Shown: piece after piece, positions 1 through 41,955 of the stretch
How the letters are laid out: every line of letters begins with the position of its first letter
Numbering within the stretch: position 1 is the first letter of the stretch
Source: an uncultured Flavobacteriaceae bacterium
GTDB taxonomy: Bacteria > Bacteroidota > Bacteroidia > Flavobacteriales > Flavobacteriaceae
Assembly: GCA_913043275.1 (NCBI GenBank)
Contig: CAJWLL010000015.1
Coordinates: 1 to 41,955 of the forward strand
Reading direction: 5' to 3'
Length of the DNA stretch: 41,955 nucleotides
Notes under the pieces: generated by a model
What the model was told of the DNA's origin: nothing
Databases searched by the model: none
The model's input: only the letters and a program-made list of their open reading frames with translations
Made by a program: the position numbers and the translations under genes

Positions 1-50
1 CGACCTGCTGATTACAAATCAGCTGCTCTAGCCAGCTGAGCTACATCGGC
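1..50 (-). tRNA. tRNA-Thr (anticodon TGT), 5' part
   Basis: Read on the minus strand, the 5' end at position 50 starts with the acceptor strand GCCGATG, followed by a D arm (GCTC...GAGC) and an anticodon arm with stem CTGA/TCAG and loop TTTGTAA. This gives anticodon TGT for threonine. The variable loop, T arm and 3' acceptor strand lie beyond the left edge. In flavobacteria an hpf gene followed by tRNA-Thr usually leads into a tRNA-Tyr/Gly/Thr cluster and tuf. That context is expected here but cannot be seen. Confidence 0.93.
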
Positions 51-58
51 TTTTTTAC

Positions 59-83
59 AAAAAAAAGACCGTAAAAACGGTCT
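59..83 (-). terminator. Intrinsic terminator after hpf
   Basis: On the minus strand a perfect 7-bp stem AGACCGT/ACGGTCT with a 4-base loop is followed by a run of eight T (positions 66 down to 59). It lies 50 bases after the hpf stop codon and 9 bases before the tRNA-Thr 5' end. It should end the xerC-hpf transcript, so the tRNA would need its own promoter or read-through. Confidence 0.8.
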
Positions 84-132
84 GCAAAGTAAATATTATT
101 TTTTCGGGTTTCAAAACAATAACCTAAAAAAA

Positions 133-435
133 TCAGTCCAAAAGACGCTGCTTTTCCTTGCGTCTTTTTAAGACTCTTTCTGCAGAATCTGCAGCTTGAT
201 TGATCGCCTCTTCAAAGCTCTTGGCTCTCTTCTTTACAATCACATCATCACCAGGAATTCCAATCTTCAATTCTGCAAATTTATTAATCTTGTCCGAAGA
301 GTTTTCAATCTTGGTGTAAACAAAAACATCAACGATCTGATTGTAAAACTGAGTGATTTTCTCAATTCTCTTTTGAGTAAATTCAACCAACTTGATATCG
401 GCTGTATAATTAACGGATTGAAAGTTGACGTTCAT
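133..435 (-). CDS. hpf: Ribosome hibernation-promoting factor, HPF/RaiA family
   Basis: This 100-residue protein has the fold signature of the short S30AE family: a beta-strand start (MNVNFQSVNY), a first helix that counts as LVEFTQKRIEKI, and a C-terminal basic helix with AINQAADSAERVLKRRKEK. The family binds the decoding and mRNA channel of the 30S subunit in stationary phase and keeps idle ribosomes inactive. The length matches short HPF without the C-terminal dimerisation domain. The ATG at 435 was chosen over an upstream in-frame codon near 462 because family members begin with this strand. It lies 23 bases after the xerC stop, probably in one transcript, and a strong terminator follows. 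Confidence 0.9.
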   Translation of the reverse strand: MNVNFQSVNYTADIKLVEFTQKRIEKITQFYNQIVDVFVYTKIENSSDKINKFAELKIGIPGDDVIVKKRAKSFEEAINQAADSAERVLKRRKEKQRLLD

Positions 436-458
436 TTTGCAGAATTTTATAGTTAGGA

Positions 459-1349
459 TCAATTTTTTTTACCCCTCGGATGAGTCTTATCATAAATCTC
501 TTGTATTCTTTTCAAGCTACTATGAGTATAGAGCTGAGTCGCGGCGACACTCTCATGCCCCAAAAGTTCTTTAACCGAATTAAGATCGGCTCCATTATTC
601 AGCAGGTGGGTTGCGAAGCTGTGACGTAACATATGTGGACTTTTTTTAACCTTAGTTGATACCAAACTAAAATAATAATTTACAGTTTGATATACAAATC
701 CTTCACTGAGTTTTGATCCGGTAGCATTGCAAAAAAAATAATTTGGCAGGGACACGGACAAATCTTTTTTATAAGAAAGGTAAGTCTTCAAACCCTTCAC
801 TACTCCAGGTAGAAGGGGGAGCATCCGTTCTTTATTTCGCTTGCCTAAAACCTTGATATAATTAGTTTCGAAATCGACCGAATTGGCTTCCAGATTAATT
901 AGCTCTTGACGTCGGATTCCAGTGTAATAGAATAAAGTGATGATGGTTTTTTGAAGGATTCCCTCATAATCTTCAGAAAAAAAATCACTATTCAATAATC
1001 TATCAACCTCCTCCGTTGAGAATGGAATATTTACCTTTTTAGAAACTTTAAGGGGACGGTGCAGCTTAAGCGGGGAAAGGGTTATTGTTTCTGTTTTGAG
1101 TAAGAATTTATAGTAGGACCTTAGAACAGAAATTTTACGGTTAACCGTTCGGTTCGTATTTTGCTTTTCAACCAAACTAATGATCCAAGTCCTGATTTGA
1201 CTATAATCCACTTGCTCTATGCTGCCCAAATCATAATGCGTTAAACAAAAGTCACTAAAGTCATTCAGATTCTTTTGATAAGCAATACAGGTGTGGGAAG
1301 AAAATTTTTTTTCGTGAGTGATGTAATCCAGAAATCGGTCGATAGACAT
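459..1349 (-). CDS. xerC: Tyrosine recombinase XerC/XerD
   Basis: This is a site-specific tyrosine recombinase of 296 residues, the normal Xer length, expected to resolve chromosome dimers at dif during division. An N-terminal SAM-like DNA-binding domain (about 1-90) precedes the catalytic domain. The catalytic set is complete: Arg146 in GIRRQEL, Lys170 in the beta hairpin, His239-x-x-Arg242 in HMLRHSF, His265 in LLGHES and nucleophile Tyr274 in QLYTH. The ATG at 1349 is preferred. A TTG at 1370 would add seven residues but overlaps the candidate promoter. The rpsU-xerC-hpf order is conserved in flavobacteria and argues for the housekeeping Xer rather than a mobile-element integrase. XerC and XerD cannot be told apart by eye. 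Confidence 0.9.
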   Translation of the reverse strand: MSIDRFLDYITHEKKFSSHTCIAYQKNLNDFSDFCLTHYDLGSIEQVDYSQIRTWIISLVEKQNTNRTVNRKISVLRSYYKFLLKTETITLSPLKLHRPLKVSKKVNIPFSTEEVDRLLNSDFFSEDYEGILQKTIITLFYYTGIRRQELINLEANSVDFETNYIKVLGKRNKERMLPLLPGVVKGLKTYLSYKKDLSVSLPNYFFCNATGSKLSEGFVYQTVNYYFSLVSTKVKKSPHMLRHSFATHLLNNGADLNSVKELLGHESVAATQLYTHSSLKRIQEIYDKTHPRGKKN

Positions 1350-1367
1350 AAAAAAAGGGTTGTAAAT

Positions 1368-1394
1368 CAAAGTTATGAAACTTATAACTTACAA
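1368..1394 (-). promoter_or_regulatory. Candidate xerC-hpf promoter
   Basis: On the minus strand a TAnnTTTG match (TAACTTTG, 1375 to 1368) is preceded, after 16 bases, by TTG (1394 to 1392). The spacing is at or slightly below the usual range for Bacteroidota. Transcription would start about 15 bases before the xerC ATG. The match is short and could be chance. Confidence 0.35.
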
Positions 1395-1422
1395 CGTTTA
1401 GGATGAACAAAGATTAAAAGGA

Positions 1423-1617
1423 CTATTGATTTTCTATGTCTCTTAATCGCTGAATGTATTGTGCTTTTTTGATCTTGTCGCGATTTCTAATGGAGGGTTT
1501 TACAAATTGCTTCCGACTTCTCAATTGACGCATGCCCCCAGTTTTATCAAACTTTCTCTTAAAGCGCTTCAAAGCTCGGTCGATGTTTTCTCCGTCTTTT
1601 ACTGGTATAATTAGCAT
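1423..1617 (-). CDS. rpsU: 30S ribosomal protein bS21
   Basis: This 64-residue basic protein has the bS21 pattern: a beta-like start (MLIIPVKDGENID), ALKRFKRKFDKTG, then RSRKQFVKPS and a long basic helix. bS21 sits next to the 3' end of 16S rRNA. In Bacteroidota it helps sequester the anti-Shine-Dalgarno tail, which explains why most genes of the phylum lack Shine-Dalgarno sequences. This gene is an exception: an 11-base Shine-Dalgarno sequence lies just upstream (1625-1635), together with a good promoter. The next gene, xerC, begins 73 bases after the rpsU stop. Confidence 0.97.
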   Translation of the reverse strand: MLIIPVKDGENIDRALKRFKRKFDKTGGMRQLRSRKQFVKPSIRNRDKIKKAQYIQRLRDIENQ

Positions 1618-1624
1618 GTTTTAG

Positions 1625-1635
1625 CACCTCCTTTC
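1625..1635 (-). promoter_or_regulatory. Strong Shine-Dalgarno sequence of rpsU
   Basis: The minus strand reads GAAAGGAGGTG, an 11-base match to the complement of the standard 16S rRNA 3' tail (CACCTCCTTTC). AGGAGG ends nine bases before the ATG. No other gene start I inspected in the window has a comparable site. In flavobacteria a strong site on rpsU is thought to let ribosomes lacking bS21 make more bS21, a feedback loop. Confidence 0.85.
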
Positions 1636-1646
1636 ATAATGATGGG

Positions 1647-1675
1647 CAAATATAGGAATAGTATCCCTAATGCAA
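1647..1675 (-). promoter_or_regulatory. rpsU promoter, Bacteroidota type
   Basis: A full match to TAnnTTTG (TATATTTG, 1654 to 1647) is preceded by TTG (1675 to 1673) after 18 bases. Transcription should start near 1642, giving a leader of about 25 bases that contains the Shine-Dalgarno sequence. The site lies between rpsU and the acyl-CoA dehydrogenase stop at 1694. Confidence 0.7.
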
Positions 1676-1693
1676 GTAATAAAAAGGGGGGAT

Positions 1694-2857
1694 TTAGGAT
1701 TTTAACAAATTACGAGCAATCACTAATTTTTGAATCTCACTGGTTCCCTCCCCAATAGTACACAATTTGGAATCACGGAAAAATTTTTCAACGGGAAAAT
1801 CCTTTATAAAACCATAGCCGCCATGAACTTGCACAGCATTATTGGCTACTTTAACACATACCTCCGAGGCAAACAATTTTGCCATCGCTCCAATTTGCGT
1901 AACATTTTTCCCTTGATTTTTATCTTCACCAGCTTGATGGGTCATCAAGCTGGCAGCTTCAATTTCTGTAGCCATGTCGGCCAACATAAATGAAATTCCT
2001 TGAAATTTTCCAATAGGTTTTCCAAATTGTTCACGCTCTTTAGCGTATTTTACCGAGGCCTCAAAAGCACCTTTAGCGATCCCCAAAGAAAGGGCGGCTA
2101 TAGATATTCTTCCACCATCCAATATTTTCATAGATTGAATAAAGCCCTCACCTAGATCTCCCAAACGATTGCTGTCTGGGATGATACAATTGTCAAAGAT
2201 CATCTCGGCAGTTTCCGAAGCACGCATTCCTAATTTGTTCTCTACTTTTCCAGAGCTAAAACCTGGAGTACCTTTTTCAATGACAAAGCTAGTCATGCCA
2301 TGACTGTCTCCTTTTTTACCATTTCTAAAAATAATAATGGCCAAGTCACAAGACTTACCGTGTGTAATAAAATTCTTAGTCCCATTCAAAACCCAATTTT
2401 CTCCCTCTTTTTTTGCAGTAGCATTCATGCCTTTGGCATCAGAACCAGTGTTGTACTCGGTCAAACCCCAAGCTCCTATCCATTCACCAGTGGCCAACTT
2501 AGGCAACCACTTCATTCGTTGCTCCTCATTGCCAAAAAGGTAGAGGTGTTGCGTAGCCAAGGAATTATGTGCGGCAACCGATAAACCGATAGAAGGATCG
2601 ACTTTGGAAATTTCTTCGATTACAGCAATATATTCGTGGTAACCCATTCCCGAACCTCCATAGATTTCAGGGATTAATAACCCCATAAAACCATATTCTC
2701 CAGCTTTTCGCAATACTGAAGAAGGAAAAAATTGAGACTCATCCCATTCCATTACATTGGGTTGAATATACTGCTCTGAAAAATGCTTTGCGGACTCAAT
2801 TACCATTTTAGTGGTCTCGCCATAGTTCATTCCCACCACACTGTCTAACTCAAACAT
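1694..2857 (-). CDS. Acyl-CoA dehydrogenase (short/branched-chain type)
   Basis: This FAD-dependent dehydrogenase of 387 residues catalyses alpha,beta-oxidation of an acyl-CoA thioester and passes electrons to ETF. The three family domains are present: an N-terminal helical domain, a beta domain with the FAD/substrate signature (GAWGLTEYNTGSDA; NGTKNFITHG), and a C-terminal helical domain with the REQFGKPIGKFQ motif and VQVHGGYGF. The catalytic base is probably Glu370 in CTIGEGTSEIQ, the short-chain-type position. Substrate chain length cannot be read from the sequence. The gene appears to be monocistronic, with a possible promoter at 2874-2903. Its end is separated from rpsU by the rpsU promoter. 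Confidence 0.92.
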   Translation of the reverse strand: MFELDSVVGMNYGETTKMVIESAKHFSEQYIQPNVMEWDESQFFPSSVLRKAGEYGFMGLLIPEIYGGSGMGYHEYIAVIEEISKVDPSIGLSVAAHNSLATQHLYLFGNEEQRMKWLPKLATGEWIGAWGLTEYNTGSDAKGMNATAKKEGENWVLNGTKNFITHGKSCDLAIIIFRNGKKGDSHGMTSFVIEKGTPGFSSGKVENKLGMRASETAEMIFDNCIIPDSNRLGDLGEGFIQSMKILDGGRISIAALSLGIAKGAFEASVKYAKEREQFGKPIGKFQGISFMLADMATEIEAASLMTHQAGEDKNQGKNVTQIGAMAKLFASEVCVKVANNAVQVHGGYGFIKDFPVEKFFRDSKLCTIGEGTSEIQKLVIARNLLKS

Positions 2858-2873
2858 AGTATTAAAATGTCTG

Positions 2874-2903
2874 TAAATATAAGCTTATTCTCTTTATTTT
2901 CAA
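2874..2903 (-). promoter_or_regulatory. Candidate promoter of the acyl-CoA dehydrogenase
   Basis: On the minus strand TTG (2903 to 2901) is followed after 19 bases by TATATTTA (2881 to 2874), one mismatch from TAnnTTTG. Transcription would start about 12 bases before the ATG at 2857. Confidence 0.4.
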
Positions 2904-3218
2904 TGAGTCAAATCCTTCAATATTTTGAAGATCTTCAAACCCAAAATATAAGTACGATAATCGGATAAAAAGTTAGAGTTTAAAGGGTATAAAGTCAGTT
3001 TTGTCAAATTTGAACTTACTAAGCGGTCAATAAGTTTTTGATTTTAAGACATTTACTCTTCTTTTAGTTAATTAGGCTCGGATACTTCAGTAAAATTTCA
3101 TAGAAATAAGAAATACAGGGGCAAAATCCCCGTATATCAGCGGATCATTCTTGTCGGTTTTAATTAGACTGAAATGTGGATCTAAAAAACTTTATTTTAA
3201 AGTTGGGGTCAGCCTTTC
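2904..3218. other. Intergenic region without recognised gene
   Basis: This AT-rich stretch separates the acyl-CoA dehydrogenase start from the symporter stop. I see no convincing reading frame. It holds one compact hairpin at 3114-3134 and a short palindrome, TCAAATTTGA, near 3004-3013. Nothing else stands out. Confidence 0.6.
3114..3134 (-). terminator. Possible terminator after the alanine symporter gene
   Basis: The hairpin is TAC-GGGG/CCCC-GTA with one bulged base and a 6-base loop. It lies about 85 bases downstream of the symporter stop on the minus strand. The tract that follows is only moderately T-rich (ATTTCTTATTTCT), so this is a weak call. Confidence 0.35.
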
Positions 3219-4781
3219 TTAACTTTTATGTAAATGATTGATATAGAGACTCAATTCTTCTTTTACTTTGGGATAAAGGAGTACTAAGCCAATCATATTG
3301 GGGAAAACCAATGCCAAAATCATAGCGTCGGAGAAGGTCCAAACCGCAGACATATCTCCAGCAGCACCAATCACTATAAATATCAAAAATAAGATTTTGT
3401 AGGAAAGGTCTGCGACTTTACTCTTACCAAATACAAAAATCCAAGATTGCAATCCGTAGTAAGACCAAGAGATCATGGTAGAAACGGCGAACAAAACAAC
3501 TGCAATGGTTAAAAAAGGTCCTGCAAAAAAAATATATTTTGAAAAGGCGGCAGACGTAATTCCAGCACCTTCAACGGGCACACCGTCTATAATCACTTTT
3601 CCTCCTACCCCTCCATAGTCGAAAACTGAGCTGTCACCGTTAAAAATGATGATCACCAAAGCCGTCATAGTACAAATCACTACAGTATCTATAAAAGGTT
3701 CCAAAAGTGCCACCAGTCCTTCTGAGGCTGGGTATCTTGTCTTAACGGCGGCATGGGCGATTGAGGCTGAACCAGCTCCTGCTTCATTGGAAAAAGCCGC
3801 GCGACGAAAACCGGTAATAAGAACCCCCAAAAGCCCCCCCAATCCAGCTTGTGGATTAAAAGCTTGGGAAAAGATCATTCCAAAAGCATCATCAACAAAA
3901 CTAAAATTTATTCCAATAACATAGAGACATGCTAATATATAAATCAGGGCCATAAAGGGCACTATTTTTTCTGTAACTGAGGCTATTCGTTTAATTCCTC
4001 CGAAAATGATGATGCCCACAAAAACCATCATGATCAATCCGATAATAGTTCTGGCACTCCCTCCAGTCATTCCAAAGGAATTGACCAATTGCATAGCAGC
4101 TTGGTTAGACTGAGCTGCATTACCTCCTCCAAAGGAAGCTCCGATACAAAGTAACGCAAAGGTAACAGCCAAAAATTTTCCAACTCCACCAAGACCACGT
4201 TCTTTGAGGCCTTTGGTCAAGTAATACATCGGACCTCCATAGACAGTTCCATCTTCACCAACATCTCGGTATCTCACTCCAAGAGTGCATTCTACAAATT
4301 TGGTCGACATGCCCAACAGACCACAAAGAATCATCCAAAAAGTTGCACCTGGACCACCAACGGCAATTGCCAGTGCCACTCCAGCAATATTTCCATTTCC
4401 AACAGTTCCTGAGACTGCCGTGGACAAGGCTTGGAAATGACTAACTTCACCCTTTTGACTTTCTTCACTAATGGTATCTTTAACGTCTAGTTCATCGTAT
4501 TTCCCTCTAACGGTATTAATAGCTGTAGAAAAATGCCTCACGTTAACAAAACCAAAGTAGAGAGTGAAAAACATTGCCCCTCCCACCAATAAAATGATGA
4601 TAGTAGGAATTGAAGTCCCCGGAAAATTGTGTAAAACTAGTGCACCCCACCAATTAGCAATAGGTGTAAAAGTATCATTTATTCTATCGTCCAAACCTTG
4701 ATCCTGTGCCCTACTGCTCCAGGGAATCACTGTCATTAATAAGAAAAAAAAGATGGTTTTGGAAAGAGACTGATGTATCAT
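3219..4781 (-). CDS. Alanine:cation symporter, AGCS family
   Basis: This inner-membrane sodium- or proton-coupled amino acid symporter (AGCS/AlsT) has 520 residues. Family signatures are FQALSTAVSGTVGNGNIAGV (about residues 115-135) and GFRRAAFSNEAGAGSASIAH (about 326-346), plus about ten hydrophobic segments. Before the first transporter helix there is a signal-peptide-like stretch (residues 1-26, hydrophobic core FFFLLMTVIPW, then SRAQ), as seen in flavobacterial members. The substrate is probably alanine or glycine, but this is a family-level inference. The gene stands alone. Its 5' leader contains a 9-bp hairpin with one bulge at 4805-4829, which may be regulatory or chance. Confidence 0.92.
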   Translation of the reverse strand: MIHQSLSKTIFFFLLMTVIPWSSRAQDQGLDDRINDTFTPIANWWGALVLHNFPGTSIPTIIILLVGGAMFFTLYFGFVNVRHFSTAINTVRGKYDELDVKDTISEESQKGEVSHFQALSTAVSGTVGNGNIAGVALAIAVGGPGATFWMILCGLLGMSTKFVECTLGVRYRDVGEDGTVYGGPMYYLTKGLKERGLGGVGKFLAVTFALLCIGASFGGGNAAQSNQAAMQLVNSFGMTGGSARTIIGLIMMVFVGIIIFGGIKRIASVTEKIVPFMALIYILACLYVIGINFSFVDDAFGMIFSQAFNPQAGLGGLLGVLITGFRRAAFSNEAGAGSASIAHAAVKTRYPASEGLVALLEPFIDTVVICTMTALVIIIFNGDSSVFDYGGVGGKVIIDGVPVEGAGITSAAFSKYIFFAGPFLTIAVVLFAVSTMISWSYYGLQSWIFVFGKSKVADLSYKILFLIFIVIGAAGDMSAVWTFSDAMILALVFPNMIGLVLLYPKVKEELSLYINHLHKS

Positions 4782-5042
4782 GATTTTTTATATTGTCCTT
4801 TGCAATATCTCTAAAAACATAGAGAATATCAAATTATTCCAAATCAAACATTTTATTTCATTTGGCCATGAAAGTGACATCCCTTGAATATAATCAAATT
4901 GCTACGGTACTCTAATTTAATATTGGTTGAAACATTGATCATCATTTATCCATTAAAACTCTCTTTCTCTAAACAACTATGAAAAAAAAGAATTAAATTA
5001 CATTTAAAGCATAATATAAATTGGAACTATAAAGATTTAGCT

Positions 5043-5270
5043 TCATAGATCGAATACAGAAGTTCTGCTTGTATAGACCATGTCTTTGAGTTTGAGCCAA
5101 AAGGCCAAGGTCAAATAGATTAGAAAGCCACCCAAGATAGTCGTAAACGAAGCGTAAATAAAAAATAAACGGACACTTTTTACATTCATGCCTAAAGAAT
5201 CAGCCAGACGTGTGGAAACTGCAAAGCCATATTTTTCAAAAAAATGACGCAATGAACTTATCTTATTCAT
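5043..5270 (-). CDS. PspC-domain small membrane protein
   Basis: This 75-residue protein matches the PspC fold. An amphipathic N-terminal half (HFFEKYGFAVSTRLADSLG, then VKSVRLFFIYAS) is followed by one hydrophobic segment (ILGGFLIYLTLAFWL, about 46-60) and a short cytoplasmic tail. In proteobacteria PspC senses envelope stress. The stand-alone bacteroidetal versions have no assigned role. There are no psp partners nearby, and both flanking spacers are long, so it is probably transcribed alone. Function remains unknown beyond the domain assignment. Confidence 0.75.
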   Translation of the reverse strand: MNKISSLRHFFEKYGFAVSTRLADSLGMNVKSVRLFFIYASFTTILGGFLIYLTLAFWLKLKDMVYTSRTSVFDL

Positions 5271-5718
5271 GACATAAATTTAAGACGAAAAATCGAACAA
5301 ATAAAATTTCATTGCACAACGGAAATACCTTTTTTAGTTGCAATAAAAGTTTTTAAGCCTATGTAATTAATGAGAATAGATTGGGTGTTTATTTAAATTT
5401 TTGGGGAAGTGTATCAACCCATCTAATAGTAATGATTTAAGATATTTCCAGTAAAGGAATCAATCTTACGCTAGAAGAACAAACTTATAAATCATTTTAC
5501 CAAACCGTTTCAAGAATGATAGTGTAATAACTTTTACCTAGTTAATGGATGTGATGAGAAAATTAATAGGCTTTCAGGAAAATTTTAAAACCAACACCCC
5601 ACAAAGGTAGAAGCTCTAAAAAAACAAAGTTATGAGCAACCAAGTTATTGAAATCGTCATAGATAGAAGACAAAGCTCCCTTTTATCTAGGTGTAGAGTA
5701 GATAAATTAGAATAATCA
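5271..5718. other. Long intergenic region without recognised gene
   Basis: This AT-rich spacer of 448 bases has only very short open frames. One on the plus strand is 27 codons from an ATG at 5632 (MSNQVIEIVIDRRQ...). A 27-codon stretch without a start codon (ISSKGINLTLEEQ...) lies near 5440-5525. Neither resembles a family I know. The region could be the remains of a lost gene or hold a small RNA. I see no strong hairpin terminator. Confidence 0.5.
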
Positions 5719-6024
5719 TTAGTTAGACACTCCCTTCCATTCAATAAATCCACCCAGTAAATTAAAAGTAGTATCGATTCCAATCTTATTCATTAATTGA
5801 CAAGCCTGGGCACTTCTAGCACCTGATCTGCAATAAACATAGTAATTGTTTGAAGAGTCTAGAGATTGAATGCCTTCAATAAAATTTGTAGCTTGGAGAA
5901 TATCTAACAATTTTGCATTGGGGATATGCCCTTCCTCAAATTCTTCTAGAGTTCTTACGTCAAGTAAATATGCATTGTCATCAGTTTCAAGCTTATTCTT
6001 CCACTCCTCTTGTGATAAATCCAT
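5719..6024 (-). CDS. Rhodanese-like domain protein
   Basis: This 101-residue single-domain rhodanese is expected to carry a sulfane sulfur on its active-site cysteine in the cytoplasm. The signatures are LLDVRTLEEFEEGHIPNAKL (CH2A-type motif, about residues 20-39) and the active-site loop CRSGARS with Cys70, followed by LLGGFIEWKG. It has no signal peptide. It is transcribed divergently from marR, with 109 bases between the start codons, so the MarR-type operator could affect both genes. Its physiological sulfur acceptor is unknown. Confidence 0.9.
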   Translation of the reverse strand: MDLSQEEWKNKLETDDNAYLLDVRTLEEFEEGHIPNAKLLDILQATNFIEGIQSLDSSNNYYVYCRSGARSAQACQLMNKIGIDTTFNLLGGFIEWKGVSN

Positions 6025-6038
6025 ATATTTTTTTTATT

Positions 6039-6072
6039 CAAATTTAACAGACTTTAAGCTAAAAAAGATCAA
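6039..6072 (-). promoter_or_regulatory. Candidate rhodanese gene promoter
   Basis: On the minus strand TAAATTTG (6046 to 6039) fits TAnnTTTG, with TTG (6072 to 6070) 23 bases upstream, at the long end of the usual spacing. Transcription would start about 10 bases before the ATG. Confidence 0.45.
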
Positions 6073-6117
6073 TTTTGTTAGAGATGTTTGTTTTTTAATT
6101 AAATTTGTATATACAAA
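6073..6117 (+). promoter_or_regulatory. marR promoter overlapped by a 14-bp palindrome
   Basis: TAAATTTG (6100-6107) matches TAnnTTTG exactly. A TTTTG (6073-6077) lies 22 bases upstream. The perfect palindrome TTTGTATATACAAA (6104-6117) covers the end of the -7 box and the expected start site near 6112. This is the arrangement expected for an autorepressed MarR-family gene. The pairing of operator and regulator is inferred from position only. Confidence 0.5.
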
Positions 6118-6133
6118 AATTGTAATAACAAAT

Positions 6134-6565
6134 ATGGAATCATTTGACCTTGCTAAAAACACAGTGGTCGGAATTCTAAAAGCTGGATCTAAAGCTGAAG
6201 AGTTTCTGGGGAATACACTAAAAAACTCAGAAATTTCTCTACAACAGTTCAATTTATTAAGGATCTTAAGGGGACGTAAAGGAATTCCTGCTAATTTACA
6301 AACTGTCCAAAAGCGAATGATCCACAAAATGAGCAATACTACACGACTGATTGACAAATTGATTGAAAAGAAACTCGTAAACCGAAAGATTTGTGAAGAA
6401 AACAGAAGAAAAATTGAAATTTCCATTACAGAAAAAGGCTTAAATTTACTAGGCCAACTGGATACCAAAATCCAGGAAACCGAGGCTGCCATATTGCAAC
6501 CCTTAAATTTGGAAGAACAAAGAACCCTCAGAAGCTTAATCAATAAAATCACTTTAAATCATTAA
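6134..6565 (+). CDS. MarR family transcriptional regulator
   Basis: This 143-residue winged-helix regulator has the helix-turn-helix and wing pattern of MarR: SLQQFNLLRILRGRKGIP, then QKRMIHKMSNTTRLIDKLIEKKLVNR and the wing EENRRKIEISITEKG, followed by a C-terminal dimerisation helix. The first ATG at 6134 gives the standard length. An upstream extension would run through the promoter. The gene is followed 18 bases later by yceI, a common flavobacterial pair, and is preceded by a palindrome that may be its own operator. Its ligand is unknown. Confidence 0.9.
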   Translation: MESFDLAKNTVVGILKAGSKAEEFLGNTLKNSEISLQQFNLLRILRGRKGIPANLQTVQKRMIHKMSNTTRLIDKLIEKKLVNRKICEENRRKIEISITEKGLNLLGQLDTKIQETEAAILQPLNLEEQRTLRSLINKITLNH

Positions 6566-6583
6566 TCTTTAAATTTTAAAACA

Positions 6584-7162
6584 ATGAAAAAACCATTTCA
6601 ATTACTGCTATCCATCAGTATGATCCTTTTGGCCTTTGGCTGGAGTCAAGCCCAAAGGCTAACGGCCAATACGGCCCAAAGCAATATCCGTTGGTACGGA
6701 GAAGAGCTCACCGGAAAAACCCACTTCGGTAACCTCAGCTTTAAAGAAGCTCAAATCGACCTTCAAGACGGTGTCATTACCGGTGGAAACTTTGTCGTAG
6801 ACATGACTTCCCTCACTGTCGAAGACCTCAGCGGGGGCGGGAAGGCAAAACTTGAAGGGCACCTCAGATCCGACGACTTTTTCAGTGTGGAAAAGAATCC
6901 GATGGCCACCCTTAAAATCAGCCAAAAATCTAAAGTCGATGGCAGCACACAAACCCTCTATGGCGAATTGACCATCAAGGGAATCAAACATCCCATCGAT
7001 TGTACCATAACCCTGGGAGACAACAAAACCGCAGTGGCCAAAATGACTTTTGATAGGTCCAAATACAATGTGCGTTTCCGTTCCGGTTCTTTTTTCGAAA
7101 ATCTCGGAGACAAACTCATTCTAGACGACATCAGGATGGAAGTAGGCTTACAGTGGAATTAG
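6584..7162 (+). CDS. YceI family periplasmic lipid-binding protein
   Basis: This secreted lipocalin-like protein has 192 residues. A signal peptide (about residues 1-23, ending SQAQ) precedes the YceI barrel, with typical elements NIRWYGEELTGKTHFGN, the LEGHLRSDDFFSVEKNPMA stretch, GELTIKGIKHPI and a C-terminal DIRMEVGL strand. The family binds isoprenoid or amide lipids in the periplasm. The exact ligand is unknown. It is probably co-transcribed with marR. From this gene onward the DNA becomes visibly richer in G+C than marR and the genes to its left. Confidence 0.92.
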   Translation: MKKPFQLLLSISMILLAFGWSQAQRLTANTAQSNIRWYGEELTGKTHFGNLSFKEAQIDLQDGVITGGNFVVDMTSLTVEDLSGGGKAKLEGHLRSDDFFSVEKNPMATLKISQKSKVDGSTQTLYGELTIKGIKHPIDCTITLGDNKTAVAKMTFDRSKYNVRFRSGSFFENLGDKLILDDIRMEVGLQWN

Positions 7163-7183
7163 GCTTAAAAATGCAACTTCAAG

Positions 7184-7213
7184 TTGTTTTAAATTATTTT
7201 TCATATATATTTG
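7184..7213 (+). promoter_or_regulatory. trp operon promoter, Bacteroidota type
   Basis: TTG (7184-7186), 19 bases, then TATATTTG (7206-7213) is a full match to the consensus at favoured spacing. The expected start of transcription, four to six bases after the final G, falls at 7217-7219. That is on or next to the ATG of the leader peptide at 7218. Confidence 0.75.
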
Positions 7214-7217
7214 TCTT

Positions 7218-7265
7218 ATGAATTTTAAAAATAATAAGATAAGCTGGTGGAGCGAACTGATCTAA
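7218..7265 (+). CDS. trpL: trp leader peptide
   Basis: This 15-codon frame encodes MNFKNNKISWWSELI and has two adjacent Trp codons (TGG TGG, 7245-7250), a residue that is rare in random short frames. It sits between a strong promoter and a strong intrinsic terminator ahead of trpE, as in attenuation leaders. Ribosome stalling at the Trp codons when charged tRNA-Trp is scarce would be the sensor. It has no Shine-Dalgarno sequence and perhaps almost no 5' leader. The assignment rests on content and position, not on homology. Confidence 0.8.
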   Translation: MNFKNNKISWWSELI

Positions 7266-7324
7266 TCAATTCGTGATCCCGCAATATCCATACAAAAGGC
7301 TTGTCATCACGACAAGCCTTTTTT
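7252..7324 (+). terminator. trp attenuator: competing hairpins and intrinsic terminator
   Basis: The terminator is a perfect 12-bp stem (7294-7305 with 7311-7322, loop ATCAC) with a six-T run at 7319-7324, ending 11 bases before the trpE ATG. Upstream, 7252-7261 pairs with 7265-7274 (nine pairs including one G.U, one mismatch, 3-base loop), just after the Trp codons. The segment TCGTGAT (7271-7277) is perfectly complementary to ATCACGA (7306-7312), that is, the terminator loop plus two stem bases. A ribosome stalled at the Trp codons would mask the first arm, free 7271-7277 and disturb the terminator. The mechanism is inferred. The pairings were read directly. Confidence 0.75.
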
Positions 7325-7335
7325 AATTTTACACC

Positions 7336-8739
7336 ATGCATCCAAGGTTTAAACTACATTCTAAACATCAAAAAATCCTGGCAGACACCCTCACCCCGGT
7401 CAGCGTCTATCTCAAAATCAGGGATCAATTCCCCCACAGCCTTTTGCTGGAAAGCAGTGATTACGACGCTCGGACCAACAACTTCTCCTACATCTGTTGC
7501 AATCCCATTGCCACCCTCAGTATAGGCGGGGGAAAAATCAACTGTACTTTTCCCGACGGTAGCTATCAAGAGAAAAGTTTGATACCGGCAGACTCAGTGC
7601 CACAATTAGTTCAAGATTTTGCCCGGCAATTTGAATCAAAAAAATATCCTTTTAAGTTCATCACCAACGGACTTTTTGGATTCATCGCCCACGAGGCCGT
7701 GTCCCATTTTGAACATTTGACCCTTAGGACGGACAAAAGCAATTTGGAGCTGCCCGAAATCTACTATGCCGTTTATCAAAACATCATCGCCATCAGTCTT
7801 TTCAATCACCAGGCGCATTTGTTTTCTCACAGTTACGACGGCTCAGACAATCTTGATCAAATCAAAAAAATCCTTAAAAAAGACAATACTACCGCCTATC
7901 AATTCAAAAAACAGGGCGACAAAGCCTCCAACCTCACAGATGAGGAATTTACGACCATGGTCAACAAGGCCAAAGAGCACTGTTTTAGGGGAGATGTTTT
8001 TCAGCTGGTGCTTTCCCGCTGCTTTTCACAGGGCTTTTCGGGAGACGAATTCAATGTTTACCGCACATTGAGATCCGTCAACCCCTCGCCCTATCTGTTC
8101 TTTTTTGACTATGGGGATTTCAAGATCTTTGGCAGTTCGCCCGAGGCCCAACTGGTGGTGGAGCAGGGAAGAGCAGAGATTCACCCCATTGCGGGTACCT
8201 TTAGGCGAACGGGCAACGACGCTGAAGACCTTACCTCGGCCGAGCGACTGGCGGCTGATCCAAAAGAAAACAGCGAGCATGTGATGCTGGTCGATCTGGC
8301 CCGCAACGACCTCAGCCGCAACGGAACCGGGGTTGTTGTAGAAAAAAATAGGGAAATACAATTTTTCTCCCACGTCATTCACCTAGTTTCCAAAGTAACG
8401 GCCTTCCTCAAACCCAAGACCAAAACCTTTCAGGTGGTGGCCGACACCTTTCCGGCGGGAACCCTCAGTGGAGCACCCAAGCACATGGCCCTACAACTCA
8501 TTGACCGTTATGAAAACACTGCCCGAAACGCCTATGGAGGGGCATTGGGCTATATGGATTTTCAAGGCAACTTCAACCACTGCATCATCATCCGTTCCTT
8601 TATGAGCAAAAACCAACAGCTCCACTACCAAGCCGGGGCGGGCATCGTGTCAAAATCTGTACCGGAAAAAGAATTACAAGAAGTCTACAACAAACTCGGG
8701 GCCTTGGACAAAGCCCTTACACTGGCCGAAAAAATATAA
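7336..8739 (+). CDS. trpE: Anthranilate synthase component I
   Basis: This 467-residue enzyme converts chorismate to anthranilate using ammonia from TrpG, the first step of tryptophan synthesis. The N-terminal domain carries LLLES (residues 36-40), the motif linked to tryptophan feedback binding. The chorismate-binding domain has GSSPEAQL, IAGTFRRTG, LVDLARNDLSR, TFPAGTLSGAPK and GALGYMDFQGN. It is the first structural gene after the attenuator, and trpG starts two bases after its stop. The LLES motif and the partner trpG favour TrpE over PabB. Codons are notably G+C rich compared with flanking regions. Confidence 0.96.
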   Translation: MHPRFKLHSKHQKILADTLTPVSVYLKIRDQFPHSLLLESSDYDARTNNFSYICCNPIATLSIGGGKINCTFPDGSYQEKSLIPADSVPQLVQDFARQFESKKYPFKFITNGLFGFIAHEAVSHFEHLTLRTDKSNLELPEIYYAVYQNIIAISLFNHQAHLFSHSYDGSDNLDQIKKILKKDNTTAYQFKKQGDKASNLTDEEFTTMVNKAKEHCFRGDVFQLVLSRCFSQGFSGDEFNVYRTLRSVNPSPYLFFFDYGDFKIFGSSPEAQLVVEQGRAEIHPIAGTFRRTGNDAEDLTSAERLAADPKENSEHVMLVDLARNDLSRNGTGVVVEKNREIQFFSHVIHLVSKVTAFLKPKTKTFQVVADTFPAGTLSGAPKHMALQLIDRYENTARNAYGGALGYMDFQGNFNHCIIIRSFMSKNQQLHYQAGAGIVSKSVPEKELQEVYNKLGALDKALTLAEKI

Positions 8740-8741
8740 GC

Positions 8742-9305
8742 ATGAAAAAAATATTTGTCATTGATAATTACGACTCCTTCACCTACAATTTGGTACATTA
8801 TCTGGAGGAATTGGGCGCCGAGGTCACCGTGAGGCGGAACGATCAATTTGAGCTTTCCGAGCCCGAGGCTTATGAATACCTCTTGCTCTCCCCCGGACCC
8901 GGTATTCCAGACGAGGCGGGATTGCTCAAAGCCACCATCGAAAAATACGCCTCCACCAAAAAAATTCTAGGGGTGTGTTTGGGGCAACAGGCCATAGGAG
9001 AAGTTTTTGGCGCCAGTCTGGTCAATTTGGATACCGTTTTCCACGGCGTAGCCACACCGCTAAGGGTAGCCGAAGACGACCTCTTGTTTAAAGACTTACC
9101 TCAAAATTTTGAAGTGGGACGCTACCATTCCTGGGTTGTGCAAACCCCATTGCCTCAGGATTTGGTCGCCACCTCTTTTGATGACAACCAGCAATTGATG
9201 TCCCTCAGACACAAAAGTCTGCCCGTAAGAGCCGTACAATTCCACCCCGAATCCATCTTAACCCCCCATGGGAAAAAAATATTAGAAAACTGGATCAACA
9301 GCTAA
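8742..9305 (+). CDS. trpG: Anthranilate synthase component II (glutamine amidotransferase)
   Basis: This class I glutamine amidotransferase of 187 residues supplies ammonia to TrpE. The catalytic triad is visible: Cys79 in GVCLGQQ, then His168 and Glu170 in VQFHPES. The oxyanion and glutamine-binding elements LLSPGPGIPDEAG are also present, and the protein begins with the family start FVIDNYDSFTYN. The gene begins two bases after trpE and ends three bases before trpD. It may also serve aminodeoxychorismate synthase, as in other bacteria with one such subunit; that is not shown here. Confidence 0.95.
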   Translation: MKKIFVIDNYDSFTYNLVHYLEELGAEVTVRRNDQFELSEPEAYEYLLLSPGPGIPDEAGLLKATIEKYASTKKILGVCLGQQAIGEVFGASLVNLDTVFHGVATPLRVAEDDLLFKDLPQNFEVGRYHSWVVQTPLPQDLVATSFDDNQQLMSLRHKSLPVRAVQFHPESILTPHGKKILENWINS

Positions 9306-9308
9306 ACC

Positions 9309-10304
9309 ATGAAAGCCATAATCAACCGCCTGACCCAACACGAAACCCTGGACCGTAAGGAATCGGAAAGCATACTGACGGGCATTGCCCAGGGGCAGTA
9401 CAACCCCAGTCAGATCGCCTCTTTTTTGACCGTATTCATGATACGCAGCATCACCCTCGAGGAACTCGAAGGCTTTAGAAAAGCACTGCAAAAGCTTTGT
9501 TTGGCCATCGACTTGAGTGAATTCAACCCCATCGATTTGTGTGGAACGGGCGGAGACGGCAAGGACACCTTCAACATCTCAACCCTAGCTTCCTTTGTCA
9601 CTGCAGGAGCCGGGATTAAGGTCGCCAAACACGGTAATTACGGTGTTTCCTCCGGCTGTGGCTCCAGCAATGTTTTGGAGCATTTGGGAATTCGGTTTTC
9701 CAATGATGCCGATTTTCTCAAACGCTGCATCGACCAGGCGGGAATTTGCAACCTCCACGCCCCCCTTTTCCACCCGGCCATGAAAAACGTTGCCCCCATC
9801 CGCAGAGAATTGGGTGTAAAGACTTTTTTCAACATGCTCGGACCACTGGTCAACCCCGCCTTTCCCCAACACCAACTCACCGGGGTTTTCAATCTAGAAT
9901 TGGCAAGGCTGTACGGCTACCTCTTCCAAAAAACAGATCAAAATTTTACCATCTTATACGCCTTGGACGGCTATGATGAAATTTCACTGACCGGCCCTGC
10001 CAAGGCCATCAGAAACAGTGGAGAAAGCCTTATTGCTCCCCAAGATTTTGGTTTGGCACCACTGGACAAAAAACAAATCAGCGGTGGGGATACGGTTACC
10101 TCTTCTGCGGCCATTTTTACGGCCGTATTGGACGGAAAGGGCAGCCCGGCCCAAAACGATGTGGTCTGCGCCAATGCCGCCATGGCCATTGCCACTGCTA
10201 CCGACTGCACCCCGCTGGAAGGATTTGAAAAAGCAAAAGATGCCCTCTTGTCGGGACAGGCCGACAAAGCCTTTAAAACCGTTCAAAAACTCAGTGCTGC
10301 ATGA
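9309..10304 (+). CDS. trpD: Anthranilate phosphoribosyltransferase
   Basis: This 331-residue enzyme transfers phosphoribose from PRPP to anthranilate. The signature DLCGTGGDGKDTFNIST covers the PRPP-binding glycine-rich loop (GTGGDG, 79-84), and KHGN (107-110) follows. The helical N-terminal part and the alpha/beta C-terminal part have normal proportions. Its end overlaps the trpC start by four bases (ATGA), suggesting translational coupling. A sample line within this gene (9541-9600) is 33/60 G+C, well above most of the window. Confidence 0.96.
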   Translation: MKAIINRLTQHETLDRKESESILTGIAQGQYNPSQIASFLTVFMIRSITLEELEGFRKALQKLCLAIDLSEFNPIDLCGTGGDGKDTFNISTLASFVTAGAGIKVAKHGNYGVSSGCGSSNVLEHLGIRFSNDADFLKRCIDQAGICNLHAPLFHPAMKNVAPIRRELGVKTFFNMLGPLVNPAFPQHQLTGVFNLELARLYGYLFQKTDQNFTILYALDGYDEISLTGPAKAIRNSGESLIAPQDFGLAPLDKKQISGGDTVTSSAAIFTAVLDGKGSPAQNDVVCANAAMAIATATDCTPLEGFEKAKDALLSGQADKAFKTVQKLSAA

Positions 10305-11086
10305 CCATCTTAGACCGCATCATCATCGATAAAATCAAGGAGGTCGAGCTGCGAAAAAAAGCGTTTCCTCGGGCCTATTGGGAACAGTCACCCTTGTTCG
10401 AGCGGGAGGGTTTTTCCTTGTCCCAACGTTTGCAGGACAGCCCCTCGGGCATCATCGCCGAGCACAAGCGGCGTTCTCCTTCCCGGAACAACATCAACAG
10501 CAGTTTGTCCGTACATCAGGTCGCCCAAGGCTATGAAAAAGCGGGGGTCTGTGGGATGTCGGTACTGACCGATCAAAAATATTTTGGGGGCAGTCTGGAA
10601 GATTTGACCGCTGCCCGGGCAGTGTGCCAACTTCCGCTTTTGAGAAAAGAATTCATCATCGATCCCTATCAACTGTTCGAGGCCAAGGCCCACGGTGCCG
10701 ATGTGATCTTGTTGATCGCTGCCGTTATGGATCGTGAACAGATCAAGCAACTCTCGGGAACGGCACAAAGTTTGGGCTTGGAGGTGTTGTTGGAAGTCCA
10801 CACCCAAGGTGAACTTCAAAAAGCCCTAATGCCCACTTTAAATATGCTGGGGGTAAACAACCGCAACCTCAAAACCTTTGAAGTTAGTTTGGACACAAGC
10901 AAGGCCTTGGCCGAGCATATCCCCGACGATTTTGTAAAAGTATCCGAAAGTGGCATCAGTTCAACTACGGCCATTAAGTCTCTTCAGTCCTATGGATATC
11001 GCGGCTTTTTGATCGGTGAAAACTTTATGAAAACTGAATCTCCCGGCCTTTCTGCCGAGGATTTCATTAATGCCCTGACCCAGTGA
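10301..11086 (+). CDS. trpC: Indole-3-glycerol phosphate synthase
   Basis: This 261-residue TIM-barrel enzyme closes the indole ring of CdRP. Catalytic residues are visible in order: Glu54 and Lys56 in IIAEHKRRSPS, Lys116 in LLRKEF, Glu in LLEVH, Asn in GVNNRNL and the phosphate-binding end VSESGIS. It is a stand-alone TrpC, not fused to TrpF. It overlaps trpD by four bases (ATGA) and trpF by four bases (GTGA). Confidence 0.95.
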   Translation: MTILDRIIIDKIKEVELRKKAFPRAYWEQSPLFEREGFSLSQRLQDSPSGIIAEHKRRSPSRNNINSSLSVHQVAQGYEKAGVCGMSVLTDQKYFGGSLEDLTAARAVCQLPLLRKEFIIDPYQLFEAKAHGADVILLIAAVMDREQIKQLSGTAQSLGLEVLLEVHTQGELQKALMPTLNMLGVNNRNLKTFEVSLDTSKALAEHIPDDFVKVSESGISSTTAIKSLQSYGYRGFLIGENFMKTESPGLSAEDFINALTQ

Positions 11087-11691
11087 AACTAAAAGTTTGC
11101 GGTATGCGTTCGCTTGAAAACATTGCTTTATTATCGGATTTGGCACCTGACTATATGGGCTTTATTTTTTGGCAACACTCTAAGAGGTTTATCTCTGCAT
11201 CCACTCCCGATTTACATCCCTCCATCAAAAAAACAGGCGTCTTTGTCGATGCCGATTTGACCTATATCTTGGACATTGCAAAACAACACCAACTTCAGGC
11301 CCTTCAACTACACGGTAGTGAAAGCCCTGATTTTTGTCAAAAAATGCAAACCACAGGGCTGGAAATCATCAAAGCCTTTGCAGTAGATTCTGCTTTTGAT
11401 TTTTCGCTTTTGGAGGCCTACGAATCTGTCTGCGATTATTTTTTGTTCGACAGTAAAGGCGAATTGCCCGGTGGTAACAGCAAGCGTTTTGATTGGTCGG
11501 TATTAAAAGAATATCCCTTGGAAAAACCTTTCTTTTTGAGCGGCGGAATCGGTCCAGGAGATCAAGGCGCTATCGCATCGATAATTAGGTTAAATTTGCC
11601 TCTTTATGCAATAGACATCAACAGCAAATTTGAAAGGGAACCAGGGATAAAAGACATTGAAATCATAAAGCAATTTAAAGCATCACTATAA
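11083..11691 (+). CDS. trpF: Phosphoribosylanthranilate isomerase
   Basis: This 202-residue TIM barrel performs the Amadori rearrangement of PRA to CdRP. The catalytic Cys is in KVCGMRS at the N-terminus. LQLHGSES, the GGNSKRFDW segment, LSGGIGPGD and the phosphate-binding end AIDINSKFEREPGIKD follow. It starts with GTG inside the trpC stop (GTGA), and trpB follows after one base. Base composition drops towards the rest of the genome from here on. Confidence 0.94.
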   Translation: MKLKVCGMRSLENIALLSDLAPDYMGFIFWQHSKRFISASTPDLHPSIKKTGVFVDADLTYILDIAKQHQLQALQLHGSESPDFCQKMQTTGLEIIKAFAVDSAFDFSLLEAYESVCDYFLFDSKGELPGGNSKRFDWSVLKEYPLEKPFFLSGGIGPGDQGAIASIIRLNLPLYAIDINSKFEREPGIKDIEIIKQFKASL

Positions 11692-11692
11692 A

Positions 11693-12874
11693 ATGAAATA
11701 TCAGGTAGATGAAAAGGGATTTTACGGTGATTTCGGAGGAGCATATATCCCCGAGATGCTCTACCCCAATGTAGAAGAATTGAGACAAAACTACATTCAG
11801 ATCAGTGAATCGGAGTCTTTTCAAAAAGAATTTAAGTCGCTGCTCAGTGACTATGTAGGTCGTCCGACTCCCCTTTATTTTGCGGAGCGTTTATCTAAAA
11901 AATACAACACCAAGATTTACCTCAAAAGGGAAGATTTGTGTCACACGGGTGCCCACAAGGTCAACAACACCATTGGGCAAATTTTAATGGCTCAACGCTT
12001 GGGTAAAAACCGCATCATAGCAGAAACTGGAGCGGGACAGCACGGGGTGGCGACTGCCACTGTTTGTGCTTTAATGGGGATAGAATGTATCATTTATATG
12101 GGTACTTTGGACATCCAACGTCAAGCCCCCAATGTGGCCCGAATGAAGATGCTGGGTGCAAAGGTCAGGGCAGCCGAATCGGGGAGTAAAACTCTTAAAG
12201 ACGCAACCAATGAAGCTATACGCGACTGGATCAACAATCCAGTAGACACCCACTACATCATTGGATCAGTTGTGGGGCCTCATCCCTACCCCGACATGGT
12301 TGCCCGTTTTCAATCAGTAATCAGTGCCGAGACCCAAGCCCAATTGTTGAAAAAAGAGAATCGGGATTATCCCGATCACATAATTGCTTGTGTTGGAGGT
12401 GGCAGTAATGCTGCAGGTCTTTATTATCACTTTTTGGAAAACCCACGGGTTAACATCATTGCGGTGGAGGCAGCTGGAAAAGGCATCGACTCCGGTAAAA
12501 GTGCTGCTACATCGGCCTTGGGAAAAGAAGGCATCATCCACGGAAGTAAAACTCTGTTGATGCAAACGCCCGACGGACAAATTACAGAGCCCTATTCCAT
12601 CTCTGCCGGGCTAGACTATCCGGGGGTTGGGCCCATGCATGCCCACCTGTTCCGCAGTCAAAGGGCCGAATTCATTTCCATCCCAGATAAGGAGGCCATG
12701 GACTGGGGATTGACCCTCTCTCAAATGGAAGGCATCATCCCTGCCATTGAGACCGCCCATGCTTTTGCCGTATTGGATGTAAGAAAATTCTCCCGGGAAG
12801 AAGTCATCGTTTTTAACTGTTCCGGAAGAGGAGACAAAGATTTAGAAACCTATATCGACCATTTTAAATTGTAA
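11693..12874 (+). CDS. trpB: Tryptophan synthase beta chain
   Basis: This 393-residue PLP enzyme condenses indole with serine. The cofactor lysine is Lys89 in HTGAHKVNN. The phosphate-binding loop is GGGSNAAG, and GAGQHGVATAT and the C-terminal NCSGRGDKD are also present. The length is normal for TrpB1, the form that pairs with TrpA. Its stop shares a base with the trpA start (TAATG), consistent with coupled translation of the alpha2-beta2 complex. Confidence 0.97.
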   Translation: MKYQVDEKGFYGDFGGAYIPEMLYPNVEELRQNYIQISESESFQKEFKSLLSDYVGRPTPLYFAERLSKKYNTKIYLKREDLCHTGAHKVNNTIGQILMAQRLGKNRIIAETGAGQHGVATATVCALMGIECIIYMGTLDIQRQAPNVARMKMLGAKVRAAESGSKTLKDATNEAIRDWINNPVDTHYIIGSVVGPHPYPDMVARFQSVISAETQAQLLKKENRDYPDHIIACVGGGSNAAGLYYHFLENPRVNIIAVEAAGKGIDSGKSAATSALGKEGIIHGSKTLLMQTPDGQITEPYSISAGLDYPGVGPMHAHLFRSQRAEFISIPDKEAMDWGLTLSQMEGIIPAIETAHAFAVLDVRKFSREEVIVFNCSGRGDKDLETYIDHFKL

Positions 12875-13635
12875 TGAACCGCATAGACGAAACCTTCCAA
12901 AAAAAGAAAAAACTACTTTCCATTTATTTCTCAGCCGGACACCCAGAATTGGAGGACACTTTTCCCATACTTTGTGCACTACAAGACAGTGGGGTGGACA
13001 TGGTGGAAATCGGCTTACCCTTTAGCGATCCCTTGGCGGACGGCCCGACGATTCAAAAAAGTTCCACCCGTGCCCTCCTAAATGGCATGACCACCGAAAA
13101 ACTATTTGATCAGCTCCAAAACATAAGGGATAGCATCCATATTCCATTAGTATTGATGGGCTACTTCAACCCTATTATGCAGTTCGGTATTAAGCGGTTT
13201 TGCGAAAAATGTCTAAGCATCGGTATTGATGGTTTAATAATCCCCGACCTGCCCGTAGATATTTACCATCAAAAATATAAACCACTTTTTGACCAGTACA
13301 ATTTGTACAATATGTTTTTGATCACTCCCCAAACTCCGGAGGAAAGGATTCGCTATATTGACAGTTTGTCCAGTGGCTTTATCTATATGGTCAGTAGCGC
13401 CAGTGTCACCGGAGTTCAAAATACTTTTGGGAATACACAAGAAGACTATTTTAAGCGCATTGCCCAGATGAAACTAAATACGCCACAAGTGGTCGGTTTT
13501 GGAATTAGTAATGCCGAAACTTATCGTGCAGCCACCCGTTTCAGTAGCGGTGCTATTATCGGGTCAGCATTCATCCAATTTATAGAAAAGAAAGGTGTCT
13601 CTGCCATTCCAGATTTTATAAAAAGTATTCGCTAA
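12874..13635 (+). CDS. trpA: Tryptophan synthase alpha chain
   Basis: This 253-residue TIM barrel cleaves indole-3-glycerol phosphate to indole, which is channelled to TrpB. The catalytic residues are Glu46 in MVEIGLPFSDP and Asp56 in LADGPTIQ. GLIIPDLPV, MVSSASVTG and VGFGIS are the other family motifs. It is the last gene of the trp operon. I see no strong intrinsic terminator in the 193 bases that follow, only weak AT-rich pairings. Confidence 0.95.
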   Translation: MNRIDETFQKKKKLLSIYFSAGHPELEDTFPILCALQDSGVDMVEIGLPFSDPLADGPTIQKSSTRALLNGMTTEKLFDQLQNIRDSIHIPLVLMGYFNPIMQFGIKRFCEKCLSIGIDGLIIPDLPVDIYHQKYKPLFDQYNLYNMFLITPQTPEERIRYIDSLSSGFIYMVSSASVTGVQNTFGNTQEDYFKRIAQMKLNTPQVVGFGISNAETYRAATRFSSGAIIGSAFIQFIEKKGVSAIPDFIKSIR

Positions 13636-13828
13636 TTCGATCTTTTTTAATAAAATTAAATTTTACTTTTTCACAACAATTTTTGTAAATAAAAAAACGG
13701 ATAATCGATAAATACTTCTCTTTTAAAAGTATAATGGTTTTTTATCCTTAATCACTTGTAGTTTTTTAAAATAAATATTTGTCATTTGTTATAAAAAGAG
13801 ATAATTCCTAAAATCACTATTTTAGGGT

Positions 13829-14530
13829 ATGTTTTTAAGAGCTTTAATTCTTCTATTTTTATACTTAAGCACGACAGTGGCTCAGCGAAATTTGCACGAG
13901 CGTTGGGAAGGACAACTGCAGCGCTATATAGCTCCCACAGGAGTAGTCAACTACAGGGATTGGAAAAAAGAAGCTCATGCCCTGCATGCCTACCTTAAGG
14001 CCCTTGAGGATCATCCACCACAGCACTATTGGACACCAACCAATTGCAAGGCCTATTGGATCAATGTATATAATGCAGCTACGGTGGCGCTGGTACTCAA
14101 ACACTATCCCTTGCAAAGTATTCGCCAAATCGATGCACCCTGGGAAACTGAAGTTTTCCATTGGGAAGATCAGTCAATGAGTCTAAAAGCGATTGAAGAA
14201 CGATTGCTAAAAATGAATGATCCTCGTATCTTGTTCGCCTTACATCGAGCGACAGTATCGGGTCCAAGTTTATCAAGAGAGCCCTACCGCAGTAGCACGC
14301 TAGAGGAACAACTTCAGGCTGCTGCCATAAAGTTTTTAAACGACCCTAGCCAAAATCAATGCCAAAAAGAAGTAAGCCGATTATCACGCATCTTTCTTTG
14401 GCACTCTAGGCATTTTGGCTCCTTGGAACAACGGCTCACCCTGCTCCAAAAATACGCTTGTACGGGAGTCTATGAAAAAACAAACTTTAGCTATCTGCCA
14501 TTCGACTGGCGGCTTAACGAACACCAGTAG
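13829..14530 (+). CDS. Secreted DUF547 protein with altered motif
   Basis: This 233-residue exported protein of unknown function has a signal peptide (about residues 1-18, ending TTVAQ). The DUF547 core is recognisable from KAYWINVYNAATVALVL (74-90), the IEERLL segment and DPRILFAL (131-138). The family's cysteine-containing stretch, normally like NCASxSCPPL, reads HRATVSGPSL here (139-148), so both usual cysteines are absent. The rest of the domain is intact, which suggests altered function rather than a broken gene. It is preceded by a 193-base spacer and followed by a convergent gene. Confidence 0.8.
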   Translation: MFLRALILLFLYLSTTVAQRNLHERWEGQLQRYIAPTGVVNYRDWKKEAHALHAYLKALEDHPPQHYWTPTNCKAYWINVYNAATVALVLKHYPLQSIRQIDAPWETEVFHWEDQSMSLKAIEERLLKMNDPRILFALHRATVSGPSLSREPYRSSTLEEQLQAAAIKFLNDPSQNQCQKEVSRLSRIFLWHSRHFGSLEQRLTLLQKYACTGVYEKTNFSYLPFDWRLNEHQ

Positions 14531-14834
14531 TGGAATAAAATTCCTTTAAGCTTTTAGTATTTACTCTAGAAGGGTATAAAAAAGGTCAAAACAACTACCT
14601 AAAAAGGCCGGAAAGCAAAAAAAATGATCAAATTAGAGGACGAGCCAAAAACCAATCAAAGACTTTTCCATACTGATAGAGAATCTTTTTCCATATTATA
14701 AAACAAAGCATTTCAAAAAAGAGTTATAAAATGAAAATAATAATATAAGTCTATATAGAACTTAGGAACATTGTGAATTCCATAAATTCTAATATTTTGA
14801 GTTATTCCAATTTGTTAAAAAAAGTAGAGAGTGA
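14531..14834. other. Intergenic region between convergent genes
   Basis: This AT-rich spacer has no recognisable gene. A small hairpin GGAAT/ATTCC with a 3-base loop (14532-14544) followed by TTTAAGCTTTTAG lies directly after the DUF547 stop and could be a weak terminator. No other structure stands out. Confidence 0.5.
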
Positions 14835-15539
14835 CTAAGAGATCATTTTAAGGAATTGTATTTCCTTATCGGCAAGCGAACGCCATCGACCTCTAGGCAG
14901 GTCTTTTTTGGTCAATCCAGCCAGTAGCACCCGATCGATAGAAAGGGCTTTTAGGGATCTTTGTTCCAATATTTTTTTGAGCAAACCCGGAGATAGATTG
15001 GAAGCATCAATTCCAATTTCTTTTTTGCTTCCCCCTTGAATAAAAACAGCAGATTTTACCTTATAAACCTTGTCTAGGATTCGGACACCTTTGGTTAGGG
15101 CTTCTAGATCTGAAGTTTCAGCGTTTTCCTCTAATATCACCTTGTAGATTGTAGGAAATCGAGAATTGGGATTAGCCAGCTTATGGCGCAGATTGTCATC
15201 GTTACTCATCAATAATAAACCAGTAACAATACGTCCCATATCCCCAATAGGCTGAACCTTTTCAGAATGTTTACTTCGAATGAGTTCTTGAACCGATTTT
15301 TTGACCTTTCCTCCTTGAGTGGTAGCTACAAAGCCCTTCGGTTTGTTAAGCAAAAGATAAACGAGAGGACTGCTATTGACTAATTGGTCGTCGAAGTGCA
15401 CCTTGTCTCCAATCTGCACCTTAAAGCCCATTTCGGTCACCACCTTAGCATTAACCTTTACCAAGCCCATGGCGATTAACTGATCTGCCTTGCGGCGTGA
15501 ACAGATACCTGCATTGGAGAGAAATTTATTTAAACGCAT
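14835..15539 (-). CDS. RsuA/RluB-type pseudouridine synthase homologue lacking catalytic motifs
   Basis: The ATG at 15539 gives 234 residues: an S4 RNA-binding domain (MRLNKFLSNAGICSRRKADQ...) and an RsuA/RluB/RluF-type catalytic domain ending in the flavobacterial LLAGLTKKDLPRGRW. The family's catalytic motif GRLDxxTxGLLL is here GDMGRIVTGLLL, with Gly102 where the essential Asp belongs. The later KNRxxRR motif is also gone, replaced around SPGLLKKILEQ. The frame is nevertheless intact. It may keep an RNA-binding role, or be decaying. A TTG at 15629 would add 30 basic residues but overlaps the UbiA-like remnant. It follows mevalonate genes on the same strand. Confidence 0.8.
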   Translation of the reverse strand: MRLNKFLSNAGICSRRKADQLIAMGLVKVNAKVVTEMGFKVQIGDKVHFDDQLVNSSPLVYLLLNKPKGFVATTQGGKVKKSVQELIRSKHSEKVQPIGDMGRIVTGLLLMSNDDNLRHKLANPNSRFPTIYKVILEENAETSDLEALTKGVRILDKVYKVKSAVFIQGGSKKEIGIDASNLSPGLLKKILEQRSLKALSIDRVLLAGLTKKDLPRGRWRSLADKEIQFLKMIS

Positions 15540-15603
15540 TCCCTGAAGAGAGGATGGTCCAACCTTGATGGCAGATTTTTTTATATTTTGTGGCACAATT
15601 TTC

Positions 15604-15750
15604 TTATTTGTACATAAAACAGATGTCAAATGCCCCTATGAGGATGTGGGCTTTGAGCAGATTGTGTAACCAAATATACGTTTTTGCGTCGACCCCCACC
15701 AGAGCAGCAGTCCAAGAAAACAAAAAAATATAATTGAAGTAATAAACTAT
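15604..15750 (-). pseudogene. Probable C-terminal remnant of a UbiA-family prenyltransferase
   Basis: Four bases after the mevalonate kinase stop, an open frame of 48 codons without a start codon runs to a TAA at 15604. It has a hydrophobic start (YYFNYIFLFSW) and ends with TYIWLHNLLKAHILIGAF and then DICFMYK. The LHNxLKxxIxxGxFxI pattern resembles, from memory, the last helix of flavobacterial UbiA prenyltransferases, which in many relatives lie between the mevalonate kinase and the pseudouridine synthase. The bulk of the gene would have been deleted. The identity rests on a short remembered match and on synteny, so it is tentative. Confidence 0.5.
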
Positions 15751-15754
15751 CTAG

Positions 15755-16684
15755 CTAAAAGTAATGAACTAAATCGATTCGATAGCCTTCCAGTACATTT
15801 TGGGCGATCTCAAAGTCTTTGGTAAATCCCAGCATATAGCCGCCACCTCCTGAGCCACAAAGCTTCAGGTAGTAGGTATTAGTCTCTAGCCCCTTTTTCC
15901 ACAGCCCGTGAAATTCTATAGGGATCATGGGTTTGAAGAATTTAAACACCAGAGCAGACAGGGATTTCATGCTGCAAAAAAAGGATTTGATATTCCCTTT
16001 AAGGAAATTTTCCACACATCGATCGGTCATTTGTGAAAATTCCTCGCGCATCATTTTACTAAATCCCTCTTCTTTCATGTTTTCCATAAACAGGGAGACC
16101 ATCGGAGCAGTTTCTCCGCTAACTCCACTGTCGAGCAAAAAGACCGCCCCTTTTCCATTGGTCTTTTGTAAGGTAAGTTCGGTTGTTTCGATCTTGTCCT
16201 TGGAGTGAATTAGCAAGGGCAAACTCAGATAACTGTTGAGTGGATCCAAACCAGAGGACTGTCCGTGAAAATAAGACTCCATGTCTACAAAAATACTTTT
16301 GAGTACTGAAAGCTTTTGGGGATTAGTGGTAGCCTCGGGGGGGATTTTGTCTAGAGCATATCGGTCGTATAAAGCAGCGACCAGTGCACCACTACTCCCA
16401 ACCCCATATCCCTGGGGAATACTACTGTCGAAATAAAGCTTACATTCTAAATCGGTTTGTAAAGCCTCCCAGTCTAAACGTAGTAAATCCTCCGGTAAGC
16501 GCTTGAGGTATTGGGTATAATCACACAAAGTTTGGTTAGAGGCACGGGTGACCTCATTTTCCTCCTCAGCACATTGTAGGGTTCCCCTAAAAAAATTGTA
16601 AGGGATGGAGAGTCCTTTGGAGTCATTAATGATACCATATTCTCCAAAGAGTAGAATTTTTGCAAAAAAAAAGGGACCTTTCAA
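15755..16684 (-). CDS. Mevalonate kinase-like GHMP kinase
   Basis: This 309-residue GHMP kinase begins FFFAKILLFGEYGII, as mevalonate kinases do, and has the ATP-binding motif PQGYGVGSSGALVAAL (90-105), a central SSGLDP segment and the C-terminal KLCGSGGGGYMLGF. It would phosphorylate mevalonate in isoprenoid synthesis. The start is a TTG at 16684, because an in-frame stop lies four codons upstream and no ATG is near. It follows mvaD by nine bases in one operon. Phosphomevalonate kinase activity cannot be excluded from the sequence alone. Confidence 0.85.
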   Translation of the reverse strand: MKGPFFFAKILLFGEYGIINDSKGLSIPYNFFRGTLQCAEEENEVTRASNQTLCDYTQYLKRLPEDLLRLDWEALQTDLECKLYFDSSIPQGYGVGSSGALVAALYDRYALDKIPPEATTNPQKLSVLKSIFVDMESYFHGQSSGLDPLNSYLSLPLLIHSKDKIETTELTLQKTNGKGAVFLLDSGVSGETAPMVSLFMENMKEEGFSKMMREEFSQMTDRCVENFLKGNIKSFFCSMKSLSALVFKFFKPMIPIEFHGLWKKGLETNTYYLKLCGSGGGGYMLGFTKDFEIAQNVLEGYRIDLVHYF

Positions 16685-16693
16685 CTTACAAAT

Positions 16694-17767
16694 TTAAATT
16701 TTTTTAGCGCCATTTCCCACTTGATCTTCAATGTATTGTCCCTGCTGACAATGGAAAACCAACTCCTTTTGGATAAAATCCAAAATGGGCGTGCGATCTT
16801 TTAAGGGATAGAGGAGGTGCACATTAGCTCCAGCATCAAGTGTAAAGCAGAGCGGCAGTCCTGTTTGTGCCCTGTAGTCCCAGACTTTTTGAAGGATCGC
16901 CAGGGTATTTGGTTGCATTAAAACAAAACTGGGACTAGAGGTCATCATCATAGCGTGGAGGGAAAGTGCCTCGGCCTCAGTCAGGTAGATAAACAATTCC
17001 AGGTCACCGCTGGTAAGTGCATTTTTGAGCTGTTTTAGATGGGTATTGGCTTGTTCAATGCGTTGTGTTGCAAAAGGATGACCCTGCATAAGTTTGTGAC
17101 CCACTGTACTGCTCACCCTTTTTTGTCCTTTATCCACTATCAAAACAGTGTCTTGGTAATCGTGGAAAATATGATGCCATTCCTCGGAAGGCGCAATGGC
17201 AAAGTGGTCATTGCTCTGAGGAAAAACATCGCTTTGCCCCCAAACCATAAGGGGGCCAGAAATACTTCTGGCAGCACTCCCCGATCCCAATCGGGCCAAA
17301 AAAGAGGCTTTTTGGAAGGATGCCTCCATGCTCCAATCGCTGTGAAACTGTCTTTCAAAATCCACTATACAAAGCGCCATGGCCGCCATGGCCGAGGCAG
17401 AGGAAGCAATACCACTGCTGTGGGGAAAAGAATTTTGGCTGGAGATCGACAAACTGTGTCCTTCCAAGGCAGGAAAATAGGGCATGATACGATCCATAAA
17501 CAGCTGAATTTTAGGATAGAATTCGGATTGTTTTTTTTGGTCAAATAAAAATTCAAAATGCTTGTCATTTAACTCCTCCCGTGGTGAAAAACTTACTTTG
17601 GTGGTGGTTACACATTGCGAAAGGGTAAAACTGATGGATGGATTTTGGGGTAATTGCTGTCCATGTTTTCCCCAGTATTTGATCAAGGCAATATTACTGG
17701 GTGCCTGCCATTGGGTCTGAAAATGGCCTTCTATCGAGGCGTCGAAAACAAAAGAATTCGTACTCAT
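16694..17767 (-). CDS. mvaD: Diphosphomevalonate decarboxylase
   Basis: This 357-residue GHMP-family enzyme converts mevalonate diphosphate to isopentenyl diphosphate. The signatures are SNIALIKYWGKHGQQLPQNP (24-43), PHSSGIASSASAMAAMA (nucleotide loop), GSGSAARSI and the C-terminal FTLDAGANVHLLYP. The start is an ATG at 17767. A TAnnTTTG match (TACCTTTG, 17781 to 17774) lies directly upstream but lacks a clear -33 element. It is the first gene of the mvaD-kinase pair and is divergent from tspO, 69 bases away. Confidence 0.92.
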   Translation of the reverse strand: MSTNSFVFDASIEGHFQTQWQAPSNIALIKYWGKHGQQLPQNPSISFTLSQCVTTTKVSFSPREELNDKHFEFLFDQKKQSEFYPKIQLFMDRIMPYFPALEGHSLSISSQNSFPHSSGIASSASAMAAMALCIVDFERQFHSDWSMEASFQKASFLARLGSGSAARSISGPLMVWGQSDVFPQSNDHFAIAPSEEWHHIFHDYQDTVLIVDKGQKRVSSTVGHKLMQGHPFATQRIEQANTHLKQLKNALTSGDLELFIYLTEAEALSLHAMMMTSSPSFVLMQPNTLAILQKVWDYRAQTGLPLCFTLDAGANVHLLYPLKDRTPILDFIQKELVFHCQQGQYIEDQVGNGAKKI

Positions 17768-17836
17768 GGATCACAAAGGTACTTGATGTCAGGGGTGGAA
17801 AAAAATATTGCTGACTGAAAATGATTAGTTTTGAGC

Positions 17837-18319
17837 ATGAAAAGAAAATTAGTTTTTTCCATTGCTACAGGTGTAATCGTCTGCTTGATGGTTGGTTTTT
17901 TGGCTGGTCAGGCCACCCAAACCTCTGTCAATACTTGGTATGCAAGCTTGAAAAAACCCTTTTTTAATCCACCCAATTGGCTTTTTGCTCCCATTTGGAC
18001 ACTACTGTACCTTATGATGGGAATTGCTGTTGGGCGGGTATGGAACTATGGTATCCATCACCGCTGGGTCAAAACTGCAATCTACCACTTTGGATTCCAA
18101 CTCTTGGTAAATGGACTTTGGTCACTGGTGTTCTTCGGACTGAAGAATCCTATTGGAGCCATGGTGGTGATTTTGATATTATTTTTTTTAATTATCAGAA
18201 CAATTCAACAGTTCAGAACCGTTGACCTTTTAGCCACAAGACTGCTTTACCCCTATTTGATATGGGTTTGTTTTGCAACTTTTTTGAACTTGGGTATTAT
18301 TTTTCTCAATTTTTTTTAA
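17837..18319 (+). CDS. tspO: TspO/MBR family membrane protein
   Basis: This 160-residue protein has five transmembrane segments and the TspO pattern: SLKKPFFNPPNWLFAPIWT (residues 38-56), YLMMGIAVGRVW, NGLWSLVFFGLKNP and a final helix. The family binds porphyrins and other ligands in membranes. The role in this organism is unknown. The ATG at 17837 is chosen over a TTG six bases earlier. A TAnnTTTG match (TAGTTTTG, 17826-17833) ends three bases before the ATG, so the mRNA may be nearly leaderless if that box is used. The frequent flavobacterial neighbour is mvaD, as here. Confidence 0.93.
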   Translation: MKRKLVFSIATGVIVCLMVGFLAGQATQTSVNTWYASLKKPFFNPPNWLFAPIWTLLYLMMGIAVGRVWNYGIHHRWVKTAIYHFGFQLLVNGLWSLVFFGLKNPIGAMVVILILFFLIIRTIQQFRTVDLLATRLLYPYLIWVCFATFLNLGIIFLNFF

Positions 18320-18554
18320 ATTAGTATTGCAACCAAATCCAAAATTTAAATACTATCAAAATCTACCTTAACAGGCTTAATCTTTTTATTCTTTAGTGGG
18401 GGTGGGCTTTTATGATAGTATGGCGATTTTTTTTTTAACATTGGATAAGTATATTCTTTATGGTTAATGTAAAAATAAATTATTAGGCAGGGGTTAATAA
18501 TAAATTAGAGGAGTTTTCCTATACGAAACGAGGACCTTAACGAAGTGATACTTA

Positions 18555-18869
18555 TTACTCAGGAGCCAGTTCAACTTTTAGCCCCCCTAGTTTTTTATCC
18601 ATTGGGATTTGACAGCCCAAGCGGCTGTTTTCTTTTACATGAAAAGCTTCTGACAACATGGCTTCTTCATCAGCACTTTTTTCACTCAAAGGATGATCAC
18701 TCAGCACATAGCACTGGCAAGAAGCACACATGGCCATTCCACCACAAATTCCATCCACATGCAATTCATAGGCTTTACAGACTTCCATTAGATTCATGGA
18801 CATATCGGTAGGGGCCACGAGTTGGTGCGGCACACCCGATCGATCAATAACTGTAATTTTAATATCCAT
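18555..18869 (-). CDS. 2Fe-2S ferredoxin, adrenodoxin type
   Basis: This 104-residue ferredoxin has the cluster ligands Cys42, Cys48, Cys51 and Cys86 (C-x5-C-x2-C then C), in ICGGMAMCASCQC and RLGCQIP. The spacing is that of adrenodoxin/ISC-type ferredoxins rather than plant type. It starts immediately after the stop of the ferredoxin-NADP reductase with no spacer, so the two probably form a redox pair. With nfu and mrp upstream in the same run, electron supply to Fe-S assembly is a reasonable inference. Confidence 0.92.
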   Translation of the reverse strand: MDIKITVIDRSGVPHQLVAPTDMSMNLMEVCKAYELHVDGICGGMAMCASCQCYVLSDHPLSEKSADEEAMLSEAFHVKENSRLGCQIPMDKKLGGLKVELAPE

Positions 18870-19922
18870 TTATTCGATGGTTTTTATTATTGATTTTTGG
18901 GCCTCCTTTCGGCTGCCGTCAAATCCATTGATACCACTAACGGTAGTGTATTTCAGTACATTTCGCTTTTCGGGATAGAGACGTCGAAAAGCACTTTGAC
19001 ACATCAAGGTAGCTTCATGGAAGCCACAGAGGATGAGCTTGAGCTTACCGGGATAAGTATTTACGTCCCCTATAGCATAAATGCCAGGAATATTGGTTTG
19101 GTAGTCGAGACTATTGTCAACTTTGATAGCGTTTTTTTCAATTTCCAATCCCCATTGGGCAATGGGACCTAGTTTGGGGGTAAGTCCAAAAAGAGGAATA
19201 AAAAAATCGATGAAACGAACAAGTGAAGTCCCCTCCCGGGTAACAGTTAAGGAGTTCAAATGCTTATCGCCCTCCAAGGCAGTAATTTCTGCAGGAGTAA
19301 TTATTTCAATTTTGTTTTGGTCTTTGAGGGCCTGTACTTTATCCACTGATTCTAGTGCCCCTCTGAATTCGTTACGGCGGTGAACTAGGGTAACGCTTTG
19401 GGCCACTTCTGCCAGCACGATACTCCAGTCCAGGGCCGAGTCGCCTCCTCCGGCAATAAGCACTTTTTTGTCACGGTATTTTTCGGGTTCACGGATAATG
19501 TAATCAACACCCTTGTCCTCCCATTGTGCCAAATTGGACAGATTGGGCTTTCGCGGTTCGAAAGTCCCCAATCCTCCAGCAATAGCTACGACTGGTGCAT
19601 GGTGATAAGTTCCCTTATCTGTTATGACCACAAAACTGCCATCGGCTTGTTTTTGAATCTCCTGAGCAGTCTCTCCAAGGGTAAAACCCGGTTGGAAGGG
19701 TTCGATTTGTTCCATTAGCTTATCAACTAAATCCCCCGCTAATATTTCGGTTCGGGAGGGAATGTCGTAAATGGGCTTTTTTGGATAGATTTCGGCACAC
19801 TGACCCCCAGGTTTGGGTAAGGAATCAATCAAGTGGCATTTTAAATTTAGTAATCCGGCTTCAAAGACAGCAAACAAACCAGTGGGACCAGCTCCAATGA
19901 TGATGATGTTCGTTCTGATCAT
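18870..19922 (-). CDS. Ferredoxin--NADP reductase, thioredoxin-reductase-like
   Basis: This 350-residue flavoprotein of the TrxB-like FNR class has FAD-binding IGAGPTG (8-14), the GGQCAEIYPKKPIYDIP segment, NADPH-binding AGGGDSALDW and the second FAD motif IYAIGDVNTYPG. It lacks the CxxC redox pair of thioredoxin reductases, which fits the FNR assignment. It should transfer electrons between NADPH and the adjacent ferredoxin. It lies three bases after nfu in the same run of genes. Confidence 0.93.
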   Translation of the reverse strand: MIRTNIIIIGAGPTGLFAVFEAGLLNLKCHLIDSLPKPGGQCAEIYPKKPIYDIPSRTEILAGDLVDKLMEQIEPFQPGFTLGETAQEIQKQADGSFVVITDKGTYHHAPVVAIAGGLGTFEPRKPNLSNLAQWEDKGVDYIIREPEKYRDKKVLIAGGGDSALDWSIVLAEVAQSVTLVHRRNEFRGALESVDKVQALKDQNKIEIITPAEITALEGDKHLNSLTVTREGTSLVRFIDFFIPLFGLTPKLGPIAQWGLEIEKNAIKVDNSLDYQTNIPGIYAIGDVNTYPGKLKLILCGFHEATLMCQSAFRRLYPEKRNVLKYTTVSGINGFDGSRKEAQKSIIKTIE

Positions 19923-19925
19923 GAG

Positions 19926-20171
19926 TTAGGCAGGATCTACACTGACAACTTCCTCGATCTCAGGAGCGTGTTTTTTTATGGTCATCTCTACACCCGACTT
20001 GAGGGTCATCTGATTGACGGTACAGGAAACACAAGCTCCATGGAGTTGTACTTTTACCTTTTTGTCGTTTTCGATGGCGACCAAGGATATGTCTCCTCCG
20101 TCGGATTCCAAAAACGGGCGAATCTCTTCTAATGCTAACAGTACTTTTTCTTCTATTTCTTTTGAATCCAT
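19926..20171 (-). CDS. NifU C-terminal domain protein (Nfu)
   Basis: This 81-residue single-domain Nfu protein has the core pattern ALEEIRPFLESDGGDISLV and the cluster-binding pair Cys47-x-x-Cys50 in GACVSCTVNQMTLK. It is expected to carry an Fe-S cluster, typically 4Fe-4S bound between two subunits, and to pass it to client proteins. It is placed five bases after mrp and three before the reductase, so it is probably co-translated with other Fe-S functions. Confidence 0.92.
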   Translation of the reverse strand: MDSKEIEEKVLLALEEIRPFLESDGGDISLVAIENDKKVKVQLHGACVSCTVNQMTLKSGVEMTIKKHAPEIEEVVSVDPA

Positions 20172-20176
20172 GTGTT

Positions 20177-21304
20177 TTATTTTACAGCAGAGCAGCCAAC
20201 CATATTGGTAATGGCTACGGCCTTTGTTGGTGGTAAAGTAGTATTTCTTTTTAATAATTGGGTCACCAAATTTTGGGTTACTTCGGTGATGGACTGCTGA
20301 ATTAATGTACCTTTCTGCAATGCGGCAGGTCTTCCGACGTCAGCTGCTTCTCTAACACTCTGTATTAATGGCAAAGCTCCAAGGAAGGGTACGTTTTTGT
20401 CTGCTGCCAAATTTTCTGCGCCTTGCTTGCCAAAAATATAGTATTTATTCTCGGGCAATTCCTCAGGGGTAAAGTAGGCCATGTTTTCGATGATCCCCAA
20501 AACAGGTACATCAATACTTTCTTGTGTGAACATGGCGATTCCTTTTTTGGCAGCAGCAAGGGCCACATTTTGTGGGGTACTGATCACTACTGACCCATTC
20601 AGGGGGAGTGACTGAACGATGCTAAGATGAATATCGCCTGTGCCGGGGGGAAGGTCGATGAGTAAAAAATCTAAGTTTCCCCAGTCGGCATCAAATATCA
20701 TCTGGTTGAGGGCCTTGGTAGCCATCGGCCCACGCCAAACCACAGCTTGGTTGGGTTGAGTAAAAAATCCAATTGACAAGACCTTGACTCCGTAATTTTC
20801 TACAGGGGCCATTTTGGATTTACCACCCACATTGACTGACAAGGGTCTTTTGCCTTCCAAATCAAACATGGTAGGTATTGAAGGACCGTAGATGTCAGCA
20901 TCCAAAACCCCGACTTTACAACCCATTTTTGCAAGTGTAACAGCCAGGTTGGTCGTTACTGTAGATTTTCCTACTCCTCCTTTACCAGAGGAAACAGCTA
21001 TTATGGAATCGATACCAGGAATGGGCTGGCCCTTAATAGGGGTCCTAGGAGCAGGCGTTTCTACTTTGGTATTGATTTTGATTTTGGCTTTGGGGTGCAC
21101 TTTTTTGTGCAAAACCTCCAATATAATGACCTCTAATTTTTTTCGAGCTTGTAAGCTGGGGTTTGACAAACACACGTCAATGTCAATTTCATCACCAAAT
21201 ATCATGATGTTGGTTACTGCCTTGCTGTCAATCAAGTTTTCTACTGCTCCCGGCGTAGTTATTGTTTTTAAGGCTTGCACCACATCTTGGTAGTTCAATT
21301 TCAT
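20177..21304 (-). CDS. Mrp/NBP35-type Fe-S carrier ATPase
   Basis: This 375-residue P-loop protein has an N-terminal MIP18-like (DUF59) domain (about 1-80) and a MinD-like ATPase domain with deviant Walker A SSGKGGVGKST (105-115) and DADIYGPSIPTM. It is expected to assemble or carry Fe-S clusters. The C-terminal CxxC seen in many homologues is absent; the corresponding area reads NMAYFTPEELPENKYYIFG. The ATG at 21304 was chosen because the longer frame would overlap the upstream gene and adds unrelated residues. Confidence 0.92.
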   Translation of the reverse strand: MKLNYQDVVQALKTITTPGAVENLIDSKAVTNIMIFGDEIDIDVCLSNPSLQARKKLEVIILEVLHKKVHPKAKIKINTKVETPAPRTPIKGQPIPGIDSIIAVSSGKGGVGKSTVTTNLAVTLAKMGCKVGVLDADIYGPSIPTMFDLEGKRPLSVNVGGKSKMAPVENYGVKVLSIGFFTQPNQAVVWRGPMATKALNQMIFDADWGNLDFLLIDLPPGTGDIHLSIVQSLPLNGSVVISTPQNVALAAAKKGIAMFTQESIDVPVLGIIENMAYFTPEELPENKYYIFGKQGAENLAADKNVPFLGALPLIQSVREAADVGRPAALQKGTLIQQSITEVTQNLVTQLLKRNTTLPPTKAVAITNMVGCSAVK

Positions 21305-21362
21305 CTCCAGCAAACTTGTTTTTTTTTTACAAATATACTCTAATCTGTTCGGAAAGAAAAGT

Positions 21363-21698
21363 TTAGATTTCGAAGGGAGGAAGGACAGTATTGGGATCCC
21401 AAAAAAAATCTTCAAAATCAATTATTTGATCATTTTTTAACATGAGCCCCTCGCTTTCAAGAAGTTGTTGCATCAATTTGGACCCGTGGAAATGGTGCTT
21501 TCCGGTCAACATTCCATTCCGGTTAACTACCCGATGAGCGGGAACATCAGGCCGGTGGTGGGAGGCATTCATAGCGTAACCTACCATTCTGGCACTCTGG
21601 GGATGGCCCAAATAAAGGGCAATGGCACCATAGGAAGTAATCCTCCCTATTGGAATCTTTTGGACAACTGCATAAACCTGATCAAAAAATTGAGACAT
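21363..21698 (-). CDS. Alkyltransferase-like protein (MGMT family, Cys replaced)
   Basis: This 111-residue protein matches the DNA-binding domain of O6-alkylguanine transferases: KIPIGRITSYGAIALYLGHP, with the arginine finger and helix-turn-helix, followed by PAHRVVNRNG. The alkyl-accepting cysteine of the PCHRV motif is Ala54 here, so it cannot act as an alkyltransferase. Such alkyltransferase-like proteins bind damaged bases and pass them to nucleotide excision repair. It overlaps the trmB stop by one base (TGATG). Confidence 0.88.
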   Translation of the reverse strand: MSQFFDQVYAVVQKIPIGRITSYGAIALYLGHPQSARMVGYAMNASHHRPDVPAHRVVNRNGMLTGKHHFHGSKLMQQLLESEGLMLKNDQIIDFEDFFWDPNTVLPPFEI

Positions 21699-22372
21699 CA
21701 GCTGAATTGAAATTGAATGTATGTGATGGGTTTATTTTGCTCTAAAAAAATATTTTCGTAAAAAGTTTGAACTGCGACAGCTGACCTTGGAGCATTGAGG
21801 TTGTTATAAATGTCGTGGTGGGAATAGCGTAATCGATAGGCCGGGCTATGCATCAGGCCTAGGGTATAGCCGTATAAAAACTCACTGTCGGTTTTGAGAT
21901 GAACATTGCCTTCGGTTTTTAGTATTTGCCGGTATAGATTCAAAAATTCGGGATGGATCAATCGATGTTTACTTCTTTTAAGCTTTATCTGTGGATCAGG
22001 GAAGGTTATCCATATTTCGGCCACCTCCTCGGCGGAAAAAATAGTGTCAATCATCTTTATTTGTGCACGAACAAAAGCAATATTTTCAAGGTTTTTCTCC
22101 AGAGCAGTTTTGGCACCCCTCCAAAATCGTGAGCCTTTGATGTCTATCCCAATGAAATTTTTGTCAGGATTTTGGGTAGCCAAATGGAGAGTGTACTCCC
22201 CTTTTCCACAACCCAACTCCAATATAATGGGGTGGTCGTTTTTAAAATACTTTACTTGCCAGTAGCCCTTGAGCTCAAAAGCGTCTTTTTCCAAAATCGT
22301 CCGTGCAGGCTGAATGACATTTTTAAAGGATTTATTCTCCTCAAAGCGCTTAAGTTTATTTTTACTTCCCAT
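21698..22372 (-). CDS. trmB: tRNA (guanine46-N7)-methyltransferase
   Basis: This 224-residue SAM-dependent methyltransferase has SAM-binding ILELGCGKGEYTLHLA, then FIGIDIKGSRFWRGAK and the TrmB signature ITFPDPQIKLKRSKHRL. It modifies G46 in the tRNA variable loop. The ATG at 22372 is used; a TTG two codons earlier is possible. A TAnnTTTG match (TAACTTTG, 22397 to 22390) lies 18 bases upstream without a clear -33 box. It would be the first gene of the run that extends to the ferredoxin. Confidence 0.94.
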   Translation of the reverse strand: MGSKNKLKRFEENKSFKNVIQPARTILEKDAFELKGYWQVKYFKNDHPIILELGCGKGEYTLHLATQNPDKNFIGIDIKGSRFWRGAKTALEKNLENIAFVRAQIKMIDTIFSAEEVAEIWITFPDPQIKLKRSKHRLIHPEFLNLYRQILKTEGNVHLKTDSEFLYGYTLGLMHSPAYRLRYSHHDIYNNLNAPRSAVAVQTFYENIFLEQNKPITYIQFQFS

Positions 22373-22409
22373 AGTCAAATTTCAAAAGACAAAGTTAGCT
22401 AATGGATAA

Positions 22410-23480
22410 TTAATCTTCATTAAACTTCTCCTCTTTGGTAACGCGTTGCAGAGTGAAAGAAAATTCGGAACCCACTCCAGGGATACTTTCGACCAAGAGC
22501 TTTTCCTGATGGGCTTCAATAATGTGTTTGACGATGGACAAGCCCAATCCCGACCCTCCAGCTTTACGATTTCCGGATTTATCTACACGATAAAAGCGTT
22601 CGAAAATACGAGGCAAATGCTCATCTGCTACCCCTTCCCCATTGTCAGAAACCTTAACCAAGATTTTATCTTTATTCAATTCTTCCAAACTTACTTCTGT
22701 TTTTCCATTTTTTACCCCATACTTTAGCGAATTGACGATCAAATTGGTCAGCACCTGTTGAATCCTTTCCTCGTCGGCAAAAACGATAAAAGACTGTGAA
22801 TACTCCCGGTCAAGACCTATAGAGATTTTGTTTTTAACGGCTTGCATTTCTAGCAAATCAAAAACATTCTCTATGAGTTGCTTAACGTCGAAATAAGTCC
22901 TTTCAATTGTCTTGATCCCTGATTCGAATTGGGTAATCAAGTCTAAATCTTTAACGACATAGATCAGTCTCTCCACCCCCTTGGCAGTTCTTTTAAGGTA
23001 CTTCTCCCTCACTTTTTTATCCTCAACAGCTCCCTCTAGAAGGGTAAGTACATAGCCCTGAATTGTAAATAAGGGAGTTTTTAATTCGTGTGAAATATTA
23101 CCAATAAACTCCTTACGGTAGTCCTCCTTTTCTTTCAGAGATTCTATTTCAAGTTTTTTGTCGTCGGCAAATTTTTGCACACTCTGTCGGAGCACCTCCA
23201 TATCAGATTGAACGATTTGCTGACTCATTGATACTCCCGAGGGAGAAAGGTCGTTGTATATGCCCTTAATCTTGTTGAGGATGAATCTTTCAATTCTATA
23301 ATGAATTAGGAAAACAGAGGAAATAAAGAAAAAAAAAAGCAGAAAAATTAGTAGGGTAAGAATCTTAGCGTCGGGTTGTAGGTCAATGACTAGAAAAAAA
23401 ATAGAGAGCATTAAGGTCAAAAATATAACTAAAATGGCCGACAGTCTTAAAGCTACTCTAAAATTCTTTATCCTCAACAC
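22410..23480 (-). CDS. Sensor histidine kinase, PhoR-like
   Basis: This 356-residue membrane kinase has two N-terminal transmembrane segments (about 11-32 and 39-60) with only a short loop between them, so there is no large periplasmic sensor. A coiled linker follows, then the phosphoacceptor His131 in FIGNISHELKTPL, the N box (VLTNLIVNSLKYG), the G1 box (DNGEGV), the F box (FERFYRVD) and the G2 box (GGSGLGLSIV). The start is GTG at 23480, five bases after the response regulator stop. The closest named type is PhoR, but there is no pst or pho gene nearby. Confidence 0.9.
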   Translation of the reverse strand: MLRIKNFRVALRLSAILVIFLTLMLSIFFLVIDLQPDAKILTLLIFLLFFFFISSVFLIHYRIERFILNKIKGIYNDLSPSGVSMSQQIVQSDMEVLRQSVQKFADDKKLEIESLKEKEDYRKEFIGNISHELKTPLFTIQGYVLTLLEGAVEDKKVREKYLKRTAKGVERLIYVVKDLDLITQFESGIKTIERTYFDVKQLIENVFDLLEMQAVKNKISIGLDREYSQSFIVFADEERIQQVLTNLIVNSLKYGVKNGKTEVSLEELNKDKILVKVSDNGEGVADEHLPRIFERFYRVDKSGNRKAGGSGLGLSIVKHIIEAHQEKLLVESIPGVGSEFSFTLQRVTKEEKFNED

Positions 23481-23485
23481 TGTAA

Positions 23486-24178
23486 TTATTTGGAGGGTTT
23501 GACAAATTTGTAACCTACCCCTTTGACGGTCTTAAAGTATTTATCACCCAATTTTTCTCTAAGTTTTCGGATATGTACGTCTATTGTCCTAGCTCCAACC
23601 ACTACTTCACTCCCCCATACAATTTCCATTATTTTTTCTCTTTTGACTACCTTATCTAGTTTAGAGGCCAAAAGGTAAAGAAGTTCAAATTCTTTTCTAG
23701 GCAAAGAAAAGGTTTTCCCTTTATGAGTCACTTCGTATCTTTCTTTGTCAATGATCAGTTTGCCTAGTTGTATTTTATCTTGGTTTTCTTCCTCTTTTTT
23801 GAGTCGTCGTAATAGGGCTTTGACTTTGGAAAGGATAATCTTGGGTTTAATGGGCTTGGTGACATAGTCGTCTGCACCGGCATCAAAAGCAGCCACGTAA
23901 GAATAATCTTCCCCCCTGGCGGTGAGGAACATTATGATGGTATCGTCAAAACTAATATCATTGCGTAAATTTTCGCAAGCTTCAATACCATCCATTTCAG
24001 GCATCATGACATCCATGATGATCAAATTAGGAATGTATTTTTTAGCCTTTTTCAAGGCATCTCTGCCATTGGATGCAGTTTTTACATTGTAACCCTCTTG
24101 TTCCAGATTGTATTTTATGATCTCAATAACATCTGGTTCATCATCAACCAACAATATCTTGATATCCTTTTTTTTCAT
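23486..24178 (-). CDS. Response regulator, OmpR/PhoB family
   Basis: This 230-residue regulator has a receiver domain with the acidic pocket Asp12-Asp13, phosphoacceptor Asp56 in IIMDVMMPEMDG, a conserved Thr in MFLTARG and Lys in VTKP. The C-terminal winged helix carries SLPRKEFELLYLLA and TIDVHIRKLREKLG. It is the upstream partner of the histidine kinase in a two-gene operon. The regulon is unknown. The nearest target candidate is the divergent small secreted protein gene, but no operator was identified. Confidence 0.93.
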   Translation of the reverse strand: MKKKDIKILLVDDEPDVIEIIKYNLEQEGYNVKTASNGRDALKKAKKYIPNLIIMDVMMPEMDGIEACENLRNDISFDDTIIMFLTARGEDYSYVAAFDAGADDYVTKPIKPKIILSKVKALLRRLKKEEENQDKIQLGKLIIDKERYEVTHKGKTFSLPRKEFELLYLLASKLDKVVKREKIMEIVWGSEVVVGARTIDVHIRKLREKLGDKYFKTVKGVGYKFVKPSK

Positions 24179-24307
24179 CTCATTATATATTTTACTAATA
24201 TAAAGATTAATCCCATTGATAAGAAAAATCAGATTCTATGAGACCACAAATCACCATCGGGATTAATTTTACTAACTTTAGATATTTTTCATTTAAAAAA
24301 ACCTGTA

Positions 24308-24634
24308 TTGCGGATCGTTCTGCTAATATTGCTCATTTCAATGCATTTTGTCACTGCTCAACAAAATGAACAGTTGAGTTATATGAATGATCAATTTAGC
24401 GAAAAATTAAGCATTCAATTGTATCCCAATCCATATAAAGGAGGGAAGCTTCTTATTTTAACCAGACCTACTGAAATTAAGGAAATAATGATTCTCAATA
24501 TTTTGGGTGAGGTGGTTTTTCAAACAACCACTTACGAGAATTATGTAATACCCAACAACCTTAAAAGTGGAATCTACATTGTGAAAATAAAACAAGGGGG
24601 CCAACAAGGGCTAAGTCGTTTAGTGGCACCCTAA
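24308..24634 (+). CDS. Small secreted protein consisting of a type IX sorting domain
   Basis: This 108-residue protein has a signal peptide (about 1-18, IVLLILLISMHFVTAQ) and, after a linker of only some 16 residues, a type A sorting domain of the type IX secretion system: IQLYPNPYKGGKLLI, EIMILNILGEVVFQ, LKSGIYIVKI and GLSRLV. Normally this domain follows a large cargo. Here no cargo exists. The start is TTG at 24308, because the only ATG near (M12) would cut the signal peptide. It could be a relic of a larger protein or a small functional surface protein. It lies between a two-component pair and a LuxE-like gene. Confidence 0.75.
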   Translation: MRIVLLILLISMHFVTAQQNEQLSYMNDQFSEKLSIQLYPNPYKGGKLLILTRPTEIKEIMILNILGEVVFQTTTYENYVIPNNLKSGIYIVKIKQGGQQGLSRLVAP

Positions 24635-24661
24635 TCGCTGTAAAAAATTACTATCGAAAAT

Positions 24662-25633
24662 TTGAAGAACTTTTGGGAAATCGACAGCCAATCGGCCTTT
24701 GAGGATTTAGCCCTCAAGACCTTTTATTTTCAATATGAAAACAACAGTGTTTACCAATCTTTTTGTAACCTAATCAATCGTCACCCTTCCAAAGTGAGAG
24801 CAGTAAAAGATATTCCCCATCTGCCTATTTCTTTTTTCAAATCGAAAAGTGTTTGCTGCTTTGAAGCTGACGATGCAAAATTTTTCAGTTCCAGCACAAT
24901 TAAAGGAGGAAGTCCATCAAAGCATTATTACCGCCAACTGGAAGATTACAAAATAAGCTTCCAGAATGGGTTTGAATATTTTTTTGGAGCAATTGATAAT
25001 TTTACTGTACTGGCCTTGTTGCCTTCCTATATGGAAAGAGATGGTTCTTCGCTAATCTATATGGCCGATGATATGATCCGAAACAGCCAAAAGGCTGAAA
25101 GTGGGTTTTACCTAAACCAATGGGAGTCGCTGAAAGAAAAGATAAACCAACTTGAAGAAAAAGGCCAAAAAACATTGATTTTGGGCGTGTCTTTTGCCCT
25201 ACTGGACTTTGTTGAGAATCATTCATTTCATTTGCAGAACACTTTGATCATGGAGACCGGAGGGATGAAAGGCAGGAGAAAAGAATTGACACGTGATGCC
25301 TTGCATAATCAACTGAAAAAGGGTTTTGGAGTTCCCATAATCTACTCGGAGTACGGGATGACCGAGTTGCTGTCTCAAGCCTATTCTAAAGGTAATGGAA
25401 TTTTTGAATGCCCTCCATGGATGAATGTATTTGCAAGAGAAATTCAAGATCCTTTTAACCAACTCCCTTTGGGGAAAATTGGCGGATTAAACATCATTGA
25501 TTTAGCCAACCGCGATAGCTGTGCCTTTATTGCTACCGAAGACCTTGCTAAGGTTCATTCTCACTCACACTTTGAAGTTTTGGGACGTTTGGATGACTCA
25601 GAAATCAGAGGATGCAATTTGATAGTGGTCTAG
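24662..25633 (+). CDS. LuxE-like acyl-protein synthetase/acyltransferase family protein
   Basis: This 323-residue protein belongs to the adenylate-forming LuxE/PaaK-like group: the start TFYFQYENNSVYQSFC, ISFFKSKSV, FFSSSTIKGGSPSKHY, METGGMKGRRKELTRDAL and YSEYGMTELLSQ. LuxE activates fatty acids as acyl-enzyme in bioluminescence, but there are no luxCDAB genes here. In flavobacteria the stand-alone form has no proven role. The start is TTG at 24662. Its stop overlaps the tyrS stop on the other strand by four bases (25630-25633). Confidence 0.8.
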   Translation: MKNFWEIDSQSAFEDLALKTFYFQYENNSVYQSFCNLINRHPSKVRAVKDIPHLPISFFKSKSVCCFEADDAKFFSSSTIKGGSPSKHYYRQLEDYKISFQNGFEYFFGAIDNFTVLALLPSYMERDGSSLIYMADDMIRNSQKAESGFYLNQWESLKEKINQLEEKGQKTLILGVSFALLDFVENHSFHLQNTLIMETGGMKGRRKELTRDALHNQLKKGFGVPIIYSEYGMTELLSQAYSKGNGIFECPPWMNVFAREIQDPFNQLPLGKIGGLNIIDLANRDSCAFIATEDLAKVHSHSHFEVLGRLDDSEIRGCNLIVV

Positions 25634-26928
25634 CCAACGACCTTTACAATAAAGTAATTTTTCTTACCCCTTTGAAGTAAGATGTATTGGTCATCGATCA
25701 ATTCTGCTGAACAGATGAGGTAACTTTCGTCCACCTTGGTTTTATTGACCGAAATTGACTTTTCACTGAGTGCCCTACGAGCTTCTCCATTCGATTTTAA
25801 AAAGGAAGTTTTGGAAGCCAAAAAGCGAATCATGCCAATACCTTCGTTTAAATCAGAGCGAGAAATCTCCACCTTAGGAACTCCATCAAAAACCTCTAAA
25901 AAGGTATTTCCGTCAAGGTTTATTAAATCTGTAGTCGTAGATCGACCAAATAGAATTTGACTAGCCTGAATGGCTTTTTGTAGATGTTCTTCAGAATGGA
26001 CCATGCGGGTGACCTCATTGGCGATGGTTTTTTGCAACAACCTCAAATGTGGACTTTCTTGGTGTTGCTTGATCAAATCTTCTATAGTCGCTTTGTCCAA
26101 AAGGGTAAATATTTTGATGTATTTCTCTGCATCACAATCAGAGGCGTTTAACCAATACTGATAAAACTTGTAGGGAGAGGTTCGGTTCTTGTCCAGCCAA
26201 ACATTATCCCCTTCTGTTTTTCCAAATTTTGTTCCATCGGCTTTAGTAATAAGCGGACAGGTGATTGCATAAGCTTTACCCCCCAGCTTACGTCGTATCA
26301 ATTCTGTTCCAGTAGTGATATTACCCCATTGATCGCTGCCTCCCATTTGAAGCTTGCAATCCATATTTTGATATAGGTGTAAAAAATCATAGCCTTGAAG
26401 CAATTGGTATGTGAATTCAGTAAAAGAGATGCCCACCTTGGCATCCTTGCCGAGCCGTTTTTTAACAGAATCCTTTGCCATCATATAGTTTACCGTAAGG
26501 TGCTTACCGATGTCGCGAGAAAAGTTGATTAAAGTATAGTCTTTAATCCAATCAAAATTGTTGACGAACTGAGCTGCTGTAGGATTATCAGGATCAAAGT
26601 CTAGAAATTTTTGCAATTGGTTTCTGATACCATCAACGTTTTTTTGCAAGTCCTGAGTATCTAAAAAATTTCGCTCGTCGGACTTTCCCGAGGGATCACC
26701 AATCATTCCCGTAGCTCCGCCTATCAAGGCAATAGGCCGATGGCCTGTCCTTTGAAAATGAATTAAAATCATGATTTGAACCAAGCTTCCAATGTGTAAG
26801 GAGTCAGCCGTGGGATCAAAACCAATATAACCCGTGGTATTTTGACTATTCAAATGATCCTCTGTTTCGGGCATAATGTCCTGCAACATTCCCCTCCAGC
26901 GAAGTTCTTCTACAAAATTTTTCTGCAT
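25630..26928 (-). CDS. tyrS: Tyrosyl-tRNA synthetase
   Basis: This 432-residue class I synthetase of the TyrRS-1 type has the HIGH motif as HIGS (45-48) in ADSLHIGSLVQ, the tyrosine-binding YQLLQGYDFLHLYQN, GGSDQWGNIT and the KMSKS equivalent KFGKT. A C-terminal S4 RNA-binding domain ends the protein (ALSEKSISVNKTKV...). It charges tRNA-Tyr. It is converging with the LuxE-like gene with overlapping stops. A promoter is likely at 26945-26971. Confidence 0.97.
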   Translation of the reverse strand: MQKNFVEELRWRGMLQDIMPETEDHLNSQNTTGYIGFDPTADSLHIGSLVQIMILIHFQRTGHRPIALIGGATGMIGDPSGKSDERNFLDTQDLQKNVDGIRNQLQKFLDFDPDNPTAAQFVNNFDWIKDYTLINFSRDIGKHLTVNYMMAKDSVKKRLGKDAKVGISFTEFTYQLLQGYDFLHLYQNMDCKLQMGGSDQWGNITTGTELIRRKLGGKAYAITCPLITKADGTKFGKTEGDNVWLDKNRTSPYKFYQYWLNASDCDAEKYIKIFTLLDKATIEDLIKQHQESPHLRLLQKTIANEVTRMVHSEEHLQKAIQASQILFGRSTTTDLINLDGNTFLEVFDGVPKVEISRSDLNEGIGMIRFLASKTSFLKSNGEARRALSEKSISVNKTKVDESYLICSAELIDDQYILLQRGKKNYFIVKVVG

Positions 26929-26944
26929 TACTATGATTTGCTAG

Positions 26945-26971
26945 CAAAGATAGATTTCTGTCATAAAACAA
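26945..26971 (-). promoter_or_regulatory. Candidate tyrS promoter
   Basis: On the minus strand TATCTTTG (26952 to 26945) matches TAnnTTTG, with TTG (26971 to 26969) 16 bases upstream. Transcription would begin about 12 bases before the tyrS ATG. The spacing is slightly short. Confidence 0.45.
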
Positions 26972-27005
26972 AAAATTATTCTTTAAAAAGCATTAATTTT
27001 AATTT

Positions 27006-27977
27006 ATGATTTTAGTGACAGGAGCGACGGGTTTTATCGGTTCTAATTTGATTTGTCATTTGGCTCAAAAAAATATTTTTCCAGTGGCAATGTTCCGACA
27101 TGAGTCAAACAAAAACAGAGTTTGGAAACTTTTCGAATCTCAATTTAAAGATGCCCAAGAACTATATAAAAAAATTACTTGGAGAAAAGCAGACTTTAGA
27201 GACCTACCCAGTTTAGACTCAGCCTTTAAGGACATCAGCCATGTTTACCATTGTGCAGGCTATATTTCCTTGGCACATAAGGATGTCGAAAAACTACTCG
27301 AAATCAATGAAAAAGGTTCCGCCTACTTAGTGGACCTGTGTTTACTCCATTCGGTTAAAAAAATAGTGTATGTCAGTTCCATAGCCGCCTTAGGTAGCGA
27401 TCCCAACATTTCTTTAATCGACGAAAAAACACCCTGGGACAAAAATACTAACAAAAGTCCCTACGTCTATTCCAAATATGGAGGGGAAATGGAAGTATGG
27501 AGAGGAATGGAAGAAGGACTGAATGCGGTCATAGTGAACCCCAGTATTGTAATAGGAAAAGATAGCCCGATTGAAAAAATACTAGAAAAATACCATAAAG
27601 GTTTGAGGTGGGCTACCCCCGGGACCAATGCACTTGTCAACATCCAAGATGTTATCCTAGTGATGTATGAACTGATGCATTCTGAAATCAATGGAGAACG
27701 CTTTATTTTAGTGTCCGAAAATTGGAAAGGAAAAAAGTTAGGAGAAAAGCTGCTCAAAGAAGGAAAATTCAACAGGAGGGTAATTTTAATTCCTAAAGGG
27801 TTTTTCTATTTCTTGTGGGCTTTTGAGTATCTGATTCAATGGCTTGGCATTAGAAAACGTTTTTTGACCCGTGCCTTTATTTCCAGCCAATACGAAGAGA
27901 AAACCATTGAGGGGGAAAAAATAAAATCATTTATAGATTTTGAGTACACGCCAATAAAAAAGCTCCTTTTTGACTGA
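27006..27977 (+). CDS. NAD-dependent epimerase/dehydratase family protein
   Basis: This 323-residue extended short-chain dehydrogenase has NAD(P)-binding GATGFIGSN (5-13), the VYHCAGYIS segment, catalytic Ser in YVSSIAALG, and Tyr and Lys in YVYSKYGGE. The substrate-binding C-terminal half is less conserved and contains a hydrophobic stretch (GFFYFLWAFEYLIQWLG). The substrate may be a nucleotide sugar or a dihydroflavonol-reductase-like compound; it cannot be decided here. It is convergent with the DUF4296 gene 27 bases away. Confidence 0.87.
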   Translation: MILVTGATGFIGSNLICHLAQKNIFPVAMFRHESNKNRVWKLFESQFKDAQELYKKITWRKADFRDLPSLDSAFKDISHVYHCAGYISLAHKDVEKLLEINEKGSAYLVDLCLLHSVKKIVYVSSIAALGSDPNISLIDEKTPWDKNTNKSPYVYSKYGGEMEVWRGMEEGLNAVIVNPSIVIGKDSPIEKILEKYHKGLRWATPGTNALVNIQDVILVMYELMHSEINGERFILVSENWKGKKLGEKLLKEGKFNRRVILIPKGFFYFLWAFEYLIQWLGIRKRFLTRAFISSQYEEKTIEGEKIKSFIDFEYTPIKKLLFD

Positions 27978-27983
27978 TTTAAA

Positions 27984-28004
27984 TTGATCTCCTTTAAAGA
28001 TCAA
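27984..28004. terminator. Possible bidirectional terminator
   Basis: A perfect 7-bp inverted repeat TTGATCT/AGATCAA with a 7-base loop fills the 27-base gap between the epimerase stop (plus) and the DUF4296 stop (minus). The T-rich tracts on both sides are short, so termination would be modest. Confidence 0.45.
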
Positions 28005-28364
28005 CTATTCTTCAACTGCACGCAAGGTTTTTTCTATGCTGTCTCTTAACATTTTGAGACGGATTTCAACCATTTTGAAAACAGGGATGTATTTCTTAGG
28101 GTTTTTAGCATAATAAGATTGGCTAACAGCCAACTTTAAGCTATCTATTTCGTACTTTTCGTAGAGGTATTCAGGCACCAATAGATTCTTTTTATTTTTG
28201 ATGTAGGAGGATTCACGTTTAATGTTTTTCATCAAAATAATATCCGCCATAACTTTGCTCATTTGCTCCGGTGGGATGAGATCATCCGGAGATCTGTTCT
28301 CTACTATTTCCTTGCAAGAGAAGGTAATAATAGATAATAGGAAAATAATTTTTTTTATACTCAT
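28005..28364 (-). CDS. DUF4296 lipoprotein
   Basis: This 119-residue protein has a lipoprotein signal with the lipobox ending at Cys17 (SIITFSC) and the DUF4296 core: PEQMSKVMADIILMKN, then LYEKYEIDSLKLAVSQSYYA and a C-terminal helix EIRLKMLRDSIEKTL. The domain is typical of Bacteroidota and has no known function. The start overlaps the dihydroorotase stop by four bases (ATGA), so it is translationally coupled to pyrC. The coupling is probably positional rather than functional. Confidence 0.85.
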   Translation of the reverse strand: MSIKKIIFLLSIITFSCKEIVENRSPDDLIPPEQMSKVMADIILMKNIKRESSYIKNKKNLLVPEYLYEKYEIDSLKLAVSQSYYAKNPKKYIPVFKMVEIRLKMLRDSIEKTLRAVEE

Positions 28365-29698
28365 CGTTCGAAAGTTAGTTTTTTACCCAATGCACTTTCA
28401 ATAATTTTCCCCTTATCGTAAACCAAATTCCCGTTGACAAAGGTTTTGCAGATTCTAGCTCCAAAGGTAGTTCCCTCAAAAGGAGACCATCCACATTGGT
28501 AGAGTAGGTCATCTTTGACTACAGTAAATTTTTGATTCATGTTGACCAAGACCAAATCAGCAAAATAGCCTTCGCGGAGAAAGCCACGATTTTGAATTTT
28601 AAATAATATGGCAGGATTGTGACAGGCTTTTTCGACCAGCTTTTCCAGGCTGGTTTTACCCTGCTGTACTGCAGTCAAAAGTGCGGGATAGGCATGCTGT
28701 ACCATGGGTCCACCAGAAGGGGCCTTTGTGTAAAAGTTTTGCTTTTCTTTAAGTAAATGAGGAGCATGATCTGTAGCCAATACATCAATCCTATCTTCAT
28801 TAAGGGCTTTCCAAAGGGCTTCTCGGTCGCTAGCTTTTTTAACCGAAGGGTTCCATTTGATCAAAGTTCCTTTTTGAGCATAATCTTCCTCCGAAAACCA
28901 AAGATGATGAACACAAACCTCGGCGGTTATTTTTTTTTCTGCCAGCGGCTTTTCGTTTGAAAACAATTCGGTTTCAATAGCGGTTGACAAATGAAAAACA
29001 TGCACTCTCGCTCCGGTAGCTTTGGCCAAGCGTATAGCCCTGGAAGATGATCGATAACAAGCCTTTTCGCTTCTGATCTTAGGATGCTTTTCAACGGGAA
29101 TATCATCCCCATATATTTTAATGTACTCTGCCAAGTTTTTTCTGATGGTCTTTTCGTCCTCGCAATGAACAGCTATTGGCAAATCTGTACTGGAGAAAAT
29201 ATTTTCCAACACCTGCTCGTTATCAACCAACATATTGCCAGTAGAAGATCCTAAAAATAATTTCAGCCCTGCCGCTTGGGTGGTATCAAAAGACTTGATT
29301 TCTTCCAAGTTATCGTTAGTCCCTCCAAAGAGAAAGCCATAATTAGCAATAGAGTCTTTTGCTGCTCTTTCCAATTTATCTTCCAAGGCTTTTAAAGTTG
29401 TGGTCTGAGGTTGAGTATTGGGCATCTCAATAAAGGAAGTAATGCCCCCAGCAACCGCTGCTCGAGATTCGGAAGCAATGGTGGCCTTATACGTCAAGCC
29501 TGGTTCCCTAAAATGTACTTGGTCGTCGATCCAACCAGGTAGTAAATGAAGACCTGAAGCATCAATGAGTTCCTCACTCCCTGTAGGTTCAATACAGTTG
29601 CTAATTTTCTTTATCTTTTCCCCTTTAATCAAGAGATCTTTTTGGGAAACTTCACCCTCATTTACCAATTGAGCATTTTGTATTAATTTCTCCTTCAT
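28361..29698 (-). CDS. pyrC: Dihydroorotase
   Basis: This 445-residue amidohydrolase cyclises carbamoyl-aspartate in pyrimidine synthesis. The first metal motif, usually DxHxHFREPG, reads DDQVHFREPG (58-67), with Gln60 in place of the first His. I recall this variant as common in Bacteroidota. The remaining elements are intact: the lysine expected to be carboxylated, Lys146 in AGLKLFLGSSTG, the VHCED and HVFHLST histidines, and catalytic Asp in ATDHAPH. The start is the ATG at 29698 rather than the preceding TTG. It lies between a glycosyltransferase (5-base gap) and DUF4296. Confidence 0.92.
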   Translation of the reverse strand: MKEKLIQNAQLVNEGEVSQKDLLIKGEKIKKISNCIEPTGSEELIDASGLHLLPGWIDDQVHFREPGLTYKATIASESRAAVAGGITSFIEMPNTQPQTTTLKALEDKLERAAKDSIANYGFLFGGTNDNLEEIKSFDTTQAAGLKLFLGSSTGNMLVDNEQVLENIFSSTDLPIAVHCEDEKTIRKNLAEYIKIYGDDIPVEKHPKIRSEKACYRSSSRAIRLAKATGARVHVFHLSTAIETELFSNEKPLAEKKITAEVCVHHLWFSEEDYAQKGTLIKWNPSVKKASDREALWKALNEDRIDVLATDHAPHLLKEKQNFYTKAPSGGPMVQHAYPALLTAVQQGKTSLEKLVEKACHNPAILFKIQNRGFLREGYFADLVLVNMNQKFTVVKDDLLYQCGWSPFEGTTFGARICKTFVNGNLVYDKGKIIESALGKKLTFER

Positions 29699-29703
29699 CA
29701 AGT

Positions 29704-30417
29704 TTAATTAAATATACTTCTTATCCTTAAAATTAATACAGCAGACAGTGCCTCCCAGATTATCTTTCCATTCATTTTGGACACCCCCAGAACTCTGTTG
29801 GTGAAAACAATGGGATGCTCTTTGTACTTAAACCCTTTTTTCCAAATTTTAAATTTCATTTCGATTTGAAATGCATAACCTACAAATTTTATTTTTTTAA
29901 AATCCAACTGCTCCAAAACTGCTCTCGTATATCCAACAAAACCTGCAGTGGGATCTTTAATAGGCATAAAGGTAATCCACCTTACATACAAAGAAGCCAT
30001 ATAGGAAAGTAAAATCCTACTTAGAGGCCAATTGACTACATTGATACCCTTGATATAGCGTGATCCGATCACCAAATCGAAGTCAGACTTAAGGTAAGCA
30101 AGCATAGGAGCTAATTCTTTTGGATCGTGAGACAAATCGGCATCCATCTCAAAAATGAAGTCGTATTTATTTTCCAACGCCCACATAAAGCCATGAATAT
30201 AAGCTTTCCCCAAACCTTCTTTACGGACGCGTTGTTCCAAAAAAAGATGTTTGGAGCGGGTTTTCATTAATTCCAAAACCATATTAGCAGTTCCATCTGG
30301 GGAGGAGTCGTCAACTACCAAAATATTAAAAGCTTTGTCTTTTAGGATCATTTCAATGACCTTTTTAATGTTTTCAACCTCGTTATAGGTGGGAATGATT
30401 ACTAAAACTTTCTCCAT
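29704..30417 (-). CDS. Polyprenol monophosphomannose synthase-like glycosyltransferase 2
   Basis: This 237-residue GT-A glycosyltransferase resembles dolichyl-phosphate mannose synthases: IIPTYNEVENI, DDSSPDGT (36-43), KEGLGKAYIHGF, the metal-binding DADLSHDP (92-99), SRYIKG and KDPTAGFVGY. It lacks C-terminal membrane helices, as do short DPM1-type enzymes. It should transfer a sugar, probably mannose, from a nucleotide donor to a polyprenyl phosphate on the cytoplasmic face. It is the first gene of the operon with pyrC and DUF4296. Confidence 0.9.
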   Translation of the reverse strand: MEKVLVIIPTYNEVENIKKVIEMILKDKAFNILVVDDSSPDGTANMVLELMKTRSKHLFLEQRVRKEGLGKAYIHGFMWALENKYDFIFEMDADLSHDPKELAPMLAYLKSDFDLVIGSRYIKGINVVNWPLSRILLSYMASLYVRWITFMPIKDPTAGFVGYTRAVLEQLDFKKIKFVGYAFQIEMKFKIWKKGFKYKEHPIVFTNRVLGVSKMNGKIIWEALSAVLILRIRSIFN

Positions 30418-30487
30418 AGCTTAGGGTAAAAATACTAAATCATGTGAAATAAAATAGAGAGTTAAAATACTTCCTTAATTTTATTTC

Positions 30488-31144
30488 ATGTTTCAATGGA
30501 CCGAAAGATTTCAACCTCAACAAGAATGGATTACCATTTCCATATTTTTTATTTTTATTCTCTTTGTTTATCTCCACAAGCTGAACAAAAATCAATTTAA
30601 ACTTCTTTTTTCTTTTTGGGATTCTAAAAGCTATTATAAAACATATTATAGGGGAAATCTTGCCAAACCAATCAATTCTTTTAACTTAATTTTGACACTA
30701 ATCTCCTTAATAACTTTTTCACTTTTGGGTTATTTTTTTTATGAAAAAATCTTGTTGTCATTTTTGGGTGAAATCTCATTTCTTACTTTTTTTATTATCC
30801 TTTCAGTACTAGTCATTTTTCGTTATGGGATGCTAAAACTTATTTTTCAACAATCAAATCAACTGGAAATCTTTAAACAGACCGTTTTCAGAAGCATAAA
30901 TTTTTATGCATTAATCAGTCTTTATACTCTTTTATTTATATCAATTTATAACTACCGTTTTAATACCTATTCAGAAATACTTTTTATTATAAGTATACTA
31001 ATTCTATGTGTAGTTTTTTTTACTCACCTGACAATTTATATAAGGGTTATAAGAAATAATCCTCAAAATTTAGTTTATTTAATTTTGTATCTTTGTGCTT
31101 TTAAAATAGCGCCCTGGCTTTGGCTCTATAAATTAGTTTATTAG
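30488..31144 (+). CDS. DUF4271 membrane protein
   Basis: This 218-residue integral membrane protein has about six hydrophobic segments and the C-terminal pattern NLVYLILYLCAFKIAPWLWL typical of DUF4271, a family confined to Bacteroidota. Function is unknown. It is 23 bases upstream of hemD, a very common pairing in flavobacteria, so the two are probably co-transcribed. Its codons are extremely AT-rich compared with the trp genes. Confidence 0.85.
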   Translation: MFQWTERFQPQQEWITISIFFIFILFVYLHKLNKNQFKLLFSFWDSKSYYKTYYRGNLAKPINSFNLILTLISLITFSLLGYFFYEKILLSFLGEISFLTFFIILSVLVIFRYGMLKLIFQQSNQLEIFKQTVFRSINFYALISLYTLLFISIYNYRFNTYSEILFIISILILCVVFFTHLTIYIRVIRNNPQNLVYLILYLCAFKIAPWLWLYKLVY

Positions 31145-31167
31145 ACAAGAGCAAAATTAGAAGAAAT

Positions 31168-31911
31168 ATGAAAGTGAAGACTATCTTGGTTTCTCAACCT
31201 GAACCTGCAAGTGAGAAGTCTCCCTACTCTCGATTACAAGAAAAACATAAGCTTCAAATTGATTTTCGACCATTTATTCATGTTGAGGGTTTGTCAGCAA
31301 AGGAAGTAAGATTTCAAAAAATCAATTTTTCTGACTTTGATAATATTATTCTAACTAGTAGAAATGCTGTAGACCATTTCTTTAGAATCACAGAAGAAAT
31401 GCGTTATAAGGTTCCAGATTCTACAAAATATATTTGTCTATCCGAGGCTATAGCCTTCTACCTTCAAAAGTATGTAGTTTATAGAAAGCGTAAAATTTAT
31501 GTAGGTGAAAAAAGTATCGCTGATTTAGAAGCAGTTTTTAAAAAGTTTGAAAATGAAAAGTTTTTACTCCCTACATCGGATGTACTCAATCCGAACATTC
31601 CTGATTGTCTTAACAAAATGGAGGTAGATTGGGTCCGAGCACCATTATATAAAACCGTGGTAAGTGACCTTTCAGATTTGAGGAATGTCTACTATGATGT
31701 TTTGGTTTTTTTCAGTCCTTCTGGGATCGAGTCACTATTTAAAAACTTTCCGGATTTCGAACAAAAGAATACAAGAATTGCGGCCTATGGTGATGCGACA
31801 GTCCTTGCTGCGGACAAAGCAAAATTGAGAATTGATATTAAAGCACCTACACCTGATACACCATCTATGACCATGGCCATAGAAAAATATATCAGTAATA
31901 ACGGCAAGTAA
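31168..31911 (+). CDS. hemD: Uroporphyrinogen-III synthase
   Basis: This 247-residue protein has the two-domain HemD pattern, which is weakly conserved in general. Recognisable parts are TILVSQPEP at the start, IILTSRNAVDHFF (about 60-72), LLPTSDVLNP, VFFSPSGIESLFKNFP and IAAYGDATVLAA, with a final TPDTPSMTMAIEKYI helix. It would close and invert ring D of the tetrapyrrole. Other heme genes are not in the window. A sample line (31381-31440) is only 17/60 G+C. It converges with DUF423 with 11 bases between. Confidence 0.88.
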   Translation: MKVKTILVSQPEPASEKSPYSRLQEKHKLQIDFRPFIHVEGLSAKEVRFQKINFSDFDNIILTSRNAVDHFFRITEEMRYKVPDSTKYICLSEAIAFYLQKYVVYRKRKIYVGEKSIADLEAVFKKFENEKFLLPTSDVLNPNIPDCLNKMEVDWVRAPLYKTVVSDLSDLRNVYYDVLVFFSPSGIESLFKNFPDFEQKNTRIAAYGDATVLAADKAKLRIDIKAPTPDTPSMTMAIEKYISNNGK

Positions 31912-31922
31912 AAAACTTAATT

Positions 31923-32300
31923 CTATTCAATCTTGTCATGAAAGCTTTTCCAAAGTAATGTAAGCCATCCCAATATCAATAAACTTCCTCCTATTGGAGT
32001 CACCGGTCCCAAGAATGAAAAATCAAATGGGCTCAATTTCCCTAGAGAAAGGATAAAAATGCTGAAGGAAAAAAGGACAACCCCCCAAAAAAAAAGTCTA
32101 AAAATCAAGGGGTTTCTTGCCAAAGGTATCTGTGAAAAAACCAAAAGTGCCAATCCATGATGCATCATATACGAGACCCCCGTCTGAAAGGATTGCAAAA
32201 CTTCTGTCGAAAAATGAGCTTTAAGCACATGACTTGCAAAAGCGCCCAAAATAACTGCCAGCAGGGTGAAACTGCCTCCGACCAAAATATATTTTCTCAT
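31923..32300 (-). CDS. DUF423 membrane protein
   Basis: This 125-residue protein has four hydrophobic helices and the DUF423 pattern: LGAFASHVLKAHFS near the N-terminus, FQTGVSYMMHHGLALL, FSFSIFILSLG and a GPVTPIGGSLLILGWL end. Function is unknown. It lies divergently from the Lrp-type regulator and converges with hemD. Confidence 0.9.
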   Translation of the reverse strand: MRKYILVGGSFTLLAVILGAFASHVLKAHFSTEVLQSFQTGVSYMMHHGLALLVFSQIPLARNPLIFRLFFWGVVLFSFSIFILSLGKLSPFDFSFLGPVTPIGGSLLILGWLTLLWKSFHDKIE

Positions 32301-32342
32301 AAAGTGAATGTAGTGTTAAAAATTTTAATTCCCATTGGTTAG

Positions 32343-32360
32343 TTTATTAATTTTATTAAT
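32343..32360. repeat. Tandem 9-bp repeat in the DUF423/lrp intergenic region
   Basis: The unit TTTATTAAT occurs twice in direct succession between the divergent DUF423 and Lrp/AsnC genes. Lrp-type regulators bind AT-rich sites, often near their own promoter, so this is a possible binding site. In such AT-rich DNA it could also be chance. Confidence 0.3.
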
Positions 32361-32408
32361 TTAAATAATGTTTTTAATTTAATTCATAAAGATTAAGAAG
32401 TATAAATT

Positions 32409-32879
32409 TTGAAGACAAAAAACGAGAAAGTACTGATTGACGGTTTGGATAAAATTATTCTAAGGGCACTTATGAATGATGCAAGAAAGTCAATCAATGA
32501 AATTGCAAAAACCGCTGGCATATCTGGTGCAGCTGTTCATCAACGCCTCAAAAAACTTGAACGTTCAGAACTCATATCGGGTTCTCAGATTGTCATAAAC
32601 CCTAAAATCCTAGGTTATAAAACCATGGCATTTATTGGAATTTACTTGGACAAAGCAATGCGGAATCGCGAGGCGGTAAAACAACTCGAAAAAATCCCCG
32701 AAGTGACTGAATGTCATTATACCACAGGACATTGGAGTGTTTTGATCAAAATACTTTGTGAGGACAATGAACACTTGATGACCTTGTTGAACAACAAAAT
32801 TCAAACCATAGAAGGTGTGTCCAGAACAGAAACCTTTATTTCGCTCAACCAGCAGATCAAAAGGCAAATTCAATTATAG
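32409..32879 (+). CDS. Lrp/AsnC family transcriptional regulator
   Basis: This 156-residue regulator has an N-terminal helix-turn-helix (LDKIILRALMNDARKSINEI, then AKTAGISGAAVHQRLKKLE) and a C-terminal RAM ligand-sensing domain (KTMAFIGIYLDKAM... ECHYTTGHWSVLIKI... IEGVSRTETFISL). The start is TTG at 32409: an in-frame TAA lies one codon upstream of the adjacent ATT, and the next ATG would cut into the DNA-binding helices. Target genes are unknown. It converges with the SemiSWEET gene with nine bases between. Confidence 0.92.
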   Translation: MKTKNEKVLIDGLDKIILRALMNDARKSINEIAKTAGISGAAVHQRLKKLERSELISGSQIVINPKILGYKTMAFIGIYLDKAMRNREAVKQLEKIPEVTECHYTTGHWSVLIKILCEDNEHLMTLLNNKIQTIEGVSRTETFISLNQQIKRQIQL

Positions 32880-32888
32880 AAAAATTTT

Positions 32889-33158
32889 TCAATTCTTCTT
32901 GCGATGAATAAATGCGAATATAATGATGAACATTTGTAATATTCCAGAAACCCCATTGGCCGTAATCACTGCAATACTATCAATCAAAATTCCATAGCAA
33001 AGCCAAATACAAATCCCAATAAACATTATCACATACATGGTAATAGAGACACCACTAGCATCACGTTTTTTACATATTTTGTGAACCTGAGGTATAAAAG
33101 CAATAGTTGTAAAAGTAGCAGCGATCAGTCCAATGATTTCAATTTGTAAGTCGGTCAT
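32889..33158 (-). CDS. SemiSWEET sugar transporter
   Basis: This 89-residue protein has three transmembrane helices and the PQ-loop pattern FIPQVHKICKKRDASGVS, then YVIMFIGICIWLCYGILI and ITANGVSGILQMFIIIF. SemiSWEETs dimerise to form a sugar uniporter. The sugar is unknown. Its ATG overlaps the leuS stop by one base (TGATG), so its translation depends on leuS, a common flavobacterial order without obvious functional link. Confidence 0.92.
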   Translation of the reverse strand: MTDLQIEIIGLIAATFTTIAFIPQVHKICKKRDASGVSITMYVIMFIGICIWLCYGILIDSIAVITANGVSGILQMFIIIFAFIHRKKN

Positions 33159-35971
33159 CAGATGACAATATTTATTATTTTACCTGGTACCACAATGATT
33201 TTTTTAGGTGAGGCGCCATCGATTTGATCCAGTGTTTTTTGGTCTTTCATCACAGCCTCCTTAATTTCCTTAACTCCAATATCCAATGAAAGCTCTATGG
33301 TAAAACGCATTTTACCATTAAAAGAGACCGGGTATTCTTTGGTGGTCTCTTCTACCTTGCTGGGGTCAAAGGTGGGAAAGGGCTCAAATTCAATGCTCTC
33401 GATATGCCCCAACTGTTGCCATAACTCTTCACAAAAATGAGGAGCAAAGGGGGAAAGTAATACTAAAAGAGGTTCCAGCACCTCCTTATTGGAACACTTT
33501 AAGGCCGTCAATTCATTAATGCATATCATAAAAGTACTGACACAGGTATTGAAAGACAAGCGCTCGATGTCATCAGTTATTTTTTTGATGGTTTGATGAA
33601 GTACTTTTAGGCTTTCCGCACTGGCTGCCGATTTGCTTACTCTCCATTGACCTTGTTGATAAAACAATCGCCAGAATTTTTTAAGAAAGTTGTGCACTCC
33701 GGAGATTCCGGCGGTATTCCAAGGTTTATCTTGTTCAATGGGGCCCAAAAACATCTCATACATCCTAAGGGTATCTGCACCATAGTTGTCACAGATTTCA
33801 TCGGGATTGACCACATTGTGTTTTGACTTAGACATTTTTTCAACCTCTCTGCCAACAATATACTTTCCTTTTTCAAGCACAAAATCGGCATTTTGAAAAT
33901 CTTTTTGCCAATTTTTAACCGCCTCCAAATCCAATTCATCCTGGGTATTTACCAAACTAACATCCACATGTATAGGCTGAACTTGGTGTTCGCCGATCAA
34001 GCTTTTTGAGAGGAAGGTTTGAGTCCCTTTTTTTCGATATACAAAGGCTGAATTTCCTAAAATCATCCCTTGATTGACCAACTTTTTAGCGTATTCCTCT
34101 GTACTTGCATAACCGAGGTCAAAAAGCACTTTTTGCCAAAATCTGGAATACAAAAGGTGTCCGGTAGCGTGTTCACTTCCACCCATGTAAAAATCCACAT
34201 CTTTCCAGTAGTCCAATGCTTTGGGCCCTACCCATTTCATTTGATTTTGAGCATCCATATAGCGGTTAAAATACCAAGAGCTTCCCGCCCAACCCGGCAT
34301 GGTATTGAGTTCCAAAGGAAAAACAGTTTGATGGTCGATCCGATCTACGGAAACCACTTCTTCCTTGGCCTCGTCCCAAGCCCATGTTTTGGCGTTCCCC
34401 AAGGGGGGGTTTCCATCTTCAGTCGGGAGGTATTTTTCCACTTCGGGCAGTTCCAAGGGCAGGTGTTGCTCCTGCAATGGTATGGGAGTCTCCCCCTTAA
34501 AGTATATGGGAATGGGCTCCCCCCAATATCTTTGTCGGCTGAAAATAGCATCTCTGAGTCTAAAGTTTACCGCACCTTTTCCGCAGTTTTTGGTTTCTAA
34601 CTCCACAATTACTCTCTCTATCGCTTCTTTGTAATCCAAACCATTTAAAAAATCGGAATGGGTCAATTTTACATTTCCTTTTTCCGAAAAAGCAGCTTCA
34701 GACACATCGACCCCTTCGAAAATGTTGACGATGGGCAAATCGAAATGAGTGGCGAAATCAAAATCCCTTTGGTCTCCACTGGGCACTGCCATAACTGCTC
34801 CGGTTCCATAACCTGCCAGTACGTATTCACCAACCCAAATAGGAACGGCTGCCCCGGTAAATGGATGAAGGGCATGAGCACCGATAAACACCCCGCTGAT
34901 TGACTTGACATCAGCTTGTCGTTCACGATCCGACTTCTGAGCGACCAGGGCGGTATAGTCGGCAACTGCCTTTTGCTGTTCCGGGCTGGTGATTTTTTTT
35001 AACAACTCATGCTCAGGGGCAAGCGTCATATAGGTCACCCCAAAAATAGTGTCTGGCCGGGTGGTGAAAACCTCCAATTTCTCGGGATGATTTTTAACTT
35101 GAAAATAAATGCTGGCCCCTTTTGATTTTCCAATCCAGTTCCTTTGCATTTCTTTGAGAGAATCCGACCAGTCCAAGACATCCAAGCCCAGTAAAAGTCT
35201 GTTGGCATAGGCGCCGATGCGCATACTCCACTGACGCATCTTCTTTTTAGTCACAGGATGTCCCCCACGTTCCGAAACTCCGTTTACGATTTCGTCATTG
35301 GCCAAAACCGTCCCCAAGGAGGGGCACCAATTGACCTGGGTTTCTGACAAATATGTGAGTCGGTAATTCAATAAGATTTTTTGTTGTTGGTTATGGTCAA
35401 AAGACTTCCACTCTTGGGCCTCAAAAACAGGCGTATCATTATCGCAATAGGCTTTTACATTTGTATTGCCTTCCTTTTCAAAGCGCAGTATCAGTTCCGA
35501 AACAGGAATGGCCTTATCCACTTCGAGATCATAATAGGAATCAAATAATTTTAAGAATATCCACTGTGTCCAGCGGTAGTAATTCGGTTCAGAAGTCCGC
35601 ACCTCGCGATCCCAATCGAAAGAAAATCCCATACGATCGAGTTGCTTACGGTATCTGTTGATGTTGGTTGTGGTCGTTTTGGAGGGATGCTGTCCGGTCT
35701 GAATGGCGTATTGCTCTGCCGGAAGCCCAAAAGAATCGTAGCCCTGTGGATGCAAAACATTAAATCCCGAATGTCTTTTGAATCGTGCAATGATATCACT
35801 GGCGATGTATCCCAAGGGATGACCTACATGAAGACCTGCACCAGAGGGATAGGGAAACATATCTAGCACATAGTACTTGGGTTGATCTCTTTCGTTGTCT
35901 GCCTTAAAGGTTTTATGGGTCGCCCAAAAGTCTTGCCACTTTTTTTCAATTTGCAGAAAATCGTAATTCAT
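33158..35971 (-). CDS. leuS: Leucyl-tRNA synthetase
   Basis: This 937-residue class Ia synthetase has the HIGH motif in YPSGAGLHVGHPLGY (HVGH at 48-51), the CP1 editing domain with EVFTTRPDTIFGVTYM, GSEHATGHLLYSRFW, the KMSKS motif in VEKMSKSKHNVVNP and a C-terminal anticodon-binding region. The length is close to other bacterial LeuRS. It is divergent from ftsX. I could not find a clear TAnnTTTG promoter between 35972 and 36087. The one-base overlap at its end couples it to SemiSWEET. Confidence 0.98.
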   Translation of the reverse strand: MNYDFLQIEKKWQDFWATHKTFKADNERDQPKYYVLDMFPYPSGAGLHVGHPLGYIASDIIARFKRHSGFNVLHPQGYDSFGLPAEQYAIQTGQHPSKTTTTNINRYRKQLDRMGFSFDWDREVRTSEPNYYRWTQWIFLKLFDSYYDLEVDKAIPVSELILRFEKEGNTNVKAYCDNDTPVFEAQEWKSFDHNQQQKILLNYRLTYLSETQVNWCPSLGTVLANDEIVNGVSERGGHPVTKKKMRQWSMRIGAYANRLLLGLDVLDWSDSLKEMQRNWIGKSKGASIYFQVKNHPEKLEVFTTRPDTIFGVTYMTLAPEHELLKKITSPEQQKAVADYTALVAQKSDRERQADVKSISGVFIGAHALHPFTGAAVPIWVGEYVLAGYGTGAVMAVPSGDQRDFDFATHFDLPIVNIFEGVDVSEAAFSEKGNVKLTHSDFLNGLDYKEAIERVIVELETKNCGKGAVNFRLRDAIFSRQRYWGEPIPIYFKGETPIPLQEQHLPLELPEVEKYLPTEDGNPPLGNAKTWAWDEAKEEVVSVDRIDHQTVFPLELNTMPGWAGSSWYFNRYMDAQNQMKWVGPKALDYWKDVDFYMGGSEHATGHLLYSRFWQKVLFDLGYASTEEYAKKLVNQGMILGNSAFVYRKKGTQTFLSKSLIGEHQVQPIHVDVSLVNTQDELDLEAVKNWQKDFQNADFVLEKGKYIVGREVEKMSKSKHNVVNPDEICDNYGADTLRMYEMFLGPIEQDKPWNTAGISGVHNFLKKFWRLFYQQGQWRVSKSAASAESLKVLHQTIKKITDDIERLSFNTCVSTFMICINELTALKCSNKEVLEPLLVLLSPFAPHFCEELWQQLGHIESIEFEPFPTFDPSKVEETTKEYPVSFNGKMRFTIELSLDIGVKEIKEAVMKDQKTLDQIDGASPKKIIVVPGKIINIVI

Positions 35972-36087
35972 TAAGGCTTGTTTTTTGAATGCGTAAAAAT
36001 ACGCTTATTAAGGAAAGGAAAAAAGTTTCGGCTCTCAAGCTTCTTTTTATTGATGGTTTTTTAATTTTACTGAAACAAACTATCCCG

Positions 36088-36966
36088 ATGCGACAACTGC
36101 CTGAAGAAAGATTCAACAAGCGAAGACTGATTTCCACGTATTTTTCAGTTGTAGTGAGCATTTCTTTGGTACTGTTTTTAACGGGTATCCTGGGTATATT
36201 GTTGATTAATTCCAAAAAAGTAGCGGATCACTTTAAAGAGCAAATCGTAATGTCGATCTATGTAAAAGACTCAGCCAAAGATATCGAACTTAAGCAACTT
36301 CAAAAAACCTTGCGTTTGAATACCGCTACCAAAAACGTGATTTTTGTTTCCAAAGAGGAGGCTTCGAAAAGACACGCCAACGAAATTGGGGAAGATTTTA
36401 TGGAGTTTTTGGGATACAATCCACTGCTCAATTCTATAGATGTTTATTTTAAGGCCAGCTTTTTGAACCCTGCCATGGTTTCAAAACTGAGTAAAGACAT
36501 TGCGCTTTACAGCTACGTCAATGAAGTGGTCTATGATCGGCCGCTGCTGGAGTTGTTGGATGAGAACATCAAAAAAATAACTCTTTGGATGTTGTTGGCA
36601 AGTGGCCTGTTCATATTTGTGGCGCTGCTGTTGATCAACAGTTCCATCCGACTGTCCATCTACTCCAAAAGGCTAATCATCAAAACCATGCAATTGGTCG
36701 GGGCAACCAAAAGCTTTATCCGAAGACCCTTTATCAAAACCCACTTTCTGATGAGCACTTTGGGTGCCGTCATTGCCATGTCAGGAATGGCATTGGTAAT
36801 TTATGAAATGCAAAAGCGATTTCCCGAATTGCAAATTTTTGACAACCCTTTGGAACCGGCGCTGGTTTTTATCGGAGTCTCTCTTTTGGGTTTGGGGATC
36901 ACAATTATAAGTACTTTCTTTGCCACACAACGTTATTTGAACCTAAAGTCCGACGCTGTAAACTAA
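36088..36966 (+). CDS. ftsX: Cell division protein FtsX
   Basis: This 292-residue inner-membrane protein has one helix (ISTYFSVVVSISLVLFLTGILG), an extracytoplasmic domain (about 45-160, SIYVKDSAKDIE...VYDRPLLELLDENI) and three further helices in the FtsX permease domain. With the ATPase FtsE it activates peptidoglycan hydrolysis at the septum; ftsE is not adjacent. The ATG at 36088 gives the standard flavobacterial length and start (EERFNKRRLISTYF). An ATG at 35989 would add 33 unusual residues and includes a GCGTA/TACGC hairpin, so that part is probably leader. Confidence 0.9.
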   Translation: MRQLPEERFNKRRLISTYFSVVVSISLVLFLTGILGILLINSKKVADHFKEQIVMSIYVKDSAKDIELKQLQKTLRLNTATKNVIFVSKEEASKRHANEIGEDFMEFLGYNPLLNSIDVYFKASFLNPAMVSKLSKDIALYSYVNEVVYDRPLLELLDENIKKITLWMLLASGLFIFVALLLINSSIRLSIYSKRLIIKTMQLVGATKSFIRRPFIKTHFLMSTLGAVIAMSGMALVIYEMQKRFPELQIFDNPLEPALVFIGVSLLGLGITIISTFFATQRYLNLKSDAVN

Positions 36967-36975
36967 AATCTTAAG

Positions 36976-37221
36976 ATGAGTGATCAAAGCCCAAAAAAGG
37001 AATTCTTGTTCAGCAAAAGAAACTATCGATTTTTGCTCTTCTCACTGGCTTTAATTGCCTTGGGTTTTATAATAATGACAGGCGGAGGAAGTGAAGACCC
37101 CAATGTTTTCAATCCCGAAATTTTTAATTTCCGCAGAATCAGGTTGGCTCCCACCATCGTACTGATGGGTTTTGGCCTTGCAATTTACGCCATCTTGTTG
37201 CCTCCAAAAAAACATAAATGA
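36976..37221 (+). CDS. DUF3098 membrane protein
   Basis: This 81-residue protein has two transmembrane helices (about 18-35 and 58-75) and the DUF3098 pattern FSKRNYRFLLFSLALIALGF, then MTGGGSEDPNVFNPEIFNFR. Function is unknown. It sits nine bases after ftsX and overlaps uppP by four bases (ATGA). The ftsX-DUF3098-uppP-truB order is conserved in flavobacteria, suggesting an envelope role, but only by association. Confidence 0.9.
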   Translation: MSDQSPKKEFLFSKRNYRFLLFSLALIALGFIIMTGGGSEDPNVFNPEIFNFRRIRLAPTIVLMGFGLAIYAILLPPKKHK

Positions 37222-38006
37222 GTACGCTAGAAACGCTGATTCTTGGGATCGTTCAGGGTCTAACAGAGTTTTTGCCTGTTTCCTCCAGCGGTCATTTGGA
37301 ATTGGTAAAAACCATTTTTGGCAGTGATTACGAGCAACAGCAGGGCTTGTTGGTCACCATTACGCTACACGCTGCAACAGCCTTCAGTACCCTTTTTGTC
37401 TTTAGAAAAGACATAGCATTGATCCTTTCCGATTTATTATACTTCAAAAAGGGCGAGAGTTTGAATTTCAGTATAAAAATTATCCTTTCCATGATCCCGG
37501 CAGTGATCATCGGTCTTTTTTTCGAAAATTTTATAACCTCTCTTTTTAATGGCAAAATCGCCCTGGTAGGTGTTATGTTGATGATTACGGCCATGCTTTT
37601 GTTTTTGGCAGATCGGGTTCATGAGAACAACAAAAAATTGAATTATAACAACGCCTTTGCCATAGGGGTCATACAAGCTATTGCCATACTCCCAGGTATT
37701 TCCAGAAGTGGCGCCACAATCGCACTGGCTGTTTTGCTGAAGATTGACCGAGACAAGGCTGCCCGATTTTCTTTCCTCATGGTCATTCCCTTGATTTTGG
37801 GAAGTATGGCCAAAAGCATTCTGGACGGGGACTTAAGTCAAGAAAGCACGGCTTTGCTTCCTTTGTTGGTCGGTTTTTTAAGTGCTTTTATTACCGGGGT
37901 TTTTGCCTGTCGATGGATGATTGCCTTGGTAAAAAAAAGCCAACTCAAATACTTCAGTTTCTACTGTATAGCATTGGGGATACTTACCATCCTTTTTAGT
38001 TTTTGA
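37218..38006 (+). CDS. uppP: Undecaprenyl-diphosphate phosphatase
   Basis: This 262-residue membrane enzyme of the BacA/UppP family recycles the lipid carrier for peptidoglycan. The two active-site regions are QGLTEFLPVSSSGHLEL (residues 14-30) and LPGISRSGATIALAV. About seven or eight hydrophobic segments are present. It overlaps DUF3098 by four bases and is followed after one base by truB, so the four genes form a tight operon with ftsX. Confidence 0.96.
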   Translation: MSTLETLILGIVQGLTEFLPVSSSGHLELVKTIFGSDYEQQQGLLVTITLHAATAFSTLFVFRKDIALILSDLLYFKKGESLNFSIKIILSMIPAVIIGLFFENFITSLFNGKIALVGVMLMITAMLLFLADRVHENNKKLNYNNAFAIGVIQAIAILPGISRSGATIALAVLLKIDRDKAARFSFLMVIPLILGSMAKSILDGDLSQESTALLPLLVGFLSAFITGVFACRWMIALVKKSQLKYFSFYCIALGILTILFSF

Positions 38007-38007
38007 G

Positions 38008-38706
38008 ATGAATTTATCACTTGAATCCATTTTGGAGGGTCAGCTATTGTTGTTGGATAAACCACTCGAATGGACTTCTTTTCAAGTGGTCAACAAATTG
38101 AGGTGGGCCTTAAAAAAGAAATACAAGCTCAAAAAACTCAAGGTAGGTCATGCGGGAACCCTCGATCCTTTGGCCACAGGACTCCTGCTGATTAGTACCG
38201 GAAAAATGACCAAAAAAATCAGTGAAATACAAGCCCTAGAAAAAGCCTATACCGGAACCATTACCCTAGGGGCAAGCACCCCATCCTATGATCTGGAAAC
38301 TGCCATAGATAAAAATTTTCCCGTCGATCACATCACAAAGCAGCAAATCAATACGGTCAAAAAAAACTTTGAAGGGGAAATTGACCAATACCCTCCCATT
38401 TACTCTGCCATCAAAAAAGACGGCAAGCGGCTTTATGATTACGCCAGAAGTGGAGAAAACACAAAAATTGAAGCCCGAAAAGTCACCCTTTACGCATTTG
38501 ATTTCATCCAAATCGATCTACCCCAGCTCCGTTTTCACGTCAGGTGTTCAAAAGGAACTTATATCCGCTCATTGGCCCACGATTTTGGCAAATCCCTCCA
38601 ATCGGGAGCGCATTTGAGTCAATTGAGAAGAATTGCTATAGGAGACTATAGGGTCAAAGATGCCCTTTCACCCGATCAAATTATAAAGCAACTGGACGAG
38701 ATATAA
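38008..38706 (+). CDS. truB: tRNA pseudouridine(55) synthase TruB
   Basis: This 232-residue enzyme isomerises U55 in the T loop of tRNAs. The motifs are LLLDKPLEWTSFQVVNKL at the N-terminus and the catalytic GHAGTLDPLATGLL with Asp53, then YPPIYSAIKKDGKRLY and the VRCSKGTYIRSLAHDFG motif. It lacks a C-terminal PUA domain, as is usual in short bacteroidetal members. In contrast to the RluB-like gene at 14835, its active site is intact. Confidence 0.96.
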   Translation: MNLSLESILEGQLLLLDKPLEWTSFQVVNKLRWALKKKYKLKKLKVGHAGTLDPLATGLLLISTGKMTKKISEIQALEKAYTGTITLGASTPSYDLETAIDKNFPVDHITKQQINTVKKNFEGEIDQYPPIYSAIKKDGKRLYDYARSGENTKIEARKVTLYAFDFIQIDLPQLRFHVRCSKGTYIRSLAHDFGKSLQSGAHLSQLRRIAIGDYRVKDALSPDQIIKQLDEI

Positions 38707-38739
38707 TCCAGGGATGAACTTTTAGTCCTTGATTTTTAA

Positions 38740-38747
38740 TAATTTTG
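38740..38747 (+). promoter_or_regulatory. Candidate -7 box of the nad operon
   Basis: TAATTTTG matches TAnnTTTG 17 bases before the nadA ATG. No clear TTG element lies at the correct distance; the nearest (38729-38731) is only eight bases upstream. Transcription from the ftsX-truB operon could also continue into nadA. Confidence 0.3.
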
Positions 38748-38764
38748 TATTAAATCATTTGATT

Positions 38765-39760
38765 ATGGAACTTACCTCAAATGAGGTAGCGGTAAGGTTG
38801 GCCCAAAAGGGTTATTTGGATTTGGATATCCCAAAAGGGATCGATTTAATTTCAGAAATCAAACGGCTCAAAAAAGAAAAAAAGGCAGTTTTGCTGGCAC
38901 ATTACTATCAAAATGCCGAAATTCAAGAGTTGGCTGACTATCTGGGTGACAGTCTGTACTTGGCTCAAACTGCAGAAAAGGTAGCAGCCGAAATTATTGT
39001 TTTTGCTGGCGTCCATTTTATGGCCGAAACAGCTAAAATTATCAACCCTGCCAAAAAAGTCATCCTCCCTGATCTGAATGCCGGTTGCTCCCTTGCCGAT
39101 TCCTGTCCCCCCGAGGATTTTAAAAAATTAATTGACCAATATCCTGGTGCAAGTGTAGTAACTTATATCAATTGCTCCGCAGAAATCAAAGCATTCAGCA
39201 CCATAGTATGTACTTCAAGCAATGCCGTAAGGGTAATAGGTTCCATACCTGAAGGAGAAACTATCATTTTCGCTCCCGACAAAAACTTGGGGCGCTATCT
39301 GATCAAAGAAACCGGAAGGGACATGATTTTATGGGACGGATCTTGTATAGTTCACGAGGCCTTTTCGTTTGAAAGAATTGTAACCCTCGCCAAGGAAAAC
39401 CCTACCGCCAAATTCATCGCCCATCCTGAAAGTAAATCTCAAGTACTAGACATTGCGCACTATATTGGCAGTACTTCGGGCTTGTTAAATTATGTAGAGA
39501 GAGATCCGGCACAAAACTTTATTGTGGCTACCGAAGCCGGTATCATTCATGAAATGAAAAAACGGTGTCCTGAAAAAATTTTTATTCCTGCACCCGTTGA
39601 GGATGAAACATGTGCTTGTAGCGAATGTGCCTTTATGAAACTCAATACACTAGAAAAGTTATTTCTGTGTTTAAAAAACGAACAGCCCGAAATAAAACTT
39701 TCTAAAAGCATTATCAAAAAAGCCAAACTTCCTATTACCAGAATGCTAAATCTAGACTAA
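38765..39760 (+). CDS. nadA: Quinolinate synthase
   Basis: This 331-residue 4Fe-4S enzyme condenses iminoaspartate with dihydroxyacetone phosphate to quinolinate. Cluster cysteines are visible in NAGCSLADSCP, IVCTSSNAV and the C-terminal ETCACSECAFMKLNTLEKL. It begins LAHYYQNAEIQELADYLGDS after a short N-terminal helix. The ATG at 38765 is preferred over a TTG at 38729, which precedes the candidate promoter box. nadB follows after four bases. A need for Fe-S cluster delivery links it to the mrp-nfu genes functionally. Confidence 0.96.
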   Translation: MELTSNEVAVRLAQKGYLDLDIPKGIDLISEIKRLKKEKKAVLLAHYYQNAEIQELADYLGDSLYLAQTAEKVAAEIIVFAGVHFMAETAKIINPAKKVILPDLNAGCSLADSCPPEDFKKLIDQYPGASVVTYINCSAEIKAFSTIVCTSSNAVRVIGSIPEGETIIFAPDKNLGRYLIKETGRDMILWDGSCIVHEAFSFERIVTLAKENPTAKFIAHPESKSQVLDIAHYIGSTSGLLNYVERDPAQNFIVATEAGIIHEMKKRCPEKIFIPAPVEDETCACSECAFMKLNTLEKLFLCLKNEQPEIKLSKSIIKKAKLPITRMLNLD

Positions 39761-39764
39761 AATT

Positions 39765-41321
39765 ATGGATACCAACATACTCGTTATAGGAAGTGGTATT
39801 TCTGGATTGACCTATGCCATCAAAATCTCAGAACAAGATCCGAGCCTCGAGATCGTTATTATTTCAAAAAATAGCCTGCTTGAAAGCAATACGAGATATG
39901 CCCAAGGAGGTATCGCTGTGGTCTCAAACTTTAAAAAAGATTCTTTTGACAAACACGTGGTAGACACACTAATCGCTGGTGCAGGAGAATGCGATAAGGA
40001 GGTAGTTGAATTTGTAGTAAAAGAGGGTCATGAACGTCTCCAAGAATTGATCGAATGGGGAATCTACTTCGATAAACAGAAAAATGGATTACACCTCACC
40101 AAAGAAGGGGGGCACTCAGAAAAAAGAATTGTACACCATAAGGACAAAACTGGGCTTGAAATTCAACAATCCTTGATCCGAAAAATCAAAACATTTCCCA
40201 ATATTTCTCTTTTGGAAAACCACACCCTTGTAGATTTGATTACAGACCACCACAGTGGAAGCGATTATAAAAGGTGTTTTGGGGCCTATGTCATTTCGAA
40301 TTTGGAACAACAGATTATTAAAATTTCTGCGCAAATCACTGTCTTAAGCACTGGAGGCGGAGGCCAGCTTTTCTCTCATACCACCAATCCCGAAAACTCC
40401 ACCGGAGATGGATTGGGGGCAGCCTACAGGGCCAAGGTCTATATAGAAGGACTACCTTTTGTTCAGTTTCACCCCACTGCTCTTTATCCTAAAATTAACG
40501 GAAATACTTTTTTAATTTCAGAGGCCGTTCGGGGAGAAGGAGCCATTTTAAAAAGTGTTTCAGGTAAAAGGTTCATGACAGAATATCACCCAAAAGCAGA
40601 ACTTGCTCCAAGGGACATTGTAGCCCGATCCATTACGGAAGTGATCAATGAAACCTGTGATGAATATGTTCTTTTAGATTGCCATGCTATCAGCGAAAAA
40701 GAATTTGAAAATCAATTCCCCACCATTAAAGAAAATTGTCAAAAAGTTGGAATCAACCCCCCAAAAGATTCCATTCCAGTAATACCTGCCGCACACTATT
40801 TTTGTGGCGGCATCAGTGTCAATCACTTTGGAGAAACAAAACTCAAAAGTTTATACTCGATAGGAGAATGCAGTTTTACAGGCCTGCATGGTGCCAATCG
40901 TTTAGCCTCCAATTCACTTCTGGAATCTCTCGTCTTTTCACATCGGGCGGCACTGAATTCCCTAGCTCAAATGAAGGGAGATCTTCCCCCGAGAGATTTC
41001 TACCACCAGCTTCCGGAATGGAAAGAAGAGCATTATATCTCCAATGAAAAAATCAGTGCCATTGGCCAGATGAAAAAACAATTACAAAATTTAATGACCG
41101 TTAAAGTTGGTGTTTTCAAAACATCATTAGGACTAACAGAGGCCGAAATGGAGTTAAAAAATATTTTCATGGAAACACAAGATATTTACCGACAAAACAA
41201 ATTGACATTGGGAATTTGTGAATTGAGAAATATGGTAAGTGTTGCCTATTTGATGATCAAACAGTCTCAAGACTTAAAAGAGAATAAAGGAGTTTTTTAC
41301 AATCAAGACTACGTTGAATAA
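39765..41321 (+). CDS. nadB: L-aspartate oxidase
   Basis: This 518-residue flavoprotein oxidises aspartate to iminoaspartate for NadA. FAD-binding LVIGSGISGLTYAI opens the protein. TRYAQGGIAVV, the STGGGGQLFSHTTNP segment, GLPFVQFHPTALY, SEAVRGEGAIL and IPAAHYFCGGISVN follow, and the end has GANRLASNSLLESLVF. NadB rather than succinate dehydrogenase is indicated by the operon and these motifs. Its last codons overlap the nadC start by eight bases. Confidence 0.97.
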   Translation: MDTNILVIGSGISGLTYAIKISEQDPSLEIVIISKNSLLESNTRYAQGGIAVVSNFKKDSFDKHVVDTLIAGAGECDKEVVEFVVKEGHERLQELIEWGIYFDKQKNGLHLTKEGGHSEKRIVHHKDKTGLEIQQSLIRKIKTFPNISLLENHTLVDLITDHHSGSDYKRCFGAYVISNLEQQIIKISAQITVLSTGGGGQLFSHTTNPENSTGDGLGAAYRAKVYIEGLPFVQFHPTALYPKINGNTFLISEAVRGEGAILKSVSGKRFMTEYHPKAELAPRDIVARSITEVINETCDEYVLLDCHAISEKEFENQFPTIKENCQKVGINPPKDSIPVIPAAHYFCGGISVNHFGETKLKSLYSIGECSFTGLHGANRLASNSLLESLVFSHRAALNSLAQMKGDLPPRDFYHQLPEWKEEHYISNEKISAIGQMKKQLQNLMTVKVGVFKTSLGLTEAEMELKNIFMETQDIYRQNKLTLGICELRNMVSVAYLMIKQSQDLKENKGVFYNQDYVE

Positions 41322-41955
41322 TTTTTACAACACCTATAAATACGTTATTGATCGCTTTATAGATCAAGCCCTTGAAGAAGACATTAAAGGGGGCGACCAC
41401 AGCAGTAATGCCTGTTTTAATGACAAATTAGAAAGAGAAGCTGTTTTAAAAGTCAAAGGTGATTGTGTGATTGCAGGCATAACACTGGCCCAAAAAATTT
41501 TTCATCGATACGATCCTTCATTGAGGATAACACCTCTGGCCAAAGACGGTGAAAAGCTGAAACTGGGAGCAGTGGCTTTCAAAGTCAAGGGAAAAGCAAA
41601 GTCACTTTTGGCCACAGAGAGGTTGGTTCTAAACTGCATGCAAAGAATGAGTGGAATCGCAACACTATCACATCAACTCACTCAAAAAACAAAGCACACC
41701 AAGTGTAAAATTCTCGACACGCGTAAGACTACGCCAGGCTTTCGTTATCCCGAAAAATGGGCTGTCTCCATCGGTGGCGGATACAACCACCGGATGGGCT
41801 TGTTTGATGCAATCATGATTAAAGACAACCACATTGATTTTTGTGGCGGCATATCCCAAGCCCTAAAGAAAACAAAAGCTTATTTAGCACAAAACACTCT
41901 AGAAATACCGGTCATAGTAGAGGTGAGAAATAGTCTTGAGGTTGATGAGGTAATG
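41314..41955 (+). CDS. nadC: Nicotinate-nucleotide diphosphorylase (carboxylating), 5' part
   Basis: The open frame runs for 214 codons from a TTG at 41314 to the right edge with no stop, so the 3' end is missing. Family motifs are EEDIKGGDHSS (N-terminal), CMQRMSGIAT, LDTRKTTPGFRYPEKWAV, GGGYNHRMGLFDAIMIKDNH and VEVRNSLEVDE, giving the PRPP-binding quinolinate phosphoribosyltransferase. It converts quinolinate to nicotinate mononucleotide, the third step after NadB and NadA. No in-frame ATG lies upstream near the nadB end, so TTG is the likely start, overlapping the last eight bases of nadB. Confidence 0.93.
   Translation, partial: MNNFYNTYKYVIDRFIDQALEEDIKGGDHSSNACFNDKLEREAVLKVKGDCVIAGITLAQKIFHRYDPSLRITPLAKDGEKLKLGAVAFKVKGKAKSLLATERLVLNCMQRMSGIATLSHQLTQKTKHTKCKILDTRKTTPGFRYPEKWAVSIGGGYNHRMGLFDAIMIKDNHIDFCGGISQALKKTKAYLAQNTLEIPVIVEVRNSLEVDEVM

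Follow-up and report, generated by a model that had tools for sequence, protein, structure and literature searches.

In the trp attenuator of E. coli (trpL), a leader peptide carrying tandem Trp codons is followed by a hairpin, in which the antiterminator is hidden, and by a terminator, and the position of the ribosome decides the outcome. In the Bacteroidetes, Rfam describes family RF01692 (Bacteroid-trp) as a tryptophan peptide leader; the accessible text of Weinberg et al. 2010 (PMC2864571) lists the motif in Table 1 and names it once in the body of the paper. In excerpts of the work on Sinorhizobium meliloti trpLE(G), the 5' end of the attenuator RNA is the trpL ATG, giving a small leaderless mRNA, and the leader peptide and the attenuator RNA (rnTrpL) also act in trans (PMC7298713). 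For Flavobacterium psychrophilum, the excerpted transcriptome report gives strong clues of leader-peptide attenuation ahead of amino-acid operons, the pheA and hisG 5' elements being reported from other genera (PMC9723704). The fhsA motif is presented, in the passage concerned, as a weak riboswitch candidate with 52 representatives (PMC11109978).

The window, i.e. the whole stretch of 41,955 nucleotides analyzed here, belongs to an uncultured Flavobacteriaceae bacterium and contains a trp operon preceded by the following elements.

7184-7213, + strand: promoter, with a -33 TTG at 7184-7186, a spacer of 19 nt and a -7 box TATATTTG at 7206-7213 (from the sequence)
7218-7265, + strand: leader peptide ORF, MNFKNNKISWWSELI-stop, 15 codons (from the sequence)
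7245-7250, + strand: tandem Trp codons, the presumed stall site (from the sequence; kept among relatives)
7252-7274, + strand: hairpin P1, predicted to sequester the antiterminator strand (predicted fold, -6.0 kcal/mol)
7271-7277, + strand: antiterminator strand (AT), UCGUGAU, complement of the terminator loop and 3' shoulder
7294-7324, + strand: intrinsic terminator, 12 pairs (7294-7305/7311-7322) and U6 at 7319-7324, -16.5 kcal/mol
7306-7312, + strand: target of AT, AUCACGA, i.e. the terminator loop and two bases of the 3' arm
7336-8739, + strand: trpE, the first gene of trpEGDCFBA (ORF)
7336-13635, + strand: presumably regulated operon, trpE, trpG, trpD, trpC, trpF, trpB and trpA (ORFs, NCBIfam)

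The leader, the tandem Trp codons, the hairpin, AT and the terminator had been located from the letters alone in a first-pass annotation, and all of them agree with it base for base. Curated NCBIfam cut-offs are exceeded by the trpG, D, C, B and A products. TrpE, at 402.6 of 517.7 bits, and TrpF fall below theirs and were named by the best match and position. The gene upstream of the leader ends at 7162 and is presumably YceI-like.

The leader ATG is found 4 nt past the TAnnTTTG box. The same gap occurs in 17 of 18 tabulated members of the genus (3 nt in the remaining one), and in 35 of 74 family representatives it measures 3–5 nt (6 to 22 nt in the others). As the box is placed at -12 to -5 in the excerpted F. 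psychrophilum transcriptome (PMC9723704), a gap of 4 nt makes the first base of the leader ATG (7218) the expected transcription start. The positions of box and ATG thus suggest a leaderless mRNA, whose 5' end would coincide with the leader AUG or nearly so; in F. psychrophilum, leaderless mRNAs comprise only 5.5% according to the same excerpts (PMC9723704).

The terminator loop is ATCAC (7306-7310), and the 3' arm ends within a run of six T (7319-7324). In the fold of 7251-7277 the outer pair of P1 joins 7252 with 7274 (-6.0 kcal/mol). All seven bases of AT (7271-7277) are complementary to AUCACGA at 7306-7312, so the ability of this segment to pair either with the arm of P1 or with the terminator, as claimed previously, is seen both in the fold and in the complementarity. 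At equilibrium (fold of 7266-7329) the terminator amounts to -18.4 kcal/mol versus -10.9 kcal/mol for AT. The nascent RNA was also folded at increasing lengths with the ribosome-covered part omitted, assuming cover edges at 7259, 7262 and 7277. With the ribosome on the Trp codons, AT makes 5–7 pairs with the loop at RNA ends 7310-7316; with the ribosome at the leader stop it makes none, and with no ribosome P1 forms and AT is held. From an RNA end of 7318 onwards the terminator is formed in all ribosome states. Since the terminator is the stronger structure at equilibrium and is formed from 7318, capture by AT must be kinetic, and its seven pairs may not be enough for it.

The trp operon is probably under the control of a ribosome-controlled transcription attenuator that would operate through this AT/loop switch. 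RNA polymerase would start at or near the leader AUG, with a ribosome trailing it across the short ORF that contains the Trp codons. A shortage of charged tRNA-Trp would stall this ribosome at 7245-7250, where it would cover the 5' arm of P1, thus leaving AT free to grab the emerging loop and 3' shoulder (7306-7312) before the remaining 3' arm closes the hairpin, and the polymerase would continue into trpE. With ample Trp, the ribosome would reach the stop and cover AT, or P1 would re-form after its release, and in both cases the terminator would close. If the leader is not translated at all, P1 would form and the operon would likewise be off.

The upstream regions of trpE in Flavobacteriaceae were taken from TrpE searches (224 stretches, 202 of them distinct after 22 duplicates were dropped); they come from the highest-scoring TrpE matches, so the sample leans toward close orthologues. 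A leader with Trp codons and, behind it, a terminator precede trpE in 200 of the 202 distinct stretches. The two misses are L009, truncated at the end of its contig, and L014, with motifs displaced to -494, -465 and -419. In L014 (genome G257) the attenuator motifs are some 400 bases away from trpE, and the intervening stretch includes what looks, by eye, like part of another gene. The Trp codons, whose conservation in relatives the first-pass annotation had put forward as a check, are kept as two or three adjacent codons in 196 of the 200 leaders (three in 155, two in 41), and four leaders (L033, L038, L099 and L181) have one. AT begins 26–28 nt past the first Trp codon in 185 of 200, and all six core pairs between AT and the loop-3' shoulder are present in 183, the other 17 being without one or two. 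It could be argued that the element is a plain terminator, or a control of read-through with no amino-acid sensing, in which the Trp codons are incidental. The tandem Trp codons of those 196 leaders and the near-constant distance from Trp codon to AT make this extremely improbable, as does the substitution of Lys for the Trp codons where the element precedes lysC (see below). The comparison with relatives therefore supports the reading of the locus as a probable trp attenuator.

For the ribosome-controlled attenuator, the place of the leader stop bears on how AT could be covered. The stop codon UGA is within AT (UCG UGA) in 129 of 200 leaders, and the window has it 8 nt upstream of AT. In 8 of 200 it is 11–14 nt upstream, which puts a terminating ribosome too far away to cover AT, and in 2 of 200 it is 14 or 70 nt downstream. 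In a close relative, L034 (G306), the leader ORF, for want of a stop, continues across the terminator as far as base 8 of trpE; this loss might couple the translation of the leader and trpE, or might be an error of the metagenome-assembled genome.

A profile model built from 75 family sequences matches 184 of 199 family genomes at E 0.01, the 199 including the genomes that supplied its training sequences. Of 100 genomes, 60 have a single match each to a strict AT-to-loop pattern, and the reversed control gives 0. A weak match of the model on the minus strand of the window (7291-7376) is taken for the symmetric terminator read in reverse; another weak match is at G000:C25:17595-17695.

The longest complement of the loop region within the part of the leader past the Trp codons, taken over the 200 trpE upstreams, has a mean length of 6.72 nt, versus 4.35 nt in dinucleotide shuffles, and in 199 of 200 it begins 23–30 nt past the first Trp codon. 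For the 5' arm of the terminator, the corresponding means in the same upstreams are 5.41 and 5.13 nt. The 76 representatives give a loop complement of 6.74 versus 4.42 nt shuffled, with 33 of them at nominal p ≤ 0.05. Loops exchanged between species still find a complement of 6.64 nt (6.72 nt for the native ones), because both partners are nearly invariant. The best contiguous helix was used for the comparison of leader and terminator, as plain RNAduplex energies spread across the whole hairpin; this helix reaches nominal p ≤ 0.05 in 51 of 76 representatives.

If the geometry were enteric, the true antiterminator would occupy the 5' arm of the terminator, and the loop pairing would be incidental or secondary. 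Such a geometry is unlikely for the family. Past the Trp codons, the 5'-arm complement of the representatives is 4.93 nt versus 5.04 nt shuffled, with 0 of 76 at p 0.05, and the best helix lies on the loop and 3' arm, excluding the 5' arm, in 64 of 76. The spacer behind AT binds the 5' arm with a mean of -3.28 kcal/mol versus -3.37 kcal/mol when shuffled (median p 0.515, 5 of 76 at p ≤ 0.05). What can be said for the enteric geometry is that RNAduplex of the window gives an inner helix, GCAA/UUGU, next to the loop helix, and that the 5' arm or 5' shoulder is targeted by many class-level leaders and (by eye) by the hisG leaders of the family. A 5'-arm antiterminator was rejected for the family, its pairing being at chance, and the unusual antiterminator directed at the loop, which the first-pass annotation had pointed out, holds.

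The hairpin P1 has a mean energy of -5.1 kcal/mol in 75 representatives (one of the 76 is not in this test), compared with -2.7 kcal/mol for shuffles of the spacer, and its stem sequences differ. Taken singly, it reaches p ≤ 0.05 in 28 of 75 (p 0.07 for the window alone), and the Kolmogorov–Smirnov (KS) p of the whole set is 3e-27, uncorrected for relatedness. The RF01692 model contains a longer hairpin, formed by the Trp-codon region and the spacer behind AT, and it may be asked if this is the real switch and the AT/loop match a by-product. We consider this quite unlikely. The long hairpin is above chance in the leaders with three Trp codons (-11.5 versus -8.3 kcal/mol, KS p 6e-13, 15 of 50 at p ≤ 0.05), but those with two, the kind found in the window, are at chance (median p 0.52, 3 of 23 at p ≤ 0.05), whereas the AT/loop pairing is present in both; the group means refer to 50 three-Trp and 23 two-Trp representatives, the window included and one-Trp rows excluded. 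Two of the three two-Trp leaders at p ≤ 0.05 are from the genus of the window. As the long hairpin, where present, encloses AT, it fits a second layer of sequestration and not an antiterminator. As a family-wide feature it was rejected, being supported in the three-Trp leaders only.

The AT/loop pairing itself is kept with little variation. The six core pairs are formed in 74, 76, 76, 75, 75 and 71 of the 76 representatives, and the core is so nearly invariant that covariation support is limited to a few positions. The variable seventh pair is formed in 40 of 72 sequences versus 39.5% after permutation, a value that 0 of 1000 permutations reach (uncorrected for relatedness); the eighth shows no covariation (6 of 30 paired, reached by 954 of 1000 permutations). 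In the alignment of 75 sequences (A1, from which L181 of the 76 is omitted), the 7-pair AT/loop helix is 92.3% paired, with a covariation score of 0.080 versus 0.048 shuffled and 16 cells changed on both sides versus 7.6. Compensated core pairs are found in L186 (GUCGUAAG/CUUACGAC) and L352 (UCGUAAUC/GAUUACGA). The terminator shows double changes in 5 of its 12 pairs, with 20 both-side cells versus 4.2 shuffled in the same 75 sequences. Compensatory changes in the three stems, which the first-pass annotation had expected of a true attenuator, are therefore found in part: the terminator, the re-made P1 and the seventh AT/loop pair provide them, and the AT/loop core shows little covariation.

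Judged from the aligned sequences, a loop so nearly invariant is odd for a terminator. It might be kept for a reader in trans, a protein or another RNA, with the complement in cis as a decoy or a second function, in the manner of the trans action of Sinorhizobium rnTrpL. The conservation of the terminator and AT sequences, which exceeds the needs of pairing, would agree with such a reader, and so would the intact leader and terminator in genome G055, which are found without a trp gene and beside opposite-strand genes. Changed loops, on the other hand, are often accompanied by a changed AT in cis, and the loop and AT differ together across families, which a common reader would not require; we thus regard a trans reader as very unlikely.

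Outside the family, 47 of 149 genomes of the class sample have a TrpE match at E 1e-60, and 43 upstreams were examined. A leader and terminator were found by script in 37 of the 43 (misses: L248, L250, L260, L274, L276 and L277), the 37 including L272, which belongs to the family of the window, and L249, L252 and L278, each with a single Trp codon and possibly spurious. The best leader-terminator helix begins 20–29 nt past the first Trp codon in 30 of 37 versus 7.0 expected, with differing sequences. Nominal p 0.05 is reached by only 17 of 37, and in 13 of these 17 the helix includes at least 2 loop bases. The target is the 5' arm in L261 and L271, the 5' shoulder with the loop in L242, L270 and L275, the loop with both shoulders in L254, the loop with the 3' shoulder in L244, L267 and L280, and the 3' arm alone in L273.

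A His leader was found by script in 26 of 30 hisG loci of the family (L294-L323; misses L294, L295, L310 and L319), and in none of 19 further hisG loci of the genus of the window (L324-L342). Judged by eye, the CUCAAGCG of these His leaders would pair with the terminator's 5' arm and one loop base. The leaders of L296-L323 have runs of His codons, with the antiterminator (by eye) about 25 nt past the first one. Loop attack by every flavobacterial attenuator was rejected, the hisG leaders targeting the 5' arm by eye.

There is an even chance that the attenuator of Bacteroidia is a module, made of a ruler of ~20–29 nt from the sensing codons to AT and a strand that captures the loop before closure, in which the target has drifted and the codons can be swapped. 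Under such a module, contact and distance would outweigh sequence, and for this reason the target could drift among the 5' arm, 5' shoulder, loop and 3' shoulder, and the codons could be exchanged.

Lys codons replace the Trp codons in an element found before lysC in three genomes: G022 (L343), G089 (L344) and G251 (L377/L406). The model E-values of these copies are 9.7e-9, 3.5e-8 and 1.4e-6. In G022 and G089 the single strict AT-to-loop match precedes the aspartokinase gene and not trpE, and the leaders, KKDKKVHLRRTS and KQKDKKIYLRRMS, have zero Trp codons. The leader in G251 is FKKGKKQHIP, and its AT has a different sequence that still pairs with the loop by eye. The next gene is lysA in G022 and an opposite-strand gene in G251. 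No in-frame ATG was seen in the Lys leaders, for which GTG or TTG starts are possible, and 27 of the 30 lysC upstreams examined lack the element. By its codons, the element is possibly a lysine leader-peptide attenuator. Titles and abstracts in the open-access literature gave no report of one, which is weak evidence of novelty.

Two further copies are found away from trpE. G055 has an orphan trp leader, MKKLQLNMWWWKHEIFIS, with an intact terminator and no trp gene behind it (L347, ~1613-1500, minus strand); trpB was not found in this genome, which is 86% complete, and G275 of the same genus has both trpB and the element. L358 (G167) is a diverged copy with a terminator of the CGACGGGC type, and the gene behind it resembles the TrpB2 type of tryptophan synthase beta.

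The switch proposed here gives a testable mechanism to the Bacteroid-trp RNA, which is known but mechanistically undescribed in the literature examined, and it suggests that antitermination is possible without an attack on the 5' arm of the terminator. The natural variants (shifted targets, compensated loops, Lys for Trp) offer a way to learn how little contact with the loop blocks termination, and if the Lys version works, a codon swap would re-aim one attenuator at another amino acid.

In respect to the described systems, no Rfam family matches the leader at the curated cut-offs, the sole match in the window being a tRNA at 1-50, and Rfam Trp_leader has no match among the window scans at the curated or the loose threshold. 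At the loose threshold RF01692 matches 7199-7305 with 33.3 bits (E 0.015–0.022), under its cut-off of 49. This is the top Rfam score of the window in bits; by E-value, a reverse-strand match of RF02503 (22.5 of 40 bits) outranks it. The RF01692 cut-off is passed by 7 of 12 related loci tested. Both RF01692 and the window have a Trp-codon leader peptide ahead of trp genes in Bacteroidetes, and they differ in the long hairpin of the model, unsupported in the two-Trp group of the window. Since the model does not extend past the 5' arm of the terminator, it contains neither the loop nor the AT/loop pairing. The element in the window is probably a homologue or relative of RF01692 that falls below the cut-off, and it is not filed as a member.

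With the enteric trp attenuator the window shares the tandem-Trp leader ORF before the first trp gene, the predicted terminator before trpE and the predicted P1, a mutually exclusive hairpin that would hide the antiterminator strand, and presumably also the control by ribosome position. It differs in the target of AT, which is the loop and 3' shoulder and not the 5' arm, and in the probable leaderless start. The proposed ribosome-dependent attenuation with a leaderless leader mRNA is, in the excerpts concerned, a likeness to S. meliloti trpLE(G), an alphaproteobacterial system. The attenuators of F. psychrophilum are from the same family as the window, and the excerpted attenuation section mentions neither the trp operon nor a loop-pairing antiterminator (PMC9723704). 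The fhsA motif is similar in the pairing between a terminator stem-loop and a preceding hairpin, proposed to block the terminator and called potential by its authors, and differs in that a leader peptide is unmentioned in the passage (PMC11109978). As far as the open-access texts searched show, an antiterminator directed at the loop and 3' shoulder, its shift along the hairpin among Bacteroidia, with the spacing to the Trp codons staying nearly constant, and the version with Lys codons before lysC in three relatives are new.
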